Source: Thermocrinis ruber (GTDB taxonomy: Bacteria > Aquificota > Aquificia > Aquificales > Aquificaceae). Taken from it: a stretch of DNA of 64,000 nucleotides. The notes under the pieces are model-generated. The model had not been told where the DNA came from. It made no database searches and saw only the letters and a list, made by a program, of their open reading frames with translations. The stretch covers positions 1,302,001-1,366,000 of the forward strand of contig NZ_CP007028.1 of assembly GCF_000512735.1 (NCBI RefSeq). The letters run 5' to 3'. Made by a program: the position numbers and the translations under genes. Shown here piece by piece: positions 1-64,000 of the stretch; positions within the stretch are counted from its first letter, which is position 1; every line of letters begins with the position of its first letter.

Positions 1-967
1 TAGGTGGCAAAAGGTTGGATGCCATAGCCAAATTCCACAGAAAGGCAAGGGAAAAGTTCATGGCTACACCAAAGAGCAGGAGCTTTCCTAAGGGTTCACC
101 CACCTTAACGGAATAGTAAAACAGCCTGCCCACCAGCAAAGCATAGAGCAAAACCACCATCATCACACCCAAAAAGCCCATCTCTTCTCCAATTATGGAA
201 ATAACATAGTCTGTGTCTGCCTCGGGCAGTGCACCCATTTTTTGAATACCTTTACCTATGCCCACTCCAAAGGGACCACCCTTAGCGAGGGCATAGAGGG
301 ACTGTATGATCTGATAGCCAGTATCCTCCGCGTCCGCAAAAGGGTCAATCCATGCAGATAACCTTTCGGATACATAACCCCTTTTTAGTAAAAAGAAGCT
401 AAAAAAGCCCACGAGGGCAATGGCGGGGATATAAAGCCGGTAGGGTATTCCACCCACATACATAAGGCTAAAGGAAAGAAGGAGTATAAACAAGGCACCA
501 CCTTTGTCCGGCTGTAAAACTAAAAAAATGGCGTGCAAAAGGACTATAAAAAAAGCCCAAGAGAAAGTCTTTATGCTTCTCAAAGACCCCTTGCTAACTA
601 TGTAGTAAGACAGAAAGATGATTATTGCTATCTTTGCAAACTCTAAAGGTTGCACACTGCCACCAAAAAGCCACCGCTCTACTGCTTTGCCGGAGATCAG
701 TTTTTTTACAAGAATAACAAATAGGGAAACCAAAGAAACGCCCACCAAAAGATATACATACTTTCCTTTAAATAACCTTCTGTAATCAATTTTAGCAATG
801 TAAAAGGAAAACAAAAGTCCCGCAAAAAAGACCACAAACTGTAAGACCGGTCTTTTCAGTGTTTGAACGTCAAACTCCGAAGCGGAAAGTACGTTGGCAC
901 TTATTATAGCGGTCTCCCCCATCAAAAAAAGCAAAACAACCGAGTAAAGGATCCATCTATCGGGCAT
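1..967 (-). CDS. ftsW: Cell-division SEDS protein FtsW (C-terminus outside window)
   Basis: About 322 N-terminal residues are visible; the rest lies beyond base 1. The protein is a polytopic membrane protein of the SEDS family (FtsW/RodA/SpoVE), which polymerises lipid II glycan strands at the septum. I translated it from the minus strand: repeated hydrophobic helices, then a loop with LPEADTDYVISIIGEE, the conserved SEDS loop, in the form usual for FtsW. The last visible residues (NLLPP) open the family signature that would continue outside. The start ATG at 967 overlaps the kdtA stop by 11 bases, so the two genes are probably co-transcribed and translationally coupled. RodA is the alternative identity. 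Confidence 0.78.
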   Translation of the reverse strand, partial: MPDRWILYSVVLLFLMGETAIISANVLSASEFDVQTLKRPVLQFVVFFAGLLFSFYIAKIDYRRLFKGKYVYLLVGVSLVSLFVILVKKLISGKAVERWLFGGSVQPLEFAKIAIIIFLSYYIVSKGSLRSIKTFSWAFFIVLLHAIFLVLQPDKGGALFILLLSFSLMYVGGIPYRLYIPAIALVGFFSFFLLKRGYVSERLSAWIDPFADAEDTGYQIIQSLYALAKGGPFGVGIGKGIQKMGALPEADTDYVISIIGEEMGFLGVMMVVLLYALLVGRLFYYSVKVGEPLGKLLLFGVAMNFSLAFLWNLAMASNLLPP

Positions 968-2030
968 CGCTTAGTATTTTATATAGGTTTGAAAGGTAGC
1001 ATTCCTTAACCTGCTTTGCAAAATCTTGCAGGTTAAAGTCTGGATATGCAAGCCTTCCCTCCAAAATCTCCTTTGCTATCACCACCGCTTCCTGAGGACT
1101 TATCACGTTAAAACCTAAATTCTTTGAAAGGATAAACTCTTCCAAATCCCTCACCTTGTGGGTGTGGGGACCAAACAGGACAAACTTTTTGTAATAGGCA
1201 GGTTCCAAGAGGTTGTGCCCTCCCACACCCTCCGCAAAGGTGCCACCCACCAAGGCCAAGTCTCCAAAGGCATAAAGATAAAAAAGCTCACCCAAGCTAT
1301 CCACCACAATAACCTGACAGTCTTCCCTGCTTTCACTCTTTAAACAAGGTTTGAACTCCTTAAACCCTTCCATAAACACATCCACCTTTGATACATGCCT
1401 TGGCACCACCACCAGATTGACTTGACCTATCTCCTCTAAAAGCCTTCTGTAAAACTCCTTCAAAAAGGGAAGTTCCTGCGGATGGAAGCTACCCGCCACT
1501 ACTGTCTTTCCCTCCCGGAGTGTTAGGGAGACCCTTTTCTCTTCCCTTTCCAAGACCACCTTTAAATTACCACAAGCTATTGCATTAACCCCATAGCCCT
1601 CAAAGATTTCTCTGTCTTTTTCCGTCCTGCATAGGATCAGGTCAAATTGCCTTGTAAGTACCCTTTCCCAAAAACTACCCTTTGCGTAGGCGTTGAGCAG
1701 AACCTTCTTTGCCTTTACACCTTTTAGCAAGAAATACCAAAGCTCCCTTTCCATGATCAAAAGGGCGTATGGATTTGCCTGTTTTTCAAAGAGTTTCACA
1801 GAAAGGGGATTGTCCAGAGGTAGCGGGTGCATTGCGTCGTAAAAACTTTCTTGAGTTTTCAGAAATTCCCTTGCCCTGGGCGAAAAATAGGTGAGCAGTA
1901 TAAAAAAGTCCTTTCTTAACGCTTTCAAGATGGGTTTGGCGGTGTTGAATTCGCCCACGCTGGCACAGTGAAACCAAAGGACGGGTTTTGTGGTGTTGAA
2001 CTTCAGCCTTGGAAATATTCTTTCAAACAT
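957..2030 (-). CDS. kdtA: 3-deoxy-D-manno-octulosonic acid (Kdo) transferase
   Basis: Transfers Kdo from CMP-Kdo to lipid A precursor at the inner membrane, an early step of LPS core assembly. 357 residues, slightly shorter than E. coli WaaA. The N-terminus WFHCASVGEFNTAKPI holds the glycosyltransferase-30 motif with the general base Glu. Later ILLTYFSPRARE, VVVPRH and GGTFAEGVGGHNLLEP match the GT-B C-terminal half. I chose ATG 2030 because the next residues fit the family N-terminus; longer in-frame starts would lie inside tRNA-Pro. There is no Shine-Dalgarno sequence, and mtaD ends at 2023, so re-initiation after mtaD is likely. The A of the ATG is the discriminator base of tRNA-Pro. Confidence 0.9.
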   Translation of the reverse strand: MFERIFPRLKFNTTKPVLWFHCASVGEFNTAKPILKALRKDFFILLTYFSPRAREFLKTQESFYDAMHPLPLDNPLSVKLFEKQANPYALLIMERELWYFLLKGVKAKKVLLNAYAKGSFWERVLTRQFDLILCRTEKDREIFEGYGVNAIACGNLKVVLEREEKRVSLTLREGKTVVAGSFHPQELPFLKEFYRRLLEEIGQVNLVVVPRHVSKVDVFMEGFKEFKPCLKSESREDCQVIVVDSLGELFYLYAFGDLALVGGTFAEGVGGHNLLEPAYYKKFVLFGPHTHKVRDLEEFILSKNLGFNVISPQEAVVIAKEILEGRLAYPDFNLQDFAKQVKECYLSNLYKILSDAR

Positions 2031-3375
2031 CGGGGCGAGGGGACTTGAACCCCCGACCTTCGGCTCCCGAAGCCGACGCGCCACCACCTGCGCCACGCCC
2101 CGTCATAAAACCCAAAATCTTTTCACGCCATTTTTGCGCCAAAAATTTTACCCTTTCTTGATCTATGGTCTTTAGTTCTCTCTTTTCCATAAGAATTTTT
2201 CCCTTGCATACTACCGTGTCAATATCCTCCGCATTGGCACTATACACCCACTGGGAGATAGGCTCATAAAGAGGTTGCCAGTGTGGTGCATCCGCATTAA
2301 CCAGTATAAAGTCTGCGTCGTAGCCTTCTTCTATTTTTCCTCCTTTTATGCCAACTGCACGAAAGCCGTTTTCAGTGGCGATCATCAAGGCGGTCTGTGC
2401 GTTCATAGCCTTTGCATCAAGGCTTGCACCCTTTTGCAGTTTAGCCATCAAGGACATTTCCTCGTGCATGTTTAGGTTATCGTTGGATGCTGGACCGTCG
2501 GTGCCGAGGCACACATGAATGCCCCTTTTAACATAATCCCAAATAGGTGCTATACCCGAGGCAAGCTTTAGGTTGCTCTCTGGACAGTGTAACACTTTAA
2601 CTTCCCTTTCTTTGAGTATTTCCCTCTCCTCTTCTGTGGTCCATACCACATGGGCACAGAGCCATCTTTGGTCCAAAATGCCCAACCTTTCCAAGTGCAT
2701 AACGGGTGTATTTCCGTAAGTTTCTTTTATCCTCTCCACCTCTTCTTGAGTTTCCGCCAAGTGGGTGTGAATATAAACATCCTCCTCCCTTGCGATTTCA
2801 TAAACTTTCCTCAGTGTGGAAGGTCCGCAGGTGTAGGGTGCGTGAGGGCAAAGAACGGGAAAGACAAGCTCTTCTCCCTTGAAAGCCTTCACAAACTCTT
2901 TTGCCCTTTTTATGTATTCCTCTGGCGTTTTTGCCACTTTGGTGGGAAAGTCAAGGATGCCAAAGCCAAGACCAACTCTCACTCCCACCTCCTTTGCTAC
3001 CTCCCCCACCACCTCTTCAAAAAAATACATGTCCATAAATAGGGTTGTTCCGCTTCTTATGCCCTCCGCTAAGGCTATAATGGTGCCATCTCTAACAAAC
3101 TCCGGAGAGACAAACTCTCCCTCCAACTTCCATATAACCTTCTGTAGCCAATCCATGAGAGGTAGGTCTGCACCGAGCCCCCTCAAAAGGGTCATGGGTA
3201 GATGGGTGTGCATGTTCGCGAAGGATGGGAAAAGTAGCTTTCCCTCTGCCCTTAGGACCTCTTTGGCAGGCTTTTCCTCCTCTCCAAGGTAGGCGATTTT
3301 GCCGTCCTTTACACCCACGTTCAGCTTTTTTCCAAGGGAGACTACAAAGGCGTCCTTTACAAGAAGGTCAAACAT
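2023..3375 (-). CDS. mtaD: 5-methylthioadenosine/S-adenosylhomocysteine deaminase
   Basis: Amidohydrolase-superfamily enzyme that deaminates methylthioadenosine and/or S-adenosylhomocysteine in methionine salvage. 450 residues. Metal site: HTHLP near residue 57, a central His (HTHLAETQEEVE), HCPESNLKLASG, and GTDGPASND with the catalytic Asp. The core ends at about residue 425. The last 25 or so residues (Gly/Ser/Ala/Arg-rich) are encoded by the tRNA-Pro gene, because the frame has no stop before or inside the tRNA and ends at TGA 2025-2023. The tail resembles no family sequence I know. It lies 5 bases downstream of kdsD and shares 8 bases with kdtA. With speD in this window, it fits polyamine and methionine recycling. 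Confidence 0.88.
   Translation of the reverse strand: MFDLLVKDAFVVSLGKKLNVGVKDGKIAYLGEEEKPAKEVLRAEGKLLFPSFANMHTHLPMTLLRGLGADLPLMDWLQKVIWKLEGEFVSPEFVRDGTIIALAEGIRSGTTLFMDMYFFEEVVGEVAKEVGVRVGLGFGILDFPTKVAKTPEEYIKRAKEFVKAFKGEELVFPVLCPHAPYTCGPSTLRKVYEIAREEDVYIHTHLAETQEEVERIKETYGNTPVMHLERLGILDQRWLCAHVVWTTEEEREILKEREVKVLHCPESNLKLASGIAPIWDYVKRGIHVCLGTDGPASNDNLNMHEEMSLMAKLQKGASLDAKAMNAQTALMIATENGFRAVGIKGGKIEEGYDADFILVNADAPHWQPLYEPISQWVYSANAEDIDTVVCKGKILMEKRELKTIDQERVKFLAQKWREKILGFMTGRGAGGGASASGAEGRGFKSPRPDV
2030..2102 (-). tRNA. tRNA-Pro (anticodon CGG)
   Basis: The cloverleaf can be drawn: acceptor CGGGGCG/CGCCCCG, D stem GCGC/GCGC, anticodon stem TCGGC/GCCGA with loop TTCGGGA giving anticodon CGG, and T arm with loop TTCAAGT. 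The discriminator base is A (2030), and CCA is not encoded: the bases after it are TG from the kdtA start codon. The gene lies inside the mtaD reading frame and abuts kdtA. Confidence 0.95.
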
Positions 3376-3380
3376 AACTC

Positions 3381-4352
3381 TTAGTATATCACCCCCGCAC
3401 GGAGTATATCGTGCATGTGTATTATGCCAATGGGTCTTTTCTCCTCATCCACCACAATGAGGACGGTTATCTTGTGGTCCTCCATTCTTCTTAGGGCTTC
3501 CGCTGCCAACTCCTCCATCCTGGCGGTTTTGGGATTTGTGGTCATGGCATCCCTAGCCAGACTGTTGTTTAGGTCCCCACCACGGTTTATGAACCTTCTG
3601 AGGTCCCCGTCGGTGATTATACCCACAAGCCTTCCCTCCTCATTTACCACCGCCACCGCCCCAAAGCCCTTGCTGGTGATCTCCACAATCACCTCTTTCA
3701 TTGAATCTGCTTCTTTAACGATGGGTACCTCTTCTCCCGTATGGCAGAGCTCTTTAACGAGCTTTAGCTTCCTACCCAATGCGCCCGCGGGGTGTCTGAG
3801 GGCAAAGTCCTTCTCTGTAAAACCTCTTAGCTCCAAAAGCACCATAGCCAAGGCGTCTCCCAAAACCAGGGCTAGTGTGGTAGAGGTGGTTGGCGCTAAG
3901 TTCAAGGGGCAGGCTTCCTTGGAAACTCCCAAAAATATATGTACATCCGAGTGCTTTGCTAAGGTGGAGTTCGGGTTGTTGGTAACGGATATGAGCTTGG
4001 TACCCAAGAGCTTTATGTACGGAAGGAGTGCCAAGACCTCCGCAGACTCTCCACTTTTGGAAAAGGCCAAAACCACATCCTTACCTTCCACCACTCCCAG
4101 GTCTCCATGAAGGGCCTCTGAAGGATGAAGATAGTGGGATGGCGTACCCGTGGAGGAGAGGGTGGATGCGACCTTTTGGGCTATGTGTCCTGACTTTCCG
4201 ACACCCGTGGTTATAACCTTTCCCTCACAGTTCAGGATAAGCTCAACTGCCCTAACAAAGGAATGGTCTAACCTTTCCGAAAGTTTTGAAAGCTCTCGTG
4301 CTTCCTCCTCTATTACCCTTTTAGCCTTACGGATGATCTCCTCAGGGTTCAT
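3381..4352 (-). CDS. kdsD: Arabinose-5-phosphate isomerase
   Basis: Converts ribulose-5-phosphate to arabinose-5-phosphate, the first committed step to Kdo for LPS. 323 residues, the normal length. The N-terminal SIS domain (about 35-170) has [21 protein letters not shown], followed by [11 protein letters not shown]. Two CBS domains follow, at about 205-262 and 270-323 ([20 protein letters not shown]). Its ATG overlaps the ppa stop by 4 bases (ATGA). Lying in the same transcript as kdtA, it supports a Kdo/LPS function. Confidence 0.93.
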
Positions 4353-4882
4353 TCACTCTTTTTCTTGTAGTTCTCTATGCCCTTTTTGATCTCATCTATA
4401 GCGAACTGCACACCCCTGAACCCTTCCACTTTTACCCACTTGCCCGGTTCCAGCTCCTTGTAGTGCTCAAAAAAGTGCTTGATCCGATCCAGCAGTGCCT
4501 TGGGTAAATCATCCACGCTCTTTATCTCGTCAAAGGTTGGGTCTATCTTTGAGTGGGGCACCGCTATAAGCTTTGTATCTACACCTTCTTCGTCCCTCAT
4601 CTCCAAGCCACCTATAGGTCTGCACCTTATCACACTACCAGGTGCCACAGGATACCTTGATATTACCAAAACATCCACCGGGTCCCCATCGTCCGCCAAG
4701 GTCTGAGGAATAAAGCCGTAGTTGAAAGGATAATGCATGGCTGTAAATAAAAACCTATCCACAAAGACTGCACCCGTTTCCTTGTCCAGTTCATACTTTA
4801 TAGGACTATCCTGGGGGATCTCAACGACCACGTAAATATCCTCTGGTGGGTTCTTGCCGGCGGGTATCTTCTTTATGTCCAT
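4349..4882 (-). CDS. ppa: Inorganic pyrophosphatase (family I)
   Basis: Soluble Mg2+-dependent hydrolysis of pyrophosphate to phosphate, pulling biosynthetic reactions forward. 177 residues, typical of bacterial hexameric PPases. It shows the family-I signature [10 protein letters not shown] with its metal-binding Asp residues, plus YNYGFIPQT-like and [10 protein letters not shown] substrate-binding segments. I chose ATG 4882 because GGAGGAG lies 5 bases upstream; an in-frame ATG-like extension 11 residues longer would run into the promoter. First gene of the minus-strand ppa-kdsD-mtaD-tRNA-kdtA-ftsW run. Confidence 0.95.
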
Positions 4883-4903
4883 CTTTACTCCTCCGAGAGC
4901 AAT

Positions 4904-4934
4904 ATTATACCTCAACGCAGAATTATGATATAAT
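4904..4934. promoter_or_regulatory. Divergent promoters for ppa and the tRNA-tuf operon
   Basis: Minus strand: perfect TATAAT at 4909-4904, predicting a start near 4898 and a 16-base ppa leader with a Shine-Dalgarno sequence. Plus strand: perfect TATAAT at 4929-4934, predicting a start near 4941, just before tRNA-Thr. No good -35 hexamer is seen for either, and the two promoters must overlap. Confidence 0.65.
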
Positions 4935-4945
4935 TTTTATACTGA

Positions 4946-5018
4946 GCTGGCGTAGCTCAGTGGGCAGAGCGCGGGATTTGTAATCCCGCGGGCGTGGGTT
5001 CAAGTCCCACCGCCAGCT
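4946..5018 (+). tRNA. tRNA-Thr (anticodon TGT)
   Basis: Acceptor GCTGGCG/CGCCAGC; anticodon loop TTTGTAA inside the stem CGGGA/TCCCG; T loop TTCAAGT; discriminator T. CCA is not encoded. First of four tRNAs ahead of tuf. Confidence 0.96.
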
Positions 5019-5027
5019 TTAGGCTCA

Positions 5028-5111
5028 GGAGGGGTGGCCGAGTGGCCAAAGGCAGGGGACTGTAAATCCCCCGGGCTCCGCCCTGCGCAGGTTCGAATCC
5101 TGCCCCCTCCA
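5028..5111 (+). tRNA. tRNA-Tyr (anticodon GTA)
   Basis: Acceptor GGAGGGG/CCCCTCC; anticodon loop CTGTAAA; long class II variable arm (GGGCTCCGCCC); T loop TTCGAAT; discriminator A. CCA is not encoded. Confidence 0.96.
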
Positions 5112-5116
5112 CTGTA

Positions 5117-5188
5117 GCGGGCGTAGCTCAGTGGTAGAGCAGCTGCCTTCCAAGCAGCAGGTCGCGGGTTCGAGTCCCGTCGCCCGCT
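5117..5188 (+). tRNA. tRNA-Gly (anticodon TCC)
   Basis: Acceptor GCGGGCG/CGCCCGC; anticodon loop CTTCCAA between GCTGC and GCAGC; T loop TTCGAGT; discriminator T. CCA is not encoded. Confidence 0.96.
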
Positions 5189-5202
5189 CTTGTAAATAAA
5201 GA

Positions 5203-5275
5203 GCCCAGGTAGCTCAGCGGGCAGAGCACACCCTTGGTAAGGGTGAGGTCGCCGGTTCAAGTCCGGTCCTGGGCT
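5203..5275 (+). tRNA. tRNA-Thr (anticodon GGT)
   Basis: Acceptor GCCCAGG/CCTGGGC; anticodon loop TTGGTAA between ACCCT-type arms; T loop TTCAAGT; discriminator T. The order Thr-Tyr-Gly-Thr-tuf equals E. coli thrU-tyrU-glyT-thrT-tufB. Confidence 0.96.
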
Positions 5276-5294
5276 TAAATTTAGGAGGTTGTAG

Positions 5295-6527
5295 CATGGC
5301 AAAGGAGAAGTTTGTAAGAGAGAAGGAGCACGTAAACGTAGGAACAATAGGGCACGTAGACCACGGTAAATCTACCCTAACCTCTGCCATAACTTGTGTC
5401 CTTGCCGCAGGCGTACTGCCAGGCGGTAAAGCCAAATGCATGAAATACGAAGAAATAGACAAAGCTCCAGAAGAAAAAGAAAGAGGTATCACCATCAACA
5501 TAACCCACGTAGAGTATGAAAGTGCCAAAAGACACTACGCCCACATAGATTGCCCCGGACACGCTGACTACATAAAGAACATGATTACGGGCGCCGCTCA
5601 GATGGACGGTGCTATCCTCGTGGTATCCGCTGCCGACGGACCTATGCCCCAAACAAGGGAACACGTATTGCTCGCAAGACAGGTTAACGTTCCATACATC
5701 GTGGTCTTTATGAACAAGTGCGACATGGTAGATGACCCAGAACTTCTGGACCTGGTGGAGCTTGAAGTGAGAGAGCTTTTGAACAAATACGAATTTCCTG
5801 GAGACGATGTGCCAGTTATAAGAGGTTCTGCTTTGGGGGCTTTGCAGGAGCTGGAAGCAGGAAAGCCAGACAAGTGGTGCAATGCCATAGTGGAGCTTGT
5901 GAACGCTATGGATGAATACATACCCACACCTGTGAGGGAGTCAGATAAACCCTTCTTGATGCCTATAGAGGACGTCTTTAGCATCTCTGGTCGTGGAACG
6001 GTGGTGACAGGAAGGGTAGAAAGAGGAACCCTAAAGCCCGGTGAGGAGGTGGAGATTGTAGGACTTAGGGAAGAACCTCTGAAGACGGTGGCAACTTCTA
6101 TAGAGATGTTCAGGAAGGTTCTTGATGAAGCACTTCCTGGAGACAACATAGGTGTGCTGTTGAGGGGAGTGGGTAAGGATGACGTAGAGAGAGGTCAGGT
6201 TTTGGCAAAGCCAGGGACAGTGAAACCTCACAGGAGGTTTAGGGCACAGGTGTATATTCTCACCAAGGAAGAGGGTGGAAGACACAGTCCGTTCTTTGTC
6301 AATTACAGGCCACAGTTTTACTTTAGGACTGCGGACGTGACAGGTGTGATAGTGAAGTTGCCTGAAGGGCAGGAGATGGTAATGCCTGGGGACAATGTGG
6401 AGCTTGAGGTGGAGTTGATAAAGCCTGTAGCTATGGAGGAAGGTTTGAGGTTCGCCATAAGGGAAGGTGGTAAGACCGTCGGTGCAGGCGTCGTTACAAA
6501 AATACTTGATTGAGGTGTGAAAAATGG
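5295..6527 (+). repeat. Long direct repeat, tuf copy 1
   Basis: Read side by side, I see no difference from 22011-23243. Identity starts one base before the tuf ATG and runs 14 bases past the stop, through the ATGG of the next gene (rpmG here, rpsJ in the other copy). It breaks sharply on both sides (tagc|aaac upstream; ATGGC|ATGGA downstream). This is the pattern expected from gene conversion. Confidence 0.93.
5296..6513 (+). CDS. tuf: Elongation factor Tu (copy in tRNA-secE cluster)
   Basis: GTPase that delivers aminoacyl-tRNA to the ribosomal A site. 405 residues. G1 is GHVDHGKST at about 19-27, G3 is DCPGHADY, G4 is NKCDM and G5 is SAL; the effector region contains ERGITIN. Domains 2 and 3 follow ([13 protein letters not shown], then the barrel ending at KILD). 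A Shine-Dalgarno AGGAGG lies upstream of ATG 5296. The base sequence appears identical to the second copy at 22012-23229. By neighbourhood this is the tufB-type copy of E. coli. Its TGA overlaps the Shine-Dalgarno sequence of rpmG. Confidence 0.98.
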
Positions 6528-6682
6528 CAGCAGCAAGAGAAGTTGTAGTTTTAGCATGTACTGAGTGTAAGAGGAGAAACTACTCCACCACAAAGAATAG
6601 GCAGAAGAAACCCCAAAGGTTAGAGCTTAGGAAGTACTGCAAGTGGTGCAAGAAGCATACATTACACAGAGAGGTTAAATAG
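6524..6682 (+). CDS. rpmG: 50S ribosomal protein L33
   Basis: 52-residue basic protein of the large subunit, of the zinc-binding (four-cysteine) type: CTEC at residues 12-15 and CKWC at 39-42. It begins [20 protein letters not shown] and ends HREVK. It is too short for many ORF callers. The ATG shares the last identical bases of the tuf repeat, with Shine-Dalgarno GAGGTG. The stop TAG ends at 6682, which is also the first base of tRNA-Trp. The order rpmG-tRNA-Trp-secE-nusG is common in bacteria. Confidence 0.95.
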
Positions 6683-6754
6683 GGGCACTAGCTCAACTGG
6701 CAGAGCGCGGGACTCCAAATCCCGCGGTTGGGGGTTCGAGTCCTCCGTGCCCCG
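6682..6754 (+). tRNA. tRNA-Trp (anticodon CCA)
   Basis: Acceptor GGGGCAC/GTGCCCC; anticodon loop CTCCAAA between CGGGA and TCCCG; T loop TTCGAGT; discriminator G at 6754. CCA is not encoded. G1 is the third base of the rpmG stop codon. Confidence 0.96.
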
Positions 6755-6766
6755 TATGGAGAAAAA

Positions 6767-6961
6767 ATGGAAAGGATAAAGAGCTTTCTGAAGTCCGTAA
6801 GGCAAGAGCTTGATAGGGTATCGTGGCCCAGCAAAGATTTAGCCGTAAAGGCAACAGTTAGTGTTATAATATTTGCCCTTGTAGTTGGTACCTACCTTTG
6901 GGTCTTAGACATTGTCTTTGTTAGAATTATTAACTTTCTACTATCTTTGAGGGGTGGCTAA
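6767..6961 (+). CDS. secE: Preprotein translocase subunit SecE
   Basis: Small subunit of the SecYEG channel in the inner membrane. 64 residues: an amphipathic N-terminal helix ([20 protein letters not shown]), the conserved WP hinge, then one transmembrane helix (about 25-50). This single-span form is usual outside Proteobacteria. I chose ATG 6767 because GGAG lies 5 bases upstream; a longer in-frame reading begins inside tRNA-Trp and is not credible. The stop TAA overlaps the nusG ATG by one base. Confidence 0.95.
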
Positions 6962-7686
6962 TGGGTGAATATAAATGGTATGCCCTGCAAGTGGAAGCGG
7001 GAAAGGAGGCTACCGCCAAGGAGAATCTTCTGAAGGTATTAGCTTTGGAAGGGCTCTCTCATAAGGTGGAGGAGGTTATAGTTCCCGCAGAGGAAAAGGT
7101 GGTCATAAAAACTATGGGAAAGGAAAAATACAGGCTCTCCCTGCGTGGCAACAATAGAGACATAAGCGTGCTTGGAAAAAAAGGTGTTACCACCTTTAGG
7201 ATAGAGAACGGAGAGGTTAGGGTTTTGGAAAGTGTAGAGGGAGACTTGTGTGTAGAGGCACCTCCTATATCAAAGCCCGGGCAAAAAATAGTGTGCAAAG
7301 AGAACAAAACGGAGGCAAAGATTATCTTAGAATCCAAAATGTTCCCAGGTTATCTGCTTATAAAGGCAGATATGGATGATGCACTCTTGAGGGCAATAGA
7401 AAAGACACCACACGTCTATAGGCCTGTCTTGGTGGGCGGAAGGGTTGCCTCTTTGGATGAAAAGGAGGTGGAAAGGATCATAGCCTTTGTGAAGAAGGGC
7501 GTAAGACCTACGAGAATTCTCTTTGAGAAGGGCGACCAGGTTAGGGTCATAGAGGGACCCTTTATGAACTTTACCGGCACTGTGGAAGAGGTTCATCCAG
7601 AGAGGGAAAAGCTAACAGTTCTGATCAGCATATTTGGTAGGCTAACACCTGTTGAGTTAGATTTTTCTCAGGTGGAGAAGTTGTGA
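6961..7686 (+). CDS. nusG: Transcription termination/antitermination factor NusG
   Basis: Binds RNA polymerase beta-prime clamp helices and couples transcription to translation or Rho. 241 residues against about 180 in E. coli. The NGN domain begins [19 protein letters not shown], and the C-terminal KOW domain is [21 protein letters not shown]. Between them, residues of about 45-115 form an extra beta-rich domain that interrupts NGN before the conserved [13 protein letters not shown] similar insertion is known in Aquifex NusG. Start TAATG overlaps secE, so the two are probably coupled. Confidence 0.96.
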
Positions 7687-7692
7687 TATAAT
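7687..7692 (+). promoter_or_regulatory. -10 box of a promoter for rplK operon
   Basis: Perfect TATAAT directly after the nusG stop (TGATATAAT). The predicted start is near 7699, leaving a leader of about 19 bases that contains GGAGGT before rplK. No clear -35. This would give rplKAJL a promoter separate from the tRNA-tuf transcript. Confidence 0.5.
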
Positions 7693-7717
7693 GTTATATT
7701 CTCTTTGGAGGTAGGTA

Positions 7718-8155
7718 ATGGCTAAGAAGGTAACTGCGGTTGTGGAGCTGATGTTGCCAGCTCAGCAAGCTACACCTGCACCTCCCGTTGGTCCTGCCCT
7801 TGGTCAGCACGGTGTGAACATAATGGAGTTTGTCAAGCAGTTCAACGCAGCAAGCAAGGACTTTGAGCCCGGCACTGTGGTGCCCGTCGTTATCACCATA
7901 TACCAAGACAGAAGCTTCACGTTCGTTATGAAAACGCCCCCAGCTTCTTATCTTCTCAAAAAGGCGGCAAAGGTTCAAAAGGGTTCAGGAGACCCCAAAA
8001 GGCAAAAGGTAGGTAAGATCACTGTGGAACAGCTAAGAGAGATCGCTAAAATGAAGCTAAAGGATATGAACACCACAGACCTAAACGCTGCCATGAGAAC
8101 CATTGCGGGCACTGCCAAAAGTATGGGTATAGAAATAGAAGGTTGGAAGGAGTGA
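7718..8155 (+). CDS. rplK: 50S ribosomal protein L11
   Basis: Builds the GTPase-associated centre with 23S rRNA and L10/L12. 145 residues. The N-terminal domain holds the proline-rich [19 protein letters not shown] signature; the C-terminal RNA-binding domain has [19 protein letters not shown] and ends [14 protein letters not shown]. Shine-Dalgarno GGAGGT upstream. First gene of rplK-rplA-rplJ-rplL-rpoB-rpoC; the gap to rplA is 3 bases. Confidence 0.98.
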
Positions 8156-8158
8156 GCT

Positions 8159-8884
8159 ATGAAGAGGGGAAAAAGATATTTAAAGTGCCTTGAGCTCTAT
8201 GACAGAAACAAACTTTACTCAGTAGAGGAAGCTGTTCAGATTTTAAAAAAGCTCCATGCAGAGTGTGGTCCAAAGTTTGACCAAACGGTGGAGCTTGCCA
8301 TGAGACTCGGTGTGGACCCCAAGTACGCGGACCAGATGGTCAGAGGTTCTGTAGTCTTACCCCACGGTTTGGGTAAAGAAATTAAGGTCTTGGTTCTCGC
8401 GGAGGGTGAAGCCCAAAAGATTGCAAAGGAAGCAGGCGCAGATTATGTGGGTGGTGAGGACCTTATAAACAAAATCCTCAAAGAGGAGTGGGTAGACTAC
8501 GATGTGGTTATAGCGGTTCCTGAAATTATGCCGAAGGTGGCAAAACTTGGAAAGCTCTTGGGTCCAAGGGGTTTAATGCCCAACCCCAAAACGGGCACCG
8601 TTACCACCAACGTAAAGCAGGCAATAGAAGAGGCAAAGAAGGGTAGAGTAGAGTTCAAGGTAGACAAAACTGGTAATGTGCACATGCCCATAGGGAAAAT
8701 TTCCTTTGATGAGCAAAAGCTCATTGAGAACGCATACACCGCTATAGATGCAGTGGTGAAGGCAAAACCACCGGGTGCAAGAGGTCAGTATGTGAAGAGT
8801 ATTACCTTGTCTGCTACCATGTCTCCGGGTGTTAAGGTGGATACCGCCCTCACCCTCAGAAAGCTTCAGGAGGTAGCCGCATGA
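8159..8884 (+). CDS. rplA: 50S ribosomal protein L1
   Basis: L1 stalk protein that helps E-site tRNA release; in other bacteria it also represses its own mRNA. 241 residues. It contains the family block [14 protein letters not shown] and the C-terminal [24 protein letters not shown]. An N-terminal extension of about 10 basic residues is normal. The stop overlaps the rplJ start (ATGA), so the spacer where L10 normally binds its leader RNA is missing here. Confidence 0.98.
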
Positions 8885-9417
8885 GGAAAAGTTGGCAGGT
8901 AAAGGCGGAGCTTATCAACAGCTACAGGGATAGGCTACAGAGGGCACAGTTGGTGATCTTCTTCAACTACTCGGGTATAGATGCGTATCCTCTCACACAA
9001 CTTAGGGCTGAGCTCAAAGCTATGGACGGTGAGCTTGTGGTGGGTAAAAACACCCTCTTTTACAGGGCTTTTATGGATACCGCTGTGGCAGACCATAGAG
9101 ATGTGCTTGTGGGACCAACTGCCTTAGTATTTGCTTACAAGGATCCTGTGGTTATTGCTAAAAAGATCTTTGAAGTTTCAAAAGAGCTGAACAAAGAAAA
9201 CCCCCTTGCCAAAATAAAGGGTGGTTTTATGGGGGGCAGGTTTTTAAGGCCACAAGAAGTACAAGCCCTCGCAGAGTTGCCCCCGAGGGAAGTATTGCTT
9301 TCCAAGCTTATGGGCACCTTGCAGGCTCCTTTGATGAACTTTATCTTAGCCCTCAAGGCTATGCCTCAAAAGCTTGTACTTACACTAAAGGCAATAGAAG
9401 AAAAGAAAAAATCTTAA
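8881..9417 (+). CDS. rplJ: 50S ribosomal protein L10
   Basis: Base of the L12 stalk; binds 23S rRNA next to L11 and carries several L12 dimers through its C-terminal helix. 178 residues. The N-terminal globular domain shows [21 protein letters not shown] and KNTLFYRA. The C-terminal helix (about 140-175) is long, as in thermophiles that bind three L12 dimers. It starts within the rplA stop codon. Confidence 0.97.
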
Positions 9418-9432
9418 TAAGGAGGTATAAAG

Positions 9433-9825
9433 ATGCCAGCACTTACCATTGACGAAATAGTAGAAGCTATAGGCAACATGACCCTTTTGGAAGTTGCCGA
9501 GCTCGTAAAGAAGCTAGAAGAGAAGTTTGGAGTATCCGCCGCCGCTGTGGTGGCAGCAGCGCCAGCAGCAGTAGCTGGAGCTCCAGCAGGTCCCGCACCT
9601 GCCGCTGAAGAAAAGACAGAGTTCACTGTGATTCTAAAGAGCGCGGGCGCTAACAAGATCAACGTGATCAAGGTAGTTAGAGAAATCACAGGACTTGGTC
9701 TCAAGGAGGCAAAGGACCTGGTGGAATCCGCACCCAAGCCTGTAAAAGAAGGTGTATCAAAGGAGGAGGCAGAAAACATAGCCAAGAAGCTCCAAGAGGC
9801 AGGAGCAGAAGTAGAGATAAAGTGA
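9433..9825 (+). CDS. rplL: 50S ribosomal protein L7/L12
   Basis: Multicopy stalk protein that recruits EF-Tu, EF-G, IF2 and RF3. 130 residues: N-terminal dimerisation helices (1-35), an Ala/Pro-rich flexible hinge (about 38-60), and a C-terminal domain with [20 protein letters not shown] and [12 protein letters not shown]. Shine-Dalgarno AAGGAGGT upstream. A strong hairpin with a T-run follows, before rpoB. Confidence 0.98.
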
Positions 9826-9858
9826 GAGTTTTTATTTCAGGGCTTTTTTGTGAGCTTG

Positions 9859-9890
9859 TACCCCCTTTTGTAAAGGGGGTATTTTGTTTT
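9859..9890 (+). terminator. Rho-independent terminator or attenuator between rplL and rpoB
   Basis: Perfect 10-bp stem TACCCCCTTT/AAAGGGGGTA with a TGT loop, followed by TTTTGTTTT. rpoB starts 23 bases later and I see no clear promoter between, so partial read-through is likely. In E. coli the same position holds a leaky attenuator that lowers rpoBC relative to rplJL. Confidence 0.85.
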
Positions 9891-9913
9891 AAAAACACCC
9901 AAGGGGTAAAGGC

Positions 9914-12900
9914 ATGAGAAAGAACTTAGCCCTTCCAAGGAAGTTTTTTGGCAAAAGGGAAGAACTAATCAATCCTCCTCACCTTCTTACTGTACCAAAG
10001 GAGTCCTTTGAGTCCTTCATCCAGTTTAAAAAGCCTCCTCACAAAAGGGAACCAAAGGGATTGGAGTACGTCTTCAGAACATCCTTTCCTATGAAAGATC
10101 CCGATGAGAAGATCATCATTGAGTATTTAGGATACGAGATTGGGGAGTGGGAATGCAACAGATGCGGTTACAAAGCATACTCAGACCCAACCTTTTTGGG
10201 AGGATATGATGTAGATTGTCCCAAGTGTGGTTCAAAGCTGGTATATAAGGAAAAATTCACTGAGGAAGACTGTAAGTTAAAGGGCTTCACCTACTCCGCT
10301 CCTCTGAGGGTTTTGGTAAGACTCAGAACAAAGACAAAGAAGGGAGAAAGGGTAAGCGAGCCCAGAAAGGTATACTTTGGCGAAATACCCCTTATGACCG
10401 AAAAGGGCTCTTTTATTATAAACGGTACCGAAAGGGTTGTAGTAAATCAGCTTATACGTTCTCCGGGTGTTTTCTTTGAAGAGAAGGAGGAAAGACAAAA
10501 GGAAACAACCATAGTTCGTATGCTCTATAGGGCAAGCATAATCCCAGACAAAGGCTCTCGGATAGAGTTTGAGCTTTCCAGCACCTCCGATATACTAACC
10601 GTCAGGATAGATAAGAAAAAACTAAGCGCTGGCTCATACGCTTTCAGAGCCTTTGGTTTGGAAACTGCCTACCAAATTCTAAAAGCCTTCTACCCAGAGA
10701 CAAAGGGATTCTTTGTTAGAGGGGGAAGCCTCTTTGAAGAAACAACCGGTGAGGAGTATAAACCCGAAGATTTAGAGGGTCATTACATCTTTGCCATACT
10801 CAGATACAGGGGTATCTTGGAAGGTAAAGGGGTAGAGGAAGAGTTCATAGAGGAAAGATACATAGAAAGCGTGGAAATCTTAGAAAGACTACTAAAAGAC
10901 GACAGAATTCAGATAGACCATGTGTGTGCAGTGCCTCGGGAAAGTGTAATAAAGAGCCCCTATGAGAAATACATCGTAGAAACGCTCATAGCGGAATGTA
11001 TGCCAAGGGATCAGGGAATGAGCCAGATAAGACTGCCTTCCAAGTTCAGACTTTCAGACATAGCGCTGATAGATATATACAAGAAACTGCGGGCAGTAGA
11101 GCCCATGATTATGGAACTGGAGCACCTCGTAAGTAGGGCAAGGACCCACTTTGAGCTCTACTTCAAAGATATCACCCGCTATGACCTATCTAAGGTTGGT
11201 AGGGTAAAGCTCAACGCAAAGGTTCATAAGGTCCCCAAGGTTCTGAAGCCCGCAGATTTGGAAAGGTTAAGCTCCCTTCCACCTTTGGCGGTGATTTTGG
11301 AAGACGGAAGGGAAGTTCCCGCTACTGAGGAACTTCTTAAAGAACTCTTTAAAGAGAAGACGGAAGTTAGAGTAAAGGATTACACGGAGGGAGAGGCAAG
11401 GTTCCTGAATGCTCTAGACCTTATCAATGTGGTCAAATATCTCATAGACCTTAAACGTGGAAGGCAGAAAAAGGATGATATTGCTTACCTTGGTAACAGA
11501 AGGGTGCGGGCAGTAGGCGAGCTCATAGAAAACCAGTGCAGAATAGGTATCGCCCGTATGGAAAAGTACTTCAGGGACCGTTGTACGGTGGTCAGCCCAG
11601 AGGACCCCAACCTTAAGCCCCAAGACCTTTTACAACCGAGGTATTTGACCGCTGTTATTTACGACTTTCTGAAGGGTGGAACCCTATCCCAATACTTAGA
11701 CAACACAAACCCGCTCTCTGCTACCACCCACAAAAGAAGGCTCTCTGCACTAGGTCCCGGTGGTCTTACCCGAGAGAGCGCTAAGTTTGAAATAAGGGAC
11801 GTCCACCCCTCCCACTACGGAAGGATCTGTCCCATTGAAACACCCGAAGGCCAAAACATAGGTTTGGTAACTTCTTTGACCGTGTATGCCCAGCTCAACG
11901 AATATGGCTTTATCATCACTCCATACAGAAAGGTGGAGAACGGAAAGGTAACAGACAAAGTGGAATACTTGGCTGCTTACGAAGAGGAGAACTTTGTAAT
12001 AGCCCAATATACTCCGTACGCAGAGGATGGTACCCTTCTGGCAGACAGAGTTTATGCGAGGTATAAAAACGACATTCAAATAGTACGTCCGGAGCAAGTC
12101 CATTACATGGATGTCTCTCCAAGGCAGGTGGTTTCTGTGTCTGCCTCTTTGATTCCCTTCCTTGAGCATGACGACGCAAACCGTGCCCTGATGGGCTCCA
12201 ACATGCAAAGACAAGCGGTGCCCTTGATATTCACCCAGGCACCCTTGGTGGGCACCGGTATGGAAAAGATCGTAGCCCGGGACAGCGGTGCGGTAGTGAT
12301 TGCAAAGAGGGGTGGTGTGGTGGAAGAGGTGGATAGCAAGAGGATCGTCGTAAGGGTAAATCCAGATGAAATTGACTTCAAAGACCCCACAGACATTGGC
12401 ATAGACATATACGAGCTTGAAAAGTTTAAGAGGACCAATCAAAATACCTGTATAAATCAAAGACCCTTGGTAGTAAAGGGACAGAAGGTAAAGAAGGGAG
12501 ATATTTTGGCAGATGGTCAATCTACCTACAAGGGAGAACTAGCCCTTGGAAAGGATGTGCTGGTTGCCTTCATGCCGTGGAGAGGTTACAACTTTGAAGA
12601 CGCTATCGTTATCTCTGAACGCCTGGTAAAGGATGATGTGTATACGTCCATCCACATTGAAGAGTTGGAAGTGGAAGCAAGGGAAACCAAGCTGGGTTAT
12701 GAAGAGATAACTCGTTCCATACCTGGAGTGCCAGAGAGGGCTCTTGCCCACTTGGATGAGTTTGGCATAGTAAAGATAGGCACCTACGTTAAGCCCGGAG
12801 ATATACTGGTTGGAAAGGTAACTCCCAAGGGCGAGAGCCAACTCACTCCAGAGGAAAAGCTGTTGCAGGCCATCTTTGGAGAAAAATCTAGAGATGTAAA

Positions 12901-14314
12901 AGATACATCCTTGAGATGTCCGCCTGGTGTTGAGGGTGTTGTGGTGGATGTTAAGGTCTTTGCCAGAAAGTTAGGAGAGAAGAGAAATTATCTGGCGGAG
13001 CATGTGGAAAGGCAGGAAAGGGAAGAGCTCTTAGCGGACCTAGAAAGAAAGAAAAGGTTGATCGTGGAAGGCAGGAATGCCTTCGTTAAAAGCTTGGTGC
13101 TTGGGAGGACCTTAGACAAGGAGATCGTCATAAAGAAAAAGACCTATCCCGCAGGCACTGTCATTGACGAGCAAACTTTTAATGCTCTCCTTAACTACAT
13201 AATCACCAAGCCTGAAAACTTGTTTGACGACCCAGAACTGTGCGAGAAGATAAGGGAAGTTAGAGATAGGACAAAGGCGCAGGTGGATATGCTCACCAAG
13301 ATCTACGAGGAAAAGCTTGAAGCCATAGGCAAAAAGAGCGAACTGCCTCAGGGAGTTATCACCTTAGTTAAGGTGTATATAGCCCAAAAGAGAAAGATCA
13401 AAGTGGGCGATAAAATGGCAGGAAGACACGGAAACAAGGGTGTGATCTCGGTAGTTCTGCCAGTGGAGGATATGCCCTTCCTAGAGGATGGTACTCCCGT
13501 GGATATAGTTCTGAACCCCTTGGGCGTTCCATCTCGTATGAACGTAGGTCAAATACTAGAAACCCACCTTGGCTGGGCATGTAAAGAACTTGGCAAGAAA
13601 TTGGGAGAGCTCCTCAAAAACATGGCAGATAGGCAAGAGATAATCAACTTCCTAAAAGAGATCTACAGCGTGGGAGACACACCCGACGGACAAAACCAAA
13701 AGGCTATAGAAGAATTCCTGAACTCTCTCTCTGATGAGGAGTTCAAAGAGGTGATAAAGGAATATGCAAGGATGGGTATTCCTATGGCGACGCCTGCTTT
13801 TGAAGGAGCATCGGAGGAGCACATAAAACAGCTCTTAAGGATGGCTGGTTTGCCGGAGGATGGAAAGACAGTTCTTTACGATGGCAGGACGGGAGAGCCC
13901 TTTGACATGAGGGTAACCGTTGGATACATGCACATGCTAAAACTCATCCACATGGTGGACGATAAGATCCACGCAAGGAGCACAGGACCTTATTCCTTGG
14001 TTACCCAACAGCCCCTCGGAGGAAGGGCACAGTTTGGTGGTCAAAGACTTGGAGAGATGGAAGTTTGGGCTCTGGAAGCCCACGGTGCTGCATACACTCT
14101 CCAGGAAATGCTAACGGTCAAGTCCGACGACATTGAAGGAAGAACGAAGGTCTATGAATCCATAGTGAAAGGTAAGTACATGTATTCTCCCGGAATACCA
14201 GAATCCTTCAGGGTGCTTGTAAGGGAGCTAAAAGCTTTAGGTCTTGATGTTAAGTGTGAAAACGGGGCAGAAATGCCCTGCGATAAAGTAGAAAAGCCGG
14301 AGGAAGAGCAATGA
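9914..14314 (+). CDS. rpoB: DNA-directed RNA polymerase subunit beta
   Basis: Catalytic core subunit of RNA polymerase. 1466 residues, longer than E. coli (1342). Recognisable parts: rifampicin region [58 protein letters not shown], and the C-terminal [23 protein letters not shown] block. Unusual insertion: CX2C at residues 81-84 and CX2C at 102-105 form a likely zinc ribbon between LGYEIGE and the [15 protein letters not shown] block, where E. coli and Thermus have a short linker. The [10 protein letters not shown] stretch looks rifampicin-sensitive. It ends in ATGA overlap with rpoC. Confidence 0.98.
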
Positions 14315-17300
14315 GGAAGGGTCTTTTACCTTTTGAAAGAATAAAGCTTATGCTTGCCTCCCCAGAGGAGATCAGAAGCTGGAGCTATGGGGAGGTCAAA
14401 AAACCCGAAACCATAAACTACAGAACCCACAAGCCCGAGAAGGACGGGCTTTTCTGCGCCAAGATCTTTGGACCCATAAAGGACTATGAATGTCTGTGTG
14501 GTAAATACAGAGGAAAAAGGTATGAAGGTACCATCTGTGATAGGTGTGGAGTGGAGGTCACTAGATCCTACGTGCGTAGGCAGAGGTTTGGGCATATTGA
14601 ACTTGCCGCTCCCGTTGTTCACATATGGTTCCTAAAGAGTACCCCCTCCAAGATTGGAACCCTTTTGGGTCTTTCCACCAGAGATGTGGAACGGGTTACC
14701 TACTTTGAATCCTATTTGGTCATAGAATATCCGAGCGAAGAGGAACGGGAAGCCTTTGAGCAAGCGGAGGACACCATTCCCATAAAGGACGATATGGGCA
14801 ACACGGTCTTTGTCCGCCTGCACGTGGTGGATGAGGACACCTACCTTTCTCAGTATGCGGGCAACTTGGAACACAAGTACGAAGGCGGTATGGGTGCGGA
14901 AATGATCAAAAGGGTCCTCTCCGCCTTGGACCTGGAGGCTTACGCCAAAAAACTAAGAGAAGAAGTCAAGCCCTACAGCCTCTCCTTTGAGGACATGGGC
15001 GAAGAGTTGGAGGTTAAGTATAAAAAGCTCTATCACAAGATGGTTAAAACGGTGGCGGACAACTTCCGACTCTATGGTTTGAACCTCTCCCTGCCAGAGG
15101 GTATGACCTTAGAGCAAGCCCTCCTGGGTATCTTTAACGAAGAGCTTTACCTGAACCCGCAAACGGGAGAGGTCTCTTCCCAAGACTGTGAAGGTTGTCT
15201 TACTGGAAGGGAGGCCATTCAAAGGTTTTACGAAGTGCAAAGGGAAAAGAAAAAAGACATACCCGTCTTTGAAAAGATTAAGGAAGATATAAGAAGCTTG
15301 GTGGTGCGGGAGCTTTCTGAGAGCAAGATAAAGAAACAGCTGAAGGTTCTGAAACTCGTAGAGGGCTTTATAAAAAGTGGAAACAAGCCTGAGTGGATGG
15401 TTTTGGAGGTTCTGCCCGTCTTACCCCCAGAGCTCAGACCTTTGGTAGCCTTGGATGGTGGCAGGTTTGCCTCCTCGGACCTCAACGACCTGTACAGAAG
15501 GATCATAAACAGGAACAACAGGCTAAAGAGGCTCATAGAGCTTGATGCACCGGAGATCATAATAAGGAACGAAAAGAGGATGCTCCAAGAAGTGGTAAAC
15601 GCACTCATTGACAATGGAAAGAGTGGCAGAACGATCACCCAAAACGGAAGAGCCTTAAAGTCTTTGGCAGATTACCTAAAGGGTAAGCAAGGTAGGTTCA
15701 GACAGAACCTCTTAGGGAAAAGGGTGGACTACTCAGGAAGAAGTGTGATCGTGGTGGGTCCAGAGCTCAAGATGCACCAGTGCGGACTACCACGGATCAT
15801 GGCCTTGGAACTCTTTAAGCCCTTTGTTTATAGGCGTTTGGAGGAAAAGGGTTATGCTACATCCATAAAAAGCGCCAAAAAGCTGGTAGAAAATCAAACT
15901 CCCGAAGCTTGGGAGTGCCTGGAAGAAGTGGTAAAGCAACATCCAGTGCTTTTGAACAGGGCACCCACCCTTCACAGAATGTCCATACAGGCCTTTGAAC
16001 CCATCTTGGTAGATGGTAAAGCGATCCAACTGCATCCCTTAGTTTGTCCGCCCTTTAACGCAGACTTTGACGGGGACCAAATGGCAGTCCACGTCCCCCT
16101 TGGCATACACGCTCAGTTGGAAGCATACATCCTTATGCTCTCCACCCAGAACATCCTCTCCCCAGCCCACGGAAAACCCATAACCCTGCCCTCTCAGGAT
16201 ATAGTCTTGGGTGTGTATTACATCACGCAAGAGGTTAAAGGTGCTAAGGGTGAAGGAAAGCTCTTCTTTAACAGAAAGCAAGTGCTTTTGGCTTTGGAGA
16301 ATGGTGTGGTTGATATTCATGCACCCATAAAGCTCGTAGAAAAAGGCAAGGTGATAGAAACCACTCCCGGTAGGGTCCTCTTGAACAGCATACTGCCCGA
16401 GGACTTCCCCTTCGTCAATGAGGTGATTGATAAGAAGGGTATATCAAAGTTGGTTTCTAAGGTTTACGAAAAATACGGTGTGGAGAGAACTGCCCAATTC
16501 TTGGATGACCTAAAAGACCTTGGCTTCAAGATGGCAACAAAGGCTGCTGTATCCATTGGTATAGAGGATCTGAAGGTACCTCAAGTTAAAGGAGAAATCC
16601 TAAAAGAAGGTTTTGAAAAGACCGACGAAATCACAGAACAACACAGGAGAGGTCTAATAACTGCCAAGGAAAGATACAACAGGATCATCGATGTTTGGTC
16701 CGATATAACAGACAGAGTTTCTCGGGCTATGTTTGAGGAAATAGAGAAGTCTCCAAGACAGGAGAGAGACAAGGTCTATCCTGGCACCTTTAACCCCATA
16801 TATATGATGGCGAACTCGGGTGCGAGAGGTAACAGAGACCAGATCAGACAGCTGGCTGCGATGAGAGGATTGATGGCAAAGCACACGGGTGAGTTCATAG
16901 AAACACCGATAACCTCCAACTTTAGAGAAGGTCTATCGGTTCTTGAGTACTTTATATCCACCTACGGTGCAAGGAAAGGTCTTGCGGACACCGCTCTGAA
17001 AACCGCCTTTGCTGGATACCTAACCAGAAGGTTAGTGGACGTAGCCCAAGACATCCTTATAACCCAAAAGGACTGTGGAACCACAAAGGGTATAGAAATG
17101 ACCCCCATAGTGGAAGGAGGAGAGGAAAAGGTGCCCCTAAAGGATAGGATCATAGGCAGGACCTTGGCGGAGGATGTGATAGACCCATACACGGGAGAGG
17201 TTATAGCCCAAAGAAACACCATAATAGACCCAGAATTGGCAGACAAAATAGTGCATAGAGGTATAGAAAAGGTTATGGTTAGGTCCCCACTCACCTGCGA

Positions 17301-18993
17301 GGCGGAGTTCGGCGTGTGCGCCATGTGCTACGGTTGGGACCTTTCACAGCGCAAGCTAGTGGATGTGGGCGAAGCGGTTGGTATAATCGCAGCTCAATCC
17401 ATCGGTGAGCCGGGAACTCAGCTAACAATGAGAACCTTCCACATAGGTGGTGCTGCTATCGCAGAAAGGGCAAAGGGAGAACTTCTTAACGAAACGGAAG
17501 GCTACGTTAAGTTTTACAACATCAAGCTAATCACCAACAGGGAAGGCAAGAAGATAAACATATCAAAGGATGGCGCCATAGGAATTGTAGATAAAGAGGG
17601 AAGAATGATAGAAAGACACGCGGTGCCCTATTCTGCGGAGATAAAGGTAAATGAGGGAGACTTTGTAAAGGAAAATACCCTCCTGGCAGAGTGGGACCCC
17701 TTCAACACCTACATAATCTCAGAGGTAGCTGGTAAAGTAGAACTAAAGGACATAGCCTTGGACATTACGGTCAAAGAAGAGAGAGACCCATTGACAGGAA
17801 AGACATCCACTGTTGTGGCCTTTACCAGACCTAAGGATGCTATGCTACACACTCCAAGGATAGTAGTCCTGACAGAAGATGGAAGGGAAGTGGTTTACGA
17901 CCTGCCAGTTAACTCCATAATAAGCATACCCTCCGAAAACATAAGCACAGAGTGGCATCTGTGTCCTACATGTAGTGAATCGGAGGGAATGGAGATACAA
18001 CATAGGTTCTATGTGGTAAAGGATCTCTATGTCCAGCCCGGAGATGTACTGGCAAGGATTCCCAAGGAGATGGCAAAGGTAAGGGACATTGTGGGTGGTC
18101 TGCCTCGTGTAGAAGAGCTCTTTGAAGCAAGGCGTCCTAAGAATCCAGCCATCCTGTCTGAGATAGATGGTATTGTTAGAATATACGAGGATGCAGACGA
18201 TGTAATCCTCTTCAATCCAAGAACTGGAGAAACAAGAAAATACAACATCAGAAAGGATGAATACATCTTGGTAAAACACGGGCAGTATATCCAGAAGGGT
18301 ACCAAGATCACCGACAGGATAGAAGCGGAAATAGACGGACAAGTGAGGATAAAAGGAAAAGGCTATAAGGTAGTGGTCTATAACAAGGAAACAGGCTTGC
18401 AGAGGGAATACTTTGTGCCAAAAGGTAAGCACCTTCAAGTCAGGGACGGAGACAAGGTCAACGCGGGAGATCCTCTAACGGATGGAATTCCGGATCCTCA
18501 CGAAATACTGAGGATAAAGGGAGTGGCAGAATTGCAGAAGTTCCTCCTAAAAGAAGTACAGATGGTTTATAGACTGCAGGGCGTGGATATAAACGACAAA
18601 CACTTTGAGATCATCATAAGGCAAATGCTCAGGAAGAGAAGGGTAGTAGATCCAGGCGACAGCAGGTTCCTTATAAACGAAGAGGTGGATATTGAAGAGT
18701 TTAAAGAAGAGATAAAGAGAATACAAGAAGAAGGAGGAAAGATACCCAAGGTAGAGCCTGTTCTTGTGGGTATTTCAAAGGCTGCGCTGAGCTCCAGCAG
18801 TTGGATCTCTGCAGCTTCGTTCCAAGAAACCACAAAGGTGCTTACGGACGCAGCCTGCGAGGGAAGGGTGGACGAACTGAGAGGTATAAAGGAAAACGTG
18901 ATCATAGGAAACATAATTCCTGCGGGAACTGGGCACGGAGAATATAGCATGGTTGAGGTGGAAGAGGTGAAAGTTAAAAAAGATGTGGTATAA
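14311..18993 (+). CDS. rpoC: DNA-directed RNA polymerase subunit beta-prime
   Basis: Catalytic subunit with the Mg2+-binding loop [12 protein letters not shown]. 1560 residues. The N-terminal zinc site is CLCGKYRG...CDRCGVEV (about 70-90). The second zinc site is formed by the Cys of DCGTTKG and [13 protein letters not shown]. The trigger loop region is [18 protein letters not shown]. An additional CPTC pair (in [13 protein letters not shown]) lies in a beta-rich insertion before the C-terminal domains; I see no partner Cys pair for it. It ends KVKKDVV; its TAA lies inside a TATAAT. Confidence 0.98.
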
Positions 18994-18994
18994 T
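18989..18994 (+). promoter_or_regulatory. Possible -10 box for rpsL operon
   Basis: TATAAT formed by the last codon and stop of rpoC (GTA TAA T). It would start RNA near 19001, 19 bases before rpsL, leaving room for its GGAGG. No -35 match. It could allow separate expression of rpsL-rpsG-fusA-tuf. Confidence 0.35.
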
Positions 18995-19019
18995 TAATAG
19001 CTTGCTTAAGGAGGTTGAG

Positions 19020-19418
19020 ATGCCGACCTTTAATCAGCTTGTAAAGTACGGAAGGGAAAAGAAGAAGAAAAAGAGCAAGGCGCCTGCCCTACAGGGCAAC
19101 CCTCAAAAGAGGGGTATATGCGTTAGGGTATATACAGTGACTCCTAAGAAGCCAAACTCTGCCCTCAGAAAGGTTGCAAGGGTTAGGCTCTCCAACGGCA
19201 TAGAGGTTACCGCCTACATCCCAGGAGAAGGGCACAACCTTCAGGAGCACTCCATAGTGTTAGTAAGAGGCGGTAGGGTTAAGGACCTTCCGGGTGTTAG
19301 ATACAAAATAATAAGAGGAGCCTTGGATGCGGCAGGCGTTGCCAACAGAAGACAGTCAAGGTCCAAATATGGCACCAAGAGACCAAAGCAACAAGTTCAA
19401 ACGGGAGGTAAGAAGTAA
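19020..19418 (+). CDS. rpsL: 30S ribosomal protein S12
   Basis: Decoding-centre protein, 132 residues. It has [20 protein letters not shown], the region where streptomycin-resistance changes occur; the Lys is the wild-type form. Later [11 protein letters not shown] is the other conserved loop. I chose ATG 19020, preceded by AAGGAGGTTGAG; a 6-residue longer reading would include the Shine-Dalgarno sequence. The C-terminus is Lys-rich. One-base overlap with rpsG. Confidence 0.98.
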
Positions 19419-19900
19419 TGCCTAGAAAGGGTCCAGTAAAACCAAGGGAAATTCCACCAGATCCTAAATACGGCGACGTGTTAGTGCATAAGCTCATAAA
19501 CAAGGTTATGAAGGATGGTAAAAAAAGTGTGGCGGAGTGGATCGTATATACCGCCTTAGAGGAGGCGGCAAAGGAAGCAAAAATGTCCCCTGTGGAGCTT
19601 CTTCATAAGGTGGTTGAAAACCTAAAGCCTGAGTATGAAGTTAGACCGAGAAGGGTAGGAGGTGCTACCTATCAGGTGCCCATAGAGGTTCCACCAAGGA
19701 GGCAGATTAGTTTAGCCATAAAATGGCTCGTGGAAGCGGCAAGGGAAAGGCCAAGGCACAGGGGTAGCTACACGATGATAGAGAGATTGAAGGCGGAGCT
19801 GTTGGATGCTCTGGAAGGTAAAGGTGGTGCCATAAAGAAGAAGGAAGAAACCCATAGAATGGCAGAGGCTAATAAAGTCTTTGCTCACTTTAGATGGTAA
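19418..19900 (+). CDS. rpsG: 30S ribosomal protein S7
   Basis: Head-assembly initiator that binds the 3' major domain of 16S rRNA and lies near the exit site. 160 residues. It contains the signature region [37 protein letters not shown] and the C-terminal [15 protein letters not shown]. It is part of the str operon rpsL-rpsG-fusA-tuf, with 10 bases to fusA. Confidence 0.98.
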
Positions 19901-19910
19901 GGAGGATAAC

Positions 19911-21998
19911 ATGCCAAGGATAGTGCCCATAGAAAGGCTAAGAAACATAGGCATAGTAGCCCACATTGACGCGGGTAAAACTACCACCACTGAGAGAATT
20001 CTCTACTACACGGGCAAAACTTACAAGATCGGAGAGGTCCACGAAGGCGCCGCAGTTATGGACTGGATGCCCCAAGAAAAGGAAAGGGGTATAACCATTA
20101 CCGCTGCTACCACTGCATGCTACTGGAAGGACCATCAGATCAACATCATAGACACACCCGGACACGTGGACTTTTCGGTGGAAGTGGTACGCTCTATGAA
20201 GGTCTTGGACGGCATCATCTTCATCTTCTCCGCAGTGGAAGGTGTTCAGCCTCAATCGGAAGCCAACTGGAGGTGGGCAGACAGGTTTGGAGTGCCAAGG
20301 ATCGCCTTTATCAACAAATTGGACAGACTTGGAGCAGACTTTTATAGGGTACTTAAGGAGATAGAAAACAAGCTCAGCATAAAACCCGTGGCGATTCAAA
20401 TTCCCATTGGAGCGGAAGATCAGTTTAAGGGTGTAGTTGACCTTATGGAAATGAAGGCCATCATCTGGCTGGAGGAAACACTCGGTGCTAAGTATGAGAT
20501 CGTGGACATTCCAGAAGAGTACAGAGAAAAGGCGGAGGAGTGGAGGGCTAAGATGGTGGAAGCCATAGTGGAACACGATGATGAACTTATGATGAGGTAC
20601 CTGGAGGGAGAGGAGATTCCCGTTTCTGACCTAAAGAGGGTTTTAAGGAAAGCAACCATAGAGAGAAAGCTTGTGCCTGTGCTCTGTGGTTCAGCCTTCA
20701 AGAACAAAGGAATTCAACCACTGCTTGATGCGGTTATAGATTATCTGCCTTCACCCTTGGATGTTCCTCCAGTTAAGGGAACAAATCCAAAGACCGGTGA
20801 AGAGGAAGAAAGAAAGCCCTTGGATGATGAGCCCTTCTGTGGGTATGTCTTTAAGGTGATGAGCGACCCCTATGCAGGTCAGCTAACCTACTTTAGGGTC
20901 TTCTCTGGAAAGGTGTTTGCGGGTTCTTACGTGTACAATGCCACCAAGGACAAAAAGGAAAGAATAGGAAGGCTACTTCTAATGCACGCCAACTCTCGGG
21001 AGGATGTGCAGGAGGCTGCAGCGGGAGAGATCGTTGCTGCGGTAGGTTTGGATGCCACTACTGGAGATACCATCTGTGATGAGAAGGCACCCATAGTTTT
21101 AGAAAAGCTTGAGTTTCCAGAACCGGTTATATCTATGGCAATAGAACCGAAAACTAAAAAGGATCAAGAAAAGCTATCTCATGTTCTCAACAAGTTTATG
21201 AAGGAAGACCCAACCTTCAGGGCCACAGTGGATCCAGAGACGGGTCAAGTACTCATACACGGCATGGGAGAGTTGCACCTGGAGATTATAGTGGACAGAA
21301 TGAAGAGGGAGTATGGAGTGGAGGTCAACGTAGGCAAACCTCAGGTTGCCTACAAGGAAACCATCAGAAAGAAAGCGGTAGCGGAAGGCAAGTTCATAAG
21401 GCAGACTGGTGGAAGAGGTCAGTACGGACACGTAGTCATTGAAGTAGAACCCATAGAGAGAGGTCAAGGTTTCGTTTTTGAAAACGCCATAGTGGGTGGA
21501 GTCATTCCAAAAGAGTTTATCCCCTCCGTGGAAAAGGGTGTGAGGGAGGCAATGCAAAGTGGAGTGTTGGCTGGATATCCGGTGGTGGATGTGAAGGTGA
21601 GACTTTTTGACGGTTCTTACCACGAGGTGGACTCCTCAGACATAGCCTTTCAAATAGCAGGTTCTATAGCCTTTAAGGAGGCAATGAAAAAGGCTGACCC
21701 TGTGCTCTTAGAACCCATAATGGAGGTGGAGGTGGAAACACCCGACGAATACGTAGGAGATGTTATCGGAGACCTCAACTCTCGTAGAGGTAAGATTATG
21801 GGAATGGAAAACAAGGGAGTTATTACAGTGGTGAAGGCATATGTGCCACTTGCGGAGATGTTTGGCTATGCCACCACACTGAGGAGCTTGACACAGGGAA
21901 GAGGAACCTTTATAATGAAATTTTCTCATTATGAAGAAGTACCACAGCATGTGGCGGAGCAGATAATTGGAGAAAGGTCCGCCGCAGCAAAATCTTAA
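19911..21998 (+). CDS. fusA: Elongation factor G
   Basis: Translocase GTPase that moves tRNAs and mRNA after peptide transfer and helps recycle ribosomes. 695 residues, the full length. G1 AHIDAGKTT, effector [10 protein letters not shown]3 DTPGHVDF, G4 NKLDR. Domain IV contains [15 protein letters not shown], and the C-terminus ends [14 protein letters not shown] chose ATG 19911, with AAGGAGGATAAC upstream; a 10-residue longer in-frame reading begins inside rpsG. Confidence 0.98.
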
Positions 21999-22010
21999 CA
22001 GGAGGTAAAA

Positions 22011-23243
22011 CATGGCAAAGGAGAAGTTTGTAAGAGAGAAGGAGCACGTAAACGTAGGAACAATAGGGCACGTAGACCACGGTAAATCTACCCTAACCTC
22101 TGCCATAACTTGTGTCCTTGCCGCAGGCGTACTGCCAGGCGGTAAAGCCAAATGCATGAAATACGAAGAAATAGACAAAGCTCCAGAAGAAAAAGAAAGA
22201 GGTATCACCATCAACATAACCCACGTAGAGTATGAAAGTGCCAAAAGACACTACGCCCACATAGATTGCCCCGGACACGCTGACTACATAAAGAACATGA
22301 TTACGGGCGCCGCTCAGATGGACGGTGCTATCCTCGTGGTATCCGCTGCCGACGGACCTATGCCCCAAACAAGGGAACACGTATTGCTCGCAAGACAGGT
22401 TAACGTTCCATACATCGTGGTCTTTATGAACAAGTGCGACATGGTAGATGACCCAGAACTTCTGGACCTGGTGGAGCTTGAAGTGAGAGAGCTTTTGAAC
22501 AAATACGAATTTCCTGGAGACGATGTGCCAGTTATAAGAGGTTCTGCTTTGGGGGCTTTGCAGGAGCTGGAAGCAGGAAAGCCAGACAAGTGGTGCAATG
22601 CCATAGTGGAGCTTGTGAACGCTATGGATGAATACATACCCACACCTGTGAGGGAGTCAGATAAACCCTTCTTGATGCCTATAGAGGACGTCTTTAGCAT
22701 CTCTGGTCGTGGAACGGTGGTGACAGGAAGGGTAGAAAGAGGAACCCTAAAGCCCGGTGAGGAGGTGGAGATTGTAGGACTTAGGGAAGAACCTCTGAAG
22801 ACGGTGGCAACTTCTATAGAGATGTTCAGGAAGGTTCTTGATGAAGCACTTCCTGGAGACAACATAGGTGTGCTGTTGAGGGGAGTGGGTAAGGATGACG
22901 TAGAGAGAGGTCAGGTTTTGGCAAAGCCAGGGACAGTGAAACCTCACAGGAGGTTTAGGGCACAGGTGTATATTCTCACCAAGGAAGAGGGTGGAAGACA
23001 CAGTCCGTTCTTTGTCAATTACAGGCCACAGTTTTACTTTAGGACTGCGGACGTGACAGGTGTGATAGTGAAGTTGCCTGAAGGGCAGGAGATGGTAATG
23101 CCTGGGGACAATGTGGAGCTTGAGGTGGAGTTGATAAAGCCTGTAGCTATGGAGGAAGGTTTGAGGTTCGCCATAAGGGAAGGTGGTAAGACCGTCGGTG
23201 CAGGCGTCGTTACAAAAATACTTGATTGAGGTGTGAAAAATGG
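22011..23243 (+). repeat. Long direct repeat, tuf copy 2
   Basis: Partner of 5295-6527, in the same orientation and about 16.7 kb away. The repeats flank secE to fusA, so a crossover would delete or tandemly duplicate the RNA polymerase genes. Confidence 0.93.
22012..23229 (+). CDS. tuf: Elongation factor Tu (copy in str operon)
   Basis: Same 405-residue protein as encoded at 5296-6513, and the same base sequence as far as I can read. Here it closes the str operon (rpsL-rpsG-fusA-tuf) with AGGAGG 6 bases upstream, and leads directly into rpsJ of the S10 cluster. Having two copies gives more EF-Tu, the most abundant cell protein, from two transcription units. The lack of silent differences implies ongoing gene conversion. 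Confidence 0.98.
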
Positions 23244-23554
23244 AACAGGAGATAATACGAATAAAACTGAAGTCCTACGATCACAGAGTGCTGGATCAGT
23301 CTGTTAAGCAGATAGTGGATGTGGTGAAAAGGACAGGGGGTATGGTGAAGGGTCCCATCCCCCTACCTACTAGAAGGAGAAGATGGGTAGTCCTGCGTTC
23401 CCCTCACAAGTTTGATCAGTCTCGTGAGCACTTTGAAATAAGAGAACACAAGAGGATTTTAGACATAGTGAGGATAACACCTCAAACGGTAGAATCCCTA
23501 ATGAATCTGAACCTTCCGGCGGGAGTGAGTGTAGAGCTAAAGATAAGGAGTTGA
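23240..23554 (+). CDS. rpsJ: 30S ribosomal protein S10 (NusE)
   Basis: Small-subunit head protein; as NusE it also joins NusB and NusG in antitermination. 104 residues with the family pattern [42 protein letters not shown]. It opens the S10 cluster. The Shine-Dalgarno sequence GAGGTG overlaps the tuf stop, so there is no room for the L4-binding leader known from E. coli. Confidence 0.98.
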
Positions 23555-23558
23555 TGCC

Positions 23559-24263
23559 ATGGGTCTTGGAGCTTTTGGAATAAAACTTGGAATGACTAGG
23601 GTATTTTTAAAGGATGGTACCGCAGTACCAGTAACAGCCATAAAGGTGCCAAAGCACACGGTAGTTGCCATCAGAACAGTGGAAAAGGACGGCTACAATG
23701 CAATTCAACTGGGAGCCTTTGAAACCACAGAGAAAAAACTGACAAAGCCAGAGATAGGTCATTTAAAGAAAGCGGGCGTTAAGCTTTTGAGGAGACTGAA
23801 GGAGTTCAGGGTGGAAAATCCACAGGATTATCAAGTGGGTCAGGAATTGACGGTGGCGGACATTTTTAAGCCCGGAGAGCTGGTAGATGTGGTAGGCATC
23901 AGCAAGGGTAGAGGTTTTGCAGGTACTATGAAGAGGTGGGATTTTGGAGGATTTCCTAAGTCCCACGGACACAGGTACCACAGGGCTGTAGGTTCAATAG
24001 GTCAAAGAACAGACCCAGGAAGGGTTTGGAAGGGCAAAAGGATGGCTGGGCATTGGGGTGCAGAAAAGATCAGAGTTCAATCCTTGCTGGTGGTGGATGT
24101 TTTACCGGAATTAGAAGTAATCCTCGTAAAGGGTTCTGTGCCTGGTCATCCAAAGGGTATTGTGATTGTAGAAAAGAGCAGGATAGCCAACAGAAGATCC
24201 CAAAGACTAAAGCTGAATAGAATAAAGCATATACCAGAAAACCTAGTGAGGAATGAGCAATGA
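23559..24263 (+). CDS. rplC: 50S ribosomal protein L3
   Basis: Large-subunit assembly protein reaching toward the peptidyl transferase centre. 234 residues. It begins [13 protein letters not shown]; the central extension [21 protein letters not shown] and [23 protein letters not shown] are typical. The C-terminal tail (about 205-234) is longer and more basic than in E. coli (209 residues). Overlaps rplD by 4 bases. Confidence 0.97.
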
Positions 24264-24856
24264 GTGAGCTGAGCGAACTTAGAGAGGACATATTTGGTGT
24301 TGAAGTGAAAAAGCATGTCCTTTGGGAAGTGGTCAAATGGCAACTTGCCTGCCGAAGGCAGGGAACCCATAGCACAAAGACCCGCGGTGAAGTAGCATAC
24401 AGCGGAAGGAAGATCCTACCTCAGAAGGGAACGGGAAACGCTAGACACGGAGATAGAGGTGCCCCCATCTTCGTAGGTGGTGGTGTGGCCCACGGACCAA
24501 AGCCAAGGGACTACTACTACCCATTACCTAAGAAGGTGAGAAAGTTAGCCCTGAAGATGGCACTCTCTTCCAAAGCTCAAGAAAAAGCAATAAGCTTGGT
24601 GGATCAAATTCCCATCGGAGATGTACCAAAAACCAAAAAGGCGGTGGAGTTCCTACGTGCCCAAGGACTGGAGGGTAAGAAGGTTCTTCTAGTACTTCCC
24701 GAGAAGGATGATGTGATCTATAAATCCTTTAGAAACCTTCCTTATGCGAAGGTTCTTCCCGTTGAAGGGCTGAACGTTTACGACATCCTTTGGGCTGATC
24801 ATTTGATTATTACAAGACCATCTTTGGAAAAGATCTACGAGAGGTTGGGCTCATGA
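24260..24856 (+). CDS. rplD: 50S ribosomal protein L4
   Basis: Lines the exit tunnel with its extended loop; in E. coli it also represses the S10 operon. 198 residues. The tunnel loop is [20 protein letters not shown] and the following [20 protein letters not shown]. The N-terminus lacks about ten residues against E. coli. Overlaps both neighbours by 4 bases (ATGA). Confidence 0.97.
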
Positions 24857-25149
24857 GAAGGCCGGAGGAGATCATAATAAGACCCATAATAACCGAGAAG
24901 AGTAACAGGCTTATGGAATTGAAAAAGTACACCTTTGAGGTGGCAATGGATGCTAACAAGCACGAGATAAAGCACGCCATACAAACCCTCTTTGGTGTAA
25001 AAGTGCTAAAGGTTAATACCATGATTGTTAAGCCAAGAAAGAGAAGGGTCTTTGGAAAGTTCAGAAAGTATGGTTACACAAAGGCTTATAAAAAAGCCAT
25101 AGTAACCATAGACCCTTCTCAGGAAATAGACCTTTCAAAGGTGAGGTAA
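24853..25149 (+). CDS. rplW: 50S ribosomal protein L23
   Basis: Tunnel-exit protein that docks trigger factor and SRP. 98 residues: [39 protein letters not shown] and a short basic loop ([21 protein letters not shown]). Starts in the rplD stop; 4 bases to rplB. Confidence 0.97.
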
Positions 25150-25153
25150 AAAC

Positions 25154-26026
25154 ATGGGTGTAAGAAAATTAAAGCCGGTTACCAACGGACAGAGGCACGC
25201 AGTCCTCTATGACTTTGCAGAGATCACCAAGAGTGAGCCCGAAAAGTCCTTGACCTACTTTTACAAAAGGGCTAAAGGGCGCTCTCATGGTAAGATCACC
25301 GCTAGGTCAAGAGGTGGAGGACACAAGAAGAGATACAGGATTATAGACTTCAAGAGGGATAAGAGCCTTGTGCCTGCCAAGGTGGCAGCAATAGAGTATG
25401 ACCCCTTCAGGTCTGCACGTATAGCATTGCTACACTACGCAGATGGTGAAAAGAGGTATATTATCTGGCCCGAAGGTCTCAAGGTTGGAGATACCGTCAT
25501 GTCCATATCCTACGAAGACGCTGAGGCGGGGAAGGAACTTCCGGAAATAAAACCCGGCAACGCATTACCCTTAAAGTACATCCCTGTGGGAACTATAATC
25601 CACAACATAGAACTTCATCCCGGAAAGGGTGGTCAGCTGGTTAGGGCTGCGGGCACCTCTGCGCAGGTTTTGGGTAAGGTTGGTGATTATGTACAGGTTA
25701 GGTTGCCCTCTGGAGAGATAAGACTCATCCACCAAAGGTGCATGGCTACCGTTGGTGCGGTTGGTTTGGCAGAGCACGAGCTTGTAAAGTACGGAAAAGC
25801 TGGTAGATACCGTTGGCTTGGCTGGAGACCTCATACTCGTGGAACAGCCATGAACCCAGTGGACCACCCCCACGGTGGTGGTGAGGGTAAAACCAAAGGA
25901 AAGCATCCCGAATCTCCTTGGGGATGGAAAACCAAAGGATACAAGACCAGAAGGGGCAAAAAGTACTCAGACAAGTTTATTCTTGTTAACAGGAAGGGTA
26001 AACCTCTAAAGGAGGGTGTTAAGTAA
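25154..26026 (+). CDS. rplB: 50S ribosomal protein L2
   Basis: Primary 23S binder needed for subunit joining and peptidyl transferase activity. 290 residues (E. coli 273). It carries [37 protein letters not shown] and the active-centre loop [17 protein letters not shown] with the conserved His. A small insertion (about residues 120-132, [13 protein letters not shown]) lengthens the loop before IKPGNALPL. The stop shares one base with the rpsS start. Confidence 0.98.
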
Positions 26027-26481
26027 TGGGTTTCAAAGGTGCTTGGAACAAAAGGAATAAACTTATTGAGGACCTTGACACCTTTCTAAAGCTATACAAG
26101 AAAGTTCAGAGGGTATACAAAAAGGTAAGGAAGGTACAACACACACCAGAGCTTTTCGAAAGGGCCTACCAAAAGTACAAGGAGATCTGGGAGCAATACA
26201 GAAAGCTGGTGGATAAAAAAGCCTGGGTTGATCCAAAGCTTTGGAGTAGGATAAGGAAGATGAACCAGACAGGAGAGAGAAAGGTTATAAAAACTTACAG
26301 CAGGGACACCACAATAATACCTGAATTTGTAGGTCACACCATAGCGGTTCATAACGGCAAAACCTTTGTGCCCGTTTATATTACTTCTGATATGGTGGGG
26401 CACAAGTTGGGTGAGTTTGCTCCCACCAGGACCTTTAAGGGCCACCCGGAAAAGTCTTCAAAGGTGGCCAAGAAGAAGTGA
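26026..26481 (+). CDS. rpsS: 30S ribosomal protein S19 with long N-terminal extension
   Basis: Head protein contacting the A-site finger. The family core (about 92 residues) begins only near residue 60 ([15 protein letters not shown], matching the usual N-terminal RSLKKGPF segment) and runs through [30 protein letters not shown]. Residues 1-59 are an added, strongly charged and probably helical region (Lys, Glu, Tyr and Leu rich). The single start codon, TAATG overlap with rplB and absence of an internal start argue that the extension is translated. I believe relatives in Aquificales share it, but could not check. Confidence 0.95.
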
Positions 26482-26490
26482 GGTGAAAAC

Positions 26491-26832
26491 ATGGAAGCGA
26501 GGGCAATTTTAAGGTATGCTAGGATATCGCCTTTAAAGGCAAGGCAGGTGCTGAGGGTCATTCAGGGGATGAAAGCTGGAGATGCTCTGTATCAGCTTAA
26601 GTTCATTCCCAAAAAAGCTGCAAGGATAGTGGAGGGCGTGCTAAAGAGTGCCATAGCCAACGCAGAACAGAAGGGTTTGGACCTTGACAGTCTTTACATA
26701 AAAAAGGCGGTGGCGGATGATGGCCCCATGTATAAAAAGTGGATCCCCAGGGCCCACGGTAGGGCGACCATGGTGAGAAAGAGAACTTCTCACATAACTA
26801 TTGTGTTAGAAGAAAGGAAGGAGGAAGGCTGA
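26491..26832 (+). CDS. rplV: 50S ribosomal protein L22
   Basis: Tunnel protein with a long beta-hairpin; macrolide resistance maps there. 113 residues: [20 protein letters not shown] at the N-terminus, then [20 protein letters not shown], and the hairpin [20 protein letters not shown]. Shine-Dalgarno sequence overlaps the rpsS stop; one-base overlap with rpsC (TGATG). Confidence 0.97.
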
Positions 26833-27530
26833 TGGGTCAGAAAACGCATCCTATTGGGTTTAGGCTTGGTATTACGAAGGATTGGACCTCCAAGTGGTAC
26901 GCAGACAAAAGGGAATACACAAAGCTTCTGCATCAAGACTTAAAGATAAAGGAATACATCAAAAAACGCTACTACGCGGCGGGTGTTTCTAAGGTAATCA
27001 TTGAAAGGGCGGCAGAGAAGATAAGGATCAGGATTTTAGTGGCTAGACCGGGAATCATAATAGGTCGCAAGGGTGCAGAGGTAGAACAGCTGAGGAAGGA
27101 CCTCTTGGCTATAGCCCCCGGTTATAACTACAGCATAAACGTAGAGGAGGTTAGAACTCCAGAACTGGATGCCCAGCTTGTAGCGGAGGAAATTGCCCTT
27201 CAGATAGAAAGAAGGGTCTCCCACAGGCGAGCAATGAAAAGGGCAATAGACAATGCCCTAAAGGCAGGGGCAAAAGGTGTAAAGGTTCAGGTGAAGGGAA
27301 GGATAGGTGGTGCGGAACTGGCAAGGGCAGAGTGGTTCTTGGTGGGAAGGATGCCCCTTCAGACCCTAAGGGCGGATATAGACTACGGTTTTGCGGTAGC
27401 CCAGACCAAGTACGGCGTCTTGGGTGTGAAGGTTTGGATATACAAGGGAGACATTCTAAAGGGTGGCAAAGAGGAGATCATCAAAAAGATAGAAGAGGAC
27501 CTTAAAAGAGCAGAAAAGGAGGTAGTCTGA
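26832..27530 (+). CDS. rpsC: 30S ribosomal protein S3
   Basis: Forms part of the mRNA entry tunnel and helicase. 232 residues. It begins [21 protein letters not shown]; the KH domain has [21 protein letters not shown] (GRKG loop); the C-terminal domain has [29 protein letters not shown]. One base separates its stop from rplP. Confidence 0.98.
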
Positions 27531-27531
27531 G

Positions 27532-27960
27532 ATGTCTTTCTTGGCACCTAAAAAAACAAAGTTTAGAAAACAGCAAAGAGGAACACTAAAAGGTAAAGCC
27601 TTCAGAGGCAACAAAGTATCCTTTGGAGAGTACGGCATACAAGCCTTAGAGGCTCATTGGCTCACCCAAAGGCAGATAGAAGCGGGCAGGGTCACCTTGG
27701 TCAGAGCTCTGAAAAAGGGTGCGAAGATATGGGTCACCATTTTCCCTGACAAGCCCTACACCAGGAAGCCCAATGAGGTTCGTATGGGTGGTGGAAAGGG
27801 TGACCCTGAAGGTTTTGTGGCGGTGGTAAAGCCAGGTAGGATTCTCTATGAATTCTCAGGTGTGTCGGAGGATGTGGCGGAAGAGGCTTGCAGGCTGGTG
27901 GCGTCTAAATTGCCCATAAAGGTAAGGCTTGTCAAAAAGCATGGAGGTATTGGAGCATGA
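27532..27960 (+). CDS. rplP: 50S ribosomal protein L16
   Basis: Binds near the A site and the tRNA elbow. 142 residues: [47 protein letters not shown] and the family signature [22 protein letters not shown]. Its stop overlaps the rpmC start (ATGA). Confidence 0.97.
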
Positions 27961-28157
27961 AGGCTAAGGAGCTCAGAAAGCTTTCCCTCCAAGACCTCTT
28001 GAAAAAAGAAGAAGAACTCAGAAGAGAGATTCTAAACTTACGCTTTAAAAAGCAAATAGAAGGACTTAAGGATAAGATGGCCATCAGGAAAGCAAGAAGA
28101 GACTTGGCAAGGGTTCTAACCATTATCAAGGAAAAGCAGATGGAGGGACAAAAATGA
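27957..28157 (+). CDS. rpmC: 50S ribosomal protein L29
   Basis: Small helical protein at the tunnel exit, 66 residues, two antiparallel helices. [20 protein letters not shown] and [26 protein letters not shown] match the family. Starts in the rplP stop and overlaps rpsQ by 4 bases. Confidence 0.96.
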
Positions 28158-28447
28158 GCTGGCACACGAAAAGAAAGGAGTTTGTGGGTGTTGTTGTTAG
28201 CGACAAAATGGACAAAACGGTAGTTGTGCGTGTGGATAGAAGAGTGCCCCACCCTATATACAAAAAGCACATCATAAAGAGCAAAAAATACCACGCACAC
28301 GATCCCAACAACGAGTGCAGAGTGGGAGACGTGGTGGTCATAAGGGAAACAAGGCCCATCTCAAAAACAAAAAGATGGGTAGTAGTTAAGATCTTGCAAA
28401 GGGCTAAATCTCCAGAACTTCTTCAAGAAACTCCTCAAGAAACTTAA
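28154..28447 (+). CDS. rpsQ: 30S ribosomal protein S17
   Basis: Primary 16S rRNA binder with an OB fold. 97 residues: [49 protein letters not shown], and [15 protein letters not shown] 14-residue tail (to ETPQET) follows the usual end. This is the last ribosomal gene of the cluster: instead of rplN the next gene is a TusC-like protein sharing the TAATG. Confidence 0.97.
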
Positions 28448-28788
28448 TGCGCGTTCTATTTTTGGTAAAAGGCGACCCGTTCTCGTGGAGATGCCACGAA
28501 GCCTTAAGGGTTGCCTTGGCTTTAGGTATAAACCACGAGGTTTTTCTTGTTTTTATAAAGGATGGAGTTTATGCTCTAACCAAGTGGAAGCATGAAAAAC
28601 TCCTCATACATGGCTTTGAAAAGCTCTTGGAGAACATGGGTTATGTAAATGTTAAGCTCTTCGTGGAGGACCTCTCTGCGGAAGAGAGGGGGCTAAAAAA
28701 GGAAGACTTTGCAGTGGATGTGGAGTTTGTAAACATGGAAAGCGTAAAAGACATGTTGGCTTCCTCGGAGGCGGTTCTGGTATGGTAA
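28447..28788 (+). CDS. DsrE-family sulfur-relay protein, TusC/DsrF-like
   Basis: 113 residues with the alpha/beta DsrE/DsrF fold pattern: RVLFLVKGDPFSWRCHEALRVALAL, VFLVFIKDGVYAL, then KLFVEDLSAEERGLKKEDF, which matches the TusC pattern of a late RGL followed by a short acidic stretch. Ends SSEAVLVW. In E. coli TusBCD passes sulfur from TusA to TusE for 2-thiouridine in tRNA; in sulfur oxidisers DsrEFH and TusA-type proteins carry sulfane sulfur. The DsrE-type catalytic Cys is not expected in a TusC subunit and is not obvious here. It overlaps rpsQ by one base and the next gene by 7. Confidence 0.72.
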   Translation: MRVLFLVKGDPFSWRCHEALRVALALGINHEVFLVFIKDGVYALTKWKHEKLLIHGFEKLLENMGYVNVKLFVEDLSAEERGLKKEDFAVDVEFVNMESVKDMLASSEAVLVW

Positions 28789-29021
28789 AGACCCTGTGGT
28801 TGGTTAGAAAGTTGGGGGACTTCAGCTCCGACTTGGTGGGAGAGGATGATATTGTGGTGTTGATTCAGGACGCGGTGCTTAGGTTTCCATACAAGAGAAA
28901 CTGGTATGCTTGCAAAGAGGATGTGGAAGCTAGAGGACTGAAGGTAAGCCCAGATAAGTTAAAGTCTTACGAGGATATTGCAGAGCTCATTCTTACAGCA
29001 CAAAAGGTGGTCGTCTGGTAG
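28782..29021 (+). CDS. TusB/DsrH-like sulfur-relay protein
   Basis: 79 residues (E. coli TusB 95). KTLWLVRKLGDFSSDLV, then DDIVVLIQDAVLRF, NWYACKEDVEARGL and a C-terminal KVVVW match the DsrH/TusB outline (QDGV-type motif, RGL, terminal aromatic). One Cys (about residue 44) sits in the region before RGL. Together with the preceding gene it gives the C and B subunits of a TusBCD-like complex; the D subunit is not in this window. The stop TAG directly precedes the TATAAT of the next gene. Confidence 0.7.
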   Translation: MVKTLWLVRKLGDFSSDLVGEDDIVVLIQDAVLRFPYKRNWYACKEDVEARGLKVSPDKLKSYEDIAELILTAQKVVVW

Positions 29022-29027
29022 TATAAT
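29022..29027 (+). promoter_or_regulatory. -10 box 6 bases before the sdhA/frdA ATG
   Basis: TATAAT immediately after the TusB-like stop, with TTCCTT and then ATG 29034. Transcription would begin at or next to the ATG; no Shine-Dalgarno sequence is present. No convincing -35. Confidence 0.6.
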
Positions 29028-29033
29028 TTCCTT

Positions 29034-30740
29034 ATGAATTACTACGATGTGGTAGTAGTTGGTGCCGGTGGCGCTGGTTTGAGGGCTGCCATAGAGGCAA
29101 GCTTGGACCCAACCATCCGAGTGGCGGTAGTATCAAAGGTGTATCCCACCCGTTCCCACACGGGTGCAGCGCAAGGTGGCATAAACGCAGCCCTTGGGAA
29201 TGTAATTCCGGATGATTCTCCTGATTCTCATGCCTTTGATACCATAAAGGGTTCTGACTTTTTGGCGGACCAAGAGGCAGTCTTTTTCATGTGCGAAAAC
29301 GCCCCTGAGATCATATACGAACTGGACCGATGGGGTGTGCCCTTTTCTCGCCTACCAGATGGCAGGATCGCCCAAAGACCTTTTGGTGGTGCGTCCTTCC
29401 CAAGGACCGTCTTTTCCGCAGACAGAACTGGGCACGTGATTCTACATACCCTCTTTGAGCAAGCTTTAGCAAGGGAAAACATTCACTTTTACAACGAATA
29501 CTTCTTGTTGGACATCATCCACGATGGCAACAGGGTAAAGGGTGTAGCCCTCTATGACATAAAAAACGGAGAAGTCGTAAACCTTAGGGCAAAGGCAGTG
29601 ATATTGGCTACGGGAGGCTTTGCCCGCATTTACTGGAAGAGAAGCACCAACGCCATAGGCAATACGGGGGACGGAGTGGCAGCTGCATTAAGGGCAGGGC
29701 TTTCCCTAAAGGATATGGAATTTATCCAGTTTCATCCTACGGGCCTGGCAAAGACGGGAATACTGCTTTCGGAAGCCTGTAGGGGAGAAGGTGGGTATCT
29801 CCTCAACGCCCTGGGAGAAAGGTTTATGCAAAGGTATGCACCGGAGAAGATGGAGTTGGCACCAAGAGACATGGTCTCAAGGGCTATAGAGTATGAGATA
29901 AGGGAAGGTAGGGGTGTAGGAGAGGGCACCTCAGCCTATGTGTATCTGGACCTTAGACACTTAGGAGAGGAAAAGATCAAGGAAAGGCTTCCTCAGGTAA
30001 GACAGCTTGCCATAGATTTTGAAGGTGTGGACCCAGTCAAGGACCTAGTGCCCATAAGACCAACCGCCCACTACTGTATGGGTGGTATCCATGTGGTAAA
30101 TTACAGAACAAGCGGAACCGAGTTGGAGGGACTCTATGCGGTAGGAGAGTGCGCCTGCGTTTCGGTGCACGGTGCCAACCGATTGGGAGGAAATTCCTTA
30201 ACGGAGATTTTGGTTTTTGGTAAATTCTGCGGTATAGCTGCAAGGGAGTATGCCAAGCAGGTGGATTGGCTACCGCTCACAGAAGGTGAAGAGAGGAGGG
30301 CTCAGGAGTTTATAGAGGGGCTTATGAAGAGGGAGGGCACGGAAAAGTTAGCGGAAGTCAGAAAACGCATGGGAGACATCACTTGGGAAAAGGTGGGAAT
30401 ATTTAGGGATGAGAAGTCCCTTAAGTCCGCCTATGAGGAGCTTGGGGAACTTTTAGAGAGATGGGAACGCATTCCAGTGGTGGATAAAAGCAAGGTGTTT
30501 AATACCAACCTGGTGGAGCTTTTGGAACTCAGAAACATGTTAGAGCTGGCGAGGGTAGTTGCCTTTTCTGCCCTCCACAGGAAGGAATCAAGGGGAGGAC
30601 ACATGAGGGAAGACTATCCAAACAGGGATGACAAAAACTTCTTAAAACATACTTTGGTCCGAAAGGTGGGAGACCGCCTTGAGCTTGAATACATACCCGT
30701 GAACATTGTTAAGTATGAACCTGCCCAGAGGAGTTACTGA
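29034..30740 (+). CDS. Fumarate reductase/succinate dehydrogenase flavoprotein subunit
   Basis: Interconverts fumarate and succinate; in autotrophic Aquificales the reductive direction serves the reverse TCA cycle. 568 residues. The FAD-binding start is VVVGAGGAGLRAAIEAS. SHTGAAQGGINAALGN carries the His that binds FAD covalently in this family. The active site has QFHPTG, EACRGEGGYLLN, the Arg in PRDMVSRAIEYEI, and HYCMGGIHV. The capping domain and C-terminal helical domain are complete. No iron-sulfur or membrane subunit is adjacent, so partners must be encoded elsewhere. It is probably leaderless and overlaps purK by one base. Confidence 0.9.
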   Translation: MNYYDVVVVGAGGAGLRAAIEASLDPTIRVAVVSKVYPTRSHTGAAQGGINAALGNVIPDDSPDSHAFDTIKGSDFLADQEAVFFMCENAPEIIYELDRWGVPFSRLPDGRIAQRPFGGASFPRTVFSADRTGHVILHTLFEQALARENIHFYNEYFLLDIIHDGNRVKGVALYDIKNGEVVNLRAKAVILATGGFARIYWKRSTNAIGNTGDGVAAALRAGLSLKDMEFIQFHPTGLAKTGILLSEACRGEGGYLLNALGERFMQRYAPEKMELAPRDMVSRAIEYEIREGRGVGEGTSAYVYLDLRHLGEEKIKERLPQVRQLAIDFEGVDPVKDLVPIRPTAHYCMGGIHVVNYRTSGTELEGLYAVGECACVSVHGANRLGGNSLTEILVFGKFCGIAAREYAKQVDWLPLTEGEERRAQEFIEGLMKREGTEKLAEVRKRMGDITWEKVGIFRDEKSLKSAYEELGELLERWERIPVVDKSKVFNTNLVELLELRNMLELARVVAFSALHRKESRGGHMREDYPNRDDKNFLKHTLVRKVGDRLELEYIPVNIVKYEPAQRSY

Positions 30741-31822
30741 TGAGGGTTGGAATCCTCGGTGGTGGGCAGTTGGGTTGGATGACCATCTTAGAGGGGAGAA
30801 AGCTTGGCTTTGAGTTTTTTGTGGCGGACGATATGCCACACTCTCCAGCCCGCAAAGTGGCAGACCTTTGCTTTGACTACAGTGAAATAGATGAGTTTGT
30901 TAAGCTCTGCGATGTTATAACCTATGAGTTTGAGCACATACCGGAGGAGATTTTGGAAAAGACTGCGCCCTTGACCTTTCCCTCCGTGGAGATTTTGAAG
31001 CTAAAAAAGAGCAAGGTAGAAGAAAAGCTCTTTCTGAAAAAAAGGGGCTATCCCGTACCTACTTTTACCGTAGCCTTTAAGGAGGATTTAGAACAAAAGG
31101 TAGGACTTTTGAACCTTCCCGTGGTGGTGAAGGCGGAGGCTTTGGGGTACGATGGCAAGGGACAGTATTTGATAAAAAGCCTACAGGACCTTCAGAAGGT
31201 AAAAGCCAACCATGGAGAAAAGGAGAGGTTCTTGGTAGAAGAGTTTGTGGACTTTGACTTTGAGCTTTCCATAATAGGAGTGCGGAGCCTAAGGGGAGAG
31301 GTGCGGCTATATCCACCCACCATAAACTATCACAGAGAAGGTATTCTTTTTTACAACCACACTACCTCTATGGTGTTCCCAGAGGGTGAAGAGATAGTGC
31401 GATCTTTGATGGAGGAGCTAAACTTAGTAGGTGTGCTCTGTGTAGAGTTCTTTTACACCAAGAAAGGAAAACTTTTGATAAACGAAATGGCACCCCGGGT
31501 GCACAACACCGGACATCACACCTTAGATTCTGCCTACACATCCCAGTTTGAAAACCTGCTCAGGGCAATAACCGGGCTTCCCTTGGGTTCTACAAAGCTA
31601 AAGTCTCACGCAGGCATGTTGAACTTGCTCGGAGTTTCCTATGAGGAAATTGACTGGAAAAAAGTTCTTTCTGTGGAGGGCACCAAGCTCTATTGGTACG
31701 GCAAAGAAAAAAAGCACAGGAGGAAAATGGGACACATTAATCTGGTGGCAAGCACGGAAGAAGAGGTAGTAGAGAAACTTAACCAGCTTTACGATATGAT
31801 CTACGAACCCATCAAGTGTTGA
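30740..31822 (+). CDS. purK: 5-(carboxyamino)imidazole ribonucleotide synthase
   Basis: ATP-grasp enzyme that adds bicarbonate-derived CO2 to AIR, giving N5-CAIR for PurE in purine synthesis. 360 residues, the normal length. RVGILGGGQLGWMTILEGRKLGF opens the N-terminal domain; VVKAEALGYDGKGQYLI is the ATP-grasp glycine-rich loop; NEMAPRVHNTGHHTLDS holds the metal-binding and substrate-binding residues. No purE is adjacent. Starts at TGATG with the preceding gene and overlaps malQ tail to tail by 11 bases. Confidence 0.94.
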   Translation: MRVGILGGGQLGWMTILEGRKLGFEFFVADDMPHSPARKVADLCFDYSEIDEFVKLCDVITYEFEHIPEEILEKTAPLTFPSVEILKLKKSKVEEKLFLKKRGYPVPTFTVAFKEDLEQKVGLLNLPVVVKAEALGYDGKGQYLIKSLQDLQKVKANHGEKERFLVEEFVDFDFELSIIGVRSLRGEVRLYPPTINYHREGILFYNHTTSMVFPEGEEIVRSLMEELNLVGVLCVEFFYTKKGKLLINEMAPRVHNTGHHTLDSAYTSQFENLLRAITGLPLGSTKLKSHAGMLNLLGVSYEEIDWKKVLSVEGTKLYWYGKEKKHRRKMGHINLVASTEEEVVEKLNQLYDMIYEPIKC

Positions 31823-33233
31823 GGCGTTGGTAGATCTCCGAAAGCTCCAAAAGCCAAAGGCTTAACTCCGCGGGAGGTAATTGATCCATCCTCCACTCCC
31901 AATTACCTTTGGCAGTTCCTGGTGTGTTCATCCTTGATTCTTTGCCAAGGTTCAAAAGGTCCTGCATTGGAATCACACAGTACTTAGCTACAGACATATA
32001 GGCCAACCTTATTAGCTCTTTCGAAACATTTTCTCTGTCCAAGCTTTTTCCCAAATACTTTTCAAGCCTTTCCCTGTGTGCAGGATTTAGTTCTTCCACA
32101 AACCAGTCCTTTAGGGGCATGTTGTCGTGGGTGGTTGTATAAACTGCGCAGTTTTGATTGTGATTATGGGGTAGATGGGTGCTGTTTGGCTCAAAAAAGG
32201 CAAAGGCTAAAACCCTTGTGGATACAAAGCCAAAGCGATCTCTGAGCTCCTCCACCTCTCGGTCTATGGTTCCCAGGTCCTCCGCTATGAAAGGAAATTC
32301 CGGAAAACGATCCTTCAACAGGCTAAAGAACTCCTCCGGATATGCCCTTTCCCACCAGCCTTCTTTGGCGTTTTGCCTTCCTTTGGGAACCACATAATAG
32401 GATACAAATCCTCTAAAATGGTCTATGCGTAAAAGATCATAGAGTTTTAAGGAGTGTTCTATCCTCTTGACCAACCACTCAAAGTTTTCCTCCCTCAGTG
32501 CCTGCCAATTATAGACGGGATTTCCCCAGAGCTGACCCTCTGGGCTAAAGTAATCCGGAGGAACGCCCGCGCACACATCAAGCCTAAAAAGCCTTTGATT
32601 TTTCCACACGTCTGCACTGTCAAAGGCAGGATAAATGGGAATGTCCCCTATGATCCTTACACCCTTTTCATTGGCATAGCTTTTTAACCTGAACCACTGC
32701 CTGTAAAAGACATACTGCCTGAACTTCTCCCTCTTCACATCCAAAGGGTCTGGCTTTAGCTCAGTCCAACGGTCCCAAGAACTTCGGTTTTTCTTCTTCA
32801 GGGCAGAAAAGACGGCGTAGTCCTCCAGCCAATGGACATTTTCCTCCTCAAACTGCCAGAAGTCCCTATCCTCCGAAAAGTTCCTAAAGGCTTCCTCAAG
32901 GATCAGGTCTTTTACAAAGTAAGCTTTTGAGTAATCAACCCTTTGGGTGGGTTTTTCTTTTACCTTATCTAAGGTCTCTTTGGAAATAAGCCCTTCTTCC
33001 TCTAAGATCTCCGGGCTCACAAACAGGGGATTTCCCGCAAATAGGGATGTAGAAAAGTATGGGGAATTTCCGAACTCTTCAAAGGTAGGGTTCAAGGGTA
33101 GCACCTGCCAGAGCCCTTGCCCGCTGTTAGACAAAAAATCCACAAAAAGATAGGCAGACCGCCCAAGGTCTCCTACGCAAAAGGGAGAAGGTAGAGAACT
33201 TATGTGCAAAAGAACACCTGCCCATCTGTGCAT
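31812..33233 (-). CDS. malQ: 4-alpha-glucanotransferase (amylomaltase, GH77)
   Basis: Transfers alpha-1,4-glucan segments in glycogen and maltodextrin metabolism. 473 residues, near the usual 490-500. It starts RWAGVLLHISSLPSPFCVGDLG with GQGLWQVLPLNPT. Catalytic residues: Asp in YDLLRIDHFRGF (nucleophile), Glu in FIAEDLGTID (acid/base), Asp in TTTHDNMPLKDWF (transition-state stabiliser). Ends with SLWLLELSEIYQRL. It overlaps the purK 3' end by 11 bases with no terminator between. TATAGT at 33252-33247 is a possible -10. Confidence 0.94.
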   Translation of the reverse strand: MHRWAGVLLHISSLPSPFCVGDLGRSAYLFVDFLSNSGQGLWQVLPLNPTFEEFGNSPYFSTSLFAGNPLFVSPEILEEEGLISKETLDKVKEKPTQRVDYSKAYFVKDLILEEAFRNFSEDRDFWQFEEENVHWLEDYAVFSALKKKNRSSWDRWTELKPDPLDVKREKFRQYVFYRQWFRLKSYANEKGVRIIGDIPIYPAFDSADVWKNQRLFRLDVCAGVPPDYFSPEGQLWGNPVYNWQALREENFEWLVKRIEHSLKLYDLLRIDHFRGFVSYYVVPKGRQNAKEGWWERAYPEEFFSLLKDRFPEFPFIAEDLGTIDREVEELRDRFGFVSTRVLAFAFFEPNSTHLPHNHNQNCAVYTTTHDNMPLKDWFVEELNPAHRERLEKYLGKSLDRENVSKELIRLAYMSVAKYCVIPMQDLLNLGKESRMNTPGTAKGNWEWRMDQLPPAELSLWLLELSEIYQRLNT

Positions 33234-33338
33234 AGTTAAAGCTTAAACTATAGACTTACAAACATCAAGCTTAGATTTTAGTCTTATAACTCTTGTGTGT
33301 AAATGGGTTTATATTTTTAGAACAACCTCCGCCAAAAG

Positions 33339-33368
33339 TTAGCATCTTCCTCCAGAATGTAATATACT
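33339..33368 (+). promoter_or_regulatory. Promoter of the wHTH/nuclease-like gene
   Basis: -35-like TTAGCA (33339-33344), 18-base spacer, -10 TATACT (33363-33368). The in-frame GTG at 33377 lies 8 bases after the -10 box, so the RNA would begin at about the start codon. Confidence 0.55.
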
Positions 33369-33376
33369 ATGCCTTT

Positions 33377-34120
33377 GTGCCCACCCACAGAGAAAAGATA
33401 GAGAGAGCAATTAGAGAAGCCTTAGCATCATCTCAAGAAGGATTGAGATACTCCGAGCTGGTGAGGTATATCAAAGAAAAACACCCGGAGATAAAGGAAA
33501 ACACTATTCATGGTGCCCTTCACAATCTAAGGGAAAAAATTAGAAGGGGAGACATAAAAAATATAGCTATACCCGAGAGGGGATTGTTCCGTTTGGTGAG
33601 GGAAGAGGCACCTCCAAAGCCAGTGGAGGAAATAAGAGAGCAGGACCTGTACCAGCCCTTTGCTCAATATTTGACCGACGAGTTGGAAGAGTGTTCCAAG
33701 GCAGTACCCTTAGGTGGAAAAGTCTTTGAGGACAAGTGGGGAACTCCAGATGTTTTTGGGATATATAGATTTCCCGATTATGAACCCATAAAGTTGCCCG
33801 TTCCAGAAATCGTCAGTGCAGAGATAAAGCTTGATCCCAATCAGTTGGTGGTTGCCTTTGGTCAGGCGTGTGCCTACAAACTATTCAGCCATAAGGTTTA
33901 TTTGGTAGTGCCCAAAGGTTCTGAGGAGATCGGAAGGCTTGAGTCTTTGTGTTTAAGGTTTGGGTTAGGGCTTATACTCTTTGAAATTGAGGGAAAGGAG
34001 CCCAGATTTTACATAAGGACAAGGGCCGTAAAGAGCGAGCCCGATTATATGTACCTCAACGAATACTTAAACAAACTCAAACAAAGACGACCGAATATTT
34101 TTAAGGAGTTGTTTGGTTGA
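33377..34120 (+). CDS. Unrecognised protein: winged-helix plus PD-(D/E)XK nuclease-like domain
   Basis: 247 residues from GTG 33377; a longer reading from 33293 would have to start upstream of the -10 box. Residues of about 4-75 look like a winged helix (REKIERAIREALASSQEGLRY, then ENTIHGALHNLREKI, then a GLFRLV wing). Residues 85-200 read like a restriction-endonuclease fold: Glu/Gln helix (EQDLYQPFAQYL), D125 in GTPDVFG, E149-x-K151 in VSAEIKLD, then QACAYKLFSHKVYLVVP. I cannot name a family. It stands alone between malQ and a convergent SOR-like gene. It could be a repair or defence nuclease or a DNA-binding regulator; no partner methylase adjoins it. Confidence 0.72.
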   Translation: MPTHREKIERAIREALASSQEGLRYSELVRYIKEKHPEIKENTIHGALHNLREKIRRGDIKNIAIPERGLFRLVREEAPPKPVEEIREQDLYQPFAQYLTDELEECSKAVPLGGKVFEDKWGTPDVFGIYRFPDYEPIKLPVPEIVSAEIKLDPNQLVVAFGQACAYKLFSHKVYLVVPKGSEEIGRLESLCLRFGLGLILFEIEGKEPRFYIRTRAVKSEPDYMYLNEYLNKLKQRRPNIFKELFG

Positions 34121-34150
34121 GGGGCACCAAAGGAGCGGTGCCCACTTTTC
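34121..34150 (+). terminator. Hairpin between two convergent genes
   Basis: Stem GGGCACC (34122-34128)/GGTGCCC (34137-34143), 8-base loop, followed on the plus strand by ACTTTTCC. On the minus strand the following bases are not T-rich. Probably terminates the plus-strand gene. Confidence 0.6.
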
Positions 34151-34163
34151 CAGTACTGATCAC

Positions 34164-34619
34164 TTACTTCTCTGCGTAGGTTTCCTTTACTTCCTTTGCT
34201 TTCTTTGCCATTTCTGGGTCGTATGCTTTCCCTTGCCAAAGAACCTGATAGACAACCTCAAAGGTGCTCTCCGCCAACTCGGTTAATTCCTTAAAGAGCT
34301 GGTTGAACCTTTCGCTTCTGTGGGATTCCTCGTGGTCCTCAAGGCTTCTCCAGAAGGTTATTATGAGGACTTCCCTCTCCTTTAGAGGATGTTCGGTGAC
34401 TTGTCCAGCAGTGGAGCCCTCGAGGGAAACACCACCTGTATTAAGGGCAACAAAGCCTCCGTAAAAGCCCGTGTCTGAGTGGTACGTCTTAACATGCTCG
34501 CAGAGGTAAGCAACCTTTTCAGCTACATCGTCAAGGGTTACACCCTCCTTGAGCACTACATAATTTATGTTCATAATGGCATCCTCTGGAATATCTACGA
34601 TCCTATTTGCTCCAAACAT
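34164..34619 (-). CDS. Half-size sulfur oxygenase reductase (SOR)-like protein
   Basis: 151 residues. I chose ATG 34619, preceded by AGGAGGTG 5 bases upstream; the longer reading crosses the promoter. Residues 87-100 (IITFWRSLEDHEESH) match the SOR block TFWKDWKDHEEMH as I recall it from Acidianus. H96 and H100 would match iron ligands His86 and His90, E121 (STFEVVY) would match Glu114, and C40 would match the essential Cys31; Cys-to-His spacing is 56 here against 55. Cys101 and Cys104 have no counterpart. SOR (about 310 residues) has two fused ferredoxin-like halves; only the N-terminal, iron-bearing half is present. It could be a true sulfur-handling oxygenase or another ABM-fold iron protein. 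A palindrome overlaps its promoter. Confidence 0.65.
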   Translation of the reverse strand: MFGANRIVDIPEDAIMNINYVVLKEGVTLDDVAEKVAYLCEHVKTYHSDTGFYGGFVALNTGGVSLEGSTAGQVTEHPLKEREVLIITFWRSLEDHEESHRSERFNQLFKELTELAESTFEVVYQVLWQGKAYDPEMAKKAKEVKETYAEK

Positions 34620-34647
34620 AGCACACCTCCTAAGGGGATTTAATATA

Positions 34648-34665
34648 AGAATATAAGTATATTCT
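34648..34665. promoter_or_regulatory. Perfect inverted repeat, putative operator of the SOR-like gene
   Basis: AGAATATA-AG-TATATTCT: 8-base arms, 2-base centre. It contains a TATATT on the minus strand that would be the -10 box of the SOR-like gene; a second TATATT lies next to it (34647-34642). The lptB promoter is 40 bases away and does not overlap. Confidence 0.5.
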
Positions 34666-34705
34666 AAATATCTTAATTTGCAAGGGTGTTGTGTCTCTTC
34701 AGAGG

Positions 34706-34733
34706 TTGAGGGTGCAGTTTCACGAGTTATAAT
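34706..34733 (+). promoter_or_regulatory. Promoter of lptB
   Basis: -35 TTGAGG (34706-34711), 16-base spacer, -10 TATAAT (34728-34733). The in-frame TTG start codon lies 10 bases after the -10 box. Confidence 0.6.
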
Positions 34734-34743
34734 TAAACTTGGC

Positions 34744-35469
34744 TTGGAGAAAAGGCTTTCTGCATATGGCTTGAGAAAAAGTTTCAAGGGTAGGGAAGTT
34801 CTAAAGGGTATAGACCTTTACATTGAGAGGGGTGAGGTGGTAGGGCTACTGGGTCCCAATGGGGCGGGTAAAACCACCCTCTTTAACTGTTTGGTGGGCT
34901 TTCTTTCGGTGGATGATGGAACCATAGAGTTGGAAGGAAAGGACATCACCCATCTGCCTACCCACAAAAGGGCTAAGGAGGGCATATCCTTTTTGCCACA
35001 GGAACACACCCTCTTTGAGGATCTAACCGTTATAGAAAACCTTCTGATCTTTTTGGAGTTTTTTGAAGAGAGCAAGGAGAGCGCCTTGGCAAGGGCGGAG
35101 GAATTGCTTTCGGACTTTGGGCTTTATGAACTGAGAAACCAAAAGGCAGGAAATCTTTCCGGCGGTCAAAAGAGAAGGTTAGAGATCGCAAGGGCGCTGA
35201 TCCCAAAGCCTAAGTATCTATTCTTTGACGAGCCCTTTGCGGGCATAGACCCTATAATGGTGGCAGACATAAAGGAGTTAATTCTAAACCTAAAGGCTCA
35301 AGATATAGGTGTTTTGATTACCGACCACAACGTAAGGGAAACCATAAGGCTAGTGGATAGGGTTTACATAATCTCAGAGGGCACGGTGATAGCCCAGGGT
35401 CCGCCAAAGGATGTTATTTTGAACCAGAGGGTCAGGGAAGTTTATTTGGGTAAGGATTTCCATCTGTAA
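34744..35469 (+). CDS. lptB: LPS export ABC transporter ATP-binding protein LptB
   Basis: Cytoplasmic ATPase of LptB2FG, which pulls LPS out of the inner membrane toward the outer membrane. 241 residues from TTG 34744; upstream in-frame codons would lie before the promoter. Walker A GPNGAGKTT, Q-loop FLPQEHTLFEDLTV (the LptB-type long Q loop), signature NLSGGQKRRLEIARAL, Walker B YLFFDEPFAGIDP, H-loop ITDHNVRE. The combination FAGIDP/DHNVRET is typical of LptB. Its 3' end overlaps topA by 38 bases. No lptF/G is adjacent. Confidence 0.9.
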   Translation: MEKRLSAYGLRKSFKGREVLKGIDLYIERGEVVGLLGPNGAGKTTLFNCLVGFLSVDDGTIELEGKDITHLPTHKRAKEGISFLPQEHTLFEDLTVIENLLIFLEFFEESKESALARAEELLSDFGLYELRNQKAGNLSGGQKRRLEIARALIPKPKYLFFDEPFAGIDPIMVADIKELILNLKAQDIGVLITDHNVRETIRLVDRVYIISEGTVIAQGPPKDVILNQRVREVYLGKDFHL

Positions 35470-37042
35470 TCTCTTTAAAAAGCTCTCTGACTGCACTTTT
35501 CCAGTCCTTCTTTCCCTCCTCCACCAAGTCCAGCACTTCCTCCATCTTGGCGGTGTATTGGTAATCCACCAGCTTTGGAAAGTTCTCCATAAGATAGTCA
35601 AGCACCAAAAAGGAGGTCTCTGTGGGCTTTAGGTAGCCCTTTTCCACCACCACGTAGCCTCTCTCTTTTAGGGTTTTTATGATCGTCGCATAGGTAGAGG
35701 GTCTTCCAATGCCTAAGCTCTCAAGTTTTTTTACTAAGGAGCCTTCCGTGTATCTTTTTGGTGGCTCTGTTTGCCTTTCTTCCAAGATGATCTTTTGTGG
35801 CTTGAGAATCTGACCTTTTTCAAGCTTGGGCAGTTTCTCCTCCATAAAGTCATAATCTTCAAACCTTGTCCATCCATCAAAGACTAAGGTCCTTCCCTTT
35901 GCGATAAACTCAAAGGGAATACCTTGCGTCAAAGGAGTTAGCATTACCTTGGTGTTCTTCAGGACTGCAGGAGTAGAAAGACTTGCCAAAGTTCTGCCTA
36001 CGATCAGTTCAAAGAGCTCAAGGCTATCCCCCGGTGGCGGTTTTTTGACTAAGCTGGTGGGCCTTATGCATTCGTGGGCAGACTGCACATGGGCTTTTTC
36101 TCTGAACTTTCTTAACCTTCCCACGTACTCCACACCGTAGTTTTTTTCTATCCACTGGAGGAACTCTGTAGCCTTTTCAGGACTCATCCGGTGGGCGTCC
36201 GTTCTTGGGTAGGTAATGTAGCCTTCTTCGTAGAGCAGTTGGGCAAGCCTTGTGGTTTTTTCCACGCTAAAGTCGAGCCTTTCGTTGGCGGTCTTTTGTA
36301 GCTCGGGTGTGTTAAAGGGCTTGGGCGGTGGCACCATCTCCTCCCACTCTTGAACTTCCTTGACTTCAAAGAAGACATCTTTTAGCTTTTCCAAGTAGGG
36401 CTTGGCGTTATCTGGCTTTTCAAACCTCACGCCCAAGTAGGCAGAAAATCCTTCAAAGAGCGCTCTGATGTAGTAAAACTTCTTCTTCTTAAAGGACTGG
36501 ATTTCCCTCTCCCTTTCCACTATGAGCCTTAGGGCAGGAGATTGAACTCTTCCTACAGAGAGCCCTCTTGTTTTTAAGCTTTTCTGAAGTTCTGGCGAAA
36601 GAAGATAGCCTATGAGCCGGTCAAGGACCCTTCTGGCAAACTGGGCTTTAACCAAGTTCATGTTGATGTTTGTCTGCTCCTTTATGGCCTTTTGGAGGGC
36701 AGGCTTGGTGATCTCGTAAAAGTACACACGCCTTATTGGGATGTTTACAACCCTTTTTAACTCTTCCCAAAGAAAGTAGGATATTGCTTCTCCTTCTCTG
36801 TCTGGGTCCGTTCCCAAAAGCACAAGTTGGGCTTTAAGGCTACTTTTCTTTATCTCATCAAACAATTTCTTTTTTCCCTTCCTCCACAAAAAGGTAGGAT
36901 TTAGCGTTTCTAAGTCTACACCCAATCGGTCCTCGGGTAGATCCTTAATGTGCCCACCGGTTGCCTTAACCAAATAGTCCTTTCCCAAATACTTACTTAT
37001 GGTCTTTGCCTTTGTGAAAGATTCCACCAAGAACAGAATCAT
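35432..37042 (-). CDS. topA: DNA topoisomerase I (type IA), no zinc fingers
   Basis: Relaxes negative supercoils through a 5'-phosphotyrosine link. 536 residues, much shorter than E. coli TopA (865). The Toprim domain begins ILFLVESFTKAKTISKYLG; acidic motif GTDPDREGEAISYFLW; active-site Tyr in YEEGYITYPRTD; QSAHECIRPT and GIGRPSTYATIIKTL complete the core. The C-terminal Cys4 zinc-ribbon repeats of most bacterial TopA are absent, which should reduce single-strand DNA grip. I chose ATG 37042, overlapping the trmD stop by 4 bases; MGPKK upstream is inside trmD. Confidence 0.93.
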   Translation of the reverse strand: MILFLVESFTKAKTISKYLGKDYLVKATGGHIKDLPEDRLGVDLETLNPTFLWRKGKKKLFDEIKKSSLKAQLVLLGTDPDREGEAISYFLWEELKRVVNIPIRRVYFYEITKPALQKAIKEQTNINMNLVKAQFARRVLDRLIGYLLSPELQKSLKTRGLSVGRVQSPALRLIVEREREIQSFKKKKFYYIRALFEGFSAYLGVRFEKPDNAKPYLEKLKDVFFEVKEVQEWEEMVPPPKPFNTPELQKTANERLDFSVEKTTRLAQLLYEEGYITYPRTDAHRMSPEKATEFLQWIEKNYGVEYVGRLRKFREKAHVQSAHECIRPTSLVKKPPPGDSLELFELIVGRTLASLSTPAVLKNTKVMLTPLTQGIPFEFIAKGRTLVFDGWTRFEDYDFMEEKLPKLEKGQILKPQKIILEERQTEPPKRYTEGSLVKKLESLGIGRPSTYATIIKTLKERGYVVVEKGYLKPTETSFLVLDYLMENFPKLVDYQYTAKMEEVLDLVEEGKKDWKSAVRELFKEITDGNPYPNKLP

Positions 37043-37782
37043 CTTTTTTGGACCCACTCCTCAAAGCTGAGGTTTTCTTTTATAGCCCTTAACATCTCTT
37101 CCTCCAAGGGTGTAAGGTCTTTGGGAATGAGGTCTGGCCTCTTTTCCAAGGTTCTTTTTATAGAGTGCCACAGTTCCCAAAGCTCAATCATTTTATGGTT
37201 GCCTGAAAGCAAAACTTCGGGCACTTTCATGCCCCTGAACTCCGCCGGTCTGGTGTATACGGGAGAGCCCAGCCACCTTCTGAAGGAGTCCCTCTCTATG
37301 CTCTGTGGGTCGCTGAGAACACCCGGCAAAAGCCTTGCAATGCCTTCCAAGAGCACTAAGCCAAAGAGCTCACCACCGGAGAGCACAAAGTCTCCTAAAG
37401 AAAGCTCCTCGTCCGCCAAAGTGCTTACCCTCTCGTCTATGCCCTCATATCTTCCACATATTACAAGCAAGCTGTCAAGCTTTGAAAGCCTGTCCAAGTC
37501 CCTCTGGTCTATCACCTTTCCCCAAGGTTGTGGGATTATAACGTAAGGCTTTCCGTACTTGCTCACAAGGTCTTCGTAAGCTAAAAAGATGGGTTCGGGC
37601 TTTAGAACCATGCCCGGATGCCCTCCGTAGGCATAGTCATCCACCTTCCCCTTTTCCGCATAGTCCCTTAGGTTTATGACTACCACCTCTAAGGCACCCT
37701 TTTTTATGGCTTGGGATACAATCCCATGCTCACAAAAGCATTTCACAAGGTCTGGAAATATGGTAAGGAAGAAAAACTTCAT
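37039..37782 (-). CDS. trmD: tRNA (guanine-N1)-methyltransferase
   Basis: SPOUT enzyme methylating G37 next to the anticodon to prevent +1 frameshifts. 247 residues. The trefoil knot region contains VIIPQPWGKV, LVICGRYEGIDERV and LSLGDFVLSGGELFGLVLLEGIARLLPGV, with the catalytic Asp-rich loop earlier (KGKVDDYAYGGHPGM). It overlaps the recombinase gene upstream and topA downstream by 4 bases each, so the three form one operon. Confidence 0.96.
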   Translation of the reverse strand: MKFFFLTIFPDLVKCFCEHGIVSQAIKKGALEVVVINLRDYAEKGKVDDYAYGGHPGMVLKPEPIFLAYEDLVSKYGKPYVIIPQPWGKVIDQRDLDRLSKLDSLLVICGRYEGIDERVSTLADEELSLGDFVLSGGELFGLVLLEGIARLLPGVLSDPQSIERDSFRRWLGSPVYTRPAEFRGMKVPEVLLSGNHKMIELWELWHSIKRTLEKRPDLIPKDLTPLEEEMLRAIKENLSFEEWVQKR

Positions 37783-38645
37783 CTTTTTAGAAATTCATCC
37801 ACCAACGCCTTTGCCCTTTCCTGGTTAAACCTATAGTATATATCAATGGTGGTTTTCACGTTAGCGTGTCCCGCAAACTCCTTTACTAATTCTGCAGGAA
37901 AGCCCTGGTTTATAAGGTTTGTTATGTAGGTATGCCTAAAGCTATGGAGTGAAAAGTCTATGCCAAGTCTTTTTGAAAGTCTGTTGGTATATACCTGCAA
38001 AGAACCTGCTTTGACCCTCAGGTTTGCGTCATAGTCTTCCAACCACCGGGAGAGCTCTTGAGTAAAACGGAAGGTTTCCTCCTTGGTGGGACCTATCAGT
38101 GGAGCAATCCTTTCCTTTTTCCTCTTAGTAATCTCTGCGGGTAGATGTAGCCAGTATATACCGCTTTTATCCAAGAAGAAGTGATCCGAGCTTAGATTTT
38201 TGTACTCCGACAGCCTTACACCGCTGTATAAAAAGAGTTTGTATACGTTTTCATACTTTGAACCTTTTACCTTTTGGAATATCTTCTCAAGCTCAGACTT
38301 ACTAAGTGCCTTAGGCTTTCTGTGTATAACTTTTAACCCATAGTCCTCCTTTATATCCTCTATGGTTTCTTCAATTTCTGAGTATTTTTCCTTTTCTATG
38401 TAGCCTCTGCGGGCAAGGAACCTATAGAAGTGCCTGAGGGCGGAAAAATGGGTAAGCAAAGAGGCAGGAGAAAGTTCTGAACTATCCGCATACTGGTAAA
38501 GGTCTGCAGAAGAGACCTCAACGAGTTTATGACTTGGCAGTTGGAGTTTTCTTAAAAAAGAGTTGATGGCGTTTAAGTAGGTTATGGTGGTCCTTTCGCT
38601 CTTTGTCTTCTCTAAGTGCCTCCTCCAAAGTTCCAAGAGCTCCAC
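37779..38645 (-). CDS. xer: Tyrosine recombinase, Xer family
   Basis: Site-specific recombinase, 288 residues, probably the chromosome-dimer resolvase. The N-terminal SAM-like domain (1-105) has TITYLNAINSFLRKL; the catalytic domain has Arg in LFLYSGVRLSEYK, HSFRHTYIT (HxxR), GHANVKTTIDIYYR (His and the nucleophilic Tyr). The start is GTG 38645, 16 bases after tRNA-Val, with TATAAT 7 bases upstream. Operon-like fusion with trmD and topA suggests a housekeeping Xer rather than a mobile-element integrase, but its tRNA neighbours leave the second option open. Confidence 0.82.
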   Translation of the reverse strand: MELLELWRRHLEKTKSERTTITYLNAINSFLRKLQLPSHKLVEVSSADLYQYADSSELSPASLLTHFSALRHFYRFLARRGYIEKEKYSEIEETIEDIKEDYGLKVIHRKPKALSKSELEKIFQKVKGSKYENVYKLFLYSGVRLSEYKNLSSDHFFLDKSGIYWLHLPAEITKRKKERIAPLIGPTKEETFRFTQELSRWLEDYDANLRVKAGSLQVYTNRLSKRLGIDFSLHSFRHTYITNLINQGFPAELVKEFAGHANVKTTIDIYYRFNQERAKALVDEFLKR

Positions 38646-38652
38646 AGAATAA

Positions 38653-38658
38653 ATTATA
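38653..38658 (-). promoter_or_regulatory. -10 box 7 bases before the xer GTG
   Basis: TATAAT on the minus strand between tRNA-Val and xer, followed by TTATTCT and the GTG start. Predicts an RNA that begins at the start codon. A -35 would fall inside the tRNA-Val T arm and shows no match. Confidence 0.5.
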
Positions 38659-38660
38659 AA

Positions 38661-38732
38661 TGGGCGATGGAGGAGTCGAACCTCCGACCTCCATCGTGTG
38701 AGGATGGCGCTCTACCACTGAGCTAATCGCCC
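38661..38732 (-). tRNA. tRNA-Val (anticodon CAC)
   Basis: Acceptor GGGCGAT/ATCGCCC; anticodon loop CTCACAC between CCATC and GATGG; T loop TTCGACT; discriminator A at 38661. CCA is not encoded. Confidence 0.95.
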
Positions 38733-38735
38733 ATC

Positions 38736-38809
38736 CGTCCCCGGGAGGAGTCGAACCTCCGACCTCGAGATTAGGAATCTCGCGCTCTATCCTCCTGAGC
38801 TACGGGGAC
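38736..38809 (-). tRNA. tRNA-Arg (anticodon CCT)
   Basis: Acceptor GTCCCCG/CGGGGAC; anticodon loop TTCCTAA between CGAGA and TCTCG; T loop TTCGACT; discriminator G at 38736. CCA is not encoded. TATAAT at 38826-38821 lies 11 bases upstream. Confidence 0.95.
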
Positions 38810-38820
38810 TGTATTATTTA

Positions 38821-38826
38821 ATTATA
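38821..38826 (-). promoter_or_regulatory. -10 box of the tRNA-Arg/tRNA-Val transcript
   Basis: TATAAT on the minus strand, 11 bases before tRNA-Arg. Its central TAA is the stop codon of the nuclease-like gene upstream. Confidence 0.55.
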
Positions 38827-39307
38827 ACACATCTCTGTTTCCTTTGCAGTGCTTGGGTAGGGTGTTATTTAAACCTTCTAGTATTCTTTTTTCCTCTTGA
38901 CTTAATTTATGTCCTCTTAACCAATACAGAAATTCCACATATTCTCGCTCCGTCAAACATTTATTAAGCCTTTTCTTATTTTTTTCAAATATCTTTTTGG
39001 CAATGTTGTTAATTGGCTCAAGCCTAAAGCTCCAAGGGTTGTCGTAATAGTAAACAACGAAAAAGGGTATATGGCTATTGTCGGCTAAAATAGAAATCGC
39101 CTCATAACTTTTGGGATGGGTGTTGTTTTTGCTACCTGTAAATCTTTTGTAATCAATAATTGCCACAGGCTTTCCGTAGTAATATTCAACCATTAGAAAG
39201 TCTATATCCACTGCTGGACAATGGAAACCCCACTCCCTGTGGCGTTTGCTCAGTTCCAAATCCCTCCACTCTGTCCTTTCTTTTCTTACCTTTGACGGGT
39301 CAAACAT
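38822..39307 (-). CDS. Putative restriction endonuclease-fold protein
   Basis: 161 residues, no family recognised by name. Residues 30-56 (PAVDIDFLMVEYYYGKPVAIIDYKRF) read like a PD-(D/E)XK active site: D36, E41 and D52-x-K54. A helical region follows, and a C-terminal Lys-rich tail. It overlaps the DNA methyltransferase gene by 8 bases, which points to a compact restriction-modification or anti-phage pair. The stretch looks more AT-rich than its neighbours, consistent with transfer. A short Vsr-like or phage-type nuclease is another possibility. Confidence 0.6.
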   Translation of the reverse strand: MFDPSKVRKERTEWRDLELSKRHREWGFHCPAVDIDFLMVEYYYGKPVAIIDYKRFTGSKNNTHPKSYEAISILADNSHIPFFVVYYYDNPWSFRLEPINNIAKKIFEKNKKRLNKCLTEREYVEFLYWLRGHKLSQEEKRILEGLNNTLPKHCKGNRDVL

Positions 39308-40094
39308 GTCCCTTTAGAATAAAATCTAATCCAAGGGCTTGGCACCTTTTCTTTGTGGTTAGCAAAGCGGACAAATCGTTGTCAATGCCTATAAAATTGC
39401 AACCTCTTTTCAAAGCTACCACCGCGGTGGTTCCTCCTCCTACAAAAGGGTCTAAGATGGTCTGTCCTGGGAAAACGAACTTATCAAACAGTAATTCAAA
39501 ACCTTCTTCCGATTGCCCCCACCTGTGAAAACGTTTGTCGTTGTTGTTAGGAGAGGTTTTAACCACGTCCCCAAAAGAATCGCCCGAGTATTTGCCTTTG
39601 CTGAACAAAAGCACTGGCTTCCAGAAGGAATTGCACCTTATCCTCCACAGATAGGGACTCTGCCCTCCTGGAGTTAGATAAGCCAGCGTCCAAACGTAGT
39701 TAAGCTTACTGGAAAGCTTGCCAATTATCTCCGGCAGATAGCTTTGCCCTACCATTACAAGCAATCCCCCTCCGGGCTTCAAAACATATGCAGACAGCTC
39801 ACCCAAAACTTCATAAACCCACAAAAACTTTTTGGAGTAAGGTGGGTCCGTGATAACCCAATCTACACTTTCAGGCAAAAGGATATCCTTATAGTCCCTC
39901 ACATCCTTATGATAGAGTTCTAAAAAGGGTGGTTGAGGTGGTCTTTGGGACTTTAACCACTCCCTAAGCTTTCTTTTTTCTAACTTGGATAGCGACTTTC
40001 CTTTTTCCATAAAAAAGTCAAAATAAGAACCCTTATAAGCAAGCAGTTCATTCCTAAAAAGCTCTGGATCGTGTTTAAGCACCCCTCTCTTCAT
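39300..40094 (-). CDS. DNA methyltransferase (N4-cytosine/N6-adenine type)
   Basis: 264 residues. The catalytic motif DPPY is at 83-86 (VITDPPYSKKF) and the SAM-binding motif DPFVGGGTT is at 215-223, followed by FIGIDND. Motif IV before motif I is the beta-class order. The N-terminal 60 residues are basic and helical. A target-recognition region would lie between (about 110-200). It starts at the TAATG with pdxJ and overlaps the nuclease-like gene by 8 bases. The recognition sequence cannot be read from the protein. Confidence 0.85.
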   Translation of the reverse strand: MKRGVLKHDPELFRNELLAYKGSYFDFFMEKGKSLSKLEKRKLREWLKSQRPPQPPFLELYHKDVRDYKDILLPESVDWVITDPPYSKKFLWVYEVLGELSAYVLKPGGGLLVMVGQSYLPEIIGKLSSKLNYVWTLAYLTPGGQSPYLWRIRCNSFWKPVLLFSKGKYSGDSFGDVVKTSPNNNDKRFHRWGQSEEGFELLFDKFVFPGQTILDPFVGGGTTAVVALKRGCNFIGIDNDLSALLTTKKRCQALGLDFILKGHV

Positions 40095-40819
40095 TATTGT
40101 ATGATCATCAAAAACTCCCTAACCGCCCTCTCAAAGCCAAAGACCACCGCATTGGAAACTATGGAATGTCCCACGTTCAGCTCTTCCACATAGTCTTTGA
40201 GCTCTTTTACCAGATCCTTAACATTCTGATAGGTAAGACCATGCCCCGCATAGACCCTCAATCCTAAGTCCCTTGCCTTTATAGCTGCAGTCTTTAATCT
40301 CTGAAGTTCCTCCTCAACACCCTTCCAATTATGGGCGTTCCAAAGGTTCGCATACCTACCCGTGTGCAACTCCACCGCGTCTGCCCCCACCTCCTTTGAT
40401 GCATAAATCTGTTCCTCCTCTGGCTCTACAAAGAGGGAAACCTCGATGCCCTCCTCCTTTATTTCCCTTAGGAACTCCTTTAGATAGTCCTTCAACCTTG
40501 CCACATCCAAGCCGCCTTCCGTGGTTATCTCTTCTCTCCTTTCGGGCACCAAGGTAACTCTGTTGGGCTTTACCTCCAAAGCGATCCTCTTCATCTCTTC
40601 GGTGGGTGCCATCTCCAAGTTTACAGGTACCCTTACCAATTTCTTTATAAGCCTGAGGTCCTCCTCTTGGATGTGTCGGCGGTCCTCCCTCAGATGCAAG
40701 GTAATTTGATGGGCACCCGCCTGCTCTGCCAAAAGGGCACAAAAAACCGGGCTTGGTTCAAAGGTCCTCCTTGCCTGCCTTAGGGTTGCCACATGGTCAA
40801 TATTTACCCCAAGCCTCAT
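40094..40819 (-). CDS. pdxJ: Pyridoxine 5'-phosphate synthase
   Basis: Condenses 3-amino-2-oxopropyl phosphate and deoxyxylulose-5-phosphate to pyridoxine phosphate (DXP-dependent vitamin B6 route). 241 residues, TIM barrel. [16 protein letters not shown] opens it; [42 protein letters not shown] and [12 protein letters not shown] are family landmarks. I chose ATG 40819; a TTG at 40825 overlapping the moeB stop would add two residues. Confidence 0.96.
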
Positions 40820-40821
40820 GC

Positions 40822-41637
40822 TCAAAAATGCACATCACAAACCTGCTCGTATTCTATAAGCTCTTTTATTACCGGCTTTTCTCCGCAGAGGGGACAGTTG
40901 GGATCCTTGCGCAGTTTTACCTTCCTAAAGTCCATAGAAAGGGCATCCATGATAAGGAGCTTACCAACTAATGGCTCTCCTATGCCCAATATCAGCTTTA
41001 TTGCCTCTGTGGCCTGAATACAACCCATTATGCCCCCAATACTTCCGAGAATTCCCGCCTCTTGGCAAGAAGGCACAAGACCTGGAGGAGGAGGTTCTGG
41101 AAAGAGACACCTATAGCATGGAGACTGTTCTTTCATTCTGAAGTCAAAGACAGAAACCTGACCTTCAAACCTCAGCATGGCGGCGGAAACTAAAGGCTTG
41201 CCCGCAAAGTAGCAAGCGTCGTTTATAAGAAAGCGGGTGGGGAAGTTGTCGGTGCCATCCAAGACCACGTCGTAATCCTTGATTATATCCATTATGTTTT
41301 CTTTGCTTATGCGGGTGTTATAAGTGATCACCTTCACATCCGGGTTTAGCATTTCCACGGTCCTTCTGGCAGATTCCACCTTTGGGGTGCCTACCCTTTC
41401 GGTGTTGTGGATAATCTGCCTTTGGAGGTTTGACAAATCCACCACATCAAAATCCACTATGCCAATGGTTCCCACACCGGCTGCTGCCAGGTACAGTATG
41501 GCGGGGGAACCCAAACCCCCTGCGCCTATCACAAGCACCTTGGAATTTAACAACTTTTCCTGCCCCTTACCGCCCACCTCGGGCAGGATTATATGCCTTG
41601 CGTATCTTTTTATCTGCTCCTCTGTAAACTTAAACAT
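40822..41637 (-). CDS. moeB: MoeB/ThiF-family sulfur-carrier adenylyltransferase
   Basis: E1-like enzyme that adenylates the C-terminal glycine of MoaD or ThiS so that sulfur can be attached for molybdopterin or thiamine. 271 residues. The nucleotide-binding loop is [21 protein letters not shown], followed by [12 protein letters not shown] and [16 protein letters not shown]. Zinc Cys pairs: CYRC near 180 and CPLC near 245. No C-terminal rhodanese domain. Whether it serves MoaD, ThiS or both cannot be told. Its stop abuts pdxJ. Confidence 0.88.
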
Positions 41638-41659
41638 TTCAGCCCTCTACTGTAAAAAT

Positions 41660-42055
41660 TTATATGTTCAGCAAAATACTTCGCAACTCTTGACCCTCGG
41701 AACTTCCCACCAAGCCCCTCTCATGAACCTGCTTATCGACCCGAGAAGGCTCCAAGGTGGATATTATGTAGTCCATAGCCTTGTAAGCCTTGGAAGGATC
41801 TCCACAGGTATAGACATCTACCGTTGCCAATCCATGCTCGGGCCATGTGTGGATGGATATGTGGGACTCCGCAAGAAGGATAACACCTGTGGCACCGTGG
41901 GGTTGGAATTGGTAGTAATGAGAGGAGATCTTGGTGAGACCTGCTACCCTGACGGCGGTCTCTAAAAGGTTTTTGATGTCCTCTACCCTGTCAATAAGGT
42001 CAGGGTTAACGCCGTGCAGGTCCGCTAAGATATGCAGTCCGAGGGCTTTTGCCAT
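41660..42055 (-). CDS. speD: S-adenosylmethionine decarboxylase proenzyme (SpeH type)
   Basis: Makes decarboxylated SAM, the aminopropyl donor for spermidine and the longer polyamines of thermophiles. 131 residues, the short prokaryotic class. Self-cleavage occurs in LLAESHISIHTWPEHG between Glu and Ser, and the Ser becomes the pyruvoyl group. VYTCGDPSKAY holds the catalytic Cys. The start has its own Shine-Dalgarno sequence (AAGGAGGAG). The leader of about 75 bases contains a 26-codon ORF that overlaps the speD start out of frame. Confidence 0.95.
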   Translation of the reverse strand: MAKALGLHILADLHGVNPDLIDRVEDIKNLLETAVRVAGLTKISSHYYQFQPHGATGVILLAESHISIHTWPEHGLATVDVYTCGDPSKAYKAMDYIISTLEPSRVDKQVHERGLVGSSEGQELRSILLNI

Positions 42056-42105
42056 TTCTTCTCCTCCTTGTCAAGGTTTTTTAAAAGCTTCCAAAGCCAA
42101 ACCAT
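42025..42105 (-). CDS. Putative 26-residue upstream ORF/leader peptide of speD
   Basis: ATG 42105 is preceded by AGGAGG (42120-42115) with 9 bases between. The ORF reads MVWLWKLLKNLDKEEKKWQK and ends PSDCIS. It lies downstream of a TATAAT at 42142-42137 and overlaps the first 31 bases of speD in another frame. Three Trp in 18 residues and a hydrophobic then Lys/Glu-rich character make it look like an amphipathic peptide. It may tune speD translation; chance cannot be excluded. Confidence 0.35.
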   Translation of the reverse strand: MVWLWKLLKNLDKEEKKWQKPSDCIS

Positions 42106-42136
42106 AGTAAAAAACCTCCTTTTGCAAGAAAAACAA

Positions 42137-42144
42137 ATTATAAT
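42137..42144. promoter_or_regulatory. Overlapping divergent -10 boxes of speD and rsmD
   Basis: ATTATAAT holds TATAAT on the minus strand (42142-42137) and TATAAT on the plus strand (42139-42144). The plus-strand box is 7 bases before the rsmD ATG; the minus-strand box gives speD a leader of about 75 bases. No clear -35 on either side. Confidence 0.55.
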
Positions 42145-42151
42145 AACTTTT

Positions 42152-42610
42152 ATGAAAAAATCAAGTAGAAAAAAACTCCTCAGACCCACTTCATCTATGG
42201 TAAAACAGGCGGTGTTCAACATGCTGGGAGACATAGAGGGCATGCTCTTTATAGACCTGTTTGCCGGGACTGGTCAGATGGGTTTTATGGCTATGGAGAG
42301 GGGTGCAGAGGTAATTTTCGTGGAAAAGAACAGGAAGTTTGCCCAAGCAATAAAGGAAAAAGGGGGAAAAGTCATTATTTCAGATGCAATAAAGTTTTTA
42401 GAACACTTGGAAGACAAGCCAGACATAATCTTTGCAGATCCTCCTTATGATTATGAAAACTACCAAAAACTTATTGAATTAGCCCTAGAAAAACTAAACA
42501 ATGGAGGATTTTTTATCCTTGAACACAGGAAAGGCCAAAACTTTGGAGCAGAAAAGGTAAAAACTTACGGAGATACCGCCCTATCTATATGGAGGAAGGA
42601 GGATGATTAG
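42152..42610 (+). CDS. rsmD: 16S rRNA (guanine966-N2)-methyltransferase-like protein
   Basis: 152 residues (E. coli RsmD 198). RPTSSMVKQAVFNML is the RsmD N-terminal pattern; the SAM loop is FIDLFAGTGQMGFMAMERGA; the catalytic motif is IIFADPPYDY. ATG 42152 is the natural start: the preceding 40 in-frame codons lie upstream of the -10 box. With only 7 bases between TATAAT and ATG it should be leaderless. It overlaps coaD by 8 bases, and rsmD-coaD is a common bacterial pair. Confidence 0.9.
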   Translation: MKKSSRKKLLRPTSSMVKQAVFNMLGDIEGMLFIDLFAGTGQMGFMAMERGAEVIFVEKNRKFAQAIKEKGGKVIISDAIKFLEHLEDKPDIIFADPPYDYENYQKLIELALEKLNNGGFFILEHRKGQNFGAEKVKTYGDTALSIWRKEDD

Positions 42611-43085
42611 CGTAGTATATCCGGGCACCTTTGACCCTCCTCACCTGGGACATCTTGACATAGTTAAAAGGAGCTGTGAGCTATTTGATAGGGTAGTAGT
42701 GGCCATAGCCAAAAGCCCAAGGAAATACCTACTCTTTAACTTGGAAGAGAGAGTAGATATGTTTAGAGTGATGGTTGAACCCTTAGGTTCAAAGGTGGAG
42801 GTTAAGGGCTTTGATGGACTTTTGGTGGATTTTATGAGGAAGGAGGGGCTGAGGGTGATAGTGAGGGGTGTTAGGCTTTTTACGGACTTTGAGTATGAAC
42901 TTCAGATTGCCCTCAATAACAGCAAGTTGGCAGGCGTAGAAACCATATTTATGATGCCCTCTCAAGAATACATACACATAAGCTCCACCATAGTGAGGGA
43001 CATAGCCAGCTACTGCGGAACTTTAGAGGGCTTGGTACATCCCTATGTGGCAAAAAAGCTAAGAGAAAAGTTCCACTGCCCTTAA
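42603..43085 (+). CDS. coaD: Phosphopantetheine adenylyltransferase
   Basis: Adds AMP to 4'-phosphopantetheine in coenzyme A synthesis. 160 residues. Nucleotidyltransferase motif YPGTFDPPHLGHLDIVKRS with TxxHxGH-type His residues, then VRGVRLFTDFEYELQIALNN and the C-terminal ISSTIVRDIA. It starts inside rsmD and ends 4 bases inside the convergent GcvH-like gene. Confidence 0.96.
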   Translation: MISVVYPGTFDPPHLGHLDIVKRSCELFDRVVVAIAKSPRKYLLFNLEERVDMFRVMVEPLGSKVEVKGFDGLLVDFMRKEGLRVIVRGVRLFTDFEYELQIALNNSKLAGVETIFMMPSQEYIHISSTIVRDIASYCGTLEGLVHPYVAKKLREKFHCP

Positions 43086-43522
43086 CCCTTGCACTCTACA
43101 CCTTCCCTTTCTATGTACTCTTTCATCTTTTGCAGGGCAACGTCTCCTGTTACTAGGTCCTTTAGGTCCCTTTCCAAGTTTGTGGGCTTTAGCCTTGCGA
43201 TCCAGCCTTCTCCGTAGGGGTCGTCGTTTATTAGGTCCGGTTGGTCAAAGAGCTTTTCGTTCCTTTCCACAATCTCACCCTCTATGACCGCAGGTATTGG
43301 ACCAGTCCATTTGCCACTTTCTAAGGACGCTATGGGCTTTCCTTTGGGCACGTGTTTGCCGGGTGGCTTTATCCGGACGTTTACCATTCTGCCCGCGCGG
43401 GTTTGCCCTACGTCCGTGGCACCAACCGTAACGGTGCCATCTTCCTCAAGGCGATACCAAACTTGGTTCTCTATATCATAGTAAAGTTCCTTAGGAATCT
43501 TACAGCCCTTATAGGTTTCCAT
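43082..43522 (-). CDS. GcvH-like lipoyl carrier protein (possibly LbpA of the sHdr sulfur pathway)
   Basis: 146 residues with the GcvH fold. The lipoylation site is K71 in ASLESGKWTGPIPAVIEG, and the C-terminal half DQPDLINDDPYGEGWIARLKP is conserved. Classical GcvH has ESVKA at the lysine; the ESGKW form and the extra C-terminal helix (about 120-146) make me think of LbpA, the carrier that works with the heterodisulfide reductase-like sulfur-oxidising complex in Hydrogenobacter relatives. No gcvP/T and no hdr genes adjoin it, so both readings stay open. The promoter has a -10 TAAAAT 9 bases before ATG and no Shine-Dalgarno sequence. Confidence 0.72.
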   Translation of the reverse strand: METYKGCKIPKELYYDIENQVWYRLEEDGTVTVGATDVGQTRAGRMVNVRIKPPGKHVPKGKPIASLESGKWTGPIPAVIEGEIVERNEKLFDQPDLINDDPYGEGWIARLKPTNLERDLKDLVTGDVALQKMKEYIEREGVECKG

Positions 43523-43531
43523 GGCAAAAGT

Positions 43532-43562
43532 ATTTTAAGGGCTTCTTGTTGAAATATTCAAC
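43532..43562 (-). promoter_or_regulatory. Promoter and inverted repeat upstream of the GcvH-like gene
   Basis: -35 TTGAAT (43561-43556), 18-base spacer, -10 TAAAAT (43537-43532), then 9 bases to ATG. The -35 lies in an inverted repeat GTTGAA-ATA-TTCAAC (43548-43562), which could bind a regulator. A second pair, TCTTGTTG (43544-43551) and CAACAAGA (43581-43588), also surrounds the region. Confidence 0.5.
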
Positions 43563-43615
43563 TATCTCCATGCATAAAACCAACAAGAGATAAGGGTTCG
43601 TAAAAGACCGGCCTC

Positions 43616-43644
43616 TTGACCAGCAATTCAGTCTGTGGTATCCT
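43616..43644 (+). promoter_or_regulatory. Promoter of rlpA
   Basis: -35 TTGACC (43616-43621), 17-base spacer, -10 TATCCT (43639-43644), then 7 bases (TTTTGCT) to ATG 43652. This is the best-formed promoter with a leaderless layout in the window. Confidence 0.65.
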
Positions 43645-43651
43645 TTTTGCT

Positions 43652-44056
43652 ATGAAGAGGTGGTTTTTTGTCCTCTGCCTTGCCTTTGGCTTTTCTTACG
43701 CCCAAGAGTGCAAGGTTTTAGAGGGCTATGCCTCCTGGTATGGCGAAAAGTTCCACGGAAGAAAAGCGTCTAGCGGAGAAAGGTTTGATAAATTCAAATA
43801 CACTGCTGCGTCAAAGTACTTTGATATGCATACATACCTCCTGGTGAGAAACTTGGAAAACGGAAGGGAGGTAGTGGTTAGGGTTAATGATAAGGGACCA
43901 CACAAAAAGGGCAGGATCATAGACCTATCAAAGTCTGCGGCGGAAAAGCTCGGAATGCTCAAAAAGGGAGTGGCCAAGGTTCAGGTGATGCCCTTGCACT
44001 GCGTGGCAAAGGATGACCAAGAGGAAGTAATAGTGGACCTTATAAAGACCGATTGA
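43652..44056 (+). CDS. rlpA: RlpA-like double-psi beta-barrel protein (septal lytic transglycosylase family)
   Basis: 134 residues with a signal peptide (MKRWFFVLCLAFGFSYA). The DPBB domain is LEGYASWYGEKFHGRKASSGERF, VRVNDKGPHKKGRIIDLSKSAAEKLGM. RlpA cleaves naked septal glycan. Only the RlpA domain is present; there is no SPOR domain and no clear lipobox (Cys follows AQE). ATG 43652 fits the signal peptide and lies 7 bases after the -10 box. The tail overlaps the RlmN-like gene by 17 bases. Confidence 0.83.
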   Translation: MKRWFFVLCLAFGFSYAQECKVLEGYASWYGEKFHGRKASSGERFDKFKYTAASKYFDMHTYLLVRNLENGREVVVRVNDKGPHKKGRIIDLSKSAAEKLGMLKKGVAKVQVMPLHCVAKDDQEEVIVDLIKTD

Positions 44057-44840
44057 CCAAGAGTGTTCCACAACCCCCAAGTTTGTCCTTTCTGTATCTT
44101 GTGGAAAGGGTAACCTTTATACCCTGAGCCTTTAATGTCAAAAAAGCCCTTTCATATTCCTCTGGAGATGGCGCTTCAAAGTCAGGCTTTGTGGAGTTAT
44201 AGTAAAGAAGCACCGCCCTCAAGCCCAGCTCCTTGACAAGCCTTGAAAACTCCAAAAGTTCTTCCTCTGTGTCGTTTATGCCCTTCATAAGCAAATATGC
44301 TAAGGCAATCTTTTTTCTCCTGCTTGAACTGAGCTCTTTGAGAGAATGTTTCAGTGTACTGATGAGCTTCTCAAGACTTCCTCCATGAGGGATTAGAAGT
44401 TTTCTTTTTTCCTCTCTTACTGTATGCACAGATATGGTTACGCCATTGTGGGGAAGACTAAGTAGCATGGGCAGTTTTTCCGTAGGGAAGCCGGTGGTGT
44501 AGAAGGAAACCTTTAGTCCCTCCTCTTTTAACATCCAGAAGGCTTCTTGGACGTTCGCGTAATTCATCAAAGGCTCCCCAATGCCTGACATAGCTATTCT
44601 CTTTATTGGGAGTCTATCCTTTAAAAGCTTGTATTGGGAGTATATTTCCTCTGCAGAAAGATTTCTCAGTAGCCCCTTTGAACCTGAAAGACAGAAGGGA
44701 CATCCCAACGCACAGCCCACCTGTGTGGAAATGCAGAGGGTGTCTCCCCTGTAAAAAACTGACTCAATTCTTGAGCCATCCTTCAACTCAAACAAAAACA
44801 ATCGGTTTAGTTCACTCTGTAGCTCCAACAGGAGCTTCAT
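44040..44840 (-). CDS. Short RlmN/Cfr-like radical SAM protein
   Basis: 266 residues. It has the radical SAM cluster CALGCPFC (CX3CX2C) after VGCA, then MSGIGEPLMNY (GEP SAM motif), ISVHTVREEKRKLLIPHGG, and the C-terminal LGGCGTL whose Cys matches the methyl-carrying Cys of RlmN. RlmN makes m2A2503 in 23S rRNA and m2A37 in some tRNAs. The N-terminal RNA-binding domain (about 90 residues) is missing: an in-frame TGA at 44852-44850 lies 3 codons before ATG 44840. It may be a lineage-specific RlmN or a paralogue with another substrate. It overlaps the ricT-like gene by 29 bases. Confidence 0.8.
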   Translation of the reverse strand: MKLLLELQSELNRLFLFELKDGSRIESVFYRGDTLCISTQVGCALGCPFCLSGSKGLLRNLSAEEIYSQYKLLKDRLPIKRIAMSGIGEPLMNYANVQEAFWMLKEEGLKVSFYTTGFPTEKLPMLLSLPHNGVTISVHTVREEKRKLLIPHGGSLEKLISTLKHSLKELSSSRRKKIALAYLLMKGINDTEEELLEFSRLVKELGLRAVLLYYNSTKPDFEAPSPEEYERAFLTLKAQGIKVTLSTRYRKDKLGGCGTLLVNRSL

Positions 44841-45678
44841 GGTCTGCGTTCACCCTTCTACAACACGCGGGACACACCCTGCAATGCTCCAAAGCCCTTT
44901 CGTAATGGTTGGGCAGAAGGTCCTTCAAGGGTACCTCAATTTTTTTCCCTTCCCTTTCCAACAGGGCATAACCTCGCAGTGGTTCCACAAAAATTAGGTT
45001 GTATTCGCTTCCCTTGTAGCATATAGAAGTCCCCACATCTGGTAGAATCTCTTTTATCAAGTAGTTTTCCCGCTCGTAGGCTAAACAGCACAAGAGCCTT
45101 CCACAAGGTCCGGTAAATTTGGAGGGAGACAGGGGAAGGTTCTGAAGGTGTATATCGTGCACATAAACGGAATCCAATTTTTCCGCAAACTTTGCACAGC
45201 AAACATCATTACCGCAGTTCCCAAGCCAACCCATCATCTGAACCGCATCCCTGACCCCTATCTGCCTCATCTCTATACGCCTTTTTATTGATTTTGCCAG
45301 ATCCCTCACCAAAGCCCTAAAATCCACCCTTTGTTCTGCGGTATAGTAAAAGAACACCTTGGACCCATCCAAGGGAATGTAGGTTTTTAAGAGTTTCATA
45401 TCCAAGTTATGTTCTTTTATCTTTCTCTTACAGAGTTCATGGAATTCTTTTGCACGCTCTTCGTTTTCTTGAGCTTTCCTTTTATCCTCTTCCGTTGCCT
45501 TTCTTAGAAAGGTCACCTTTGAAGACAGTCCTTCCTTTGAATAGCCGAGAACTTCCACTAACTCTTCTCCCTTTTCAGAACTGACAACCACCAACTCCCC
45601 CCTTTGAACATCCTCCCTAACACCATCCACTTCTATGATCTTCCTAGTGTCCTGATAGCGCGCCTTTATATGAAGCAT
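44812..45678 (-). CDS. ricT: PSP1-domain protein (RicT/YaaT family)
   Basis: 288 residues. The PSP1 C-terminal domain holds many Cys: CGNDVCCAKF and TGPCGRLLCCLAYERENY; a further C-terminal set is EHCRVCPACCRR. In Bacillus, RicT with RicA and RicF binds 4Fe-4S clusters and supports RNase Y-dependent RNA maturation; in other phyla its role is unknown. I chose ATG 45678 with GGGAGGTG upstream; it overlaps holB by 35 bases. The pairing holB-PSP1 is seen widely, for example holB-yaaT in Firmicutes. Confidence 0.85.
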   Translation of the reverse strand: MLHIKARYQDTRKIIEVDGVREDVQRGELVVVSSEKGEELVEVLGYSKEGLSSKVTFLRKATEEDKRKAQENEERAKEFHELCKRKIKEHNLDMKLLKTYIPLDGSKVFFYYTAEQRVDFRALVRDLAKSIKRRIEMRQIGVRDAVQMMGWLGNCGNDVCCAKFAEKLDSVYVHDIHLQNLPLSPSKFTGPCGRLLCCLAYERENYLIKEILPDVGTSICYKGSEYNLIFVEPLRGYALLEREGKKIEVPLKDLLPNHYERALEHCRVCPACCRRVNADHEAPVGATE

Positions 45679-46582
45679 TTTTATCACCTCCCTTTAAATA
45701 AAGATAAAACAATGTGAGCTTTAAGTTAATGCCTTTGCCCAGGTACTCCATGGCAAAGTATACCCTATCAAGCATGAGTTTGTACCTTTCATCCCGCTCT
45801 TGTAGATATTTTTTTTGGATCAAACCCGATAGGATCTTAAGAAATAAGAGCTTATCCTCCGTGCTCCAGTCTTCCAACTTGTTGGCTAATTTAAAGAGAC
45901 TGACCCAATCTAACTGCCAAAACTTCAGTGCGGTTTCCACTATCTCTTTCTTTTCTTTCAAGCTTTCAAGTAAGATAATACTACCCTCCGAAAGCTCCAA
46001 AAGAAGATCATCCTTTATACCTGTCCTTTGGGCAAGCTCCTCTTTTGTAAGGGGTGGAACCTCTAACATAAAACACCTTGACTTTATGGTAGGTAATATG
46101 CTGTTTAGATTATGTGAGACAAGTATAAAGTGGGTGTCTAAGGGAGGCTCTTCTAAAACTTTCAGCAGGGCATTTTGGGCGTAAGGGTTCATGGCGTCTG
46201 CGTTATATATAACAACCACCTTTTTTGGAGAAAGGGCAGGCTTTATATAAACAAAATCTCTAACAGCCCTAATCTGATCAACCTTTATCTCCGTCTTTTC
46301 GGGCTTGAGATAGATAAAGTCCGGGTGGTCCCCTTGAAGATAAACGAACTTATCGTCCTCATATACCTTTAGCTTTTCTTCGGGCTGGGAGAAAAAGTCC
46401 TTCAAAAGACGGCAGGATTCACAGACTCCGCAGGCAGGATACTGGGACTTCAAGCACAACAAAGCCTTGGAGAGCTCAAAGGCAATTTCACGCTTTCCTA
46501 TTCCTTCTTTTCCATAAAAAAGTAAGGCTTGAGGTACCCGTTTTTGATTGAACATTCTTTCCAAAAAGGCTTGCAGTTTCAT
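45644..46582 (-). CDS. holB: DNA polymerase III delta-prime subunit
   Basis: Clamp-loader AAA+ subunit. 312 residues. [24 protein letters not shown] (Walker A-like), zinc module [10 protein letters not shown] with the earlier Cys of [31 protein letters not shown], and SRC arginine-finger motif in TIKSRCFML. The C-terminal collar domain follows. Starts in the folE stop (ATGA) and overlaps the PSP1 gene. Confidence 0.9.
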
Positions 46583-47139
46583 TGGTTAGACTTCCCTATT
46601 AGCTTGAGGAACTCCTCCCGCGTGCGCAGGTCAGAGAGGAATATACCCCTAAGGGCTGAAGTAGTTGTAATATGCCCCGGGGACATCACCCCCCTCATGG
46701 ACATGCACAGATGCTCCATTTCCAAGACCACCGCCACACCCTTTGGCTTTAACTGCTCCATCAAAAAGTCTGCGATTTGATTGGTGAGTCTTTCTTGGAC
46801 TTGAGGTCGGAGGGCAAAGGCTCGGACCGTTCGGACAAGCTTTGAAAGACCGCAGACTATACCGTTGGGTATGTACGCTATGTGTGCCTTCCCGAAGAAG
46901 GGCAAGAGGTGATGCTCGCACAAACTGTATATATTTATGTCCTTAACCAAAACCATTTCGTTGTAATCTCCAAACTCCTCAAACAGCTTGAAGTCAAAGG
47001 ACCTTTGGCGGTCAAACTCCTCCCACATGCGGGCCACCCGCTCGGGTGTCTCTTTTAGCCCTTCTCTATCTGGGTCTTCTCCTATTGCCTCCAAAAAGAG
47101 CCTTATGGCTTGCTTTAACTTCTCTTTATCTACAGCCAT
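46579..47139 (-). CDS. folE: GTP cyclohydrolase I
   Basis: Converts GTP to 7,8-dihydroneopterin triphosphate, the first step to folate and queuosine. 186 residues. [21 protein letters not shown] holds the zinc Cys and His; [16 protein letters not shown] and [18 protein letters not shown] complete the active site, with the third zinc Cys in EHLC. It overlaps tkt by 10 bases and holB by 4. Confidence 0.96.
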
Positions 47140-49118
47140 TCCTTGATCCTCCTTGCAATTTTTTCGGGGCTAAAGCCAAAGTAGTCCATGAGCACATCAC
47201 CGGGTGCGGACCTTCCAAACTCCTCAAGGGTGATCAAAAGACCATCCATCCCAACAAATTTATGCCAGAGCAATCCTCTTCCCGCTTCCACCGCTACCCG
47301 TTTTTTCACCTCCGGTGCAAGAATATAGTCTTTATACTCCTTTGGCTGGTGTTCAAAGACTTCAAAGGAAAAGACGTTTACCACCCTTACCTTTATGCCC
47401 TCCTTCTCTAAAATCTCCTTTGCCATCAAGGATGGATAAACCTCCGAGCCGGAGGCAAAGACTATCACATCGGGTGTTCCCTCCGTGTCCGCTATCACGT
47501 AGGCTCCCTTCAGTGCAGACCAGTGGGAGGGATATTCTTGGCGGTCTATAAGAGGGACCTTTTGCCTTGTAAGGATTATTGCGGTGGGTCCATCCTTTCT
47601 TTTTAGTGCCATGTGCCAGGCTACGCTAACCTCGTTGGGGTCCGCAGGCCTGAGAACCCAAAGGTTTGGAATGAGCCTCAAGGATGAAAGCTGTTCCACC
47701 GGTTGATGGGTGGGTCCGTCCTCTCCAAGCCCAATGGAATCATGGGTGAAAACATAAATGATCTGCAAGCTGGAGAGGGAAGCTATCCTTATGGAAGGTC
47801 TCATGTAATCGGAGAACACCAAAAAGGTGCCACCGTATGGAATAATACCACCATGGTATGCCATGCCGTTGAGAATGGTCCCCATGGCATGCTCTCTAAC
47901 TCCAAAGTGTAGGTTCCTGCCCTGTGGAAAGTCTCCCTCTCCGTGAAGGTAGGTGTTGTTGGATTCCGAGAGGTCCGCAGAACCTCCAAAGAGAGTGGGA
48001 ATGACCTTTGATATGGACGCCAGGACCTTACCGCTCGCCTGACGGGTTGCCATAGCATCCTTGAACTCGGGCAACAGCTTCCTGTAATCTTCTTCCCAAT
48101 CTTTGTTCAAAGACTTTTCCAGAAGCCTTGCCAACTCTGGATAGCTTTCTCTGTACCTCTCAAAAAGGGTGTTCCACTCCCTTTCCAAAAGCTCACCTTT
48201 TTTTATTTTCTCTTCTCTGTAGCCCCACACCTCCTCGGGGACAAAGAACTCCTCTTCAGGCCATTCAAAGTTTTTCTTGGTTTGCAGGGCTACTTCCTTT
48301 CCAAGGGGTGCGCCGTGGGCACTGGCATCATCCTGCTTTGGAGAGCCATAAGCCAAGTGAGTTCGGACAGATATAAAGGAGGGCTTTTGTTTCTGTTCCA
48401 TCGCCCTCTTTATAGCCTTTTCCAATTCCGCCAAATCGTAGCCGTCCTCCACCTCCTGCACAAACCAGCCCGACGCATCAAACCTCTTTAGCACGTCCTC
48501 CGACCAGGCTAAGGATGTGGGTCCGTCTATGGAAACCTTGTTGTTGTCCCATATAACTATTAGCTTGTTTAATTTCCAGTGTCCCGCCAGCTGGGCAACC
48601 TCGCAGGAGACACCCTCCATAAGATCCCCGTCGCTCACAAGGGCAAAGGTATAGTGGTCTATTATGGGAAAACCTTCCCTGTTGAACTTGTCCGCAAGGA
48701 ATTTTTCTGCCAAAGCCATGCCAACCGCGTTGCCAATGCCCTGTCCGAGGGGTCCAGTAGTTGCTTCTACCCCTGGTGTAAGAAAGCTCTCGGGATGCCC
48801 CGGCGTTCTGCTACCAAGCTGTCTAAAGCCCTTTAGGTCCTCAAGGCTAAGCTCATAACCCATTACAAAGAGCAAAGAGTAGAGCATGGCGCTGGCGTGC
48901 CCTGCGGAGAGTACAAAGCGGTCCCTGTTAAACCACTTGGGGTTCTTTGGGTTAAACCTCAAAAATCTATCGTAGATTATGTAGGGAATGTGGCTTGCCC
49001 CAAGGGGCATACCCGGATGTCCAGACTTTGCCCTCTCCACTTGGTCCAAGCTCAAAAATCTTATAGTGTTTATCAAAAGCCAATCTCTCTCACTTGCGTT
49101 CTTGAAGTAGTTTCGCAT
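47130..49118 (-). CDS. tkt: Transketolase
   Basis: Thiamine-diphosphate enzyme of the pentose phosphate pathway, moving two-carbon units between sugar phosphates. 662 residues, full length. [13 protein letters not shown] and [13 protein letters not shown] at the N-terminus; TPP motif [21 protein letters not shown] to IWDNN; the glutamate region [44 protein letters not shown] at 49131-49126 is 7 bases before ATG, so a leaderless mRNA is likely. Confidence 0.97.
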
Positions 49119-49125
49119 AGATTAG

Positions 49126-49131
49126 ATTATA
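49126..49131 (-). promoter_or_regulatory. -10 box 7 bases before the tkt ATG
   Basis: TATAAT on the minus strand followed by CTAATCT and ATG 49118. No Shine-Dalgarno sequence. No clear -35. Confidence 0.55.
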
Positions 49132-49138
49132 AGGGCTT

Positions 49139-49573
49139 TTAAAGTTCCCTTAAAACAAACTCTTCCAGTTCAAAAAACTTCCTTTCCTCCTCTCCCCCAA
49201 GTTCGTGGTCGTAGCCCAAAAGATGCACCAAGCCGTGCACCAAAAGTCTTTTTATCTCTTCCTCCAAACTGTGGCCAAGCTCCTGCGCCTGCCTTTTGGC
49301 GGTATCCACCGAGATAACAATGTCCCCAAGAATAAGCCAATCCTCCACTTTCTCACCTATGGGAAAGGATAGCACATCGGTGGGTTTGTCTTTGTTTCTG
49401 TAAAGCTTGTTTAACCTTTTTATCTGCGCATCGGAAACTAAGGCAATGCTGAGTTCTACCTTGCTTAAACCAAGAACCTCAAGGGCTCTGCGGGCTATTT
49501 TGCTCAGAAGTTTGCTTTCTACTCCTTTTACCTTTTTCTTGACCAGCACCCTGTTTTTTCTCATACTCTTCAT
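49139..49573 (-). CDS. ybeY: Endoribonuclease YbeY
   Basis: Zinc endoribonuclease for 16S rRNA 3'-end maturation and ribosome quality control. 144 residues. [18 protein letters not shown] is the substrate-side block, and [15 protein letters not shown] carries the HX3HX5H zinc site. The start is uncertain: ATG 49573 or ATG 49564, both far inside the phoH reading frame, giving an overlap of 86-95 bases. No Shine-Dalgarno sequence precedes either ATG. Confidence 0.93.
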
Positions 49574-50510
49574 AAGCCTTTATGATCCTTGCCACTATGG
49601 GGTGTCTCACTACATCCTCTCGTCCAAATTGGACAAAACCTATGCCTTCAACACCTTTGAGGACCTTTATTGCCTCCACCAAACCGGATTCTTCCTTTCT
49701 GGGTAGGTCTATCTGAGTTATGTCGCCCGTGATCACCACCTTGGAGCCAAAGCCGATCCTTGTTAAAAACATCTTCATCTGTTCCCGGGTGGAGTTTTGG
49801 GCCTCATCCAGGATTATAAAGGCGTCGTTTAGGGTCCTACCTCTCATGAAGGCTAAGGGGGCGATCTCTATAATGTTCTTTTCCAACATGTAGGCGGTTT
49901 TATCATATCCCACCATATCATACAGTGCGTCGTAAAGGGGGCGAAGGTATGGGTCCACCTTTTCCGCTATGGTGCCCGGAAGGTAGCCCAACTTTTCTCC
50001 TGCTTCTACCGCCGGTCTTGTTAGTATGATCTTGCTTATTTTGTTTTCCTTCATGAGGGCAAGGGCCATGGCTACCGCCAGGTAGGTTTTCCCCGTGCCC
50101 GCTGGACCTATACCAAAGACAATATCCTTTTCCCTTATTTCCCTTACGTATATCCTTTGGTTTTCTGTCTTTGGCACTATAGCCTTTTTTCTGTAAGTTA
50201 CTAACACCACCTCCTCTGCGTCGGGACTTACAACCTCTGTAGTGCCCTTTACGAAAGCCTTTGCCCTCTCTCTTACCTCTTCACTGCTTAGGGGACCCTT
50301 AGCAAACTCCTTTAGAATTTCCCTTATAAACCTGCTCATATTTTGGACCTTTTCCTCCTCTCCCCTTATACGTATTTCGGTACCTCTTGCGAGGACTTTA
50401 ACGCCAAAGAGTTGGGAAAAAAGCTTTAGGTTCTCGTCGCCCCTTCCTACTATGGCATAAAACCTTTCGTCAAGGTCTCCGAGGTCTATGATCTCCTCTA
50501 CCTTCTCCAT
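49479..50510 (-). CDS. phoH: PhoH-family ATPase
   Basis: 343 residues. N-terminal KH-like region (about 1-95), then the PhoH ATPase: [19 protein letters not shown] (Walker A), [38 protein letters not shown] (Walker B), [13 protein letters not shown]. PhoH (YbeZ) works with YbeY in 16S rRNA maturation, and the two are neighbours here. The C-terminal tail of about 30 residues is Lys/Gln/Ser rich and is encoded by the region that also encodes the YbeY N-terminus. Confidence 0.92.
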
Positions 50511-50530
50511 CTAACTCAACGTTTAATTAA

Positions 50531-50538
50531 AATATAAA
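50531..50538. promoter_or_regulatory. Overlapping divergent -10 boxes of phoH and pyrB
   Basis: AATATAAA holds TATATT on the minus strand (50536-50531), 20 bases before the phoH ATG, and TATAAA on the plus strand (50533-50538), 6 bases before TTG 50545 and 15 before ATG 50554 of pyrB. Confidence 0.4.
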
Positions 50539-50553
50539 ACGCCTTTGGAAAAA

Positions 50554-51444
50554 ATGCAAGCGAGGCACCTTATAAGCACCAAAGACCTAAGCACAGAGGA
50601 AATTCAAGAGTTATACTCCCTCTTTCGTAGCTTTAAGGGAGGTAGGAGAGAAAAGTTAAAGGGAAGGGCTGTTCTTTTCTTTTTGGAAGCTTCTACCCGC
50701 ACTCGCCTGTCCTTTGAAGTTGCCCTCAGAGAACTTGGCATGGAAACCCACCATGTGGGAAGAGGAGAATCAGCCATAGAAAAAGGTGAATCCTTCAAGG
50801 ACACTATCAAAGTTCTCTCCGCCTTGGGCTTTAGGCTGTTGGTCTTTAGAGTGCCCTTTGTTCTATTTCCATACGAACCTTACCTTAAGGAAGGCATAAG
50901 CCTTATAAACGCAGGGGACGGCACCCATCAGCATCCCACCCAGGGGCTAATAGACCTATTTACCGCCCTTGAGCATTATCCCTCCTTGGAGGGGCTGAAA
51001 GTTCTCTTTGTGGGAGATATACTCCACAGTAGGGTTTTTAGGTCCTCTGGGGAGCTTTTTAGCAGGTTTTATGCCCAGCTTGGAGTTTGCGGTCCTGCCA
51101 CCCTTATCCCTTCTGACCTTTCACCCTTTGGAGATGTGAAAGTTTTTGACAGTGTGGATGAGGGCATAGAGTGGGCGGATTTTGTGGTATACCTTAGGTT
51201 GCAGGAGGAGAGGTTCAAAGAGAGCTATGTGCCCTCAAAAGAGAGCTACTTTCTGCAGTTTGGTTTAACAAAGGAACGCTACAAAAAGCTAAAGGGCTAC
51301 TTCATGCATCCGGGACCGGTAAATCTGTATGTGGATGTAGACCCAGAGGTGCTCTATGGGGAAAAATCTTTGGTTTTAAAACAGGTGCAGAACGGACCCT
51401 TTGTTCGGATGGCTGTGATCTACAACCTTCTTAAGGATCAGTAG
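50554..51444 (+). CDS. pyrB: Aspartate carbamoyltransferase catalytic subunit
   Basis: Joins carbamoyl phosphate and aspartate in pyrimidine synthesis. 296 residues from ATG 50554; a TTG at 50545 would add MEK and would be leaderless. Carbamoyl-phosphate loop FLEASTRTRLSFEVALRELG; GDGTHQHPTQGLIDLFTAL; LFVGDILHSRVFRSSGEL; C-terminal FMHPGPVN. No pyrI regulatory subunit is adjacent. The 3' end overlaps the convergent MFS gene by 69 bases. Confidence 0.95.
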   Translation: MQARHLISTKDLSTEEIQELYSLFRSFKGGRREKLKGRAVLFFLEASTRTRLSFEVALRELGMETHHVGRGESAIEKGESFKDTIKVLSALGFRLLVFRVPFVLFPYEPYLKEGISLINAGDGTHQHPTQGLIDLFTALEHYPSLEGLKVLFVGDILHSRVFRSSGELFSRFYAQLGVCGPATLIPSDLSPFGDVKVFDSVDEGIEWADFVVYLRLQEERFKESYVPSKESYFLQFGLTKERYKKLKGYFMHPGPVNLYVDVDPEVLYGEKSLVLKQVQNGPFVRMAVIYNLLKDQ

Positions 51445-52554
51445 GGATAAAAGTTGAAAACCGATTGAAAAGACCGCCAAAAGGACGGGCAGGATTTCAT
51501 ACAGACGCCCCATCACAGAGGCACCCAAAAAGACGGACAATCCAAAGAAAAGATGAAATATACCGTAAGCCCTTCCCCTGAAGGAAGGTGTGGAAAGTTT
51601 TGCAACGCCCGAGCGCACAACGGATTCATGCATACCAAGCTGAACTCCCCACAGCAATGTTCCAGCTATGAAGAGGGTTTCACTGCCAGAGAAGATAAAG
51701 TAGGGATAGATTGCGGTGATAACAACACCAAGGGCTAAAGCCTTAAAGCCAATCCTGTCAAAGAGACAGCCAAAAAGGAGGGCGGAAAAGCCATCCATGA
51801 GCATGGCAAGAGCAAAGAGAAAGGGAGGTAAGGCGTCGGACAAGCCTAGATGAACTTTACCATGATAGGTGATCAATGTAATGGGCACAAATGAGAGCCC
51901 AAGCAGGGAGGAAAAGGCTACATAGTGCCAAAAGCCGGGATGGGTTCCTTTGCTTTTTTCTTTGGAGTCTTCAGCGGTTTTTACATTTCCTTGATGATAT
52001 CTTTTTGAAAGAAAGAGAACAAAAAGGGCTAAGAGGGCGCTTGGCAGAAGGCTTGCAAAGGCTAAGCGGTAATTGTTGGTAAAGTAGTAAAGTACCGCGG
52101 ACACAAAGAGAGGACCCCAAAAGGCACCAACCTGGTCTAAAAACTCGTGGATGCCAAAACCTTTGCCATGCCCAACCCTTTCGGTAGCCTGAGAAAGTAA
52201 AGCATCCCGAGAGGGAGTTCTGAGGGCTTTTCCAAAGCGTTCAAGAATCATCAAGGCACCAGCCCATTGCCAGTTTGGCACCAAAGCAAGGAGTGGCACA
52301 GAAAGGAGGTTCATAGCATAACCCAAAAATACAAAAGCCCAAGGTTTTTTCAGCTTGTCCGAGAGATAACCAGAAACTAACCTTAGCACATATCCCGCCA
52401 GTTCAGAAAGTCCTGAGAGAAAGCCTATAACGAAGGGAGAAGCGGAAAGTAAAGCCAAATATGGTCCAAGAATGCTTCTGCCACCTTCGTAGGTAAAGTC
52501 AGAAAGCAGGCTAACCACACCCATCAAGAGGATAAAGATGTAAGAACTAGCCAA
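51376..52554 (-). CDS. Major facilitator superfamily transporter
   Basis: 392 residues with about 11-12 hydrophobic segments. N-terminal half: SLLSDFTYEGGRSILGPYLA, GLSELAGYVLRLVSGYLSDKLKKPW (the loop 2-3 motif with DK), ERFGKALRTPSRDALLS. Central charged loop of about 25 residues. C-terminal half: ALLFGCLFDRIGFKAL and a GRAYGIFHLFFG helix. The substrate cannot be predicted. Its last 69 bases are antisense to pyrB, and its start overlaps the next gene by 8. Confidence 0.82.
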   Translation of the reverse strand: MASSYIFILLMGVVSLLSDFTYEGGRSILGPYLALLSASPFVIGFLSGLSELAGYVLRLVSGYLSDKLKKPWAFVFLGYAMNLLSVPLLALVPNWQWAGALMILERFGKALRTPSRDALLSQATERVGHGKGFGIHEFLDQVGAFWGPLFVSAVLYYFTNNYRLAFASLLPSALLALFVLFLSKRYHQGNVKTAEDSKEKSKGTHPGFWHYVAFSSLLGLSFVPITLITYHGKVHLGLSDALPPFLFALAMLMDGFSALLFGCLFDRIGFKALALGVVITAIYPYFIFSGSETLFIAGTLLWGVQLGMHESVVRSGVAKLSTPSFRGRAYGIFHLFFGLSVFLGASVMGRLYEILPVLLAVFSIGFQLLSLLILKKVVDHSHPNKGSVLHLF

Positions 52555-52801
52555 TGTCCAACTCCTCCGAGGATACCTCTCCCAGAATTTCCAGTTCTGG
52601 TATGTGCCTTTTTATGTAATTGAGGACTTCCAAGGTCCTTTCGTAAGTATCGGGTGTGGCAATAACATAGACTAAATCCTTTTTCTTTTCCTTTGTTCGG
52701 ACTACCGCGTTTCTTCCAGAACCGTCCATAAGGGCGGTGAACAGTCCTATTTTTGGAACGGGTAGCTTAAGAAGGATTATCCTCGCCTTTATCTCTCTCA
52801 T
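52547..52801 (-). CDS. Small conserved protein, DUF4911-like
   Basis: 84 residues, function unknown. The pattern ARIILLKLPVPKIGLFTALMDG, then VYVIATPDTYERTLEVLNYI reminds me of DUF4911 small proteins, with a beta-alpha-beta outline and no catalytic motif. It starts 35 bases inside dnaX and runs into the MFS gene, so it is probably translated with dnaX. A role in replication is only suggested by position. Confidence 0.6.
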   Translation of the reverse strand: MREIKARIILLKLPVPKIGLFTALMDGSGRNAVVRTKEKKKDLVYVIATPDTYERTLEVLNYIKRHIPELEILGEVSSEELDIG

Positions 52802-54224
52802 ATTTGAGGATCTTGGCGTTGAAGAGGGTTTTTGTCTTTCTTACAAACTCCGGAAGATCCTCTTTATCTTCCTCTTTTTCCTCCACCACAAAATCAAGGA
52901 AGGGAAACTTCACCTTTAGCTTTTCTATTTCCAAAGCCTTTGCATCCTCTTTGCTCACCTTTAGGATGAGCTTTCCTTCTTTCTCCTCGTAGGGAAGTCT
53001 TCTTAACCTTTCAAAGTCAATTTTGCTAAGGTTTTTCTGAAGAACATCCCAAGGGTTTTCCTTCTGCGGTTCTTCTTGCTTTTCCTCCTTCTTTTCCTCC
53101 TTGGGAGCCTCTTTGCTTGAGCTTCCCAGTCCTTTTATAAGTTCCTCTATGGAAAGGATGTCTTTGACTAAGGCACTTTTGATGATGGCTATCTGGCATG
53201 CCCTAAAGAGGTCCTTGGTCCTTGCCTCTACCCTCACTTGGCTAACCAATTTTTCAAGATATAGCAAAGCGTTCAGGTTTGCGGAAACTTCTCTGTGAAA
53301 ATCTTCCACATGCATTAGTTTTTCTGGGTTCTTTAGGCTTTTGTAAAGAACAAGCGTCCTTATTTCCTCCTCCACACTCTCCCAAAACCTTGATAGGTTG
53401 TAGCCCTTTTCCCTTATCTGGTTTAAAAACTCAAGGGCGGAGTCCACATCGCCGGAGAGTAGCATCTTTATAAAATCCCTTACCTTTCCCTGAGAGAGAA
53501 TACCCAAAAACTCCTCTATTATTTCTTCCTTTACCTTTCCCTCTCCAAAGGTGGCACTTTGGTCTAGCAAGGACACCGCATCCCTCATCCCTCCATCGCT
53601 TACCTTGGCGATGGTATACAGGGCTTGCTCTTCATATTCTATGTTTTCCCTTTCGCATATAAACTTAAGATACTTTACGATATCCTCTTCTCTGAGCCTG
53701 CTAAAGATGATCCTCTGACAACGGGAAAGTATGGTGGGAAGTATTTTGTCATACTCGGTGGTGCACAGGATAAAGACCGTTCTGGGAGGAGGCTCCTCAA
53801 GGGTTTTCAAAAGGGCATTAAAAGCCTCCTTTGTTAGCATATGTGCCTCGTCCAGAATGTAGACCTTGTACTTTCCCTTTATGGGTGTGTAAGAGACTGC
53901 ATCCCTCAGGGCCCTTATATCGTCTATTCCTCTGTTGGATGCAGCGTCTATTTCTATAAGGTCTGGAAAATTTCCCTTTTCAATGGCGACGCAGTTTTCA
54001 CACTCACCGCAAGGTTCTCCATCAATGGGTCTCAGGCAGTTTATTGCCCTTGTTAATATACGCGCTACGGTGGTTTTGCCCGTTCCTCTGGGACCAGCAA
54101 AGAGGTAGGCGTGGGAGAGCCTGCCAAGCCTTACCGCGTTGAGCAAAACCCTTTTGGCGGTCTCCTGTCCTACAAGCTCTGAGAACTTCCGAGGTCTATA
54201 CTTTCTGGCAAAGGGAATATACAT
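52767..54224 (-). CDS. dnaX: DNA polymerase III subunit gamma/tau
   Basis: Clamp-loader ATPase. 485 residues. It begins ARKYRPRKFSELVGQETAKRVL; Walker A GPRGTGKTTVAR; zinc module with CLRP and CGECENC; Walker B VYILDEAHMLTKEAFNALLKTLEEPPPRT; sensor and SRC motif LSRCQRIIF. The C-terminal region (about 370-485) is Lys/Glu rich and then a short folded tail, shorter than E. coli tau. I see no A-rich slip site for making gamma. TATAAT at 54240-54235 is 10 bases before ATG. Confidence 0.95.
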   Translation of the reverse strand: MYIPFARKYRPRKFSELVGQETAKRVLLNAVRLGRLSHAYLFAGPRGTGKTTVARILTRAINCLRPIDGEPCGECENCVAIEKGNFPDLIEIDAASNRGIDDIRALRDAVSYTPIKGKYKVYILDEAHMLTKEAFNALLKTLEEPPPRTVFILCTTEYDKILPTILSRCQRIIFSRLREEDIVKYLKFICERENIEYEEQALYTIAKVSDGGMRDAVSLLDQSATFGEGKVKEEIIEEFLGILSQGKVRDFIKMLLSGDVDSALEFLNQIREKGYNLSRFWESVEEEIRTLVLYKSLKNPEKLMHVEDFHREVSANLNALLYLEKLVSQVRVEARTKDLFRACQIAIIKSALVKDILSIEELIKGLGSSSKEAPKEEKKEEKQEEPQKENPWDVLQKNLSKIDFERLRRLPYEEKEGKLILKVSKEDAKALEIEKLKVKFPFLDFVVEEKEEDKEDLPEFVRKTKTLFNAKILKYERDKGEDNPS

Positions 54225-54234
54225 CAGAAAGTTA

Positions 54235-54240
54235 ATTATA
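54235..54240 (-). promoter_or_regulatory. -10 box just before dnaX
   Basis: TATAAT on the minus strand 10 bases before ATG 54224, in the 22-base gap after lnt. It gives a leader of about 3 bases at most. Confidence 0.45.
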
Positions 54241-54246
54241 AGCTAC

Positions 54247-55554
54247 CTATCTCAAAACCTCCACCAACACATCCCTCTCCATATAGCCCAGTTTTTTTAG
54301 AACCCTGCCGTAGGGGTCAATGATGGCGGTGTCGCCGGAGTTATTCACCCAAAGGGTGTAGGTTTTAAAGCGCAAAGAAGTCCACTGGGCAAACCTAAAA
54401 TGTTGAAAGGTGCAGTCGCTGTCTTTAAACCAGCCATCGTTGGTTAAAACCACAATAAGATTGGCATCTTTGGCTAATCTTTCCATGTAGCTGTAGTGGG
54501 CAACTTCAAAGCATATGGGCACCGCAATGCGAAGGTCTTTGTATTTGATAACCTTTGTAGACTTGCCGGGAACGTAGTCAATACCTCCTATGGCTTGGAA
54601 TATTTCCTTTAAAAATCCAAAGGGCTTTGGTATGTATTCGCCTATGGGCATGAGCTTTACCTTATCGTAGTAGTCTATTAGCATACCCTCCGCAAACAGG
54701 TAGGCGGAGTTGAAGGGCTTTAGGTTTTCCCTAACATCAATCAGACCCACCAGAATGGGACCTTTAAGGCTCAGATGATAAAAGATTTCTGTTTGCTCCT
54801 CGGAAAAGTAAAAAGGCAGGGCGGACTCGGGTAGGACTATGAGGTCTGGTTTTTCTTCCAATACCCTTTCCACCATCTGCAGTATCTGTGGCGTATGCTT
54901 GTCAAAGGTCTCTCTGCTGAGCTTGTCTTCTTGGGGCACTGCGGTTTGAACGAGGGCTACCTTTACTCCGTTTAGTTTCTTTGGTGGTACAAAGTAAGCG
55001 GAAAGGCTAAGAGAAAGTAAAACAAAAAGAATCAGGGCAAAAGGGAAAAGCCTTTTTTGGAATAGGGAAATTACCAAAACCCAAAGCAAGAAGGTGTAAA
55101 GGGGTATGCTCAAAAAGTACAGGGAATATTTCAAAAGGGGCACCTGAGAGATAACCTCTCCCATCAAAAGCCATGGAAAGCCACCAAAGGGAAAGTGAGA
55201 GCGGAGCAGTTCAAAGAGGGTATAAAAAAAGCCGTAGGCTAAAGGGGAGCTTTTAAAAAACCTCTGGGCAATAAAAGCTGGCAGGGAAAACTGAAAAAGG
55301 GTAAAAAGGAGAACGAACAGGGAATACATAAAGTAAGAGAGAATGGGATTTATACCGCCAAACTCAACGCTGGCAATGTTGGTACACCTCAGGGAAAGGA
55401 AGATAAACACATACCCTCCCAAGGTCCAAAAGGGCACTCCTCGGTATTTAACAAAAAGAAAGAGGGCAGGAAAGAGCAAAAACCATAGATTTAACTTAGA
55501 GAAGGGTAGGTAAAGCAACAAGCCCGCCAAAACGGAAAGGATTACCTCTTTCAT
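54247..55554 (-). CDS. lnt: Apolipoprotein N-acyltransferase
   Basis: Third enzyme of lipoprotein maturation, N-acylating the diacylated Cys in the inner membrane. 435 residues (E. coli 512). About six N-terminal membrane helices, then the periplasmic nitrilase domain. Catalytic triad: Glu in VLPESALPFYF, Lys in YDKVKLMPIGEYIPKPFG, Cys in VPICFEVAHYS. SLRFKTYTLWVNNSGDTAIIDPYG follows. Overlaps the EamA gene by 4 bases. Confidence 0.93.
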   Translation of the reverse strand: MKEVILSVLAGLLLYLPFSKLNLWFLLFPALFLFVKYRGVPFWTLGGYVFIFLSLRCTNIASVEFGGINPILSYFMYSLFVLLFTLFQFSLPAFIAQRFFKSSPLAYGFFYTLFELLRSHFPFGGFPWLLMGEVISQVPLLKYSLYFLSIPLYTFLLWVLVISLFQKRLFPFALILFVLLSLSLSAYFVPPKKLNGVKVALVQTAVPQEDKLSRETFDKHTPQILQMVERVLEEKPDLIVLPESALPFYFSEEQTEIFYHLSLKGPILVGLIDVRENLKPFNSAYLFAEGMLIDYYDKVKLMPIGEYIPKPFGFLKEIFQAIGGIDYVPGKSTKVIKYKDLRIAVPICFEVAHYSYMERLAKDANLIVVLTNDGWFKDSDCTFQHFRFAQWTSLRFKTYTLWVNNSGDTAIIDPYGRVLKKLGYMERDVLVEVLR

Positions 55555-55973
55555 TGCTTTGAAAGGCTCAAAAGGGTTATGCCAACCACTATCAAAAAGA
55601 CGCCTACCAATTTTTGAAGGTTTAAGCCCTCACCAAGCAAAACATAGGCAAAGAGCACACTCCAGAGGGGAGAGGTGGAGGCAATGGGTGCCACTATGGA
55701 AACTTTGCCATGCCTAACCGCTTCAAAGTAAAAGAACAAACCCAAGAATCCCGAGAGCATGCCCCCAAAGGATATAAAAACCAGCTCCCTTAAGCCTACC
55801 TTAAGGGGTTCTCCCAAGGCAAAAAAGAGCAAAGATGCCAACAAAAAGGCGGAAAAATTATGCACAATGAGGGCGAAGAGGTTGCTAACTTCAGCCTTTA
55901 GGCCCAGCTTAAAGAGGATGGGGGCAAGCCCCCACGCAAAGCTGGCAAGTATTGCAAAAATCACTCCCCTCAC
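55551..55973 (-). CDS. EamA-family (DMT) transporter, single domain
   Basis: 140 residues, five hydrophobic helices. FAILASFAWGLAPILFKLGL and FYFEAVRHGKVSIVAPIAST, then SPLWSVLFAYVLLGEGLNLQ are the EamA repeat landmarks. Most EamA proteins have two such repeats (about 300 residues); this has one and so resembles SMR-like or single-repeat ancestors that act as dimers. Overlaps xth and lnt by 4 bases. Substrate unknown. Confidence 0.8.
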   Translation of the reverse strand: MRGVIFAILASFAWGLAPILFKLGLKAEVSNLFALIVHNFSAFLLASLLFFALGEPLKVGLRELVFISFGGMLSGFLGLFFYFEAVRHGKVSIVAPIASTSPLWSVLFAYVLLGEGLNLQKLVGVFLIVVGITLLSLSKQ

Positions 55974-56749
55974 AGTTCAAAAACTCCCACTACGGGCGCA
56001 TGGTCTGAGGGCTTTGGCTGTCTCTTCTTTCTTGCCCATGTATCCACAAACACATCTTTCAGGCTCTTTAAAAGATGCTCTGTGATAAATATGTAATCAA
56101 TACGCATGCCCTGGTTTTTCCATACCGCACCCCCAATGTAATCCCACCAGGTAAACTCCACCTTGTTAGGGTATAAATACCTGAAGGCGTCCACAAAGCC
56201 CCAATCTAAGAGTCTTCTTAGGGCTTGCCTTTCCTCCGGCATGGTCCCTATGGTATCCTTCAGAACAACGGGGTCATAAACGTCTATGTCTTCCAAGGCT
56301 ACGTTCATGTCGCCCACGAGCACGATCTTATCTGAAGGACTAAAGCTTCTGTCTAAGAATTTACAGAAGGCATCGTAAAACTCCAACTTATAGTAAAACT
56401 TTTTACCTCCCCTCTCTTCTCCATGAGGGAAGTAGCAGTTTATGAGCCAAAGGTCCTTGAGCCTTCCTCCTATTACTCGACTTTCCACATCAAACTTTGC
56501 ATCTCCTATGCCTTTAAAAACATCTTCCAACCCAAACTTAGAGCATATAGCTACGCCATTGTAGGCTTTTTGCCCATGCACATAGCACTTATACCCAAGC
56601 CTTTCAAAATCAAGAAAAGGAAAGTTGTGGGTCTCTGTTTTTAGCTCTTGAAGACACAAGATCTCCACGGGAACCCTCTCCAACCACATAAAAACCAGCT
56701 CTTTTCTGGACCTTATGGAATTTACATTCCAAGTGGCAACCCTTAGCAT
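55970..56749 (-). CDS. xth: Exodeoxyribonuclease III (AP endonuclease)
   Basis: Base-excision repair enzyme cutting 5' of abasic sites. 259 residues. ATWNVNSIRSRKELVFMWL, LCLQELKTE (metal-binding Glu), YNGVAICSK, VLVGDMNVALEDIDV (Asp/Asn pair), FTWWDY and PSDHAPVVGVFEL (catalytic Asp-His). Overlaps hisC by 7 bases. Confidence 0.95.
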   Translation of the reverse strand: MLRVATWNVNSIRSRKELVFMWLERVPVEILCLQELKTETHNFPFLDFERLGYKCYVHGQKAYNGVAICSKFGLEDVFKGIGDAKFDVESRVIGGRLKDLWLINCYFPHGEERGGKKFYYKLEFYDAFCKFLDRSFSPSDKIVLVGDMNVALEDIDVYDPVVLKDTIGTMPEERQALRRLLDWGFVDAFRYLYPNKVEFTWWDYIGGAVWKNQGMRIDYIFITEHLLKSLKDVFVDTWARKKRQPKPSDHAPVVGVFEL

Positions 56750-57798
56750 AGTTTTTTCATCACCCTTTGCATAGCTTGTAGGAATTGGTCGTTCTCCTCT
56801 GGGAAGCCTACGCTTACCCTGAGGCAGTTTTCCAAGTTGGGAAGGTAAGAAACATCCCTAACCAAAACCCCCTCTTTTATAAGTTCGGCGTGCACCAAAC
56901 CTGCCGGGTAGGGAGTTTTAAACAGGAAAAAGTTGGCATCCGAAGGAAAGACCTTTACACCTTCTATGTTAGAAAGTTCTCTCATCAGCCTTTCCCGTTC
57001 CCTCAGGACCATCTGCACGTGTTCCTCTATTATATGGTAAAAGTCCTCCAACATAAGCTTGGCTATTACCTGAGAAGGATAGGTTATGTTGAAAGGAAGC
57101 CTAAGCTTGTTTATTTCTCTGGCTGTTTCCTCCTTTGCTATCAGCACGCCCACCCTCAAGCCCGCCAAACCTATCTTGGAGAGGGTTCTTAGAACTACAG
57201 TATCTTCCCTTTGAAGGGCATCAGCAAGAAAGGTCTTTCCAGAAAAGTGATAATAAGCCTCATCTATTACGGTAAATACGCCCTCCTGTCTAACCTTCTT
57301 GATGGCATCCTCCCTAAAGCAGTTGCCCGTGGGATTGTTTGGATAGGAGAAGAAGGCTAAGGAAGGTCTTTTTTCCTCCACTGCCCTCAAGAGGGTTTCT
57401 AAGTCCAAGTCCAGGTCCTCTTTGAGGGGCACTTCCACCTTTTTCCTTCCCAAGGCGGTAGCACATATGCCATACATGGGAAAGGTGGGTACAGGATAGA
57501 GGACAGGACTGTTTAATTCTCCTACCGCTATAGTTAAGTATTGAATGAGTTCATCGGAGCCGTTGCCCAGGACCAGGTTATCCGTTGAAACACCAAACCT
57601 TTTGGCTATGACTTCTTTTAGCTCTGATGCATTTGGGTCTGGGTAGCGGTTCAAAGGTAGGGAGGAGACCACCTCCCCTATTTTTCTTTTAACTTCCTCC
57701 GGAAATTTTATGGGTAGTTCGTTGGAGGAGAGCTTTACCTTGCAGGGAGTGGTCTCCGTTTTGTAAGCGGACAGTTCCCTTATGCGTGGATGGATCAT
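56743..57798 (-). CDS. hisC: Histidinol-phosphate aminotransferase
   Basis: PLP enzyme of histidine synthesis. 351 residues, fold type I. KLSSNELPIKFP at the N-terminus, LGNGSDELIQYL, SYPNNPTGNCF, VIDEAYYHFSG (PLP-binding Asp and Tyr) and TLSKIGLAGLRVGVLIA with the Schiff-base Lys. It directly follows the small RHH-like gene (TAA then ATG with no gap). Related aminotransferases could share this sequence, but the length and start favour HisC. Confidence 0.92.
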   Translation of the reverse strand: MIHPRIRELSAYKTETTPCKVKLSSNELPIKFPEEVKRKIGEVVSSLPLNRYPDPNASELKEVIAKRFGVSTDNLVLGNGSDELIQYLTIAVGELNSPVLYPVPTFPMYGICATALGRKKVEVPLKEDLDLDLETLLRAVEEKRPSLAFFSYPNNPTGNCFREDAIKKVRQEGVFTVIDEAYYHFSGKTFLADALQREDTVVLRTLSKIGLAGLRVGVLIAKEETAREINKLRLPFNITYPSQVIAKLMLEDFYHIIEEHVQMVLRERERLMRELSNIEGVKVFPSDANFFLFKTPYPAGLVHAELIKEGVLVRDVSYLPNLENCLRVSVGFPEENDQFLQAMQRVMKKLC

Positions 57799-58053
57799 TT
57801 ATTCCTTCTTTTCTTCCTCTGCTTCTTCCATTTCCTCCTCTTCCTCTAACTCCTCACCTCTTCCTAGATAAAGCTCCAGTTCTGCGACGGTAGATTCCAT
57901 GAGCTTATCCTCAAGGATGCCCTTGATCAATCTGTTTAGCTTTCTCTCGTCTCCCATGGCTATGCCGTTGAGCACATAATAAAGCCTTTTGGGCAGAGAA
58001 AGGGTGATCCTTCTGTATCTGGCTCCGCCCTTCTTTCTTCCTCTCTTAGCCAT
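57799..58053 (-). CDS. Small ribbon-helix-helix-like protein with acidic tail
   Basis: 84 residues from ATG 58053, preceded by GAGGAGGTTTAAA. A basic N-terminus (KRGRKKGGARYRR), then ITLSLPKRLYYVLNGIAMGDERKLNRLIKGILEDKL in the strand-helix-helix pattern of RHH (CopG/Arc) DNA binders, then about 25 residues that are almost all Glu. No family recognised. It has its own promoter and is followed without a gap by hisC. It might be a nucleoid or regulatory protein. Confidence 0.7.
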   Translation of the reverse strand: MAKRGRKKGGARYRRITLSLPKRLYYVLNGIAMGDERKLNRLIKGILEDKLMESTVAELELYLGRGEELEEEEEMEEAEEEKKE

Positions 58054-58084
58054 TTTAAACCTCCTCAAAAAGTTTTACGCTAAT

Positions 58085-58115
58085 ATTCTACCACAATTTA
58101 CCTAAATTTATTCAA
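58085..58115 (-). promoter_or_regulatory. Promoter of the RHH-like gene
   Basis: -35 TTGAAT (58115-58110), 19-base spacer, -10 TAGAAT (58090-58085); predicted start near 58078, leader of about 25 bases with a Shine-Dalgarno sequence. The -35 includes the last codons and stop of engB. Confidence 0.5.
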
Positions 58116-58674
58116 CTTTCAGAAACTTTAAAAGCTCTTTTTTACCCTTTCCCTCCTTGGCTGATGTTATAACAATGGGTGCTTTTGAAAGAAGGCTCAG
58201 TTCCTTTATGGTTTTCTCTTTCTCCTTTTGGTCTGCTTTATCTTCTTTTGTTAAAACAAACACATAGGGTATGTTAAGAGAAGAAAGAAACTCTATCATA
58301 GACCTGTCTAAGGGTGTAGGACCAACTTGGCTATCTATGAGCAAAAACACCCATTGGATTTTTTCTCTGCACTGGGTAAAGTATTTTTCCATCATAAGCC
58401 TCCATCTTTCTCTTTCTTCGCCGGAAACCTTTGCGTAGCCATAACCAGGCACATCTACCAGATATAGCTCATCGTTCCAGAGGAAGAAGTTAATAGCCCT
58501 CGTCCTGCCTGGTTCCTTGCTAACATGGGCTACCTTTCTGCCCACCAGCATGTTTATAAGGGAGGATTTACCCACATTGGACCTTCCCACAAAGACTACG
58601 TGCTTTCTGTTATCCTCCGGAAAGTTCTCCCTAAAAGAGCCTACAAAGACTACTCCCTCTTTTCTTCCAGACAT
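58108..58674 (-). CDS. engB: Ribosome biogenesis GTP-binding protein EngB/YsxC
   Basis: GTPase needed for late 50S assembly. 188 residues. G1 GRSNVGKSSLINML, switch I RTRAINFF, G3 DVPGYGYAKVS, G4 VLTKEDKADQ, G5 TSAKEGKGK. Overlaps folC by 25 bases. The C-terminus ends KVE next to the promoter of the following gene. Confidence 0.95.
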   Translation of the reverse strand: MSGRKEGVVFVGSFRENFPEDNRKHVVFVGRSNVGKSSLINMLVGRKVAHVSKEPGRTRAINFFLWNDELYLVDVPGYGYAKVSGEERERWRLMMEKYFTQCREKIQWVFLLIDSQVGPTPLDRSMIEFLSSLNIPYVFVLTKEDKADQKEKEKTIKELSLLSKAPIVITSAKEGKGKKELLKFLKVE

Positions 58675-59891
58675 TTCTTTACTTCTCCCAACAAGTATAG
58701 AGAGCCAAGCACCAGCACATCTTCCTTTAGCCCAAAAACATCCCTCGCAGAGCTTAGAGGGACGATTTCCCTAAAGTCCAGCCTTTGGGCATGTTGCACC
58801 AGCTCAGATAGTTCCTCTCCTCTGTGGTGGTTGATGGGCACCAAATAGATCTTTTCCGAAAGCTTTCGGAGGAAAGTCATGGACTCTCTCCACTCCTTGT
58901 CCTTTAGCCCGGTAAATACGGGAGTTAGCTTTATGCCATGTTTTATCAGCTGATGGACTACCTTCTTGACACCATCTGGGTTATGGGCGCCGTCTATTAC
59001 CAGCAGGGGGTTTTTTCTTAAGATTTCCATCCTCCCTTCCCACCTTGTCTCTTCAAGGGCCTTTCGTGTTTTATCCTCGTTTAGTTTTATAACTTGGCTT
59101 ACCAAGGCGATGGCTACGCTTGCGTTGTCTATTTGCCACTTGCCCCAAAGCCCCAGCTTGGCGGAGCTTATTGAAAAAAAGTCCGAGCTGAAGTTCTCCA
59201 AGTAGGTTTGCATGCCTTCCACTTTGCCGTAGGCAAAAAAGTCCATGCCCGCCACTATCAGGTCCTTCAGATCGCATAACTCCAAGGCTTTGGGATACAA
59301 AGGTTCTTTGGGACTACCGATCACAATAGGTCTGCCGGGCACATATATGCCAAGCTTTTCATAAGCCCTCTCTTCGGGACTTTTACCCAGCCACTTTACA
59401 TGGTCCCTTTGAACGTTGGTAACCGCACAGGCGGAAGGTCTGCAGGTTCTGGTGGCGTCCCACCTGCCCCCCATTCCTACCTCAAAGACCGCAAAATCCA
59501 CCTTTTCATCCTCAAAGAACTTTAGGGCTATTAGGGTGCAAGCTTCAAAGTAGGTAAGGTTAAACCTCTCAAAGACGTCCTTTAGCTCCTTTACATACTC
59601 TTTTAACCTCTCTTTCTCTATCTTTTGTCTGTTCAGCCTCCACCTCTCCTTTTCATCGTAAAGGTGGGGAGACACAAACCAACCGGTTTTGTAGCCATGC
59701 TCCCTGAGAATACGCTCCGCAAAGGCACAGGTAGAGCCCTTCCCATTGGTGCCACCCACCAAGAGGGAAACATAGGAGGGCTTTTTTAAACCCACATACT
59801 CAACCGCCTTTTCAATTCGCTCTAAGGTGGGTTCAATGTGGTAATCTTTTCCTTTATAAAGTTCGTAGAGAATTTGATCTTCCACCATCAT
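58650..59891 (-). CDS. folC: Folylpolyglutamate synthase / dihydrofolate synthase
   Basis: Adds glutamate to dihydropteroate and folates. 413 residues, Mur-ligase-like. SLLVGGTNGKGSTCAFAERIL is the P-loop; FEVGMGGRWDATRTCRPSACAVTNVQRDH holds the metal and nucleotide site; VIDGAHNPDGVKKVV marks the C-terminal domain. Start at ATG 59891 or the next ATG 59888. A TATTTT (59904-59899) lies 7 bases upstream, and the shared palindrome lies 14 bases upstream. Overlaps engB. Confidence 0.94.
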   Translation of the reverse strand: MMVEDQILYELYKGKDYHIEPTLERIEKAVEYVGLKKPSYVSLLVGGTNGKGSTCAFAERILREHGYKTGWFVSPHLYDEKERWRLNRQKIEKERLKEYVKELKDVFERFNLTYFEACTLIALKFFEDEKVDFAVFEVGMGGRWDATRTCRPSACAVTNVQRDHVKWLGKSPEERAYEKLGIYVPGRPIVIGSPKEPLYPKALELCDLKDLIVAGMDFFAYGKVEGMQTYLENFSSDFFSISSAKLGLWGKWQIDNASVAIALVSQVIKLNEDKTRKALEETRWEGRMEILRKNPLLVIDGAHNPDGVKKVVHQLIKHGIKLTPVFTGLKDKEWRESMTFLRKLSEKIYLVPINHHRGEELSELVQHAQRLDFREIVPLSSARDVFGLKEDVLVLGSLYLLGEVKKCLEEKRE

Positions 59892-59904
59892 CGTAATAAA
59901 AATA

Positions 59905-59920
59905 GTTTAAAATTTTAAAC
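59905..59920. promoter_or_regulatory. 16-base perfect palindrome between folC and rnr
   Basis: GTTTAAAATTTTAAAC. It contains TAAAAT on both strands, so it can serve as a symmetric -10 region for the divergent folC and rnr genes, or as an operator. Confidence 0.45.
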
Positions 59921-59933
59921 CTCAGCAGAGGCT

Positions 59934-62036
59934 ATGGCTGAATATTCCCTTGAGGAGAAGGATATTATAAAAGCCCTCAGCAAAAAGCCTATGCACTTTA
60001 ACGAGCTTGCCCACCTTTTTTCCTTGGACAAAAAGGGTAGAAAAGCGTTGAAAAAACTGCTAAAAAAGCTAAAAAAAGAGGGAACTATTATAGTGGAGGG
60101 CGGAAGGTATAGGTTGGTACAGGAGGAGGTAGTGATAGGCACAGTTTTGGCAAATCCCAACGGCTTTGGCTTTCTTGAGGTGGGAGAAGGTAAAAAGGAT
60201 ATATACATACCACCCTTTGAGATGGAAAAGCTTTTACACGGAGACAGGATAAAGGCTAAGGTGGTGGAATTCAAAGGCAAAAAGGAAATAAGGGTGCTAA
60301 AGGTCCTAAAGAGGGGCACAAAGGAGCTGGTCTGTTCTGTAAAAAAAGAAAAGGGACAGTGTGTGGGAATTCCCTTGGACCAGAACGGCTTTCATAGGGT
60401 CTTTCTGCCAAAGGACACCTGCAAAGGGTTAAAGGAAGGCACCGTAGTATTGGCAGAAATTGTAAGGTACCCTTCCAAAGAAAGCCCAATGTTGGGCAAA
60501 GTTAAAAAGGTCCTTGGGCATCCGGCAGAAAAGAACCTTATTGTGGATATAATCATCCACAAGTATAAGCTACCTCTGGATTATGAACCGGAAGCCCTAA
60601 AAGAAGCCCAAAGCCTCTCCATAGATTGGGAGAAGGAGCTCAAGAGGAGGAGGGACCTGCGGGATCAGATATGCTTTACCATAGACCCACCTAGGGCGAG
60701 GGACTTTGACGATGCGGTTGCCATAGAAAAAACGCCCGAGGGGAACTACCGCCTTTGGGTGCATATAGCAGATGTGTCTTACTTTGTGAAGGAGGGTTCT
60801 GCCCTTGACAAAAGCGCCTTTGAGAGGGGCTTTACCTTTTATCTGCCCGACAGGGCAATTCACATGCTACCGGAGAGGCTCTCTGCGGACCTTTGCAGTC
60901 TAAAGCCCAATGAGGACAAGCTTGCCTTTACCTGTGAGATGGTCTTTAGCCCAAAGGGGGACCTGCTTTGGTATGACATCTACGAGAGCGTAATAAGGAG
61001 CAAGACAAGGCTAACGTATGATGAAGCCCTCCGACTTATCGTAGGAGACCCAGTCCTTGAGAAAAAGTATCAAGACCTTGTAGAACCACTTAGAATCATG
61101 GAGGACTTATACAGAATTCTCTCTTACAGAAGGTGGGAGAGGGGTAGCATAGACTTTGACCTACCAGAGGCAGAGCTGATCGTGGATGAGTATGGGGAAC
61201 CTACCGCCATAGTACCCTATGAGCGCCACATAGCCCACCGAATTATAGAGCACTTTATGATCTCCGCCAACGAAACGGTGGCAAAGCATCTTACCAGCGT
61301 AGGATATCCCTGCCTTTACAGGATTCATGAAAAGCCAGACCCTAAAAAGGTGGAAAATCTACTGGAGATACTGGAGGGACTTGGCTACAAAGTTAAAAGG
61401 TTTTCCCTTGAGCCCAAGTTTTTCCAAAAAATCATAGAGGACTTTGAAGGTAGGGATGAAGAGCACTTGGTTAGATTTTTGACCTTGCGTAGTATGATGA
61501 AGGCAAGGTATTCTCCACACAATTTGGGACACTTCGGACTTGCCAGCGACGGATACACACACTTTACCTCCCCCATAAGAAGGTATGCGGACCTGGTGGT
61601 TCATAGGCTTTTGAAAAAAGCCCTCAGAGGAGAAAGCATAGACTACGAACAGACGGTTAGCTACTTGGAAATGGTGGGAGAGCACCTTTCCCTACAAGAG
61701 GAGTTGGCGGAGGATGTGGAAAGGGAAGCCATAGACCGGTTAAAAGTTAGGTTCATGAAGGCACACATAGGGGAGGAGTTTGAGGCCATAATAACGGGTG
61801 TGGTATCCTTTGGCTTTTTTGTGGAGCTTAAAGATTACTTGGTGGAGGGTTTAGTAAGCGTGTCCTCTTTGGAGGAGGATGAATACATATACGACGAAAA
61901 AGCCCACCGGCTTGTGGGCTACAGAACGGGTAAAATCTATCGTCTGGGGGACAAGGTTAGGGTAAAGTTAGTATCGGTGGATGAAGAGAGGGGTAGGCTA
62001 AGCTTTGTCTTGGCAGAGGCTCAAAAGCCCTCGTAA
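59934..62036 (+). CDS. rnr: Ribonuclease R
   Basis: Processive 3'-5' exoribonuclease that digests structured RNA. 700 residues. N-terminal winged helix (about 1-65, FNELAHLFSLDKKGRKALKKL), cold-shock OB domains (GTVLANPNGFGFLEVG), RNB catalytic domain with PPRARDFDDAVAIEKTP and the Asp cluster, GHFGLASDGYTHFTSPIRRYADLVVHR, and a C-terminal S1 domain (FEAIITGVVSFGFFVELKDY). The long Lys-rich tail of E. coli RNase R is absent. The 3' end overlaps the dehydrogenase by 16 bases. Confidence 0.95.
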   Translation: MAEYSLEEKDIIKALSKKPMHFNELAHLFSLDKKGRKALKKLLKKLKKEGTIIVEGGRYRLVQEEVVIGTVLANPNGFGFLEVGEGKKDIYIPPFEMEKLLHGDRIKAKVVEFKGKKEIRVLKVLKRGTKELVCSVKKEKGQCVGIPLDQNGFHRVFLPKDTCKGLKEGTVVLAEIVRYPSKESPMLGKVKKVLGHPAEKNLIVDIIIHKYKLPLDYEPEALKEAQSLSIDWEKELKRRRDLRDQICFTIDPPRARDFDDAVAIEKTPEGNYRLWVHIADVSYFVKEGSALDKSAFERGFTFYLPDRAIHMLPERLSADLCSLKPNEDKLAFTCEMVFSPKGDLLWYDIYESVIRSKTRLTYDEALRLIVGDPVLEKKYQDLVEPLRIMEDLYRILSYRRWERGSIDFDLPEAELIVDEYGEPTAIVPYERHIAHRIIEHFMISANETVAKHLTSVGYPCLYRIHEKPDPKKVENLLEILEGLGYKVKRFSLEPKFFQKIIEDFEGRDEEHLVRFLTLRSMMKARYSPHNLGHFGLASDGYTHFTSPIRRYADLVVHRLLKKALRGESIDYEQTVSYLEMVGEHLSLQEELAEDVEREAIDRLKVRFMKAHIGEEFEAIITGVVSFGFFVELKDYLVEGLVSVSSLEEDEYIYDEKAHRLVGYRTGKIYRLGDKVRVKLVSVDEERGRLSFVLAEAQKPS

Positions 62037-63181
62037 GCTTTTACGTAGAGCTCGTATATGTCTTCCACGGTGGGCTCCACCGGGTTTATGGGAAAGAGTC
62101 CTCTGGAGAGCATATAGGTATCTTCTGTTAGCCTCTCTAACTTTTCCTTTTCCACACCAAGCTCTTTGAGAGAAACCCTCAATCCCACCTTTTCCAAGAG
62201 CTCAACGACCGCATCCACAGCCTTTTCTGGCTTTGGTTCGTAGCCCATAATCTCTGCAAAGAGGGCGTACTTTTGTGGGTTCCCTTTGTAGTTGAAGGCG
62301 GTTATTGCCGGGGCAAGCGCTGCAAGTCCCTCCGCGTGGGCCACATTCGGATAGTGGGCGGAAACTGGGTGTTCCATGCCGTGTATTAGGGCTACCCTCT
62401 TTTTGTCTATGGCTATGCCCGCCAGCATGGACGCATAGCTCATCCACTCCCTTGCGGTTAAGTTCTCCGGCTCGTTAACCGCCACCGGTAGCCATTCTTT
62501 TATGATCCTTAGGGCCCTTATTGCCAAGTCATCTGCAAAGATGTTTTCCACCTTATTGGTAAGGGATTCAAGGGCATGGACAAAGGCATCCACTCCCGTG
62601 ATGGCGGTTAGCCTTGGGCTCATGGAAAGGGTCAGGGTTGGGTCTATGATGGCAACCTTTGGATAGTTCAGGGAGTGGGAGATCACCAGCTTTTCCTTTC
62701 TCTTTGGGTTTGATATAACCGAGTATCTGTTTACCTCACTACCCGTGCCCGCGGTGGTTGGTATGCATATTACCGGTCTGTTGAGGTAGGGAATGAGCCT
62801 GGGACCTTCTGGATAATTCACATAATCCCATGCGTAGCCCTCGTTGGAAGAAACAATGGAAACCGCTTTGGCGGTGTCTAAGGCACTTCCGCCTCCCAAG
62901 CCCACTATGTAGTCTATTTTGTTTTCCACCACTATGGCGCTCGCTTCATTTACCATTTGATCGGTAGGGTTGGGCTCCACCCGGTCGTAAAGGATCACCT
63001 CCTCCGCACCCCATTTTTTAAGGGAACGAATAGCCCTATCTAAAGCTCCGTTTTCTTTGGTGCTGTTTTTACCTGTTATGATTATTGCCCTGTAGCCGTA
63101 CCTTTTGGCAACCTCTCCTAAGGTGTATAGCCTTCCACTCCCAAAGAGAACCTCAACAGGGAGGTAAAAATCAAACTTCAT
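62021..63181 (-). CDS. Iron-containing alcohol dehydrogenase
   Basis: 386 residues, group III NAD(P)-dependent dehydrogenase. LGGGSALDTAKAVSIV binds the nucleotide; IPTTAGTGSEVNRYSVI; GVDAFVHALESLTN gives two metal ligands (Asp, His); ALIHGMEHPVSAHYPNVAHAEGLA gives the other two His. The usual HPLGA motif is altered to HPVSAHYP. In anaerobic fermenters such enzymes are butanol or ethanol dehydrogenases; the substrate here is unknown. Starts within the DksA-like gene stop (ATGA), so they are coupled. Confidence 0.88.
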   Translation of the reverse strand: MKFDFYLPVEVLFGSGRLYTLGEVAKRYGYRAIIITGKNSTKENGALDRAIRSLKKWGAEEVILYDRVEPNPTDQMVNEASAIVVENKIDYIVGLGGGSALDTAKAVSIVSSNEGYAWDYVNYPEGPRLIPYLNRPVICIPTTAGTGSEVNRYSVISNPKRKEKLVISHSLNYPKVAIIDPTLTLSMSPRLTAITGVDAFVHALESLTNKVENIFADDLAIRALRIIKEWLPVAVNEPENLTAREWMSYASMLAGIAIDKKRVALIHGMEHPVSAHYPNVAHAEGLAALAPAITAFNYKGNPQKYALFAEIMGYEPKPEKAVDAVVELLEKVGLRVSLKELGVEKEKLERLTEDTYMLSRGLFPINPVEPTVEDIYELYVKAYEGF

Positions 63182-63621
63182 GCTTCTGTGATATCTTCCC
63201 TCTGAATCTCCATCTCCTCCGGCAGTGTACCTTCAAAAATAAGTGGTGTATAGGTAGGCACTATACCTTCTTCCTCCGCTTTTTCTGCGCAGACCGCATG
63301 GTATCTAGTCCAAGGTATAGCTAACAGTCTCTCATACTCTATGTACTCTCCGCAATACTCGCATACACCGTAGGTGCCCGCTTGAAGCTTTTGTAGTGCA
63401 TAGTCTATCTCCCTTATCACGAACATCTCCCTTGAGGAAAGGTTGTCAAGGACCTCTTGGGTGTAAGTCATCTGGCTTATGTCCTCTTGGTCCCCCGGTT
63501 CCCTTATCTGCTCTCCAATCTTACTCTGCGTGTCTTCAATTTTTCTGAACCTTTCCAAAAGCTTTGCCTTTTCTTCTTCAAGTCTTTCTTTCAAAACCTT
63601 TAACTGTTCTGGTGTTAGCAT
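63178..63621 (-). CDS. DksA/TraR-family zinc-finger protein
   Basis: 147 residues. N-terminal coiled coil (about 1-75, LTPEQLKVLKERLEEEKAKLLERF), then GVCEYCGEYIEYERLLAIPWTRYHAVC, a CX2C...HX2C-type zinc finger near 87-112. Known DksA enters the RNA polymerase secondary channel and acts with ppGpp. The coiled-coil tip DA/DD motif of E. coli DksA is not obvious, so it may be a general TraR-like or DksA-like regulator. A 35-residue tail follows the finger. Shine-Dalgarno AAGGAGG upstream. Confidence 0.85.
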   Translation of the reverse strand: MLTPEQLKVLKERLEEEKAKLLERFRKIEDTQSKIGEQIREPGDQEDISQMTYTQEVLDNLSSREMFVIREIDYALQKLQAGTYGVCEYCGEYIEYERLLAIPWTRYHAVCAEKAEEEGIVPTYTPLIFEGTLPEEMEIQREDITEA

Positions 63622-63642
63622 ACCAAACCTCCTTGTTTTCTG

Positions 63643-63659
63643 ATTATAAGGGATATAAT
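63643..63659. promoter_or_regulatory. Divergent promoters of the DksA-like gene and rpmE
   Basis: TATAAT on the minus strand at 63648-63643 and TATAAT on the plus strand at 63654-63659, only 5 bases apart. Both genes have proper leaders with Shine-Dalgarno sequences. Simultaneous use seems unlikely. Confidence 0.6.
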
Positions 63660-63691
63660 ATATATCTTCTCACTCTTTTGGAGGTGTAAAA

Positions 63692-63889
63692 ATGAAGAAG
63701 GGTATTCATCCTGAGTTGAAGCCTACCACTTTTGTGTGCGGATGTGGGAACACCTTTACACTGCTTTCCACGAAAGGTGGCACTGTCTATCTTGAAGTAT
63801 GCAATGCTTGCCATCCTTTCTACACAGGCAAGTTGAGGATAAAACCCTTCCTGCTGGAAGCCACAGGAAAGTCCGTCAATGCTTCATAA
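63692..63889 (+). CDS. rpmE: 50S ribosomal protein L31
   Basis: 65 residues, zinc-binding type: [21 protein letters not shown] with CGC at 16-18, then [11 protein letters not shown] with CX2C at 37-40. Bridges the two ribosomal subunits. Shine-Dalgarno GGAGGTG upstream. The end overlaps prfA by 11 bases; the rpmE-prfA order is common. Confidence 0.96.
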
Positions 63890-64000
63890 GGACTTAGAAG
63901 AAAGACTACGGGTATTACACCAAAAATACATTCAACTTCAGGCTAAGCTCTCAGACCCAGAGATCATAAAAGACATAGACCTTTACTCTAAGCTAAGCAA
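63879..64000 (+). CDS. prfA: Peptide chain release factor 1 (5' end only)
   Basis: The first 40 residues are visible: [20 protein letters not shown] then [20 protein letters not shown]. This is the N-terminal helical domain pattern of RF1 (LSDPEII followed by a YxKLSK-type stretch). RF2 cannot be excluded from so little, but the gene order after rpmE favours RF1. Starts inside rpmE in another frame. Confidence 0.8.

Follow-up and report, generated by a model that had tools for sequence, protein, structure and literature searches.

The closest described counterpart of the locus analyzed here comes from Alphaproteobacteria, in which the tRNA-Sec gene (selC) is nested in the selB open reading frame (ORF) and the stop codon of that frame overlaps the start of the next gene (Mukai 2021, PMC8124441). 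No tRNA nested in a bacterial ORF had been reported before, according to that paper, which proposed alternative fates, as tRNA or as mRNA, for the selB/selC transcript (PMC8124441). A second related system is the tRNA punctuation of animal mitochondria, including tRNAs located inside coding regions, where a polycistronic transcript is cut, the nested tRNA and the mRNA compete, and excision frees usable mRNAs. The usual tRNA-mRNA operons of bacteria (for example, thrU-tufB and secG-leuU of Escherichia coli) also carry both kinds of RNA on one transcript, from which RNase P frees the tRNA; their coding regions exclude the tRNA, and processing cuts no ORF. For the Aquificales, no reports of tRNA/ORF overlaps were found in the literature searched, which is not proof of absence.

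In this work, we describe a tRNA-Pro(CGG) gene of Thermocrinis ruber that lies entirely within mtaD and shares its discriminator base with the start codon of kdtA. The window, that is, the whole stretch of 64,000 nucleotides that was analyzed, corresponds to positions 1,302,001-1,366,000 of a single-contig genome of 1,521,037 bp, labelled G000. The genes are arranged on the minus strand in the order ppa, kdsD, mtaD, tRNA-Pro(CGG), kdtA, and ftsW/rodA, and neighbors in this run overlap or sit 5 nt apart. The features, in window coordinates and in the order of transcription, are as follows:

4349-4915, minus strand: ppa, inorganic pyrophosphatase, first gene of the run
3381-4352, minus strand: kdsD-like arabinose-5-phosphate isomerase gene, upstream in the same run (TIGR00393 above cut-off)
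2023-3375, minus strand: mtaD, ORF of 450 aa including the tRNA-encoded tail, amidohydrolase of MTA/SAH deaminase-like type
2103-2105, minus strand: TGA abutting tRNA-Pro, out of frame for mtaD, at the position of the in-frame mtaD stop of sister lineages
2026-2103, minus strand: MtaD tail, 26 codons consisting of the tRNA, 1 nt before it and 4 nt after it
2030-2102, minus strand: tRNA-Pro(CGG), 73 nt, discriminator A at 2030, CCA not encoded (ARAGORN and Rfam)
2023-2030, minus strand: mtaD/kdtA overlap of 8 nt, including the mtaD stop TGA 2025-2023
957-2030, minus strand: kdtA, Kdo transferase (family searches), ATG at 2030-2028 with the discriminator base as its A
2-967, minus strand: ftsW/rodA-family gene, overlapping the end of kdtA and leaving the window

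An earlier note on this DNA had proposed that mtaD is read through tRNA-Pro, and the observation was confirmed. ARAGORN and Rfam (61.2 bits) agree on the limits of the tRNA (2102-2030, minus strand), and the mtaD ORF (3375-2023) is free of stops both ahead of and throughout it, terminating at TGA 2025-2023. In MtaD, the Amidohydro_1 domain covers residues 48-395, and NCBIfam matches end by about residue 421. The tail, estimated in that note at about 25 residues and measured here as 26, is tRNA sequence read as protein (TGRGAGGGASASGAEGRGFKSPRPDV), with the predicted tryptic peptides GAGGGASASGAEGR and SPRPDV. The note was also right in placing the kdtA ATG on the discriminator base and in finding no Shine-Dalgarno sequence ahead of it (GGTTCAAGTCCCCTCGCCCCG-ATG). 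The kdtA frame is likewise open over the entire tRNA, back to TGA 2105-2103, and includes GTG codons at 2096, 2087, and 2084. These were rejected as kdtA starts: none has a Shine-Dalgarno sequence, and the one at 2084 is not conserved in the related genome G002. Since the upstream GTG codons lack such a sequence, ATG 2030-2028 remains the best candidate start. As separate observations, all three sense frames of this tRNA are open, and its position 21 is G in G000, G001, G004, and G005 instead of the nearly universal A, which is present in G002.

This junction resembles selB/selC in several respects. The entire tRNA lies in the 3' end of a same-strand upstream ORF, the host stop codon overlaps the start of the next ORF (here by 8 nt), and the protein tail is translated tRNA, in our case as predicted from the sequence. 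In both systems nesting is conserved, with a stop before the tRNA in some relatives (here five nested genomes against ten with such a stop). Unlike SelB, MtaD, as an amidohydrolase, does not work with the tRNA nested in its gene; a functional link between host and tRNA is a feature of the published selB case rather than of nesting as such. Further differences are that the nested gene encodes an ordinary elongator tRNA, that the kdtA start codon takes the discriminator base itself, that several such overlaps occur within one Thermocrinis genome, and that processing is predicted to depend on the protein-only RNase P known as HARP and not on an RNA-based RNase P.

The same readthrough is present in five genomes (G000, G001, G002, G004, and G005). 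All three other nested genomes that extend past the tRNA (G001, G002, and G004) also have the kdtA ATG starting at the discriminator base; the G005 contig stops with the tRNA, and that of G006 stops before the junction. The named relatives, whose MtaD proteins are 96-98% identical, are Thermocrinis MAGs. In G002, MtaD is 83% and KdtA 61% identical to the proteins of the window, and the junction is kept. Thus, the comparison of relatives that the earlier note had called for reveals a geometry conserved in the nested Thermocrinis genomes. A sequencing or assembly error that conceals an mtaD stop, named there as a possible refutation, is conceivable for any sequence in general; it is refuted here by the frame shared with four further genomes, among them MAGs that were assembled separately, and we assign it a negligible probability. 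Such conservation excludes an error and gives no proof of selection.

In ten genomes of sister lineages, mtaD is likewise followed by this tRNA-Pro, and its stop codon precedes the tRNA by 0-1 nt; the stop directly abuts the first tRNA base in nine of them and is separated by a 1 nt gap in G010. In a tree of 31 MtaD proteins, the nested genomes share a single, fully supported branch. Four nested genomes carry a TGA in the abutting position, out of the mtaD frame, and their mtaD is about 20 nt shorter near the tRNA junction, as if after a frame-shifting deletion. The out-of-frame TGA at 2105-2103 is possibly a relic of the sister-type mtaD stop; a TGA also precedes tRNA-Pro(CGG) away from mtaD in G007, G011, and G017. 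In the tree, G007 is the nearest neighbor of the nested clade, and its mtaD is not followed by this tRNA. The adjacency of mtaD and tRNA-Pro is likely, though not proven, to be ancestral. With the sister stop 0-1 nt ahead of the tRNA and all nested genomes in one clade, a single frame-shifting change would be the simplest origin of nesting. The mtaD-tRNA-Pro junction of a MAG labelled 'Acidobacteria bacterium J001' (RFFP01000012.1) groups with Aquificaceae; this bin is probably mislabelled or contaminated.

The earlier note had allowed that the openness of the tRNA might be due to chance, and the tRNA set of the genome agrees with this. Of the 43 tRNAs, 27, 10, and 23 lack a stop from end to end in the respective sense phases, the last figure being that of the mtaD phase. 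Openness was therefore rejected as a sign of selection, and that of mtaD alone is unremarkable.

A scan of all 43 tRNAs of this genome revealed four that overlap an upstream gene. Overlap counts cover Aquificaceae genomes; surveys of four relatives comprised 30-33 tRNAs each, with most long-variable-arm tRNAs missing. Some of the genes involved are those that we take, from recognition of their sequences without a family search, to be lpxK, prs, dcd, and dut. Besides tRNA-Pro, the overlapped tRNAs of the genome are:

L116:1155-1228, G000 about 565554-565627: tRNA-Gln(TTG) inside ispE
L125:1208-1293, G000 about 1004407-1004492: tRNA-Leu(TAA) inside a pabC-like aminotransferase ORF
L106:1249-1322, G000 about 256849-256922: tRNA-Thr(CGT) overlapped by pnp

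In this genome, the ispE gene traverses the whole of tRNA-Gln and stops 15 nt past it, ahead of prs, with APDFGSGGSWFESR as the predicted IspE tail peptide; the readthrough is common to the entire genus (seven genomes). Outside the genus, ispE stops at a TAG formed by tRNA-Gln nt 8-10, giving a 10-nt overlap in all seven genomes sampled (G007, G008, G010, G011, G012, G014, and G016). The pabC-like gene of this genome runs through tRNA-Leu and stops 4 nt past it, ahead of dcd; the nesting is present in G000, G001, and G004 and absent in G002. The pnp gene terminates on a TAG at tRNA-Thr nt 9-11, ahead of dut; this tRNA is overlapped in G000-G004, G006, G007, G012, and G016, with a deeper stop in G003 and G012, and by 2 nt only in G005. 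An lpxK-like gene stops on a TAA at tRNA-Lys(CTT) nt 36-38 in G003 (L235), G002 (L284), and G016 (L307), an overlap absent from the window's own genome. The TAG common at tRNA nt 8-10 thus provides a stop codon, already in place, for an upstream gene whose own has been lost, and entry into the tRNA in another phase allows a gene to run through.

The fate of the nested tRNA depends on how it would be released. The geometry established above entails, as the earlier note had argued, that excision deprives mtaD of its stop and breaks up the kdtA ATG: precise removal leaves mtaD ending ...TTTATGA, with no stop, and kdtA starting TGTTTG, minus its A. In this respect the junction is unlike mitochondrial punctuation, since the flanking ORFs are broken. 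The genome shows both marks of HARP-type 5' processing of tRNAs: HARP is encoded (PF08745, 2.3e-68; TIGR03875 above cut-off), and a genome-wide search limited to class A gave no match to class-A RNase P RNA (RF00010). The gene for tmRNA is present. A canonical RNase Z was rejected, as the search yielded only a weak metallo-beta-lactamase match (47.6 bits, with the cut-off at 293); a 253-aa metallo-beta-lactamase protein comes closest to a candidate for cutting the tRNA 3' end (L222:1063-1824, G000 about 1207107).

A HARP-associated RNA ligase is also encoded (TIGR01209, 406.6 bits; L325, G000 337094-338179), near the gene for tRNA-Lys(CTT) rather than next to that for HARP. It raises the idea that the tRNA is excised in the manner of an intron, with ligation of the flanks joining ...TTTATGA to TGTTTGAA, restoring the ATG and fusing mtaD to kdtA in frame. 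The presence of such a ligase (PMC12153264) favors this reading, as does the arithmetic, which fits in G000, G001, G002, and G004 (A at position -1; 73 nt equals 1 modulo 3). However, an A precedes 34 of the 43 tRNAs and the frame fits in one third, so chance alone would make about a quarter of junctions compatible, and the roles that the ligase report considers, circularization of small RNAs among them, do not include the joining of mRNAs (PMC12153264). We regard intron-like excision with ligation as highly improbable.

The explanation that we favor, and consider probable, is that the overlap is inherited from tight gene packing, and that translation and slow tRNA processing compete for one transcript or use it successively. 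In the ancestor of the nested Thermocrinis clade, mtaD would have lost its stop and then run through an open tRNA phase. The tRNA is most likely made from a ppa-kdsD-mtaD-tRNA-kdtA-ftsW/rodA operon transcript, as tRNA and mRNA share a transcript in thrU-tufB and secG-leuU. Ribosomes finishing mtaD, with its stop 8 nt inside kdtA, would probably enter kdtA directly. The lack of a Shine-Dalgarno sequence at kdtA, against the purine-rich leaders of dut and prs behind two of the other overlapped tRNAs, fits such translational coupling. While a ribosome passes, tRNA-Pro could not be folded; once folded, its 5' end would be cut by HARP and its 3' end by another activity. Cutting would end the life of the mRNA and leave a nonstop mtaD message, which tmRNA could rescue, together with a headless kdtA message. 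As in mitochondria, a nested tRNA and an mRNA would compete for a polycistronic transcript.

A ribosome needs seconds to cross 73 nt. HARP of Hydrogenobacter prefers a native precursor that, like the nested tRNA, lacks CCA, cutting it about tenfold faster than a precursor with CCA, but even then its rate in vitro is only about 0.58 per minute (PMC10652100). HARP being slow relative to the ribosome, one or perhaps several rounds of translation can precede processing of the transcript, so that one RNA could act as mRNA first and as tRNA later. The statement in the earlier note that each transcript is either tRNA or mRNA is therefore unsupported as worded, given the rate of purified HARP on a native substrate (PMC10652100), and the first interpretation is partly supported.

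The shared transcript has to be weighed against a promoter inside mtaD that would make tRNA-Pro and the mtaD-kdtA mRNA mostly separate, hardly competing transcripts. A TTGACA-16-AAAAAT site at 2222-2195 speaks for such a promoter, which the earlier note had named as a second possible refutation. Nevertheless, four promoter-like sites in the mtaD 3' region compare with 2.5 +/- 1.4 expected, so the count is near chance, and the best site is unconserved (TAGACA...AAAGGT in G002). No clear reduction of synonymous change is seen around the 3' end of mtaD, and a separate precursor would still leave a cleavable tRNA within the long mRNA. Mostly separate transcription is thus unlikely, and a non-consensus tRNA-Pro promoter may exist.

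The other point on which readings diverge is whether competition between tRNA and mRNA has been selected. Processing by HARP against translation could act as a switch that sets the amounts of MtaD and KdtA, so that the metabolism of Kdo/lipid A and of methylthioadenosine would follow growth rate or the demand for tRNA. In favor of this reading, excision would put both ORFs out of action, the junction has been maintained across 61% KdtA identity, tRNA/gene overlaps recur in the family, and the same model was put forward for selB/selC (PMC8124441). On the other hand, MtaD and KdtA have no functional link to tRNA-Pro, the overlapped genes are unrelated to one another, and sister lineages manage without nesting. 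Only a handful of single changes in the final mtaD codons ahead of the tRNA could bring a stop back, so nesting can persist without selection and may be neutral. Recurrence in functionally unrelated genes points to packing rather than to a gene-specific switch, which we consider quite unlikely. A broader form of the idea is that selection keeps Aquificaceae tRNA genes (Pro, Gln, Leu, Thr, and Lys) in the 3' ends of operon genes, where HARP processing would irreversibly end mRNA life and place a tRNA-timed limit on upstream proteins family-wide, with the kdtA start disabled in addition at mtaD-kdtA; this seems to us distinctly improbable. Gene packing with a shared transcript, probably without a dedicated regulatory role, remains our preferred explanation.

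What is new in comparison with the described systems is the recurrence of overlaps over unrelated genes in a HARP-using family and a start codon placed on the discriminator base. The family offers a series, from a stop before the tRNA, through a stop on the TAG of nt 8-10, to a tRNA fully inside the ORF, in which a protein gene can be watched growing into a tRNA. Even without regulation, annotation should expect protein tails translated from tRNAs, and these should be directly detectable by proteomics of thermophiles. If the transcripts act as mRNA before they yield tRNA, maturation of the tRNA would in itself terminate the mRNA in a free-living bacterium, and such a step would reach beyond mitochondria and selenocysteine.

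What the first reader, a model, noticed from the sequence alone, without database searches (positions are those of the whole stretch)
34164..34619. Half-size sulfur oxygenase reductase with the whole iron/cysteine active site
The 151-residue protein keeps TFWRSLEDHEESH-type sequence around H96 and H100, E121 in a FEVVY context, and C40 at nearly the same distance as in SOR (56 against 55 residues to the first His). These correspond to Cys31, His86, His90 and Glu114 of Acidianus SOR as I recall it. The entire second half of SOR is missing, and so are Cys101 and Cys104. Known SOR assembles as a 24-mer of a two-domain subunit; a one-domain form could be an ancestor, a simplified enzyme or a sensor. 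With TusC/TusB-like and LbpA-like genes nearby, a role in sulfur chemistry is plausible. The alignment was made from memory.
Basis: partly seen in the sequence, partly recalled or inferred. Interest (0 to 1): 0.75.

Follow-up and report, generated by a model that had tools for sequence, protein, structure and literature searches.

The report
Single-domain relatives of sulfur oxygenase reductase
A small protein of hot-spring bacteria carries, in half the length, what look like the iron and cysteine residues of a known sulfur-oxidising enzyme, and its relatives turned up on uncultivated bacteriophage contigs and fused to a sulfur-transfer domain, so it may be a minimal sulfur-oxidising enzyme and a cousin of the large one's ancestor.

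Summary
The gene is real: minus strand, ATG at 34619, ribosome site in front, purifying selection, found in 37 of 136 Aquificota genomes searched, all in the window's own family. It is not a SOR by curated cut-off (Pfam SOR 21.8 bits against 25) and lacks SOR's second domain and Cys101/Cys104. Of the profiles compared it matches the SOR N-terminal domain best (E 2.4e-7) and links SOR to the ABM family, which do not match each other. His96, His100 and Glu121 align with SOR's iron ligands His86, His90 and Glu114; Cys40 with Cys31 in one method, one residue off in another. All four residues are invariant in 53 aligned members. In the phages the gene often lies near iron-sulfur assembly or iron-oxygenase genes. 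Most likely a small non-heme-iron enzyme that oxygenates Cys-bound sulfane sulfur; iron, substrate and product are inferred, not shown. TusB/C-like and LbpA-like genes near the window gene carry little weight.

The parts
34164..34619 (-). Gene of the single-domain SOR-like protein, 151 aa, stop included
34626..34631 (-). Shine-Dalgarno-like AGGAGG in front of the ATG
   Evidence: sequence printed
34500..34502 (-). Codon of Cys40 (candidate equivalent of SOR Cys31)
34332..34334 (-). Codon of His96 (equivalent of SOR iron ligand His86 by alignment)
34320..34322 (-). Codon of His100 (equivalent of SOR iron ligand His90 by alignment)
34257..34259 (-). Codon of Glu121 (equivalent of SOR iron ligand Glu114 by alignment)

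Best explanation
A single-domain protein of the ABM-like (dimeric alpha-beta-barrel) fold class on the SOR side of that superfamily. Inferred working: two copies pair into a barrel; each holds one Fe(II) through His96, His100 and Glu121; Cys40 carries a sulfane sulfur atom as a persulfide next to the iron; O2 at the iron oxygenates that sulfur, giving sulfite. It would be a minimal persulfide/sulfur oxygenase without the sealed 24-subunit chamber of SOR, so it probably takes soluble or protein-delivered persulfide (as from a rhodanese) rather than bulk sulfur. Shown by computation: gene, conservation, monomer fold class, relation to the SOR N-domain, invariance of the four residues, rhodanese fusion, occurrence on phage contigs. 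Inferred: iron, dimer, substrate, product.
For: All 25 rows of A1 hit Pfam SOR (best E 8.2e-5); 24 of 25 hit ABM, more weakly (best 4.3e-4). Profile-profile: cellular family vs SOR N-domain E 2.4e-7, 8.6e-8 with a fifth SOR added; ABM vs SOR-N 0.12. Counted from the conserved Trp, His at +6 and +10 in 25 of 25 short, 4 of 4 SOR-N, 0 of 4 SOR-C and 0 of 28 ABM rows; the 28 ABM rows have His at +19 (28 of 30 ABM loci extracted). 28 of 28 distinct complete viral proteins keep His/His, Cys and Glu. Single-domain rows and SOR-N together against ABM and SOR-C, 96/88 (41 rows). Two rhodanese fusions keep His/His, a Cys and a Glu (sequences; domains); persulfide dioxygenases of another fold are also fused to rhodanese (PMC6060420, found passages). 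In SOR, mutants of the iron ligands and of Cys31 showed no activity, those of Cys101 and Cys104 kept about a tenth (PMC7398979, found passages). Phage copies lie within 2 kb of an A-type Fe-S carrier cluster in 11 of 35 loci and of IscU-like genes in 4 of 35 (representatives in Pfam). A DsrE-like gene follows the cellular gene in L015, L016 and L060 (Pfam on the L016 copy).
Against: No SOR curated cut-off is reached. None of 4 viral members scanned hits Pfam SOR at E up to 0.1, and the viral profile matches SOR-N only weakly (E 1.2e-4). Cys40 sits one column off Cys31 in MAFFT, and Cys to the next conserved Gly is 11 residues against 8 in SOR. A Glu in the last strand also occurs in ABM rows by eye, so it does not discriminate. 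Foldseek and VIA lists are led by ABM-like proteins; SOR appears in 1 of 4 lists (top 50 shown), at ranks 34 and 45, through its C-terminal half. No operon is shared across the cellular family, and phage neighbours include general iron oxygenases. hhalign E-values come from one-on-one comparisons of shallow profiles: they rank rather than calibrate.
Confidence: 0.5

Rival explanations
1. A non-heme-iron oxygenase of the same fold that acts on an organic substrate, not on sulfur; Cys40 is structural or binds substrate.
For: In the phage loci the gene is adjacent to a ring-hydroxylating-dioxygenase cluster in 7 of 35 (3 of its members checked in Pfam) and within 2 kb of 2OG-Fe(II)-oxygenase-like genes in 8 of 35 (one of the three clusters is just under Pfam's cut-off). 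No shared sulfur operon in Aquificaceae.
Against: Rhodanese fusions and invariance of Cys40.
Confidence: 0.2
2. An iron- or persulfide-binding sensor or carrier (for example in Fe-S assembly) rather than an enzyme.
For: A-type carrier or IscU-like genes near phage copies.
Against: The residues whose loss abolishes SOR activity have invariant counterparts; no output domain in 151 residues.
Confidence: 0.15
3. An ordinary ABM protein (cofactor-free or haem-binding) in which the HxxxH is coincidence.
For: ABM hit E 0.0019; ABM-like folds lead the structure lists; 30-column profile match to Aquificota ABM proteins, E 4e-5.
Against: 0 of 28 ABM rows have the two His, and all 28 have the +19 His that the short family lacks; the SOR-N match covers 101 columns.
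Confidence: 0.1
4. A relic of a full SOR that lost its second domain.
For: A full SOR exists in the phylum (G001).
Against: SOR-N rows form one clade without the short rows (90/95, 100/99); 24% identity in the SOR-N alignment; 1 of 136 Aquificota genomes has SOR over cut-off.
Confidence: 0.05

Closest known systems
Sulfur oxygenase reductase (SOR; PF07682, NF047630)
   Same: N-domain similarity over about 100 columns; His86/His90/Glu114 equivalents; probable Cys31 equivalent
   Different: One domain instead of two; no Cys101/Cys104; below curated cut-offs; a 24-mer sphere is not expected (inference)
ABM / dimeric alpha-beta-barrel proteins (PF03992)
   Same: Size and monomer fold; similar segment around the conserved Trp
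   Different: No His at Trp+6/+10; the ABM His at Trp+19 is absent in the short family
Persulfide dioxygenase (ETHE1 type) and its rhodanese fusions
   Same: Mononuclear 2-His-1-carboxylate iron site, and fusion to rhodanese (PMC6060420, found passages)
   Different: Metallo-beta-lactamase superfamily there, said in that paper to be unrelated to SOR

Membership tests
SOR (PF07682 / NF047630) | Score over the curated cut-off | tested here: not met
   21.8 bits against 25; 19.7 against 400
SOR (PF07682 / NF047630) | Iron ligands His86, His90, Glu114 | tested here: met
   By alignment only: 3 of 3 MAFFT modes; His/His spacing in 25 of 25 rows; iron binding not tested
SOR (PF07682 / NF047630) | Essential Cys31 | tested here: inconclusive
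   C40 invariant in 53 rows, on Cys31 by hhalign, one column off by MAFFT
SOR (PF07682 / NF047630) | Two-domain subunit of about 300 residues | tested here: not met
   151 residues, then a stop codon
SOR (PF07682 / NF047630) | Pocket cysteines 101 and 104 | tested here: not met
   Absent in the alignment
SOR (PF07682 / NF047630) | 24-mer hollow sphere and O2-dependent sulfur disproportionation | not testable with these tools
   needs protein
ABM (PF03992) | Score over the curated cut-off | tested here: not met
   18.7 bits against 23.1
ABM (PF03992) | Beta-alpha-beta-beta-alpha-beta monomer fold | tested here: met
   Models of mean pLDDT 67.4 and 70.7; VIA best row Z 13.4, rmsd 1.9, 96 aligned; dimer not tested
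ABM (PF03992) | His 19 residues after the conserved Trp, as in Aquificota ABM proteins | tested here: not met
   Phe in 25 of 25 short rows, His in 28 of 28 ABM rows
IsdG-type haem oxygenase | Asn/Trp/His catalytic triad (recalled) | not tested
   no IsdG sequence was fetched; IsdG and IsdI only appear as fold matches

The most novel reading that the evidence does not exclude
Probability: 0.35. Interest if true: 0.85.

Novelty: new variant of a known kind. Interest (0 to 1): 0.7.

Why it matters
SOR oxidises and reduces sulfur with O2 in one protein, and how its two-domain subunit and its iron site arose inside a mostly metal-free fold is, as far as I recall, open. A single-domain family that matches both ABM and SOR-N, with a fusion form that matches both SOR halves, makes that origin testable with small proteins. 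Phage copies would add an iron oxygenase, possibly a sulfur-oxidation step, to what phages carry.

Tried and rejected
Sulfur neighbours as evidence: given little weight. The DsrE/DsrH-like and LbpA-like genes of the window are distant, and LbpA-like genes (74 of 136 genomes; 60 of the family's 64) and SoxB (84 of 136; 56 of 64) are so common in the family that co-occurrence tells nothing (family counts are mine from the rows). The DsrE-like gene downstream in L015, L016 and L060 is a point for a sulfur role that I could not follow.

SOR was not among the 50 rows shown for model 1 or by Foldseek for model 2; VIA for model 2 lists 6qpa (Z 10.1, rmsd 3.1, 122 aligned) and 2cb2 (Z 9.9, rmsd 3.6, 126 aligned), both through the C-terminal half, not the N-terminal half that the sequence points to.

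PDB sequence searches with P0001 and A1 ranked designer repeat proteins first, and with A1 triosephosphate isomerases above all SOR chains but one; the designer-protein scores are sums over repeats. These searches alone would not have made the case.

The viral scan with A1 gave none; plasmids gave none for P0001, SOR or the fusion; a viral scan with the G001 SOR gave none; named phages gave none for two viral members; PHROGs gave none for six proteins at E up to 0.01. A truncated-SOR origin was considered and rejected. The L017 hit is a 31-residue match inside an unrelated-looking protein.

Literature: ten searches listed no paper that, by title and the start of the abstract, describes a single-domain SOR, a phage SOR or a rhodanese-SOR fusion. 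One search showed 25 of 62 papers; only open-licence PMC is held. Found passages, not whole texts, of PMC7398979, PMC7692377 and PMC6060420 were seen; in PMC7692377 the only mention of SOR is in its reference list.

Full report
What is there. The ORF lies on the minus strand of the window (34619 to 34164 with its stop), begins with ATG behind AGGAGG, and is divergent from an ABC-transporter ATPase gene that starts at 34678 or later. The genome is one contig of 1.52 Mb; the closest named relatives are Thermocrinis MAGs.

Spread. A protein search found it in 36 of 136 Aquificota genomes, a profile search in 37 of 136: 33 full-length and 4 in pieces. All 37 are in the window's family (f1), of which 64 genomes are held. 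Presence there is patchy: near-complete genomes such as G052 and G029 lack it. One further copy lies in a Spirochaetia MAG (L013, 58% identity), the only one in 198 genomes sampled from that genome's phylum. A neighbouring gene there (a glycine dehydrogenase subunit by eye) has its best other match in that phylum at 593 bits (100 genomes) and in the Aquificaceae family at 485 bits (64 genomes), so a transfer is more likely than a binning error. In G001 the short gene is broken by a frameshift (two overlapping pieces). Synonymous change far exceeds non-synonymous change in four pairs.

Relation to SOR. The protein scores 21.8 bits with Pfam SOR (cut-off 25) and 18.7 with ABM (cut-off 23.1). All 25 rows of alignment A1 (25 of the 34 full-length copies then known) hit SOR. 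Profile comparison gives E 2.4e-7 over 101 columns for the SOR N-domain, 0.18 for the C-domain, and 0.0015 between the two SOR domains. Against 14 Aquificota ABM proteins it gives 4e-5 over 30 columns, and ABM against SOR-N gives 0.11. The short family thus links two families that do not match each other here. Counting from the conserved Trp, His at +6 and +10 is found in 25 of 25 short rows and 4 of 4 SOR-N rows and in none of 4 SOR-C and 28 ABM rows; the ABM rows have His at +19 instead (two of 30 ABM loci were not extracted).

Fold. Two AlphaFold models, of the window protein and of L016, have the strand-helix-strand-strand-helix-strand order, with Cys in the first long helix, the first His in the second helix, the second His in or just after it, and the Glu in or next to the last strand. 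Confidence is middling. Structure lists are led by ABM-like proteins; SOR is in one of the four lists.

A wider family. A weak profile hit in 1 of 297 genomes of another phylum (L116; that search was centred on the genome of L017, titled Deltaproteobacteria) proved to be a 197-residue protein: rhodanese (Pfam E 2.3e-9) followed by one ABM/SOR-like domain (ABM 1.8e-5, over its cut-off; SOR 3.9e-4, under its cut-off). Alone against the PDB, that domain has SOR chains as its first 11 of 14 hits; one alignment with 6qpa spans the Cys, both His and the Glu, though the E-values are modest (best 8.8e-4). A search of 396 relatives matched 3: itself, a second fusion (L119) and a protein that reads as a normal SOR (L120). 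A scan of IMG/VR with a profile including the fusion gave 16 contigs and a second, with a cellular-plus-viral profile, 35; a third gave 22. The 16 and the 22 are all among the 35 contigs. These encode 29 distinct proteins; 28 are complete and all 28 have the Cys, both His and the Glu; the other is cut by a contig end. Viral and cellular profiles match at 6.7e-30.

In the 53-row alignment of 25 cellular and 28 viral rows, 26 columns are invariant (121 columns are filled in at least 90% of rows), among them C40, H96, H100 and E121. The two fusion rows were not in that count; MAFFT aligned the Cys of L116 with C40, but not those of L116 and L119. The fusion domain matches SOR-N (2.3e-5), SOR-C (3.8e-6) and ABM (3.5e-6); the family as a whole matches SOR-N (1.2e-8), ABM (1.6e-5, 30 columns) and SOR-C (0.007). 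A tree of 41 rows (12 of 25 cellular, 10 of 28 viral, 2 fusions, 5 SOR-N, 5 SOR-C, 7 of 14 ABM) separates single-domain rows and SOR-N from ABM and SOR-C (96/88), with SOR-N as one clade (100/99). Branches are long, the program warns of long branches meeting, and the shared motif drives part of this. I read it as fitting, not proving, that the single-domain form is older than the two-domain SOR.

Context. Of 24 cellular loci compared, 8 have DksA-like and iron-ADH genes just before the gene (Pfam); L015, L016 and L060 have a DsrE-like gene downstream; otherwise neighbours vary. On the viral side, proteins of L140, L142, L153, L158, L159 and L163 match PHROGs for tail tube cap, baseplate wedge, DNA polymerase, DNA end protector, single-strand DNA binding protein and ribonucleotide reductase; 'T4-type' is my reading of this set. 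The single-strand-binding cluster is in 11 of 35 loci and the wedge cluster in 8 of 35. The gene lies within 2 kb of an A-type Fe-S carrier cluster in 11 of 35 loci and of an IscU-like cluster in 4 of 35; a ring-hydroxylating-dioxygenase cluster is adjacent in 7 of 35; 2OG-Fe(II)-oxygenase-like genes lie within 2 kb in 8 of 35 (only representatives were scanned). Many of these loci are close relatives, so the counts are not independent, and I ran no control for how often such genes lie near other phage genes. PHROGs already holds NifU-like phage proteins.

Mechanism. In SOR of Sulfurisphaera the mutants H86A, H90A, E114A and C31A had no detected activity, while C101A and C104A kept about a tenth (PMC7398979, found passages). 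The short family keeps the indispensable set, if C40 is Cys31, and lacks the other two. Its fusion to rhodanese parallels the known fusions of persulfide dioxygenases to rhodanese (PMC6060420, found passages). I therefore favour a small non-heme-iron enzyme that oxygenates Cys-bound sulfane sulfur. Iron, dimer, substrate and product are inference. The main rival is an iron oxygenase for an organic substrate, which the phage neighbours would suit.

Verdict. Not a member of SOR by its definition, but on the SOR side by several tests, and probably working like it. A new variant of a known kind, of real interest because it links SOR, ABM, rhodanese fusions and phages, and because the searches listed above showed no description of it.

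Noticed in passing
   Followed up: partly
L121-L167 (35 IMG/VR contigs): Viral copies of the family; in some loci beside IscU-like, A-type Fe-S carrier, Rieske-type and 2OG-Fe(II)-oxygenase-like genes.
   Followed up: partly
L016:8565-9092 (+), L060:7795-8319 (-), L015:5480-6004 (+): DsrE-like gene with a twin-arginine-like start (by eye) downstream of the short gene in three loci.
   Followed up: partly
L135:2357-3391 (+): Caspase-like protein (by eye) on a 110-kb IMG/VR contig that also carries IscU-like and A-type carrier genes.
   Followed up: no
L149:2713-8073 (+): ORF of 1786 aa that begins like the ring-hydroxylating-dioxygenase cluster; the rest was not identified.
   Followed up: no
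L058:6054-6502 (-): The short gene in G001 (probably Aquifex aeolicus) is frameshifted; the same genome is the only one of 136 with SOR over the cut-off.
   Followed up: partly
L059:7181-9762, L061:7981-10515, window 62021-63621: DksA-like and iron-ADH genes directly precede the short gene in 8 of 24 loci; in the window the same pair lies about 27 kb away. An iron-ADH-like gene (by eye) also lies near the rhodanese fusion in G401 (L117:299-1462).
   Followed up: partly
window 5296-6513 and 22012-23229: Two copies of what reads as the elongation factor Tu gene.
   Followed up: no
window 28447-29021: DsrE-like and DsrH-like genes between the ribosomal protein genes and a succinate dehydrogenase/fumarate reductase-like gene (the flanks by eye).
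   Followed up: no
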